From Polyangiaceae bacterium (GTDB lineage Bacteria > Myxococcota_A > Polyangia > Polyangiales > Polyangiaceae): a stretch of 32,047 nucleotides of DNA. The notes beneath the pieces were generated by a model, which saw nothing but the letters and a program-made list of their open reading frames with translations, had not been told where the DNA came from and made no database searches. The position numbers and the translations under genes were made by a program. This document shows, piece by piece, positions 1-32,047 of the stretch (position 1 is its first letter; the number at the start of each line of letters is the position of its first letter). The stretch is from contig JADLEQ010000009.1 in assembly GCA_020846005.1 (NCBI GenBank), forward strand, positions 1 through 32,047. Reading direction: 5' to 3'.

Positions 1-126
1 GCTCTGCACGCCGGGCTCTGCACGCCGGGCTCTGCACGCCGGGCTCTGCACGCCGGGCTCTGCACGCCGGGCTCTGCACGCCGGGCTCTGCACGCCGGGC
101 TCTGCACGCCGGGCTCTGCACGCCGG
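1..126. repeat. 14-bp tandem repeat array, nine perfect units
   Basis: Nine identical head-to-tail copies of GCTCTGCACGCCGG fill positions 1-126. The array is cut by the left window edge, so its true length is unknown. The unit is not a multiple of three, which argues against coding repeats, although no stop codon occurs on either strand. It ends 15 bases beyond the 3' end of the tRNA gene that reads leftward toward it. Perfect identity suggests recent expansion or homogenisation. Confidence 0.95.
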
Positions 127-141
127 GGTTCATGCGCCGGC

Positions 142-216
142 TGGTGGGCGGAGAGGGGCTCGAACCCACGACTCCCGGCTTGTAAGGCCAGTGCTCTACC
201 GCTGAGCTATCCGCCC
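142..216 (-). tRNA. tRNA-Val (anticodon UAC)
   Basis: The minus strand folds as a full cloverleaf. A perfect 7-bp acceptor stem pairs GGGCGGA with TCCGCCC. U8-A9 and a D arm starting GCTC follow, then an anticodon stem CTGGC/GCCGG around loop CTTACAA and a T loop TTCGAGC. The anticodon TAC lies at 182-184 and decodes GUA (valine). The discriminator is A and the 3' CCA is encoded in the DNA. The T stem has one T-T mismatch. No other tRNA is nearby, so it looks like a single-gene unit. Confidence 0.95.
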
Positions 217-279
217 GGTGGCCCCTTCCTAGCACCGGCCCGTCCGCCGCGCGCGGTTGTCCGCGCAGCCTCCGGCCGA

Positions 280-285
280 CATACT
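280..285 (+). promoter_or_regulatory. Possible -10 hexamer close to the start of the DUF4114 protein gene
   Basis: CATACT lies 6 nt before the ATG at 292, and no Shine-Dalgarno is visible. It does not fit TANNNT strictly and matches TATAAT at four of six bases. It is listed because the spacing resembles that of the better leaderless candidates in this window. Confidence 0.25.
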
Positions 286-291
286 GCGCCC

Positions 292-1926
292 ATGGGCCGG
301 ACGCTTCGACACCTCGCGACCTTCGGCGCGCTGCTCGCGGGCCTCGCGCCCGCGTCGGCGCTCGCCCTCCAGCAACCGGACGGCACCACCATCCCGGACG
401 GCAACAACCTGCGGAGCTTCCTCGACGCGCAGCAGTACCAGGGGCAAGCCGAGACGATCGATCCGCTGACGGACGCCGCCACCACGCCGGAGACCTTCGT
501 GCCCGGCTGCGTCCTCACCTTCACCGTCATCGGGCGCGGAGCCGGCCAGCGGAATTCCTTCGGCTGGTACAACGTGACGGGCCAGAAGCCCGCGCTCAGC
601 GAGCTCTACGAGTTCATCCGCTGCGACGACGACGTGGGCGCCACGCGCGATCTCGACATCGCCGGCGACCCGCGCTGGCTCGGCGGCGAGATCGGGTTCT
701 TCCAGGCGACGACCCAGGGCGCCAGCGGCAACTGCGTCCAGTTCCCGCTGGCCGACTCCGGTGGCAACCCGACGCTCGGGTACGTCTTCTACTCGCAGAA
801 GGCCTACAACGACGACAACACGAGCCCGAACCCTTACATCCACCTGCTGATCATGGACAGCAAGGTGTTCCCGAGCGCCTTCTACTTCGGGTGGGAGGAC
901 CTCTTCGCCGGGGGGGACAACGACTTCGAGGACTTGCTCATGCGCGTCGAGGGCATCCAGTGCTCCGGCGGGGGCTCGCCGTGCGAGGTGCCGGGCGCTA
1001 CGGGCCGCTGCGCGCAGGGGATCACCCAGTGCCGCAACGGCAGCCTCGTCTGCGAGCCGGTGATCACGCCGAGCGCCGAGACGTGCAACGCGATCGACGA
1101 CGACTGCAACGGCACGGTGGACGACGGCGACCTCTGCACCGGGACAGATGTCTGCTTCCGCGGCACGTGCGTGCCCCCGTGCGGCGGGGGCGAGTTCGTC
1201 TGCACGGGCGACCTCGTCTGTAACGCCGAGGGGCTCTGCGTCGATCCGGCGTGCGCGGGCAAGGCGTGCCCGGCGGGCGAAATCTGCGTGGCCGGCGCGT
1301 GCAAGGCGCCGTGCGACGGCGTGGCGTGCCCCTACGGTACCGTCTGCCGAGACGGCGCGTGCGTGGATCCCTGCGCCGGGATCACCTGCGACTCGGGCTA
1401 CGCCTGCGTCCTCGGCGTCTGCTCCCGGTGCTCGTGCGGCCTCTCCGACCTGTGCGCCGGCGGCGCCACCTGCAACACGACGACCCAGGCCTGCGTCGAG
1501 ACGGCCTGCGCCACGGTGAGCTGCGGCGCGGGCACGCACTGCGTGGCGGGCAATTGCGTCAGCGACTGCGAAGGCGCGACGTGCCCGGCGGGCCAGGCGT
1601 GCGATCCTTCGACCGGCCGCTGCGCGGAGGTGCCCGGCACCTCGGACGCCGGCGCCGGCTCGGGGGGCGGCGGCGGCACCTCCCTCCCCGACGGCGGCCT
1701 CGTGGGCACGGGCGGCTTCGCGGCGACCGGCTCCGGCGGCGCCGCAGCGGCCGGCGGCGGGGACGCGGGCGCCACCGGCGGCGCGTCCGGCCTCGCGCCG
1801 GGCGGCGTCGTCGAGTCCAAGGGCGGCTGCGGCTGCTCGACGCCAGGGCGCGCTCGCGCGCCGTGGTCGCTTGCGGCTGCGGTGGCGCTGCTCGGAGCGC
1901 TCGCCCGCCGTCGCCGCGCGCGCTGA
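292..1926 (+). CDS. Exported DUF4114-type protein with MopE-like Cys-rich region and MYXO-CTERM tail
   Basis: This 544-aa protein has a signal peptide, with likely cleavage around residues 23-25 after ASALA. Residues about 70-221 look like a DUF4114 domain, ending in the hallmark WEDLFAGGDNDFEDL (201-215), an Asp-rich probable calcium-binding segment. A MopE-type motif CNAIDDDCNGTVDDGD (265-280) follows. Residues about 281-445 hold Cys-rich repeats of the form CxxGxxCxxGxC. A Gly/Ala/Ser-rich linker covers about 446-510. The C terminus (511-544) has GGCGCS, one hydrophobic helix and RRRR, the arrangement of MYXO-CTERM sorting signals. It is therefore probably displayed on the cell surface or released after processing. 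Its substrate or partner is unknown. The start is the only Met giving a clean signal peptide. The gene stands alone, converging on lon. Confidence 0.85.
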   Translation: MGRTLRHLATFGALLAGLAPASALALQQPDGTTIPDGNNLRSFLDAQQYQGQAETIDPLTDAATTPETFVPGCVLTFTVIGRGAGQRNSFGWYNVTGQKPALSELYEFIRCDDDVGATRDLDIAGDPRWLGGEIGFFQATTQGASGNCVQFPLADSGGNPTLGYVFYSQKAYNDDNTSPNPYIHLLIMDSKVFPSAFYFGWEDLFAGGDNDFEDLLMRVEGIQCSGGGSPCEVPGATGRCAQGITQCRNGSLVCEPVITPSAETCNAIDDDCNGTVDDGDLCTGTDVCFRGTCVPPCGGGEFVCTGDLVCNAEGLCVDPACAGKACPAGEICVAGACKAPCDGVACPYGTVCRDGACVDPCAGITCDSGYACVLGVCSRCSCGLSDLCAGGATCNTTTQACVETACATVSCGAGTHCVAGNCVSDCEGATCPAGQACDPSTGRCAEVPGTSDAGAGSGGGGGTSLPDGGLVGTGGFAATGSGGAAAAGGGDAGATGGASGLAPGGVVESKGGCGCSTPGRARAPWSLAAAVALLGALARRRRAR

Positions 1927-1938
1927 GCGCGGGCGGCC

Positions 1939-1957
1939 GTGCGGCGACGCGCCGCGC
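1939..1957. terminator. Hairpin between convergent genes (DUF4114 gene and lon)
   Basis: GCGGCG-ACG-CGCCGC forms a 6-bp perfect stem (1941-1955), extended by a T-G and a G-C pair to 1939-1957. It lies 13 bases after the stop of the + strand gene and before the lon stop. There is no T tract, so termination by this hairpin is inferred from position only. Confidence 0.35.
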
Positions 1958-2013
1958 CCCCACCGGTGCCCCCAGGTCCTCGCCGCGCGCTCGGCTCGCC
2001 CGAGAAGGCTTGC

Positions 2014-4500
<2,487 letters not shown>

Positions 4501-4560
4501 GGATCTACTCCTGGCTCCTCGCGAGAGCCGGCGGGCTGCTACCCGCGCGCACAGGCGCGC

Positions 4561-5814
<1,254 letters not shown>

Positions 5815-6060
5815 GGGGACTTCCTCTGGGCTGGGCTCACGCGGTCGACCTCGGGGTGCACGGGGACGCCTCGCCGGAACGGCGGGCTCGCCGCGAGTCT
5901 ATGGCCGGCGTGGCAGAGCGGCAAGCTGCTGACCCGGAGCGGAGCCGCTGCGCGGCCCCCGAGCGGGCCCGTCCGACCGGACGACGCATCGCCTCGAGGG
6001 TCCGGACGGCTGCGGGGCTCGGCGCCGACCTGGCCCCACGCGGACTGCGGCCCGCGGCGC

Positions 6061-6741
6061 TCAGCCGCCGCCGCTCTTCTTCGACACGAAGACCTCGTCG
6101 ATGAGGCCGTAGTCCTTGGCCTGGGCCGCCCCGAGGTAGAAGTCGCGATCGATGTCGCGCGCGATCACCTCGCGCTCCTTACCCGTCGCGTTCACCAGGA
6201 TGTCGACGAGGACATCCTTCAAGTGGCGGGACTCGCGCGCCTGGATCTCGATATCCGTCGTTTGCCCGCGCGCGGCGCCGTGGGGCTGGTGGATCATGAT
6301 GCGCGAGTTCGCGAGCGCGAAGCGCTTGCCCTTGGCGCCGGCCGCGAGGAGCACCGCGCCCATGCTGGCGGCCTGCCCGAGGCAGATCGTGCTGACCGTG
6401 CAGCGCACATACTGCATGGTGTCGTGAATCGCGAGGCCGGACGTAACGACGCCGCCCGGGGAGTTCACGTAGAGCTGGATGTCCTTGTCCGGATCCTCGC
6501 TCTCGAGAAACAGGAACTGCGCGATGATGATGTTCGCGACATCGTCGTCGATGGCGTTCCCCAGGAAGACGATGCGGTCCTTCAGGAGGCGGCTGAAGAT
6601 GTCCCACGTGCGCTCGCCGCGGTGCGTCGTCTCCACCACGTGCGGGTAGATGATCGCGGCGGGCGCCGAGGCCGAGAGGCGCTCGGCCTCGCGCTCGAGC
6701 AGGTGGAGGGCTTGGGCGCGAGTCTCGGGTCGCTGGCTCAT
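6061..6741 (-). CDS. clpP: ClpP, proteolytic subunit of Clp protease
   Basis: This 226-aa serine peptidase (family S14) assembles as a tetradecamer. The catalytic triad is Ser126 (GQAASMG), His151 (MIHQPHG) and Asp200 (DIDRDFYL), with E. coli spacing (25 and 49 residues). The oligomerisation segment and the YVNSPGG oxyanion region (91-97) are intact. The conserved [12 protein letters not shown] segment begins only at about residue 33, so the N-terminal leader is longer than the 14-residue E. coli propeptide. It may be autoprocessed. The ATG overlaps the tig stop as ATGA, giving translational coupling. GAGGA just upstream in the tig 3' end is a closely spaced Shine-Dalgarno. Confidence 0.98.
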
Positions 6742-8018
6742 GCTTCCTCGATCTTGGCCGCAGCTTGGATGATGTCCAGCACCTGGTTCTCCAGGATCAT
6801 GCCGACGAGCAGCTCCCGCTTCTTCGGCTCGCGATACTCGGCGCGGAGCTTGGCGACGTTCTTGCCCGTCTGCTGGGCGAGCTCCTCGAGACCCTTCTCG
6901 ATCTCGGCGTCGCCGATCTTGATGCTCCGTCGCTTGGCGATCTCGGCCATGAGCAGGCCGGCCCGCACCTTCATCTCCGAGTCCGCCTGGACCTGGCCCC
7001 GCAGCTCCTGGCCGAGGCCCGTCACCGCGCCACCGTCGCGGCGGGCGCGCGCGAGGATCTCCTGCTCCGTGAGGGCGAACTGACGCTCCACGAGCGAGGG
7101 CGGGACGGGGATCGGGTTCGCCTTGACCAGCTCGACCACGAGCTGCTCGGCGACGGCGGTCTCCGCCTCTTCGACGAGCTGCTTCGCGAGGCGGGCCGAG
7201 GCGTCCTTGCGCACGTCCTCGAGGGTCTCGAAGTCGCCCAGATCCTTGGCGAGCTCGTCGTCCAGCGCGGGGAGGACGCGTTCCTTCACGTCCACCACAC
7301 GGACGGTGAACCGGGCGGTCTGCCCGCGCAGCCGGGCGTGCGGGTTCCGGTCGCCCATGGGCGCCTCGAACGTGACCTCCTCGCCCGGCCGCTTGCCGGT
7401 GACGCCCTCCTCGAAGGCGGGGAGGATGGACCCGAGCCCGAGCTCGATCTGGAAGCCGCGGGCGCCTGCGTCCTCGATGCGCTCCCCGGCCACGTCGACG
7501 TCGAAATCGACGGTGAGCACGTCCCCCGCGCGAGCGCCCCTCCCCGCCTCGCTGGGCGACTCGAGGGTGGAGTTCGCGCGCCGGATGGCCTCGAGCTCGG
7601 CCTGGACCGCCTCGTCGCTCGGCTCGGCCTTCGGGCGCTTGGCGACGAGCCCCTCCCAGCGCAGCTCACCGATCTCCGGCAGCACCTCGAAGCGCGCCTT
7701 GTAGACGAACGGCGCGACCCCCGCGATGCGCGCGTCGTCGAACCGGGGGGCGCTGATCGGCTGCAGGCTCTTCTCCGAGACCGCAGCCTGGAACGTCTCC
7801 TCCATGAGGCGCTGCGCCACGTCCGACGCGACGCGCGTGCCGAAGAGCCGCTGCAGCACCGCCCGCGGCGCCTTCCCGGGGCGGAACCCGCTGACGCGGG
7901 CGTCCCGCTGGAGCGACGCGAAGGAACGATCCAGCTCCTTCTTCACGCGATCCGAGGGGACGGAGACGTCCAACTCGACGAGGACGGGGCTGAGCTTGGT
8001 GACGGATACGTCGAGCAC
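6738..8018 (-). CDS. tig: Trigger factor (ribosome-associated chaperone and prolyl isomerase)
   Basis: Trigger factor binds ribosomal protein L23 and shields nascent chains. From the chosen GTG the protein is 426 aa and begins [20 protein letters not shown], aligning with typical family N termini. The ribosome-binding signature GFRPGKAP is at 44-51, an FKBP-type PPIase domain lies at about 155-245, and a helical chaperone domain follows. An in-frame ATG at 8060 would add 14 residues, but nothing resembling a Shine-Dalgarno precedes it. AAGGA sits 9 nt before the GTG at 8018. It is the first large gene of the tig-clpP-clpX-lon cluster and overlaps clpP by 4 bp. Confidence 0.96.
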
Positions 8019-8027
8019 GGGGCGCGT

Positions 8028-8032
8028 TCCTT
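8028..8032 (-). promoter_or_regulatory. Shine-Dalgarno that sets the GTG start of tig
   Basis: AAGGA on the minus strand is spaced 9 nt from the GTG at 8018. This decides for the GTG over the ATG at 8060. Confidence 0.7.
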
Positions 8033-8096
8033 CCCACGCGCCCCGTACGAGGTCAAGCATGTGGCCGCGCCAGCGCGAGGCCGTGACCGTGTGGGG

Positions 8097-8267
8097 CTAG
8101 TCCAGGCCTTCTGCCCGCCGTAGCGACGCCTCGAAGGGATCATCGTCGAAGTCGAGCTCGGCCTCCGAGTGCTCGAGCTCGTCGAGGGACCAGCCGGCGC
8201 GCATGTCGGGGCGCAGCTCCTCGCGCTCGAAATCGGCGAAGCTCTTGTAGGCAGACCGAGGGGACAT
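8097..8267 (-). CDS. Small acidic protein of unknown function upstream of tig
   Basis: This 56-aa protein starts MSPRSAYKSFADFEREEL and has an acidic centre (EHSEAELDFDDDPFEA). I do not recognise a family. There is no signal peptide, membrane segment or cysteine. The start is set by AGGAG at 8274-8278, 6 nt before the ATG at 8267; the frame stays open upstream but those codons lack a ribosome site. It lies 78 bp before tig on the same strand, so it may be the first gene of that operon. It is divergent from parA across a gap holding an inverted repeat. The good Shine-Dalgarno and the ordered composition make it likely real. Confidence 0.65.
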   Translation of the reverse strand: MSPRSAYKSFADFEREELRPDMRAGWSLDELEHSEAELDFDDDPFEASLRRAEGLD

Positions 8268-8373
8268 CGGGGACTCCTGGATGGCGGGGACACGTCGCCC
8301 GTCTCCCCGGGCGCGCGGGCGGCGCCGGAGGGGCGGGAGAGGCAGGCGGAGGGCCGAGCCGCACCGCTCGACT

Positions 8374-8420
8374 ACCTGCACCTACATCTAACCACAAGGT
8401 ATGCTATGTAGGTGCCAGGT
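8374..8420. promoter_or_regulatory. Inverted repeat in the divergent parA / small-protein control region
   Basis: GCACCTACAT (8378-8387) is repeated perfectly inverted as ATGTAGGTGC (8406-8415) across an 18-bp spacer. After a one-base bulge the arms extend by ACCT/AGGT, giving 8374-8420. The spacer (8388-8405) is far more AT-rich than the surrounding DNA. Position between divergent genes suggests an operator or overlapping promoters. It could also form an RNA hairpin in either leader. Confidence 0.6.
8402..8417 (-). promoter_or_regulatory. Sigma54-like (-24/-12) promoter match reading toward tig-clpPX-lon
   Basis: The minus strand reads TGGCACCTACATAGCA. Compared with the sigma54 consensus TGGCAC-N5-TTGCW, only one base differs (TAGC for TTGC), and the GG and GC dinucleotides are correctly spaced. 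It overlaps the right arm of the inverted repeat. Transcription would start near 8391, about 124 nt before the 56-aa gene. No enhancer-binding site was identified. Confidence 0.35.
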
Positions 8421-8515
8421 CCAAGAAACGCGCGTCAGGCGCCGCGCCGGTTGCGGGGCGGGCCGTTCCGCGGGTACTTCGCCGTCTGCCGGTCGCCCTC
8501 GCGCCGGCGCTCCCC

Positions 8516-9286
8516 ATGGACGCCCCCCCTCGCATCATCGCCATCGCGAACCAGAAGGGCGGCGTCGGCAAGACCACGACCGCCGTGAACCTGGCCGCGA
8601 GCCTGGCGACCGCGGAGGAGCGGACGCTGCTCGTCGACATGGACCCGCAGGCAAACGCCTCGAGCGGCGTCGGTGTGGCCCCTCGGAGTGGGGGGCTCAC
8701 GGTCTACGACGCGCTGATCGGGCGTGCGCGCCTGGAGGAGGCGGTCCGGCGCACGCCCATCCCGACGCTGGACGTGCTGCCCGCGAGCCGAGACCTCTCG
8801 GCGGTCGACTACGAGCTCTTCGACGTAGACGACCGCGGGCGCCACCTCGCGCAGCTCCTCACCGGCGACGGGGTGTCAGGCTACCGCTGGATCGTGATCG
8901 ACTCGCCCCCGGCGCTCGGGGTGCTGACGCTGAACGTGCTGGCGGCCGCGCAGCGTGTGGTCGTCCCGCTCCAGCCGGAGTACTACGCGCTCGAGGGACT
9001 CACCGACCTGATGGAAACGCTCGACCGCGTGCGCGCGACGCTGAACCCGGAGCTCACCGTGGAGGGCATCGTCCTCACGATGTGGGATCCCCGTAACCGC
9101 CTCGCCCACCAGGTCGCCGACCAGGTCCGCCATCACTTCCGCGTGTTCGAGTCCGTCGTCCCGCGCAACGTGCGGCTGAGCGAGGCGCCGTCCCATGGGC
9201 TGCCGGCGATCCTGTACGACGCGCAGAGCAAGGGCGCGCAGGCGTATCTCGGCCTCGCGCGCGAGCTGATCGAGGGCGCGAGGTGA
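8516..9286 (+). CDS. parA: ParA chromosome-partitioning ATPase
   Basis: This 256-aa Walker-type ATPase (ParA/Soj family) forms nucleotide-dependent DNA-bound dimers that move ParB-parS complexes. The deviant Walker A motif KGGVGKTT is at 14-21, with the signature Lys14. DMDPQANAS is the A' motif and VIDSPPALGVL the Walker B region. It is short and lacks an N-terminal HTH, as in chromosomal (type Ib-like) ParA. The ATG at 8516 is chosen because RIIAIANQKGG follows directly. Only a weak Shine-Dalgarno is visible. It overlaps parB by 4 bp and so forms an operon with it. Confidence 0.96.
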   Translation: MDAPPRIIAIANQKGGVGKTTTAVNLAASLATAEERTLLVDMDPQANASSGVGVAPRSGGLTVYDALIGRARLEEAVRRTPIPTLDVLPASRDLSAVDYELFDVDDRGRHLAQLLTGDGVSGYRWIVIDSPPALGVLTLNVLAAAQRVVVPLQPEYYALEGLTDLMETLDRVRATLNPELTVEGIVLTMWDPRNRLAHQVADQVRHHFRVFESVVPRNVRLSEAPSHGLPAILYDAQSKGAQAYLGLARELIEGAR

Positions 9287-10182
9287 GCGGCCCCACGCCG
9301 CCAACGAAGCCCGCCCGCGGGCTCGGCCGAGGCCTCGACGCCCTGCTGCCGAGCCGCCCGCCGGCGCCGGCGCCGCCGGCGCCGCCCGCCGCAGGGCCCG
9401 CGGCGGCGCCGAACGTCTTCTCGTGCGCGATCGAGAAGATCTCGCCCCAGCGCGGCCAGCCCCGGCAGCACTTCGACGCCGAGCGCCTCGCGGAGCTGGC
9501 GCAGTCGATCCTCGAGCACGGGCTCCTCGAGCCGCTCGTCGTGCGGCGGCGCCCGGGGACGGACGCCTTCGAGCTCATCGCGGGGGAGCGCCGGTGGCGG
9601 GCTGCGCAGAAGGCCGGGCTGCGGGAGGTGCTCGTCGTGGTGCGCGACGTGACGCCGAACGACGCCTTCGAGCTCGCGCTCATCGAGAACGTGCAGCGCG
9701 AGGACCTCGACCCGATCGAGCTCGCCGAGGCGCTGGACCGCCTGATCCGGGACCACGCCTACACGCAAGAGACGCTGGCCAAGCGCATCGGGAAGGATCG
9801 CTCGACGATCGCGAACGCGCTGCGCCTGCTCCGCCTCCCCGCCCCCGTCCGCGCGCACGTCGTCCAGGGGCGGCTCAGCGAGGGGCACGCGCGCGCGCTC
9901 CTCGGCGCGCCGGACGACGCGATCCCCGCGCTCGCCGAGAAGGTGATCCAGGCGCGCATGAACGTCCGCCAGGCGGAGGCCCTCGTGCGATCGCAGCGCG
10001 GCGGCAAGCCGGGCGCGCCCCCGAGCGGCAAGAAGAGCCCTGGGGTACGGGATCTGGAGGCGCGGTTCGCGCGCAAGCTCGGCACGAAGGTGGAGGTCCG
10101 CGATCGCGCGGGCAAGGGCGAGATCCTCATCCGCTACTCCTCGCTGGACGAGCTCGATCGGCTCATCGATCTGCTGCTCTAG
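9283..10182 (+). CDS. parB: ParB chromosome-partitioning protein (CTPase, parS-binding)
   Basis: This 299-aa ParB/Spo0J protein binds parS, loads as a CTP-dependent clamp and stimulates ParA. The N terminus has the ParA-contact LGRGLDALL box (14-22) and then a Pro/Ala linker. The CTP-binding and arginine patch GERRWR is at 101-106 and ENVQRED at 135-141. A helix-turn-helix spans about 160-183, and a C-terminal dimerisation domain about 245-299. The GTG start overlaps the parA stop as GTGA, indicating translational coupling. No canonical parS palindrome was found in the window by eye. Confidence 0.96.
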   Translation: MSGPTPPTKPARGLGRGLDALLPSRPPAPAPPAPPAAGPAAAPNVFSCAIEKISPQRGQPRQHFDAERLAELAQSILEHGLLEPLVVRRRPGTDAFELIAGERRWRAAQKAGLREVLVVVRDVTPNDAFELALIENVQREDLDPIELAEALDRLIRDHAYTQETLAKRIGKDRSTIANALRLLRLPAPVRAHVVQGRLSEGHARALLGAPDDAIPALAEKVIQARMNVRQAEALVRSQRGGKPGAPPSGKKSPGVRDLEARFARKLGTKVEVRDRAGKGEILIRYSSLDELDRLIDLLL

Positions 10183-10188
10183 CCTCGC

Positions 10189-10208
10189 GGAGCCGACCGG
10201 GCGGCTCC
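10189..10208. terminator. Hairpin between convergent parB and TPR lipoprotein genes
   Basis: GGAGCCG and CGGCTCC form a perfect 7-bp stem with a 6-nt loop, starting 7 bases after the parB stop. There is no T tract. It is a candidate bidirectional terminator by position. Confidence 0.45.
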
Positions 10209-10257
10209 CGCGGGTCGCCGGACGCTCGGCGTGCGCTGCCTCAGCGCGCCCGGCGGC

Positions 10258-11298
10258 TCACTTCGCCCCGAGCTCCGCGAGCTCCTTCTTGGCGGCGTCC
10301 GCCAGCCCGCGCTCCTTCTCGCCCGCCAGCTCGACCACCTTGCGGAACGCGGCGATGGCCTCGGTCTTCTTACCGACCAGGCGCAGGTGCTGCCCGCGGT
10401 AGAAGTGCGCCGCCGCGAAGTCCGGCTTCAGCGCGAGGGCGGCGTCGTAGTCGGCGAGCGCGCCCGGGTCGTCCTTCGCGCCGTGGCGGCAGGCGCCGCG
10501 ACGCACGTGCAGCTCGGGGCTCGGCCGCGCGCCGACTACCTTGTCGAGCACCGCGACGCAATCCGCGAATGCCTCGAGCTTCCCGAGCAGGTTGGCGACC
10601 TGCACCATGACGCCCGGGTCGTCGCTCGCGACCTTCCGGAGCTGCTCCACGGCCTCGTCCCGGCGACCCGCCTGCGCGAGCAGCTCCGCGTACGCGAAGT
10701 GGACCTCCGGAGTCGGCTCAAGCTGGACGGCGGCGGCGTACGCCTTGAGGGCTCCGTCCCGATCCCCCGCCGCCTCGAGCGCGAGCGCGAAGTTGACGAG
10801 CAGCCCGGGGTGCTGCGACTTACGCTTCAGCGCCGCGCGGATGACAGCGAGCGCGCCGTCCGTCTCGCCCGCCTCGAGGAGCAGCCCGGAGAGGTTGACG
10901 CTGGCGTCGGGGAGCGCCGGATCGAGCTCGATCGCCCTCTCGTACCACTTGCGCGCGTCGCCGGGCTGGCCGAGCCCCTCCAGCGCGAGCCCGAGGTAGT
11001 AGGCGGCCTGGGCGTCCTTCGGGTGGCGGGCGACGGCCTTCTCGAGCAGGCCGCGCGCGCGCTCGAAGTCCTTGGCCTCGAGCGCGGAGATGGCCTCGGC
11101 CACCTCGGGGCTCGACGCCGGCTCGACGCCGCCCGGCGCGGCGCCGGGCTCGTCCAGCGGCGGGGGATCGACGGGGGCCTGCGCGGGCGCGGGCCCCGCG
11201 CACGCTCCCACGAGCCCCGCGGCTCCCACGAGCCCCGCGGCTCCGATCCGCCGTGTCGCGCCCACGAACCCTGCCACACGCTTCGCCATCGTCGTCAT
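10258..11298 (-). CDS. TPR-repeat lipoprotein cotranscribed with glnD
   Basis: This 346-aa protein has an N-terminal hydrophobic segment ending GLVGAC, with Cys33 as the likely lipidated residue. An Ala/Pro-rich linker is followed by consecutive TPR units from about residue 60 to the end, with motifs such as AAYYLGLALEGLGQPGDA and ERAIELDPALPDA. It is probably an envelope-anchored scaffold, and its partner is unknown. The ATG at 11298 overlaps the glnD stop as ATGA. A second ATG at 11289 has GGAG 10 nt upstream and could be the true start, which would drop three residues. The open frame continues upstream through glnD antisense-like composition, but that part lacks any domain. Confidence 0.88.
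   Translation of the reverse strand: MTTMAKRVAGFVGATRRIGAAGLVGAAGLVGACAGPAPAQAPVDPPPLDEPGAAPGGVEPASSPEVAEAISALEAKDFERARGLLEKAVARHPKDAQAAYYLGLALEGLGQPGDARKWYERAIELDPALPDASVNLSGLLLEAGETDGALAVIRAALKRKSQHPGLLVNFALALEAAGDRDGALKAYAAAVQLEPTPEVHFAYAELLAQAGRRDEAVEQLRKVASDDPGVMVQVANLLGKLEAFADCVAVLDKVVGARPSPELHVRRGACRHGAKDDPGALADYDAALALKPDFAAAHFYRGQHLRLVGKKTEAIAAFRKVVELAGEKERGLADAAKKELAELGAK
11204..11239. repeat. 18-bp tandem duplication in the lipoprotein signal region
   Basis: Two exact copies of GCTCCCACGAGCCCCGCG encode a doubled Gly-Leu-Val-Gly-Ala-Ala-type segment inside the hydrophobic core of the signal peptide. The unit is in frame, so it lengthens the signal by six residues. Confidence 0.85.
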
Positions 11299-13976
11299 GC
11301 TCCGCGGGGAACGTCTAGCCCGGAAACGACGCTCAGGATACGGGCTTTCACCTCCTCGATGCGCGCTGGCTCGAGCTTCGAGCCGTCGGCCTCCGAGACG
11401 TAGAAGACGTCGGCGACGCAGTGGCCCTCGGTGTTGATCTTGGCGAGCGCGATGTCGAGCCGCTCCTCCTGGAGCGTGTGCGCCAGCCAGAACAGCACCC
11501 CGAGGCGATCCCGCGCCGTCACCTCGATCAGCGTGTGCCGAGCCGAGGCGCGGTTGTCGACGAGGACCTCCGGCGTGACGCCGGGCGCCGGGCGCTCCCC
11601 GAGGCCCCCCGCCCGCCGCCGCGCCTCGACCAGCTCCGTCGCGACTCGCCGCCCCTGGAGCAGGTCGACGAGATCCCGCTCCAGGCGCTCCGCCAAGCCC
11701 TCGCTCGTGCCCTCGCCCGCCGGGCGCACCCAGAAGAGATCGAGCACGCGCGCCTGTCCCCGAGGGTCCACCCACGAGTGCACCTGGGCGCTCAGCACGC
11801 TCAGGCGCGCGGCGGCGAGCGTCGCCGTGATGAGCGCAAGGAGCCCCGGACGGTCCCGCGCGACGAAGGCGATCTCGAGGTGCGTGCCGTCGCTGCCGAG
11901 CACGCCGACCGCGGGCTCGCGCTCCACCGCCTCTGCCGCGAAGCCAGCGTGCCGGACCACCGCCTCGGGCTCGTTGGCGTAGAGGTAGCGATCGGGCATC
12001 GCCTTGAGGAAGTGATCGATGAAGCGCGACCGCCGGCCCCAGACGGCACGCACCCGCGCGCGCCGCCCCTCGAGATCCGTGCGCTCCGCCTGCCCCGCTC
12101 CGTGCTCGAGCCAGCGATCGGCGGCCACGTAGAGCTCGTCGAGCATGCGCGCCTTCCACGTCGTCATCGCGCCCGGGCTCGTCGTCGAGACGTCGCACAC
12201 GGTGAGCAGGTAGAGCTCGCGCAGGCCCTCGCGGCCGTGCACGTCGGCGCACAGCTCGACCAGCGTCGCCGGGTCGTCCACGTCGCGCTTGGTCGCGACG
12301 TGGTACATGCGCAGGTGCTGGAGGACGAGGTGCTGCACCTCGGCGATGTCGGTGGGCGCTAGGCCGAGCCGGGCGAGGATCGCCCCGGCGAGGGCGTGCC
12401 CTCGCTGGGCGTGGCCCCGGCCGCCGACGTCCTTCCCCACGTCGTGCAGCAGACACGCGAAGAAGAGGACGGTCGGGCGCGAGAGCTCCGCCGCGAGCCG
12501 CGACGCGAGCGGAAACTCGACGGCGAGCTCGCCCCGGCACAGCGCGGCCAGCCTCGCGACACACGCGACCGAGTGCGCGTCGACCGTGAGCACATGGTAG
12601 AGATCGTGGTGGACACGGCCGATCACGGGGGCGAACTCGGGGACCATCGCGACGAGCACCCCCACGTCGTGCAGCTCGCCGACGACGCTGCCCCCGCGGA
12701 ACCGCGGGCGCTGCGCCGAGGCGCACAGCCGGACGAACAGCCGCGCCGCCTCGGGCGAGGCCCGGAGCCGCTCCGCGAACGCCGGCAGACTGGCCGCGCG
12801 CGCGATCGCGTCGCGCGCGAATTGATACACGGGGAGGCGCCGGCGAACGGCCTCGTCGTACAAGCGCAGCGCGATCGCGGGCTCCGCGTCGAGCGACGCC
12901 GGATGGATGATGGAGACGGCGCCGTTCGTGATCTTGAGCTCGCCCTCGATCCGGACCTCGCTCGGCCGGCGCCGCGGGGGCGGCGCCGCGCGCGCGAGCA
13001 CCGTCTCCATCCCGCGGCCGACGGCGCGCGCGCACCGGTAGTACTCGCTCATGAAGCTCTCGACGCCCGGCCCGCCCGGCCCGTGCCCGAGCGCGATCGC
13101 GATCTGCTCCTGCCGATCGAAGCTCAGTCGATCGGAGCGCCGGCCCGCGAAGACGTGGAGGAGGTTCCGCACCCGATGGAACAGGCGGATCCCCCGCTCG
13201 ATGCCCTGCCACTCTCGGGGGACGAGGACGCCGATGCGGATGAGGTCCCGCAGGCTCGCCACGCCCCAGCGCGCGCGCGCGGCCCAGTGGGCGACGTCGT
13301 AATCGCGGAGCCCACCGGGGCCGTGCTTCACGTCCGGCTCGAGCAGGTAGACGGAACCGCCGAACCGGGCGTGCCGTTCGTCTGCCTGCTCCGCCATCCG
13401 GTCGAGGAAGCCGCCGAGATCCGCCTCGCCGAACACGCCCTCGTGCAGGCGCGCGACCATCCGCGCGCCGAGCGCGGTACCTCCCGCGAGCGCGCGCCAG
13501 TCGAGGAGCGAGGTGGCCGTCGGGAGGTCGTGCCGCGCCAGCTCGAGCAGCTCGTCCGGCTCCACGACCTGGTGGCCCAGGGCGACGCCCGAGTCCCAGA
13601 GCGGGTAGAGCAGCGACTCGACGACCTCCCGCCGCCCCGCGTCGCCGTCCGGCACCAGGACCCGAACGTCGATGTCGCTCGCGAACGACGGCGCGCGCCT
13701 GCCGTAGCTCCCCACCGCCGCGAGCTCCACCCCCGCCGCCTGGGTGCCCTCACCCCCCACCGTGACCTGGAAGAGCGCGCCGAGCAGCTCGTCGAGCGCG
13801 GCGGCGTACCGCTCGCACGCCGGGAGCCCGGCCTCCTCACCGCCCGCCTCGATGGCTCGCGCGATCTCCCGCCGCTCGCCCTCCAGGCGCGCGCGCCAGG
13901 CGGAGGCGGCGCGCGTCGGGTCGCCGGCCGGGGTCGGGGCCGGGGCGCTCGGAGCCGGGGGGACCGCCTGGGTCAC
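11295..13976 (-). CDS. glnD: PII uridylyltransferase / uridylyl-removing enzyme
   Basis: GlnD uridylylates and deuridylylates the PII signal protein according to glutamine level, setting nitrogen status. The 893-aa protein has the nucleotidyltransferase signature GSYGRRAPSFASDID (89-103, with both Asp present). The GlnD-specific segment LEPDVKHGPGGLRD follows, then an HD domain with LLHDVGKD near residue 510. Two C-terminal ACT domains begin near residues 700 (VARDRPGLLALI) and 817 (VTARDRLGVLFWL). All domains are in family order. The start is inferred: GTG at 13976 is the most downstream usable codon before the domain, without a clear Shine-Dalgarno. The frame stays open to 14468 but that would run into the divergent gene. 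The stop overlaps the lipoprotein start. Confidence 0.95.
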   Translation of the reverse strand: MTQAVPPAPSAPAPTPAGDPTRAASAWRARLEGERREIARAIEAGGEEAGLPACERYAAALDELLGALFQVTVGGEGTQAAGVELAAVGSYGRRAPSFASDIDVRVLVPDGDAGRREVVESLLYPLWDSGVALGHQVVEPDELLELARHDLPTATSLLDWRALAGGTALGARMVARLHEGVFGEADLGGFLDRMAEQADERHARFGGSVYLLEPDVKHGPGGLRDYDVAHWAARARWGVASLRDLIRIGVLVPREWQGIERGIRLFHRVRNLLHVFAGRRSDRLSFDRQEQIAIALGHGPGGPGVESFMSEYYRCARAVGRGMETVLARAAPPPRRRPSEVRIEGELKITNGAVSIIHPASLDAEPAIALRLYDEAVRRRLPVYQFARDAIARAASLPAFAERLRASPEAARLFVRLCASAQRPRFRGGSVVGELHDVGVLVAMVPEFAPVIGRVHHDLYHVLTVDAHSVACVARLAALCRGELAVEFPLASRLAAELSRPTVLFFACLLHDVGKDVGGRGHAQRGHALAGAILARLGLAPTDIAEVQHLVLQHLRMYHVATKRDVDDPATLVELCADVHGREGLRELYLLTVCDVSTTSPGAMTTWKARMLDELYVAADRWLEHGAGQAERTDLEGRRARVRAVWGRRSRFIDHFLKAMPDRYLYANEPEAVVRHAGFAAEAVEREPAVGVLGSDGTHLEIAFVARDRPGLLALITATLAAARLSVLSAQVHSWVDPRGQARVLDLFWVRPAGEGTSEGLAERLERDLVDLLQGRRVATELVEARRRAGGLGERPAPGVTPEVLVDNRASARHTLIEVTARDRLGVLFWLAHTLQEERLDIALAKINTEGHCVADVFYVSEADGSKLEPARIEEVKARILSVVSGLDVPRGA

Positions 13977-14012
13977 CCCCGGGGTGTAGCGCCGGCGGGG
14001 CCGGGCCGGAAT

Positions 14013-14030
14013 CCGCGACCGCGGTCGCGG
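14013..14030. promoter_or_regulatory. 18-bp perfect palindrome in the glnD divergent promoter region
   Basis: CCGCGACCGCGGTCGCGG is a perfect 9+9 palindrome between the glnD start (13976) and the divergent gene at 14055. It sits where the -35 element of the rightward promoter would be, given the TACATT at 14042. It is an operator candidate. Chance is not excluded in such GC-rich DNA, although 18 perfect bases is long. Confidence 0.45.
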
Positions 14031-14041
14031 CGGGTCGATGC

Positions 14042-14047
14042 TACATT
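14042..14047 (+). promoter_or_regulatory. Putative -10 (TACATT) for a leaderless transcript
   Basis: TACATT fits TANNNT and lies exactly 7 nt before the ATG at 14055. Transcription would begin at or next to the start codon. No Shine-Dalgarno is present, which fits leaderless translation. Confidence 0.5.
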
Positions 14048-14054
14048 GCGCTCC

Positions 14055-14624
14055 ATGAGCAGGACGACCCGGAGACAGTGGCTGGTCGCCGCGGGCGCGG
14101 CGCTCGGCGCCCTCGCCGTCGGTCCGCGGGTCGCGCGCGCCGGCGTCGCCCGCGCCGTGACCCTCGAGGAGCTGGTGGCGCTGAGCCGCTTCGGCGTCGT
14201 CGCGACGCCGGTCGATGCGTTCAGCCGGTGGGAGACGATCGGCAAGCGCAAGCGCATCGTGACGTACACGCGGCTGCGGATCGAGGAGGCGCTCCTCGAG
14301 GCGGACGATCCGGGGGCCGAGCAGCTCGTCCGCACCCTCGGCGGGCAGGTCGGGGAGATCGGTCAGATCGTCCACGGCGAGGCGGTGTTCACCATCGGCG
14401 AGCGCACCGGCGTCTTCCTGCAGCCGCTGGGCGACGTGCTCACGGTGACGGCCCTCGCGCAGGGGCACTACCCGCTGCGCGCCGACTCCCGTGGCGCGCT
14501 CCGCCTGGCGCCGAGCCCGCGCCTGGGCTCATTGGTCGGCGAGGAGTCGTCCGCGGTCCGCCGCCTGGTCGGGCGCACGGCGAGCGAGGCGCGCGACCTC
14601 GTGCGGGGTGCGCGTGGCCGCTGA
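14055..14624 (+). CDS. Exported protein of unknown function with Tat-type signal
   Basis: This 189-aa protein begins MSRTTRRQWLVAAGAALG. The twin arginine followed by a hydrophobic stretch and ARAGVARA cleavage region resembles a Tat signal peptide. The mature part is a compact alpha/beta segment with motifs such as LSRFGVVATPVDAFSRWE and VHGEAVFTIGERTGVFLQP. I do not recognise the family. It contains no cysteine and no obvious catalytic motif. The gene overlaps the start of the metalloprotease gene, so the two are likely made together. A role as partner, inhibitor or co-exported factor of the protease is conjecture from this overlap. Confidence 0.78.
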   Translation: MSRTTRRQWLVAAGAALGALAVGPRVARAGVARAVTLEELVALSRFGVVATPVDAFSRWETIGKRKRIVTYTRLRIEEALLEADDPGAEQLVRTLGGQVGEIGQIVHGEAVFTIGERTGVFLQPLGDVLTVTALAQGHYPLRADSRGALRLAPSPRLGSLVGEESSAVRRLVGRTASEARDLVRGARGR

Positions 14625-15510
14625 GCTCCGGCGCCGCGCAGCGCCCTGGTTGGCGGCGGCGGTGACGCTCGCGTGGGCGAGCGGCGCGGCCGCCTACTGC
14701 CGGACGACGACGTGCAACCCCGGCGACCCCAAGCAGAAGTGCGAGCGCGACGCCGACGGCTGCCTCACGAGCGGCAAGCCCCTCTTCTGGTCGGATCGCT
14801 GCCTGACCTTCAGCGTGAACGAGGCCGGCTCGAAGCGGCAGGGGCTCGACTTCGCCACCGTCGCCTCGACGATCGAGGCCGGGTACGCGACGTGGATCAG
14901 CGCGACGTGCGACGGCGAGCGGCCCTCCCTCGAGATCCACACGACGCCCGCCGTCTCGTGCGACGAGATCGAGTACAATTCTCGGCACGGGAACGCGAAC
15001 CTGTGGGTCTTCCGCGACGACGCTTGGCCCTACGGCGCCGGCGCCACGCTCGCCCTCACCACCATCACCTTCAACCGCGACACGGGTGAGATCTACGACG
15101 CCGACGTGGAGGTCAACTCGGCGGACAACCCCATCGTCGTCGGCCGGCAGCCGGGCAAGGCGGATCTCCTCTCGATCGCCACGCACGAGACCGGCCACGT
15201 CCTCGGGCTCTCTCACTCACCGGACCGGGACGCCACGATGTACGCGAGCTACTCCTTCGGCACCATCGCCCTCCGGGACCTCGAGCCCGACGACACGGCG
15301 GGCATGTGCGCGATCTATCCGCCCGGTCGCGAGACCTCCGCGTGCAACCCGGCGCCGCGCCACGGCTTCTCGCCGGTGTGCGCCCCCGCGGAGAAGAAGG
15401 ACTCCGGCTGCTCGGTCGCGGCCCAGGGCACCGCGCAGTCGGGCACCCGCGCGGCGTGGCTCGTGGCGCTCGCGGCGGCCTTCGCCGCGGTCCGCCGCCG
15501 CCGCCCCTGA
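14608..15510 (+). CDS. Secreted matrixin-like zinc metalloprotease with MYXO-CTERM tail
   Basis: This 300-aa protein (from GTG 14608; GTG 14614 is also possible) has a signal peptide ending GAAA near residue 29. The catalytic motif is [11 protein letters not shown], with zinc ligands His193, His197 and His203 and catalytic Glu194. The Met-turn DATMYA (Met211) follows, as in metzincin family M10. The domain from about 50 to 235 is a minimal peptidase without hemopexin repeats. The C terminus has SGCS, one hydrophobic helix ([12 protein letters not shown]) and RRRR, a MYXO-CTERM-type sorting signal. It is therefore probably surface-tethered or shed. No pro-domain cysteine switch is obvious. The start region overlaps the upstream Tat-type gene by about 17 bp. 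Confidence 0.87.
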
Positions 15511-15532
15511 CGCCCCCCGCGCCCTGCCTGCG

Positions 15533-15547
15533 CCGCGGGGCCCGCGG
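15533..15547. terminator. Short palindrome between convergent metalloprotease and dut genes
   Basis: CCGCGGG-G-CCCGCGG is a near-perfect palindrome filling the gap just before the dut stop codon. The loop is very short and there is no T tract, so a terminator role is weakly supported. Confidence 0.25.
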
Positions 15548-15997
15548 TCAGCGGACGCCCGTCGAGCCGAAACCGCCGTCGCCCCGCTCCGTCGGCGCGA
15601 GCGCCTCGACGAGCGTCACCTCGACGCGCGTCACCGGCGCGACCACGAGCTGCGCGATGCGCGCGAGCGGCTCCACGACGAACGGCTCCTGCCCCAGGTT
15701 GACGAGGAGCACCGCGACCTCCCCGCGATAGTCCGCGTCGATCGTCCCCGGCGCGTTCACCATCCCGATGCCATGCCGCAGCGCGAGGCCGGAGCGAGGG
15801 CGGACCTGCGCCTCGTGCCCCGCGGGGAGCTCGAGCGCCAGGCCCGTGGGGATCGCGCGGCGCGCGCCTGGCGGCAGCGTCACCGGCTCGCCGAGCGCGG
15901 CGTGCAGGTCGAGCCCGGCGGACGCTTGCGTCTGGTAGGCGGGGAGCGGTACGGCGATCGGGCCGACACGCTGGACGAGGAGGCGGGGCGTGGGCAT
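15548..15997 (-). CDS. dut: dUTP diphosphatase (dUTPase)
   Basis: This homotrimeric enzyme hydrolyses dUTP to dUMP and pyrophosphate, keeping uracil out of DNA and supplying dTMP synthesis. All five dUTPase motifs are visible in the 149-aa protein: [10 protein letters not shown] (25-33), [22 protein letters not shown] (84-93), IV RIAQLVV (113-119) and [11 protein letters not shown] (138-147). Motif III contains the catalytic Asp. The length is typical. The ATG at 15997 is the only start near the domain; no strong Shine-Dalgarno is present. The gene diverges from thiS across 39 bp. Confidence 0.97.
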
Positions 15998-16020
15998 TGC
16001 CGGCTTCGGGGGGCGGGAGG

Positions 16021-16026
16021 TAGGTT
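16021..16026 (+). promoter_or_regulatory. Putative -10 (TAGGTT) for a near-leaderless thiS transcript
   Basis: TAGGTT fits TANNNT and lies 7 nt before GTG 16034 and 10 nt before ATG 16037. The only Shine-Dalgarno-like run, GGAGG at 16016-16020, is directly upstream of the hexamer and too far from the start. Confidence 0.4.
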
Positions 16027-16036
16027 CTCGTTCGTG

Positions 16037-16237
16037 ATGCGCATCACCGTCAACGGAGAGCCGCGCGAGGTCGCCGACACCCTCGACGTGCAGGGGTTGC
16101 TCGTCCACCTGGAGCTCACGCAGGGGCTGGTCGCCGTGGAGGTCAACCGAGAGGTCGTGCCGCGGGCGCGGCACGCCGGCACGCGGCTGGCGGAGGGCGA
16201 CGCGGTCGAGATCGTCCACTTCGTCGGCGGGGGCTGA
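16037..16237 (+). CDS. thiS: Sulfur carrier protein ThiS
   Basis: This 66-aa ubiquitin-like protein carries a C-terminal thiocarboxylate that donates sulfur to thiamine thiazole synthesis. The beta-grasp pattern [12 protein letters not shown], the central [12 protein letters not shown] and the ending [10 protein letters not shown] are typical, with the essential terminal Gly-Gly present. A GTG immediately before the ATG (16034) is an equally possible start, adding one Met. No thiG, thiF, thiO or other thiamine gene is in the window, and no TPP riboswitch can fit in the 39-bp upstream gap. It must act with distant partners, or could serve another sulfur-transfer route. Confidence 0.9.
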
Positions 16238-16242
16238 CGAGC

Positions 16243-16261
16243 CGCCCGGTCGCGCCGGGCG
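16243..16261. terminator. Hairpin between convergent thiS and carbonic anhydrase genes
   Basis: CGCCCGG-TCGCG-CCGGGCG gives a perfect 7-bp stem with a 5-nt loop, five bases after the thiS stop. It is a candidate bidirectional terminator, without a T tract. Confidence 0.45.
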
Positions 16262-16270
16262 CGGTCGCGC

Positions 16271-16798
16271 TCAGCGGTCGCCGCGCGCTGCGGCGTGATC
16301 GCGCGCGAGCTCCAGATAGTGCGCGGCGCCACGCCGGCCGTCCTGACACTCCTCGGGGCCGAGCTCGCGCACGACCTTCGCCGGGGAGCCGCGCACCAGG
16401 ACGCGGGGCGGCACGACCATGCGCGGCGGCACCACGCTCCCGGCGGCGACCAGCGCCTCGTCGCCGATCTCGCAGTTGTCGAGCAGCACCGCGCCCATGC
16501 CCACGAGCACGCCGTGGCCGACCTTCGCGCCATGGAGGATGGCGCCGTGCCCGACGGTGCACTCCTCACCGACGATGGCGTCGCTGATCCCGCCTGTCAT
16601 GTGGACGCAGGCGAGATCCTGCAGGTTGGTGCGCGCGCCGATCCGGATCGCGCCCACGTCCCCACGCAGCACCGCGCCGTACCACACGCTCACGCCCTCC
16701 CCGAGCTCCACATCCCCCACCACGGTGGCGTTGTCGGCGAGGAAGACCCCTGCGGCGAGCCGGGGCGCGAGGGAGCGGTGAGCGCGGACGATGGGCAT
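16271..16798 (-). CDS. Gamma-class carbonic anhydrase-like protein (left-handed beta-helix)
   Basis: This 175-aa trimeric hexapeptide-repeat protein belongs to the gamma carbonic anhydrase/YrdA/PaaY group. Repeats with small hydrophobic residues every six positions run from about 18 to 145. All three metal-ligand histidines are present: His66 (ACVHMTGG), His84 and His89 (VGHGAILHG). This makes reversible CO2 hydration plausible, though many homologues are barely active and their role is unknown. The start at 16798 gives MPIVRAHRS. The reading frame is open far upstream through miaB, but that extension is not coding. It is transcribed convergent to thiS and downstream of miaB, 41 bp away. Confidence 0.93.
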   Translation of the reverse strand: MPIVRAHRSLAPRLAAGVFLADNATVVGDVELGEGVSVWYGAVLRGDVGAIRIGARTNLQDLACVHMTGGISDAIVGEECTVGHGAILHGAKVGHGVLVGMGAVLLDNCEIGDEALVAAGSVVPPRMVVPPRVLVRGSPAKVVRELGPEECQDGRRGAAHYLELARDHAAARGDR

Positions 16799-16806
16799 CG
16801 AGGGAC

Positions 16807-16812
16807 ACGCTA
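16807..16812 (-). promoter_or_regulatory. Putative -10 (TAGCGT) before the carbonic anhydrase gene
   Basis: On the minus strand TAGCGT fits TANNNT and ends 8 nt before the ATG at 16798, with no Shine-Dalgarno between. The gene may thus have its own leaderless transcript instead of depending on miaB. Confidence 0.4.
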
Positions 16813-16839
16813 GCGCACCCCGGCCCTCGGCGAAGCGCC

Positions 16840-18270
16840 TCAGCCCGCCAGCACGGGGAGCGCGCGCGGGGCGGCGCCCGGACGCGGATCCTTCGGCCGA
16901 GGCGGCTCGGCTCGGCGAGCCGGATCGACGACCTCGGCCTCGAGCGAGTGGCGGAACGCTCGGAGGACGCGCACGCGTAGGAGCTCGCCCGTCGGGTCGT
17001 CGCGACACCCCAGGTGGACGATCTCGTTCCGCTCGGTGCGCCCGGTGAAGCCGCCGCCCAGGCCGGGGCCCTCGACCAGGATCGTCTCCTCGTGCCCGAC
17101 CCGCGACGCGAGCCACGCTTGCCGGAACTCCTCGCCCGCCGCCAGCAGCTCCTCGAGCCGGGCGCCCTTCTCCGCCTCCGAGACGTCGGCCGCGAGCCGG
17201 GCCGCGGGCGTGCCCGGCCGCCGCGAGAACTTGAAGCCGAACACGCCGGTGAAGCCGATCTCCCGCACCAGCGCGACCGTCTGCTCGAAATCCTCGCGCG
17301 CCTCGCCGGGGAAGCCCACGATCACATCGGTGGAGAGCGTGATCCCTGGGACGGCCGCCCGGAGCGCCGCCACGCGCTGGCGATACTCGGCGGAGTCGTA
17401 GCGGCGGATCATGCGCTTGAGGACGCGATCGCTGCCCGACTGCACCGGCAGGTGCACGTGCCGCGCGAGCACGGGGAGCTCGGCATGCGCGCGCACGAGG
17501 TGGGCGTCGAGGTGCCGGGGGTGCGGGCTGGTGTAGCGCAGGCGCGCGAGCGCCGGGACCTTCGCCGCGATGGCGCGCAGCAGGCAGGCGAACTCCCCCT
17601 CCCCTTCCGACGCCGACCCCGCTCCCCCGCCGGCGGGATCCCGATAGGAGTTCACCGTCTGCCCGAGCAGCGTGACCTCGCGCACGCCGGCCGCGACCAG
17701 CCGCTCCACCTCGCCCACGATCTCGCTGGCCGGCCGGTAGCGCTCGGGGCCCCGCGTGTACGGGACGATGCAGAACGAGCACCGCTCGTCGCAGCCCTTC
17801 ATCACGGTCACGAAGGCGCACGGGTCCGGGCGCCGATCGGCGAGGGCGCCGGGCTGGGCCGGCAGGAAGCGCGGCGCGTCCAGGTCGAACTGGGTGCGCA
17901 CCCGCGGCGGCGCCCCCTGCTCGATGTCGGCCAAGAGCGCCGGCAGCTCGGCCAGGTGGTCCGGCCCGAGCACGAGGTCGATGGCGGGCACCCGCGAGAG
18001 CAGGCGCTCGCCCTCTTGCTGCGCCACGCAGCCCGTGACCCCGATCACGAGCGACGGACGCGCCCGCTTCCAGCGGGCGATCCGGCCAACCTCGCTCCGG
18101 AGCTTGAGTTCGGCCTTCTCGCGGACGCTGCACGTATTCAGCAGCACGACGTCGGCGGACTCGGGGCGCTCCGCCTCCACGTAGCCCGCGCCGCGGAGCA
18201 CCTCCCCCATCCGGGCGGAGTCGTGCACGTTCATCTGGCACCCGAAGGTGACCACCGCGTAGCTGGGCAT
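16840..18270 (-). CDS. miaB: tRNA-2-methylthio-N6-isopentenyladenosine synthase MiaB
   Basis: This radical SAM methylthiotransferase adds the 2-methylthio group to i6A37 of tRNAs reading UNN codons. The 476-aa protein has the N-terminal UPF0004 cluster ligands Cys11 (FGCQMN), Cys47 (NTCSVRE) and Cys81 (TGCVAQQ). The radical SAM CxxxCxxC triad is Cys160, Cys164 and Cys167 (GCDERCSFC), and a TRAM domain lies near the C terminus. The pattern is that of MiaB more than RimO or MtaB. The start at 18270 (MPSYAVVTFGCQMN) is typical; an upstream GTG would add seven residues. TAGCTT at 18282-18287 lies 11 nt before the ATG and may be the -10. The C-terminal tail is Pro/Arg-rich. Confidence 0.96.
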   Translation of the reverse strand: MPSYAVVTFGCQMNVHDSARMGEVLRGAGYVEAERPESADVVLLNTCSVREKAELKLRSEVGRIARWKRARPSLVIGVTGCVAQQEGERLLSRVPAIDLVLGPDHLAELPALLADIEQGAPPRVRTQFDLDAPRFLPAQPGALADRRPDPCAFVTVMKGCDERCSFCIVPYTRGPERYRPASEIVGEVERLVAAGVREVTLLGQTVNSYRDPAGGGAGSASEGEGEFACLLRAIAAKVPALARLRYTSPHPRHLDAHLVRAHAELPVLARHVHLPVQSGSDRVLKRMIRRYDSAEYRQRVAALRAAVPGITLSTDVIVGFPGEAREDFEQTVALVREIGFTGVFGFKFSRRPGTPAARLAADVSEAEKGARLEELLAAGEEFRQAWLASRVGHEETILVEGPGLGGGFTGRTERNEIVHLGCRDDPTGELLRVRVLRAFRHSLEAEVVDPARRAEPPRPKDPRPGAAPRALPVLAG

Positions 18271-18305
18271 CGGCCGGCGGCAAGCTAGCACGCCGTCCGC
18301 GATTG

Positions 18306-18326
18306 ACCGGCCGCCCGAAGGCCGGT
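18306..18326. promoter_or_regulatory. Hairpin in the divergent miaB / small zinc-protein gap
   Basis: ACCGGCC and GGCCGGT pair perfectly over 7 bp around a 7-nt loop. A second hairpin, CGAGCG-CCCC-CGCTCG, lies at 18371-18386, four bases before the Shine-Dalgarno of the 96-aa gene. The two could influence its translation; function is inferred from position only. Confidence 0.3.
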
Positions 18327-18404
18327 ACGAGCGCCCCGCCCCGCACCGGCCGACCGCCGACCGCGACCGCCGAGCGCCCCCGCTCGAGCGAGGAGATCCC
18401 CCCG

Positions 18405-18695
18405 ATGAAGCGAGCCCCGCGACCCACCCGCAAGGAACGACGCGCCCAGCGCGGCCCGGCCGCCGCCGCCAGCGCCACCGTCCACGGCGATCACGGCCAC
18501 ATCCACTGCGTCGCCTGCGGCCGACACATCAGCGCCGACGAGCTCGCGTCGTCGCCGCCGACCGCGACGTGGCTCACCTGCGACCACGGCGGGCACTTCG
18601 CGTCCTGTACGACCTGCATGGTCCAGTCGCAGATGCTGATCGCCACCCACGAACGCACGGGTCAGCCGGTCCGCTCGGCGCCCGCACGCCACTGA
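18405..18695 (+). CDS. Small zinc-ribbon-like protein of unknown function
   Basis: This 96-aa protein has a basic N terminus (MKRAPRPTRKERRAQR) and then a Cys/His-rich core. Cys35-x2-Cys38 (HCVACGRH), Cys59, and Cys68-x2-Cys71 (SCTTCM) suggest one zinc site with extra His ligands in DHGGHFASC. I do not recognise a named family. There is no signal or membrane segment. The start is set by AGGAG at 18391-18395, 9 nt before the ATG. It diverges from miaB and converges with the giant repeat gene. Nucleic-acid binding would fit the basic tail and ribbon, but is not shown. Confidence 0.72.
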   Translation: MKRAPRPTRKERRAQRGPAAAASATVHGDHGHIHCVACGRHISADELASSPPTATWLTCDHGGHFASCTTCMVQSQMLIATHERTGQPVRSAPARH

Positions 18696-18699
18696 GCGC

Positions 18700-18724
18700 C
18701 GCTGCGGGGGTGCGCCCCGCAGCG
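18700..18724. terminator. Strong hairpin between convergent zinc-protein and giant repeat genes
   Basis: CGCTGCGGGG and CCCCGCAGCG form a perfect 10-bp stem with a 5-nt loop, four bases after the + strand stop and 11 bases before the minus-strand stop. This is the strongest terminator-like structure in the window, although it has no T tract. Confidence 0.55.
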
Positions 18725-18735
18725 CCGCGCGCCCG

Positions 18736-21700
18736 CTAGCCGAGCAGCGACCGCGCACCGGCGTGGTCGGGGACGTCGCTCAGCGCCTTCATCGCGAGCA
18801 CGCGGGCCTTCTTGGCGTCGCCCTCGGCGTGCGCCGCGAGCGCGAGGCGGTAGTTCGCCTCCGCCTTGGCCTCCGGCGGCGCGCCCTCGGCGCCGTCGCG
18901 AGAGGTCTTCATCATGCTGATCGAGCGCCACGCCTTCAGCTCGGCCTCGTCTTCGCCGGCTCGCCGCGCGATGTCCGCCAGCTCGAGCGCGAGCGCGCCG
19001 TTCCGCAGATCCATGTCGAACGCGCGGGTCATGGCCGCGAGCGCGCTCGCGGCGTCGCCTCCCGCCAGGTGGAGTCGCGCCTGCTCGCGGAACACGGGCG
19101 CGAGCGCCTTCACGCGTCGCCCGCGCTGCGTCTCGGCGAGCTCGGCGAGGATCGCGCGCGCCTCTGCGACCCGCCCCGACCGGGCGTACCCCCGCGCGAG
19201 GAGGACCCCCAGCTCGACGTGCTCGGGCGCTCCGCTCCGAGCGCGCTCGAGCAGCGGCACGGCCTCCTCGGCGCCGTCGTCCAGCTCGAGGAGCACCTCC
19301 GCGCCCTCGACGAGCTGACCCAGTGACTCCGCGGGCGCCCCGCCCGTGACGGCGTCCGCGAGCAGCAGCCGCGCGAGCTCGCGCCGAGCCCCCGCCGGCT
19401 CATAGATGGCACGCATCCGCGCGACGAGCTCCGGGCGCCCCGGGGCGAGCGCGTGCGCGCGCTCCAGCGCCGGGATGGCCGCCGCCGGCTCCCCGAGCGC
19501 GACGGCCGCGCCGGCCGCCGCCAGCGCCTGCTCCACGACCTCGGGGCCGGTGGCGAGATCGACCAGGGCGCGGCGCGCGCCGAGCACCGCGGCCCAGTCC
19601 TGGACGCGCTCGCCGACCTCCGCCTGGAGCTCGTGTGCCTCGGCCCAGGCGGGCGCGACGGCGATCACTGCGTCGAGCCGATCGCGCGCGCGCTCGACGT
19701 CGCCGCGACGGACCAGGCGGCGCGCGTGCTCGAGCCCGAGGACCGCGAGATCCTCGCCGTGCGCCTGCTCCAGCGCGACGTCGAGCGCGGTGACGAGCTC
19801 CTCCTCGACCGCCTCGCCGCGGGCCTCGAGCTCGATCCAGGCGGCGACCGCCTCGCGCCCGCGCCCCACGTCGCCCAGCAACTCCGCGCGCCGCACCAGC
19901 CACGGCACGCGCGGCTCTCGCGCGATCGCGGACTCCACGACCGCCAGCGCTCGACCCGAGTCACCGCTGGCTCGCCGCGCGTCCACCGCGCGATCCACGA
20001 GCCCGGGATCGCCCGGCTCTGCCTCGAGCGCCTGCTCGAGCACGTCCGCGACGCGACCCCAGTCCCCGCGCTCGGCGTGCCGCCGGAGGACCTCATCGCG
20101 CAGGACGGCGCTGCTCGGGCAGGCGTTCAGCCCGAGCTCGAGCGCGCGCTCGAGCCCCGCGTCGTCCTCACGCGCGCGGCGGAGGTCGACCAGTCGGAGG
20201 GCCAGCGCCTCGGCCACGGCGGGCTCCGCCACCGCGATCGACGCCTCGAGCGCGTCCCCGAGGCGGACGTCGTCCCCGGTCGCCTCCGCGAGGCGGACCG
20301 CCGTCGCGAGGAGTGCCGGCTCGCGCCCCCAGTCGAGCGCGCCCGCCAGGACGTCGAGCGCGTCCTCGGCGCGATCGAGCGCCTCCAGGAGCGCCGCGAG
20401 CCGCCCCGCCAGCGCCACCACGCGCGCGGAGTCCTCCGCGTCCCGCGCCGCGTCGAGCTGCTGGCGGAGGAGCGCCGCGAGATCCTCCTGCCGGCCCGCC
20501 TCGGCGAGCAGCCGCTCGAGCAACACGGCCGCGCCCACCTGGCGCGGGTCCTCGCCGAGGATGTCCTCGAGCACCGCTGCCGCCGCGTCGCGGCCCTCGG
20601 GCTGCTCGAGCAGGAGCGTCGCCTGCTCCAGGCGCAGCCGGCTCCTGTCCGCTGCGGAGTCGACGAACGGCAGGACCCGGTCGATCAGCCGCGCGAGCTC
20701 GAGGTCGTCCCCGAGCTGGCGCAGCGTACGGAGCAGGCGCTCCCACACGTCGCGATCCGCAGGGTCGCGCGCGAGCAGCCGGTCCAGCGCGCGCGCCTCG
20801 AGGCGCGGCTCCCCGGCCACGACGGCGGCGCGCGCGACCGCCTCGAGCTCGTCGCGCGAGGCGGGCAGGTCGAGGCGCTCGGCGCGCAGGAGCCGCAGCT
20901 CGAGCGCGCGCGCGAAGTCCCCCGCTGCGTGCAGGCGACCCGCGAGCTCCTCGAGCGCCCACAGCGCGTCCGCATCCGGCAGCTCCGCTGCGTGACGGAC
21001 CAGGGCCTCGAGCGCGCGACGCGCGAGCGCCGGCGCGCTCTCCTCCGCGGCCAGCGCGACGCACTCCCGCACGAGCGCCGGCTCGGGGGAGCGCTCCGCG
21101 CGCAGCGCGAGGGCCTCGGCGAGCAGCGCGCCGCTCCCGCTGGCGCGCGCGAGCCGTTCGAAGAGCTCGATCGCCTCGGCGCGCTCCGCATCCACGCGGA
21201 GCACCTCGCGGAGGGCGCCCGCGGCCCGGCTCGCGTCGGGCTGCGCCTCGAACGCGCGCGCCAATAGGTCGAGGCCGTCCGAGCGTGTCTCCGCCTCCGC
21301 GAGCCGCACCTCCGCCAGACGGTAGAGGACGGGCGCCTCCGGCGCGCTCGCCCGACCGAGCCGCCACGCGGCGATGCGCTTCTCGAGGATCTCCGACTCC
21401 CGCGCCGACTCGCCGAGCGCGTCGAAGGCCCGCGCGATGGAACTCCAGGCGGAATCGTCGGCGCCCGGATCCGCGTCGAGCCCGGCCAGGATACGCTCGG
21501 CGCGCGCCGACAACGCGCTCCGGCGCTCGGGCGCGGCGCTCAGGCTCTCCCCGTGGAGCGCCACCAGATCCGCCAGCGCGCGGGCCTGGGCGGCGGCGCC
21601 GCTGGCGGCAGCCAGCCGGGCCTCGACGGCGCGCGCCAGCAGCTCGACGCGGCCGCGCGAGCGCAGTGCCGCCTCCAGGGCCGCCGCGTCCCGCTCGCTC

Positions 21701-24700
21701 TCGAGCGCTGCCTCGAAGGCGGACTCGACGAACTCCGTCGCGCGGAGCGAGTCGTCCCGATGCACGGCGATCTCGCTGAGATCGAGCAGCGCCTCGGCGC
21801 GGGTCGGCCCGCGCGGGTCGTCGCGCCGGAGCAGGAGCAGCAGCGCGCGGTACGTCCGCTCCGCGCGGTCGAGATCGCCGAGGTCGAACGCCACCCGCGC
21901 CAACGTCCCGAGCACGCCGGGGTGCGCGGGATCGATCTTCGTCGCGAGCTCCAGCTCGGCCACGGCCGCCTCGGCCGCTCCCTGCCCCAGCCGGACGAGC
22001 GCGAGCTCGCGGTGGACCAGCGCGCGCTCCTTCGGCCGGCGCGCGCCGTACCGATCGATCTGCGCCCGCAGCACCTCCGAGGCTCGCTCGAGGCCGCCGA
22101 CGGCCCGCAGCGCGGCAGCGAGGCGGAGCCGGAGCTCGACGTCGTCCGGCGCCAGCTCGATCGCCTGCTCGAGGAGCGGCACGGCGCCCGCGGCGTCCCC
22201 TCCCCGCGACCAGCGGAGCTCCGCGGCCTCCTCCAGCCAGCGCAGGCGCGTCGCGGCGTCCGGGGCCCGCGCCGCCTCCGCGACCAACAGATCCGCGAGC
22301 AGCGGCCACGCGCCGTCCTCACGATAGAGCTCGGCCAGGCGGCGCCGCACCGCCGCGCCGTCCAGCGCCGCGTGCGCGGCGTGCTCGAGGCGCTTGCGAG
22401 CGCTGGCGCGATCGCCCAGTCGGATGAGCGTGGCCGCGAGCCGAAGCGCGCGCTCGCCGAGCTCCTCCCGGGACGAGACCGTGCACAAGCGCTCGAGCGC
22501 TCTCGCCGCGTCGCGGTCGCGCCCCGCCGTCGCGTGGATGCGCGCGAGCGCCTCGAGCGATCCCTCGTGGCCGAGATCCGCCGCGCGCCCGTGGTCCGCC
22601 AGCGCGCGCTCCGCGTCCGCGAGCCGCCCCTCCGCGGCGTTCGCGGCCCGCGACCACGCGGCCGCTGCCGCGGCGGCCTCGCCGGCGTCCGCCAGCTCCG
22701 CCGCCTGGCGCTCCCAGAGCTCGACGACCCGCCCGTGCTCCTCGCGATCCTCCAGCAGCGTGACGAGCCGCCCGACGAACGACTGCGCGACCGGATCGGC
22801 GGCGGTCTCGCCGAACAGCTCCAACAAGAGCGAGCTCGCGCGCTCCGGATCCCCCAGGCGGTCGACCGTGAGCAGCGCCGCGTCCCGTCGCAGCTCCCGG
22901 CGTCGCCGGGCGTCGAACGGCAGGCGGCTCGCGTCGAGCAGGAGCTCGACCAGTTCGTCGTGGCGCCCCCGATCGAGCAGCAGCGCGGAGAGCTCCTCCA
23001 CCGCCCATGCCGCCGCTCGCGCGGGCTCGGGCGAGCCGTCCTCGACCCAAGCCGCGCCCGAGCGGTCGAGCAGCGCGCGCGTCACCTGCACGGCGAGCTC
23101 CGGGTCCGCGTGGGTCGAGCCAGCGACGGCGATCGCGCCGTCCCAGTCCGCCGCCTCGAGGTAGGCGCGCACCGCGCGCCGCGCGTCCGCCGTGCGCTCG
23201 ACGTGCACGCGCGCCAGGCGCAGCAGCAGCTCCCGCCTCCGAGCGACGCCCGCCTCGGAGGCGGCCTCCGCCTCCAGGAGCCGCGCGAGCTCCTCGTCGC
23301 GACCCACCTGGCCGAGCAGCGCGGCGAGCTCCTCGAAGCTCTCGGCGTCCGCGCCGTCGAGCGCGCGGACGCGCTCCCACGCCTCGATCGCCTGCTCCGC
23401 GCTCCCGACCTCGACGGCGAGGAGCCGCGCAGCGCGCACGCGATCCGCGCGCGCTGCGCGCCCCTCGAGGTGGCGCGCGCGCTCGACCAGCGCCGCGACC
23501 AGCGCGCGCCAGTCGCGCGCGGCGTCCAGCGCGGAGCACAGCCCATCGAGCGCCCGGCGCTCGACGGGCGCGAGCGCGAGCGCGCGCCGCCAGTCCGCCG
23601 CCGCGCGCTCCGGCTGCGCCAGGGCGCCCAGCGCCAGCTCGGCGGCGACCGCGAGGCACTCGACCCGGTCCGCGGGCTCCGGCTCGAGCTCGGCGCGGCG
23701 CTCGAGGGCGGCGCAGCGCCGCTCGGCCGCACCCTCGGCGGCGAGCAGCGGATCGGCCTCGCGCGCCGCGCGCAGCGCCAGCTCGGGGGTCGCCGCGACG
23801 GCCAGCGCGCGCTCGAGCTGCGCCGCCCCGCGCGGCGCGTCGCCGAGCGCGCTGGTGAGCACGCCGGCGGCCTCGAGCAGCAGGCCCGCACACGCGTCGC
23901 CCTCCGCCTGCTCGGCGAGCGCCTCGAGCGCCTCGGCCCGCGCGCCCTCGCGGTTCGCCGTGGCCGCGAGGCGCCCGAGTCGGTCCCGGACGGCGAGGTC
24001 CCCCGGACCGAGGCGGACGAGCGCGAGCACCGCGTCGAACGCCTGTGCGGCGTCTCCGAGCTCGTGCTCACAGAGATCCGCGATGCGCGCCAGCGTCACC
24101 GCGCGCGCGGCGTCGTCCGCCGCGCCCTCGAGCTCGATCGCGAGCATGCGGACCACGTCGGCGTGGCGCCCTCGCTCGGTGTAGTGCGCCGCGAGCTGCT
24201 GCGCGACGAGATCGCGGACGCTCCGCTCACGCGGCGCGGCGGGGCGCGTAGCGGACGGCGGCGGCACGCTGCGCCGCGCCGTCGGCGCCGCGATCAGCCG
24301 CTCGAGCAGCGCGACCGCGTCTGCCGAGAGCGACCCGCCGGCGATCAGCGACTCAGCGATGCCGAAGGCCTCGAGCACCTCACCGTCGTCGAGCCAGAGC
24401 GTGGCGATCCTGACCTCGAGCGCGTGCCGCTCGGCGGGCGCGGCGCTCGTCGCCCGGCGAGTGAGGATCGCGACCAGCGGGCGCGTCCGCCCCTCGCGCT
24501 CATAGAGGCGCTCGAGCGCCTGCTCGACCCGGGCGTCCGCGGGCGCGAGCGCGGCGAGCGCCTCGTAGTAGCCGATCGCCCGTGACGCGTCGGACGCGAA
24601 GTCCTTGGCGGCCATGGCGGCCTCCCGCAGCAGCTCAGCGCGCTCCGCGGGCTCGAGGCGCGCGAGGGCGGCGTCATAGAGCGCGAACAGATCGTCCCAG

Positions 24701-27700
24701 CGGCCGCTCGATCCGTACGCGAGCTTCAGGCGGTCGAACGCCCACGCCGCCGAAGGGTTGAGCCCGAGCACGCGCCGCAGGAGCTCGAGGACACGCTCGC
24801 CGTCGTCGAACCACTCCTCGTGGAAGTCCACGACGCGGCGGCCGATCGCCTCGGCCTCGTCCGCCGACAGCCCGCCGCCGAGCGCGGCGTCGTAGGCGGC
24901 CGCCGCCGGCTCGGGCCGGCCCAAGCGGCGAGCGGTCGCCTCGAGCGCGTCCCACAGCTCCTCGGCGGCGGGGAGCTCGTGGACGCCTCGGAGGGCGACC
25001 TCGAGCGCGCGCTCGTCGTCCTCCGCGCTGCACTCGACCAACGCCGCGTACCAGCGCCCGCGCGCCGCAGCGAGCGTCGGCTCTGGGCCGAGCGCCAGCA
25101 GCCGCTCGAGCACGCGGGCGCGTGACGCCGGATCCGGCTGATCGCGAGCGGCCCGCTCGAGCAGCTCGGCGGCGCGATCCCGGGCCGACGGATGGGCGAG
25201 CGCCCGCAGCGCCAGCGCCAGCGCGTCGTCGTCCGCCGGCTGCGCCTCGAGCACGCTCGCCACCACGCCGAGCGCCGCCTGCGGCTGCCCGAGCGAGTCG
25301 AGGAGCAGCTCTGCGATCTGCGTGTCGACCCCGGCGCGGGCCGCCGCGTCGACGCCCTCGCGGAGCGCGCGCAGCAGCTCGACGGCGCCGACAGCGTCCC
25401 CGAGCCGCGCCTTCAGGCGAGCCGCCTCGCGCAGGGCCTCGACGTGCTCGGGCTCGCGCGAGAGGATCCGCTCGTACAGGGCGAGCGCCCGCGACGGCTC
25501 CCCGAGCTCGCTCTCCTCGGCCCGCGCCCACTCGAGGAGCGCCGACGCCGTGGCTTCGCCCCGGCTCGCGCGGCGCTCGTGGACCCACCGGCGCTCGCCG
25601 GTCGCGCCGTCGAGCCCGGGCGCGCCGCGGAGGAACGCCTCGTAGGCGTCGAGCGCTGCCGGCTCACCGTCGCCGGCGCTCTCCACCAGCCGGCGGTGCA
25701 GCCCGACCGCCGCCGCCGCGCGCGCGGGATCCCGCGCCAGCACGCCGGCCAGCGCCGCCTCGAGCTCGCGCCGGGCGGTGGGCTCCGCGGAGGCGAGCGC
25801 CTGCGTCGCCAGGTGCTCGAAGCGAGCTACGTCGTCGGGCGCGGCCACGCGAAGCGCAGCGGTGACGAGCGCCCGCCTCGCCTCGACGACGCGAGTCCCC
25901 GTGAGCAGCGCGACCGGCGCCTCGAGCTCCGCGAGCGCGAGCCGCGACGCGGCGACCGTGACCAGGTGCGCAGCGATCGCGTCCTCGGTCGGCGCCAGCT
26001 CGAAGGCGCGGCGCCACGCGGCGAGCGCGCGCTCGGAGTCCTCGAGATCCGTCTCCGCGAGCACGGCGGCGGCCCGCAGCGCGGCCACCGCGTGATGGAC
26101 GGAGGCCGGCTCGAGCCGCCACGCCTCCGCGAGCGCCTCCAGCGCGGCGGCGCGCGCGGCGGAGTCCGCTGCGCGCTCCACGCGCTGGGCGAGCACCTGC
26201 CGCAGGAGCTCGACCTCGCCGAGCGAGCGCGCGACGGACTCGACGCTGGCGAGGAAGTCGTCGTGGCCGACGCCGGCGGCGAGCAGCTCGCGTTGCAGCA
26301 CGAGCGCGGCCTCGCGGCGCCCGCTCTCGACCTCGACGGCCGCGAGGCGCTCGAGCACGTGCAGCCGCCGCTCGCCGTCGGCCACCCCGAGGGCGCGCTC
26401 GAGCTCCTGGGACAGCGCCGCGCGATCGCCCTGCTCCGTCAGCAGCTCGACGAGCGCCGAGTGGGCGGCCAGATCTCGAGGATCCTCCTCGAGGATCAGC
26501 TGATATGCGGCGCGGGCCGCGCGGGCGTTGCCCAGGTCGCGACGCTGCAGCGCGGCGACCGCGTGCAGGAGCTGGCGGCGGCGCATCGGCTCCGTCGGCT
26601 GGGCGAGCGCGCTCTCGTAGAGCGCGAGGCGCTCGCGGGGGCTACCGCGCTCGGCGAGCAGCTCGTCGATCCGGCCGAGCAGGACGGCGTCGTCCGGCGC
26701 TTGCGCGAGCAGGCGCCGCAGGATGGCGACCGCACGCGGGACCTCGCCGACCTGCGCCAGCGCCTCGCCCGCTGCGCGCGCCAAGCGCGCGATCTCGGGG
26801 CGATCCACGGGCGCGTCGCCGAGCGCGAGTGACAGCGCGCGCGCGCGCACCGAGGGATCGAGGCCGTCGGCGAGCGCGTCGACCCGCGCGAGGCAGGCGT
26901 CGACGCGCTCGGGGGCGTCCGCCACGGCGAGGCCGAGCGCGCGCCCGGCCAGCGCCGTCGCGCGCTCCCGATCGCCGAGGGCCTCGCCCGCGAGGCGCGC
27001 CGCCTCGTCGAGCGCAGCGAGGCGCCGCGCCGCCTCCCCGGCGAGCAGCCCCTCGACCTCCAGCGCCTGCACCAGCTTCGCCGTAGCGCCCTCGCGCCGC
27101 AGCACGGGGCCGAGCGCGACGGCGGCCGCGAGCCGCGCCTCGCCGCTCGCCATCGCCTTCTCGAGCGCGGACCGCACCGAACGCTCCTCCGGGGCGAGGG
27201 CGAGCGCGGCGCCGAGCGCGGCGACCGCGCCGGGCGCGTCCGAGAGCCGGAGCTGTCGGAGCTGCGCGAGCCGCAGCAGGTACCCGACGCGCTCCACGCC
27301 CTCCACCGCGGACGCCTGCCGCTCGACGAGCTCGGCCAGCTCGCCCCAGCGCTTCTCGGCCTCGAGCAGCGGGGCGAGTCGCGCGTCGAGCTCCGGGCTG
27401 GCGCCGAAGCGCCGGGCCACGCCTCGCCACGCCTCGATCGCTCGATCGCGAGCCCCCACCTCCGCCCACAGCTCCGCCGCGCGCTCGGCGAGCGGCCGCG
27501 CCTCCGCCGCGTCGCGCGAGCGCTCCGCGCGCAGGCCGAGCGTCTCCGCGAGCCCGGCGCGATCGGCCGCGGCCTCGTGCAGCGCCTCGAGCCGCCGGAG
27601 CGCCTCGTCCGCCCACGGCGAGTCGACCAGCGCACGCCACGCGCTCACCCCCTTGGCCGCGTCGCCCTCGCTCTCCGACAGCCGCGCGAGCCGGCGCGCC

Positions 27701-29115
27701 GCGGCGTGGCGGCGCTCGGCCTCGGGCTCCAGGCGCAGCACGTGCTCGAGCGCCACCATCAGCGGCCGCATCTGCCCGGCCTCGGCGTGGAGCTCCGCCA
27801 GGCCGCGCGCCGCCTCGAGCTGTGCCGCCGGCTCGTCGCCGGCCTCGAGCGCCTGCTGGAAGGACTGCTGCGCTCGCCGCGCGTCCCCGGCCTGCTCGTA
27901 GGCACGCCCCGCGTCGACCGCCACGCGCGCGCGGAGCGCCGGATCGCGGGTCGACGCGAGCGCCCTCGAGAGCAGCTGCGCGGCGTCCGCCGTCTTCCCC
28001 AGGGAAGCGGCGAGCTGCACGAAGCGCCGGCGCAGCTCGTCGTCCGCGGGCGCGCCCGCCACCGCGGGCCCGAGCAGCTCGTACGCCCCCTCGGGATCGT
28101 CGAGCGCGTCTTGGCGCAGCACCGCGAGCCGGCGCTGCACCTCCACTCGGCGCGGACCGCGCGCGAGCTTGAGCTCGAGCCCGAGCATGGCGGCGGCGTT
28201 CCCTACGCGGCCCGTCCGCTCGTAGGCCTCCGACATCGCCGCCGCTGCGCGCGGCGCGACCGCGGCGTGCTCGAGGAGCTTCTCCGCGGCCTCGATCGCG
28301 CCGGCGTGGGACGGCTCCAGGGCGAGCAGCGCCTCGACCGGCTCGATCGCGCGCGCGGCGTCCGCGGCCGGCCCCATCCTGAGGGCGAGGACGCGCTCCG
28401 CGAGCGCGCGCGCCTCCTCGGGCTCCGGGGGAGCTCCGGCCCGCAGCGCCGCCTCGAGCAACGCGGCGAGCTCGCCGTGCCTGCCCGCCGCTGCGAGCCG
28501 AACCTCCAGCGCCGCTCGCGTGTCCGACGACGGCGCGAGGGCGTGGAGCCGCGTCATCGCCTCGACGGCGAGCTCGGCCGCCGCGCCGTCGCCCGAGAGC
28601 TCGACGGCGCGCCGGAGCCGCTCGAGCCGCTCGTCGCCGGAGGCCGCCTCCGCAGCCGCGAGCTCGAGTCGGACGAGCCCGTCCCGGTCGCCGCGATCGG
28701 CGAGCAGCGTGCGGAGCAGCGCGAGCGCGCGGGGGTGGCCGGGCGCCGCCGCGAGCGCGCGCTGTGCGTGCGCCCGCGCGCCGTCGTCGTCCCCGAGCGT
28801 CTCGGCGAAGAACCTCGCCGCGTGCAGGAAGAGCTCGGCCTGGAGCGGCGGGGCGATCAGCTTCACTCGGCGCTCGCTCACCGCGTGTTCGAACGCGAAG
28901 GCGACGTCGCCCACTTTGTCGTGCTGGACGCTCGCAGCGAGCAACCCAGACCAGAGCTCCGGGTGCGGCTGGCCCTTCGCGAGCGCGCCCACGAGCGCAT
29001 CGAGCACCGCCTGCGCGTCCCACTCCGCCCCCTCCAGCGCCGCGCCGAGCTCCTCGACGCGCAGCGCGCGCGCTCCTGAGGGCCGCTTCGTCTTCGGAGG
29101 TGGGATCGTGGCCAT
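18736..29115 (-). CDS. Giant helical-repeat (TPR-like) protein, 3459 aa
   Basis: One uninterrupted frame of 10.4 kb encodes a protein built almost wholly of degenerate TPR-like helix pairs. Examples are [36 protein letters not shown] and the last unit [18 protein letters not shown]. Composition is dominated by Ala, Leu, Arg and Glu. There is no signal peptide, membrane helix, catalytic motif or cysteine-rich segment. A short Pro/Ser-rich linker ([19 protein letters not shown]) near residue 1620 divides it into two solenoid halves. The N terminus ([15 protein letters not shown]) is Pro/Lys-rich, suggesting a flexible cytosolic start. The ATG lacks a good Shine-Dalgarno; TACGCT at about 29141-29146 may be a -10. 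At about 34 residues per TPR it could hold up to about 100 repeats. It probably scaffolds a large assembly, but its partner is unknown. Codon and base composition match its neighbours. Confidence 0.9.
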
Positions 29116-29169
29116 CCAGCGCGCCGCCCAGGGAAGGCGGAGCGTATCAGACCTCGGCGGCGCGCGGTG

Positions 29170-29316
29170 TCACCGCCGATGCCGGCGCGCCAGCGCCGCA
29201 GCCTCCTCGGCCAGCGACCGGCCGCCGGCCCCCCGCTCGCGCCCGGCGAGCCATGCGCCAAAGGCGGCGTAGAGTGTCCCCAGCAAGAGCGCCGTCACCC
29301 CGAACTCCGTGCTCAT
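29170..29316 (-). CDS. Small single-pass membrane protein of unknown function
   Basis: This 48-aa protein begins [29 protein letters not shown]. It has one hydrophobic helix (about 7-25) followed by a basic, Ala-rich tail ([15 protein letters not shown]). The minus-strand run GGGGAGG (29322-29328) lies 5 nt before this ATG and supports the start. A preceding ATG at 29319 would add one Met. It sits between hppA and the giant repeat gene on the same strand, 54 bp before the latter, so the two may be cotranscribed. No family is recognised. The Shine-Dalgarno and the clean helix favour a real gene, but the size keeps this moderate. Confidence 0.55.
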
Positions 29317-29485
29317 CATGGCCTCCCCGGGTCGATACGGGAAGGCGGCCACGCGGGCCAAGTTCGGCGACGCACGAGCGCTTCGCCGCGCTGCGTCGAA
29401 GGCAGGCGCGGGCGGGCGCGGCGGGGATCCGCAGGACGCCCTTCCGGCGAGGCGGAACTCCCGGCGCCGCGGGGCGCGCGCCGCC

Positions 29486-31573
<2,088 letters not shown>

Positions 31574-31658
31574 GGCGGGCGCGTCGGTGCCATGGTCGCG
31601 CCGGCACCGCAACCGGAACAGGAAGAGAGCGCCCGCTGGCGCGCCCGTACGCACGGGC

Positions 31659-31664
31659 TAGGCT
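31659..31664 (+). promoter_or_regulatory. Putative -10 (TAGGCT) before the right-edge lipoprotein gene
   Basis: TAGGCT fits TANNNT and lies 6 nt before the ATG at 31671. There is no Shine-Dalgarno, so a leaderless transcript is possible. Confidence 0.4.
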
Positions 31665-31670
31665 TGGGCC

Positions 31671-32047
31671 ATGCGGTGGCTATTCGGTGCGGCTCTGTTC
31701 GCGCTCGCGGCTGGTTGCGGGGGCGACGCGACCTCGACGTCAGCATCGCTGGACGGCGGGGGCGACGCCGCGGGCGCGAGCGGGACGGACGGCGCAGCGG
31801 GCGGGGCGAGCGGCGCCAGCGGTGCGAGCGGCCACGGGGCAGGCGGGGCGGGCGGCTCCGGCGGCGCTGGGGCGGGCGGCTCCGGCGGCGCTGGGGCGGC
31901 CGGCTCCGGCGGCTCCGCCGCGGGAGGCTCCGGCGGCTCGGCCGCCGGCGGCTCCGGCGGCTCCGCCGCGGGAGGCTCCGGCGGCTCGGCCGCCGGCGGC
32001 TCCGGCGGCTCCGGCGGGGGGGTGGGCGGGGCGGGAGGCGGAACGCC
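31671..32047 (+). CDS. Putative lipoprotein with Gly/Ser/Ala-rich linker, cut by the window end
   Basis: The first 125 codons are visible and the frame is open to the edge. MRWLFGAALFALAAGC is a short lipoprotein signal with Cys16 as the likely lipid anchor; the lipobox (LAAGC) has Ala at -3, a tolerated variant. From about residue 17 the sequence is a low-complexity linker with repeated SGGSAAGG units. In many myxobacterial lipoproteins such linkers precede a folded domain, which here lies outside the window. The function therefore cannot be assigned. It diverges from hppA across 97 bp. Confidence 0.75.
   Translation, partial: MRWLFGAALFALAAGCGGDATSTSASLDGGGDAAGASGTDGAAGGASGASGASGHGAGGAGGSGGAGAGGSGGAGAAGSGGSAAGGSGGSAAGGSGGSAAGGSGGSAAGGSGGSGGGVGGAGGGT
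31847..32009. repeat. In-frame 24- and 48-bp repeats in the lipoprotein linker
   Basis: Two exact 24-bp copies occupy 31847-31894. Two exact 48-bp copies occupy 31914-32009, each made of two similar 24-bp halves encoding SGGSAAGG-type octapeptides. The units are multiples of three, so length change keeps the frame. Confidence 0.85.

Follow-up and report, generated by a model that had tools for sequence, protein, structure and literature searches.

An overlapping myxobacterial gene pair encodes a matrixin-type metalloprotease and a putative TIMP-like inhibitor

The overlapping genes and the encoded protease

The window (the whole stretch of 32,047 nucleotides of Polyangiaceae DNA analysed here) contains two overlapping genes for exported proteins on its plus strand. 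The upstream gene (14055..14624 including the stop codon, plus strand) starts with ATG and encodes a protein of 189 residues, hereafter the partner, which we assign to an exported TIMP/NTR-fold family based on its ORF, the spread of the family and the predicted fold. The N-terminus of the partner, MSRTTRRQWLVAAGAALGALAVGPRVARA, combines a twin-arginine-like N-region (TRRQWL) with an A-x-A signal-peptidase site at -3/-1, and a signal peptide of 29 residues (14055..14141, plus strand) is predicted by eye from the sequence and from the -3/-1 rule applied to alignment columns. The downstream gene (14608..15510, plus strand) encodes a matrixin-family metalloprotease of 300 residues. Two GTG codons are candidate starts, one at 14608 (17-nt overlap) and an alternative at 14614 (11-nt overlap), and both lie within the partner gene, so that the overlap reported in an earlier interpretation made from the letters alone (the sequence-only reading) stands.

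Three further ORFs in the window can be described. A long minus-strand ORF (11295-14054), which may encode a PII uridylyltransferase, runs divergently from the partner gene; a small plus-strand ORF (16037-16237) that ends in GG may encode a ThiS-type sulfur carrier; and a single minus-strand ORF of 3459 aa (18736-29115) appears by eye to be rich in TPR-like repeats.

The protease exceeds the cut-off of the Pfam Matrixin model PF00413 (51.1 bits, cut-off 24) and is the sole PF00413 match of its own genome at E <= 0.001. It possesses both the HExxHxxGxxH zinc site (15184..15216, plus strand) and a Met-turn (TMYASY, with the Met at 15238..15240, plus strand), each aligned with its counterpart in MMP-8, and human MMP-8 and MMP-1 were among its phmmer matches, at E ~1e-6, with alignments that span both of these elements. 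A putative Sec-type signal peptide (14608..14694, plus strand), for which we propose cleavage before YCRTTTC, is followed by a short Cys-containing segment (14695..14781, plus strand) that occupies the place of a pro-domain and has no cysteine-switch motif. The C-terminus carries a MYXO-CTERM sorting tail composed of a Cys, a transmembrane stretch and RRRR (15406..15504, plus strand), which the sequence-only reading had already recognized and which the TIGR03901 model confirms (21.2 bits, cut-off 20). The protease is related to the myxosortase-dependent metalloproteases described by NF041905 (MXAN_2677/2678), yet it is not a member of this equivalog because it scores 117.5 bits against a cut-off of 250 bits.

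Linkage of the two families across genomes

The partner family is present in 52 of the 59 genomes of a set of relatives (own genome included), and a profile search, in which the best candidates alone were scored for each genome, found it in 162 of the 235 genomes drawn for this phylum, which we take to be Myxococcota in view of the named relatives and the MYXO-CTERM tail. Linkage to a matrixin was evaluated in two sets of loci. The order-level set comprises all 63 matches from these 59 genomes (the window being L002), with L048 and L051 left out of the denominator where the sequence runs out at a contig edge. In this set, 54 loci encode HExxHxxGxx(H/D) directly downstream of the partner, L037 brings the number to 55 with the variant HEIGHFFAMAH, and the beginning of a protease is present at the contig edge in L025 and L062, for a total of 57/61. 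The phylum-level set consists of the best match per genome for the first 60 entries in the list that lie outside the order, leaving out L106 and L141, which lie at or within 95 nt of a contig edge; here 50 loci carry a protease motif on the partner's strand, 300-1100 nt downstream, and four others (L103, L114, L125, L127) show the order protease-then-partner, for a total of 54/58. Thus a matrixin adjoins the partner on the same strand in 111 of 119 evaluable loci, four of them with reversed order, and the pair survives the test that had been set beforehand, namely linkage of the two genes in other genomes. No matrixin lies alongside the partner in L027, L035, L036 and L060 at order level or in L104, L108, L115 and L134 at phylum level; in L027 and L035 the sole PF00413 match of the genome sits elsewhere.

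Given 268 matrixin matches in the 59 genomes, a same-strand matrixin would be expected by chance within 1 kb downstream of a gene in ~0.03% of cases. Accident alone is refuted by these counts, and the broader explanation that the two genes are accidental neighbours or share a regulatory role only, which the eight unpaired loci would fit, is extremely improbable in view of the 111 paired ones. A matrixin was also found at 13 of 13 loci in a scan of named genomes (at least six of the 13 being contigs already counted in the first set), as a separate gene at 12 loci and in one frame with the partner at L094; the named carriers include Polyangium fumosum DSM 14668 (L096) and Polyangium sp. 6x1. The L094 locus (L094:1734-3272, from the Polyangiaceae MAG SKYG56) encodes partner and matrixin in one uninterrupted frame of 513 aa; it is not strong evidence for their association, since a minor alteration at the junction, real or introduced by assembly, may have joined them (compare L093).

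At order level, the genes of 50 out of 55 pairs overlap, most often by 4, 14 or 11 nt, these lengths being approximate because a script assigned the relatives' gene starts to the nearest plausible start codon, and the protease frame is open across the partner stop codon in 45 of 50 phylum-level pairs. The distance matrices of partner and protease are correlated (r 0.78 for 53 pairs, compared to a maximum of 0.24 in 1000 permutations), which owes something to shared descent, while the same-nearest-neighbour test of co-inheritance was weak (21/53). We consider it very likely that the gene pair is a functional unit.

The sequence-only reading had remarked that a pro-domain with a cysteine switch was not evident in the protease, and this holds for its relatives: the PRCGxPD/RCGxPD motif occurs in 0/55 order-level partnered proteases (window included) and in 0/50 at phylum level. 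The same motif search revealed a cysteine switch in 2 of 31 unpartnered matrixin loci from the same genomes (L194 and L201) and none in 29 (one of the 31 being without a motif ORF). Since unpartnered matrixins mostly lack the switch as well, the partner is not obligatory for a matrixin, and the idea that partners replace pro-domains is suggestive only, as the switch is absent where a partner is present but also from most unpartnered loci. A census of matrixins placed a partner beside 19 of 50 loci (19/47 after the removal of three duplicated places), a rate that is biased in that 20 of the loci were picked among places not known as paired.

Several individual proteases differ from the remainder. 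L194 and L201, which belong to the same order and have no partner in the stretch examined, stand out with PF00413 scores of 175 and 147 bits, compared to 69.6 for the next match in the list. In the partnered protease of L037, Ala takes the place of the Gly of the matrixin motif. L043, L047, L054, L056 and L059 represent a second subfamily of partnered matrixins that is devoid of the N-terminal Cys-rich segment and whose partners are also divergent.

The gene arrangement bears on whether the partner might serve the matrixin as a chaperone, that is, as a trans-acting pro-domain that folds, stabilises or transports it, any inhibition being secondary. Overlap with the partner usually first would suit such a role, but the order is reversed in four loci, partnerless matrixins occur in the same genomes, and NTR/TIMP, the fold predicted for the partner (see below), is to our knowledge not a chaperone fold. 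With the RhpC/RhpP system, in which an operon-encoded chaperone also inhibits its metalloprotease, as a precedent (PMC6490944), we regard a chaperone as an unlikely explanation.

Fold and mature N-terminus of the partner

AlphaFold2 modelling of the mature partner with 13 relatives yielded a model with pLDDT 94.9 and pTM 0.89. Foldseek returned nothing at E < 0.001 for this model in the PDB, and its first eight matches, comprising agrin NtA, TIMP-1, TIMP-2, an NTR domain and one archaeal OB domain, have E 0.02-0.06, probabilities of 0.98-1.00 and TM-scores of 0.3-0.5. When Foldseek's rows were aligned with VIA-align, agrin NtA (Z 10.3, 109 aligned, 2.6 A), N-TIMP-3 (Z 9.9, 117 aligned, rmsd 3.0 A) and TIMP-1 (Z 9.3, 115 aligned, 3.2 A) were among the matches, and all 50 rows listed are chains of TIMP, NtA, NTR or complement C3/C4/C5, the last of which have a C-terminal domain of NTR type. 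The alignments with N-TIMP-3 and TIMP-2 begin at model residue 1 and at the first residue of the chain, and the model matches the TIMP N-domain approximately in length, with no TIMP C-terminal domain apparent. From the model, the partner very likely has the NTR/TIMP fold. Folding of the fused L094 frame (20 rows, 7 over the protease) gave pLDDT ~27-64 for the protease block and pTM 0.44 for the whole, with the partner half refolded, and is uninformative as to an interface between the two.

Sequence searches relate the partner to known families to varying extents. Neither Pfam nor NCBIfam yields a match for the window partner, no model of either database is common to the 34 partner-family members scanned, PDB profile searches with the window partner gave nothing convincing, and tblastn of one relative against plasmids gave no match. 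The TIMP model PF00965 matches neither the window partner nor anything else in its genome; because the partner lacks this HMM match as well as Cys1 and the disulfides of TIMPs, we place it outside PF00965. The NTR model PF01759 found nothing better than E 0.06 in the 235 genomes. The Pfam NtA model matches 2 of 34 diverse partner-family members (best E 2.2e-4), and PF03146 NtA had no match at its cut-off in the 235 genomes, the best reaching 22.1 bits compared to 25.1. In a loose NtA search (E <= 1), which also produced matches in the E. coli control and in 34/235 genomes, many of them likely by chance, 10 of the best 15 places in the 235 genomes are partner-family genes, each with an adjoining matrixin (L219, L220, L221, L224, L226, L227, L229, L230, G172:C449 (L233) and G097:C261 (L109)), and the other five (L218, L222, L223, L225, L231) lie outside the family. 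The next two places, L232 and L228, have no or only a weak partner match; L228 encodes two weakly partner-like ORFs on opposite strands, one of them with Cys-x-Cys after a signal-like stretch, and no matrixin in the stretch examined.

PF00965 was exceeded at its cut-off in 5 of the 235 genomes, on proteins other than the partner. These proteins (L211-L215) have Cys-x-Cys directly after a signal peptide-like stretch, L216 and L217 score more weakly, and some of the seven have Cys-rich or MYXO-CTERM-like tails; we refer to them as bacterial TIMP-domain proteins. The stretches around L211-L217 contain no matrixin motif. The partner HMM matches two of the seven, L212 (24.1 bits), which is over the TIMP cut-off, and L217 (21.5 bits), which is below it. 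Both matches run gap-free from the cleavage site to ~residue 30 and align Cys-Ser-Cys with partner residues 1-3, and we take them as a bridge in sequence between the TIMP and partner families, short of proof.

The mature N-terminus of the partner family is in a fixed register. Among the 121 sequences that have an N-terminus, the (-3,-1) signal-peptidase rule holds at one and the same column in 120, and A-x-A is found there in 96, compared to 69 (rule) and 17 (A-x-A) for the next best column. There is no indel from this cleavage column to window residue 48, the one exception being a column inserted in L060 and L125. The mature protein begins with S, T, A or G in 115/121 sequences, and T, V, I or L occupies its second position in 113/121. 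As in TIMPs, the domain starts exactly at the predicted signal-peptidase site, and the predicted cleavage would place mature residue 1 where Cys1 lies in TIMPs, so that mature residues 1-4 (14142..14153, plus strand), which correspond in the fixed register and in the structural alignments to TIMP residues 1-4, may act as a zinc-site plug. The mature N-terminal Cys-x-Cys and the disulfides of TIMPs are absent from the partner family, and 91 of the 123 mature proteins contain not a single Cys. By conservation, the N-terminal six residues rank seventh of 13 regions (JSD 0.355). The top region is a loop, GGQVGEIGQIVHGEAVFTIGER, at mature 67-88 (14340..14405, plus strand), with a mean JSD of 0.433, followed by strand D with 0.412; Gly67 and Gly68 of this loop rank among the three best-conserved columns. 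Judging from strand order and numbering, the loop is probably equivalent to the C-connector of TIMPs.

These features have to be weighed against the possibility that the partner is a targeting or adaptor subunit, binding a ligand and steering the protease without blocking it, as do agrin NtA or the NTR domain of PCOLCE. Agrin NtA (PF03146), the best structural match by Z-score and the source of the weak sequence matches below the Pfam cut-off, is described as a laminin-binding domain without Cys1 that does not inhibit MMPs (PMC3439447). The fixed mature N-terminus and the conserved C-connector position are nevertheless the elements of the reactive ridge of TIMPs, and an adaptor role seems improbable.

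An RRx-hydrophobic pattern is carried by 16 of the 63 order-level partners and by 7 of the 60 at phylum level, and Tat export, which the sequence-only reading had tentatively attributed to the partner, plausibly fits the nearest relatives of the window, whose own partner has the twin-arginine-like N-region, but not the whole family, and so is not supported as a feature of the module.

A candidate inhibitor and its known counterparts

We propose that the partner is a cognate, cysteine-poor TIMP-like inhibitor of the pro-domain-less matrixin, predicted to bind the enzyme, inhibit it and cap its zinc, and we put the probability of this reading at about 60%. An inhibitor had been one of the guesses offered for the partner, and it gains support because the partner has a predicted TIMP/NTR fold and a fixed mature N-terminus and the protease has no cysteine switch. 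Gene linkage and overlap, the correlated distance matrices, the bridge in sequence and the conservation of the C-connector-like loop also speak for it. In MMP/TIMP complexes the conserved core is formed by TIMP residues 1-4 and the C-connector (residues 66-70 in TIMP-1 and 68-72 in TIMP-2); residue 1 binds the zinc through its amine and carbonyl, and residue 2 inserts its side chain into S1' (PMC3779175). By the proposed mechanism, the upstream gene would supply an exported NTR-fold protein that resembles TIMPs but lacks their cysteines, and the downstream gene an MMP-like matrixin without a cysteine-switch pro-domain, bound for the cell surface via its MYXO-CTERM tail, and the gene overlap may couple the synthesis of the two proteins through translation. 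Cleavage by signal peptidase would then create a new N-terminus on one ridge with the C-connector-like GG..GQ.V.GEA loop, this ridge would enter the matrixin cleft, where the free amino end (or the backbone) may cap the zinc, and the matrixin would remain silent, perhaps in the periplasm, until secretion and sorting free it. According to a published proposal, proteins with a MYXO-CTERM tail are held in the inner membrane by an anchor and fold before the T2SS exports them (PMC11980579), so that a matrixin left unguarded would pose a danger in the periplasm. The inhibitor reading has to accommodate the lack of TIMP cysteines from the partner family and the 8/119 partner loci without a matrixin, and it is also weakened by the fact that a shared fold does not by itself show function. 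Further points against it are agrin NtA, which likewise has no Cys1 and does not inhibit MMPs (PMC3439447), the cleavage of the TIMP-like partner by the metzincin of Listeria (PMC8235301), the modest Foldseek scores, the middling conservation of the N-terminal six residues, the missing or sub-threshold PF00965, PF01759 and NtA matches, and the frequency of matrixins that have no partner.

The sequence-only reading had suggested an undescribed module, which is not borne out, as a metzincin/TIMP-like pair has been published for Listeria (PMC8235301). In that system, adjacent genes encode a secreted metzincin (Mtz) and a second exported protein, Tim, whose TIMP-like fold was assigned by Phyre2 at about 60% and at over 90% after cleavage, and such pairs recur in Gram-positive bacteria (PMC8235301). 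The metzincin cleaves its TIMP-like partner, sections 4.3 and 5 of that paper report no inhibition, and the authors propose that the released Tim fragment acts, alone or with the metzincin (PMC8235301). The Listeria pair is thus a direct precedent for a partner that is a substrate or effector, in which the protease would cut the TIMP-like protein and the product would be the active agent. However, the Listeria metzincin removes ~50 N-terminal residues, upon which the TIMP-domain prediction improves (PMC8235301), whereas the partner domain here begins at mature residue 1, in a fixed column and with no extra segment to remove, and the window partner offers no Cys for a lipobox. A substrate role by analogy with Listeria is accordingly a minor possibility, slightly less probable than a chaperone. 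Adjacent metzincin and TIMP-fold genes are what the two systems share; Listeria Tim is a lipoprotein whose gene comes after the Mtz gene and is located in prophages or close to phage genes (PMC8235301), whereas the pair described here belongs to a Gram-negative phylum and combines a MYXO-CTERM protease with a partner that has no lipobox, an SPase I-type site, a domain starting at mature residue 1 and a gene that is mostly first and overlapping.

Returning to the proposed inhibitor, potempin A has an OB-fold, with which the predicted OB-type fold of the partner would agree; no potempin chain is among the 50 VIA-align rows listed, which excludes nothing. In the potempin/KLIKK pairs of Tannerella forsythia the inhibitor gene directly precedes the protease gene, including that of the MMP-like karilysin (PMC7296668), in agreement with the gene order here, but potempins are lipoproteins, unlike the window partner. 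AprI/Inh resembles the proposed partner as a periplasmic inhibitor of a secreted metzincin, but it is not TIMP-like in structure (PMC8235301), and Pfam as a whole yields nothing for the window partner. With animal TIMP/MMP pairs (PF00965 / M10A) the myxobacterial pair shares a matrixin-type enzyme, a predicted NTR/OB-fold partner and the positions of residue 1 and the C-connector, and it differs from them in having no N-terminal Cys-x-Cys, few or no cysteines, no cysteine switch and both genes in one operon. By analogy, the pair may work like a TIMP/MMP or potempin/KLIKK pair, and it resembles Listeria Mtz-Tim in kind while differing in partner and setting. Because the Listeria pair is published and potempin/KLIKK is analogous, the kind of system is not wholly new. 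We found no description of this pair in myxobacteria in the open-licence papers searched; it is a chromosomal matrixin/TIMP-fold operon with a cysteine-poor partner that is widespread in a Gram-negative phylum.

A bolder version of our proposal, that the pair is an ancient bacterial counterpart of MMP/TIMP in which the partner is a true homologue of TIMP/NtA NTR domains and caps the zinc with its own N-terminus and no Cys1, is tentative, and we think it somewhat less probable than its contrary. The TIMP family is described as being expressed throughout the Metazoa (PMC9409782); if this version is true, inhibitor/protease pairing and the N-terminus plug exist outside animals, and the Cys1 disulfide is not needed for them. 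The finding raises the questions of whether an NTR domain without Cys1 can inhibit a matrixin, what keeps MYXO-CTERM matrixins silent before they arrive at the surface, and whether the animal and bacterial pairs are related or convergent. A compact bacterial operon that contains both partners and occurs in much of the phylum, including named Polyangium strains (L088, L096), provides a testable system, and a family without a common Pfam or NCBIfam model thereby gains a hypothesis for its function.

Follow-up and report, generated by a model that had tools for sequence, protein, structure and literature searches.

A giant TPR solenoid protein of Polyangiaceae, distinct from GltI, as a probable cytosolic scaffold

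Giant TPR solenoids are already known as a kind in myxobacteria through GltI (AgmK, MXAN_4863), a 4,132-aa TPR component of the machinery for gliding in Myxococcus xanthus (PMC3169522). AgmK is included in the gliding gene set (PMC3169522) and is reported to belong to a complex of motility proteins with the receptor FrzCD as its binding target (PMC3447774, PMC3169522). GltI is the only myxobacterial giant TPR protein with a known role that we found. Here we analyse a 3,459-aa protein encoded by a Polyangiaceae bacterium (GenBank assembly GCA_020846005.1) in a stretch of 32,047 nucleotides of contig JADLEQ010000009.1, hereafter the window. It resembles GltI in size class, TPR repeats, myxobacterial host and the lack of a predicted signal peptide or TM segment. 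We assign it to a family of its own, A, and, as far as the searched literature shows, it is undescribed: no description of family A, or of the related families B and D defined below, was found in that literature, which leaves out most subscription papers. A homology search, named by the first-pass annotation as a possible refuter of its reading, likewise returned no well-characterised family.

The protein is encoded by a minus-strand ORF with an ATG start. The ORF is a genuine gene, since its coding bias is strong (GC3 0.94 vs GC2 0.53) and homologues align along the frame in 42 relatives. The start reads MATIPPPK, and a relative of the same genus begins MATTPPPK. The computed mass is 368 kDa and the computed pI 5.1. 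A search for TM segments found none (the Kyte-Doolittle 19-residue average peaks at 1.47), and no N-terminal signal was seen, as judged by eye. On its contig (C9) the gene is flanked by an H+-PPase gene and by a gene for a small Cys/His-rich protein, the latter followed by a miaB-like gene:

18736-29115, minus strand: family-A giant TPR solenoid, 3,459 aa (ORF, Pfam, coding bias, homologue alignments)
16840-18291, minus strand: miaB-like gene (radical SAM, UPF0004, TRAM)

P0002 (18285-18758, minus strand) was rejected as a gene, being an out-of-frame ORF.

Pfam assigned the giant to TPR families, including TPR_19 (E 8.7e-19), together with a weak match to the TT21 ARM repeat, likewise TPR-like; no domain other than TPR-type was returned by this search. 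Both a TPR superfamily profile and a 34-residue periodicity are found in the protein. In the alignment, periodicity peaks at 17, 34, 37 and 71-72 residues exceed a position shuffle by 9-16 standard deviations, and the 71-72-residue double unit consists of 34- and 37-residue hairpins in alternation. AF2 models of residues 1-1150 (alignment of 35 sequences; mean pLDDT 90.6, 64 helices) and 1380-2560 (28 sequences; mean pLDDT 87.8, 66 helices) are all-helical. In them antiparallel helical hairpins are stacked as a superhelix (pLDDT 88-91), and only residues 1-14 and a loop at about 1611-1632 are clearly disordered. The top Foldseek matches in the PDB include the TPR superhelices TTC21B, SKI3, Ctr9 and OGT (O-GlcNAc transferase), and other structural matches include MamA, LGN and CTPR. 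Since the models are all-helical and match TPR superhelices, we consider the repeats to be TPR-type; Pfam, periodicity, AF2 and structural matches together settle whether they are TPR or a distinct family. The earlier description of a soluble helical-repeat solenoid devoid of enzyme, anchor or export signal also stands. Extrapolating from the two thirds modelled, the whole chain would contain about 190 helices, that is about 95 hairpins. TTC21B (IFT-A), SKI3, Ctr9 and OGT are long TPR superhelices that scaffold complexes; they are eukaryotic, and the likeness is at fold level only, with 11-18% identity and low whole-length TM-scores.

The internal anatomy was obtained by searching family A against itself with profiles of successive overlapping windows, in 18 homologues that are related and do not amount to 18 independent tests. 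Two pairs of blocks emerged. In the first, residues 1-700 correspond to 1326-2050 and the offset hardly varies (1325-1349); in the second, residues 2201-2485 correspond to 3175-3459 at an offset of 974. The median offset is attained in nearly all of the 18 homologues. Because the offset is constant over successive windows, the N-terminal arm is an old internal duplicate. The resulting parts are the following:

27016-29115, minus strand: N-terminal arm, residues ~1-700, ancient duplicate of ~1326-2050 (self-profile search)
22966-25140, minus strand: second copy of the arm block, residues ~1326-2050 (self-profile search)
18739-25008, minus strand: core, residues 1370-3459, collinear with the ~2,600-aa family D (window profiles, tree, conservation)
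24475-24972, minus strand: conserved core start, residues 1382-1547, [30 protein letters not shown] (A and D conservation)
24220-24285, minus strand: Pro/Ser/Arg-rich linker, residues 1611-1632, disordered loop (pLDDT dip, sequence)
21691-22251, minus strand: canonical TPR domain, residues 2289-2475, motif [13 protein letters not shown] (MamA superposition, conservation peak)
21661-22515, minus strand: residues 2201-2485, duplicated at the C-terminus (offset 974)
18739-19593, minus strand: residues 3175-3459, C-terminal copy of 2201-2485 (offset about -975)

Judged from the profiles, the duplication boundary lies near 1326-1370 and not at the Pro/Ser loop. The proposal of two rods hinged near residue 1620 is therefore retained for its two arms, which stem from this ancient duplication, and corrected for its hinge, since the Pro/Ser stretch, where block pLDDT drops to about 51, is a disordered loop inserted within one repeat. 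Across families A and D, conservation is highest at ~1382-1547 and 2289-2490. Residues 2289-2475 superpose on MamA (3vty) with VIA-align at Z 17.5 and rmsd 2.4 over 174 aligned residues, and the closest folds for this domain are the adaptor or scaffold TPRs LGN, MamA, KLC and OGT. MamA, a magnetosome TPR scaffold, can serve as a works-like model for a TPR scaffold; it has ~200 aa against the 3,459 aa of the window protein, and magnetosome genes are not implied. The MamA profile (NCBIfam NF040959) scores 63.6 bits on the giant, far below its cut-off of 200. The block-level anatomy and the two conserved sites provide starting points for interaction tests.

Family-A homologues were found in 42 relatives in Polyangiaceae, from Sorangium, Polyangium, Minicystis, Labilithrix and many MAGs, named hosts including Sorangium cellulosum, Minicystis rosea and Byssovorax. 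Counting the window protein, 43 long proteins align over most or all of their length with 27-44% identity, and a subset of 16 is collinear with the window protein at 34-44%. Of 37 genomes in the family, about 26 have a clear match, according to a hit list read by hand. Most relatives keep the frame unbroken, interruption having been raised earlier as grounds for doubt; the exceptions are the divergent copy of G008, which is shorter (2,775 aa), and the So0157-2 locus, which opens late and whose longest frame is 3,325 aa.

Such a repetitive chain could be a low-constraint expansion with little function. Length does vary, complete family-A frames spanning about 3,460 to 4,661 aa and D-like ones about 1,940 to 2,885 aa, and family A looks less conserved within the family (34-44% identity) than family B (51-59%) or the giants found at the place of GltI (59-72%). 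We nevertheless regard this explanation as very improbable: some forty collinearly conserved proteins keep an uninterrupted frame of more than 10 kb, and at 240 positions identity reaches 80% or more in A and D alike. Since collinear conservation extends over the full length in the family and over ~2,090 residues across the class, we think that selection acts on the rod as a whole.

The window protein is not alone in its genome. With its N-terminal 500 residues as query, two further giants were found there, one of 3,779 aa (C55, family B) and one of 3,773 aa (C40). With three such giants in one genome, the rarity claimed by the first-pass annotation does not apply to this lineage, although it may hold for bacteria at large. 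Family B is order-wide in distribution and has blocks in common with A (A 1-800 with B about 1150-1940; A 2001-2480 with the B C-terminus), and the A block ~1326-2050 also matches B around residues 1120-1810. It differs from A by its other block order, higher conservation and own locus, often beside an aminotransferase-like gene. In most B loci read (L065, L068, L069, L150-L153, L155 and L156), this neighbour carries xxRGFLYGDxxFE near its start.

The core has a relative in family D (~2,600 aa; L187-L200, L135, L136), which occurs in several families of the class. When 200-residue-window profiles of A were searched against the other families, residues 1401-3400 found their counterparts in D, in unchanged order, in all 14 proteins, and residues before ~1370 gave no mapping onto D. 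Family D is thus collinear with A 1370-3459, with the same conserved blocks and C-terminus, and is devoid of the 1,370-residue N-terminal arm. In a core-region tree with B as outgroup, of uncertain rooting and with long branches, a branch sets D apart, and A forms two groups. A and D are mostly exclusive within the family, G008 carrying both, and genomes devoid of A mostly carry a D-type or shorter frame (G003, G010, G016, G017, G024, G025). Phylum-level matches outside the class are weaker, and most of them lie in frames about as long as GltI. In one class, two or more additional giant TPR families of similar size, B and D/A, both widely conserved, are in this way defined.

The 3,773-aa giant is near proteins matching the GltG, CglF, GltE and GltC profiles, all below the curated cut-offs but clear, and for this reason is taken as GltI by position. 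The window gene is outside this glt cluster, which is on contig C40. The comparison with GltI was made with the giants at its place. Against them, the best positions of the A window profiles are scattered, with no consistent diagonal, and a profile of their C-terminal 173 residues reached 2 of 18 family-A proteins, with negative scores, that is, no real match; this search is the negative comparison. The window protein is devoid of their C-terminal ~170 aa, and both kinds coexist in one genome. Its identification as the GltI ortholog was therefore rejected: the locus is wrong, the proteins are not collinear and the GltI-type C-terminal end is missing. In the same genome, a 1,815-aa protein (G000:C107, L044:6419-11866) combines a Ser/Thr kinase domain with TPR repeats C-terminal to it, and its end looks, by eye, like the C-terminus of the GltI-place giants.

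A distant GltI relative could still work beside GltI in gliding or type IV pilus motility, in a structural or regulatory capacity. GltI is itself a giant TPR motility protein, the window genome holds a glt cluster (GltG-, GltC-, GltE- and CglF-like) with its own giant, and PilB/PilT-type ATPase genes are about 7 kb from the family-B paralogue. The TPR protein SgmX is reported to promote type IV pili in M. xanthus. However, the window gene is outside both the glt and pil clusters, its neighbourhood varies by lineage, and the protein neither aligns collinearly with the GltI-place giants nor has their C-terminal end. Besides, in the small genomes G013 (97% complete) and G037 (98%) a GltC-like gene is present with a single giant close by, presumably GltI, and the matches to families A, B and D are weak only, the assemblies being drafts and the absences read off these weak best hits. 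Motility, offered earlier with cytoskeletal and secretion machinery as an example of the process served, is thus possible by kinship but, like these two, unsupported, and we judge it unlikely. It is the leading specific process only through kinship with GltI, and we hold a motility or polarity assembly to be an unlikely candidate.

Since the protein is soluble and acidic and has no enzyme, membrane or export feature, we favour, with some confidence, a cytosolic, non-enzymatic, multivalent scaffold, in which the location, the scaffold role and the groove binding are all inferred. The ~95 TPR-type hairpins would form one long superhelical rod, made of two arms from the internal duplication and a duplicated C-terminal end. 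Its concave grooves, chiefly 2289-2475 and 1382-1547, may accommodate short stretches of multiple partner proteins, and this could keep a large assembly together or at set spacing. The suggestion of a large-complex organiser is plausible in this light, the closest folds of the conserved domain being those of adaptor and scaffold TPRs. The TPR fold of both modelled stretches, the collinear conservation with its two peaks and the reported place of the distant relative GltI in a protein complex also speak for it. On the other hand, TPR folds are found also in sensors, regulators and chaperone-like proteins, and no conserved neighbour points to a partner. One could further imagine, although we consider it unlikely, that GltI, B and D/A are separate giant TPR rods, each the backbone of a different cytosolic assembly, one of which was lengthened in Polyangiaceae by arm duplication. 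In that case the window protein would serve as organiser of a large complex so far undescribed, or as a ruler at the scale of the cell.

The grooves might instead bind kinases or other regulators, making the protein a sensor or signalling platform. A Ser/Thr kinase gene is located 43 nt upstream of family D in L135 and another is near D in L188, and the genome encodes the kinase-TPR fusion on C107. The kinase link is weak, however, with kinases clustered at few family-A loci at variable distance, and kinase genes are common in myxobacteria. We judge this platform quite unlikely and keep the scaffold as the preferred reading.

No neighbour gene is kept across family-A loci, where neighbourhoods are lineage-specific only: HU in Sorangium and Polyangium, DnaK/DnaJ in the Labilithrix group and the small Cys/His-rich protein in the subclade of the window. 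The gene for this last protein (18405-18692, plus strand) is next to the giant or close to it at 12 subclade loci, being convergent with it here and on the same strand in other subclade loci. A homologue is present in 22 of 59 relatives, mostly away from the giant. A functional link between both genes was rejected on this patchy distribution, and their proximity is treated as lineage synteny. The product is basic with HIHC..C motifs, and its homologue has no Pfam match.

Elsewhere in the window, an ARAGORN tRNA-Gly call (18042-18128, plus strand) inside the miaB-like gene, with no Rfam support, is probably false. Further along the contig lies one more enzyme gene:

11295-14468, minus strand: GlnD-like uridylyltransferase (GlnD_UR_UTase, HD, ACT)

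Since this gene fills the stretch, the several plus-strand ORFs listed over it are likely spurious. Tandem repeats occupy both contig ends (1-127 and 31766-32020), with units of 14 bp in 9 copies and of 24 bp and 48 bp, and the assembly may have broken there because of them.
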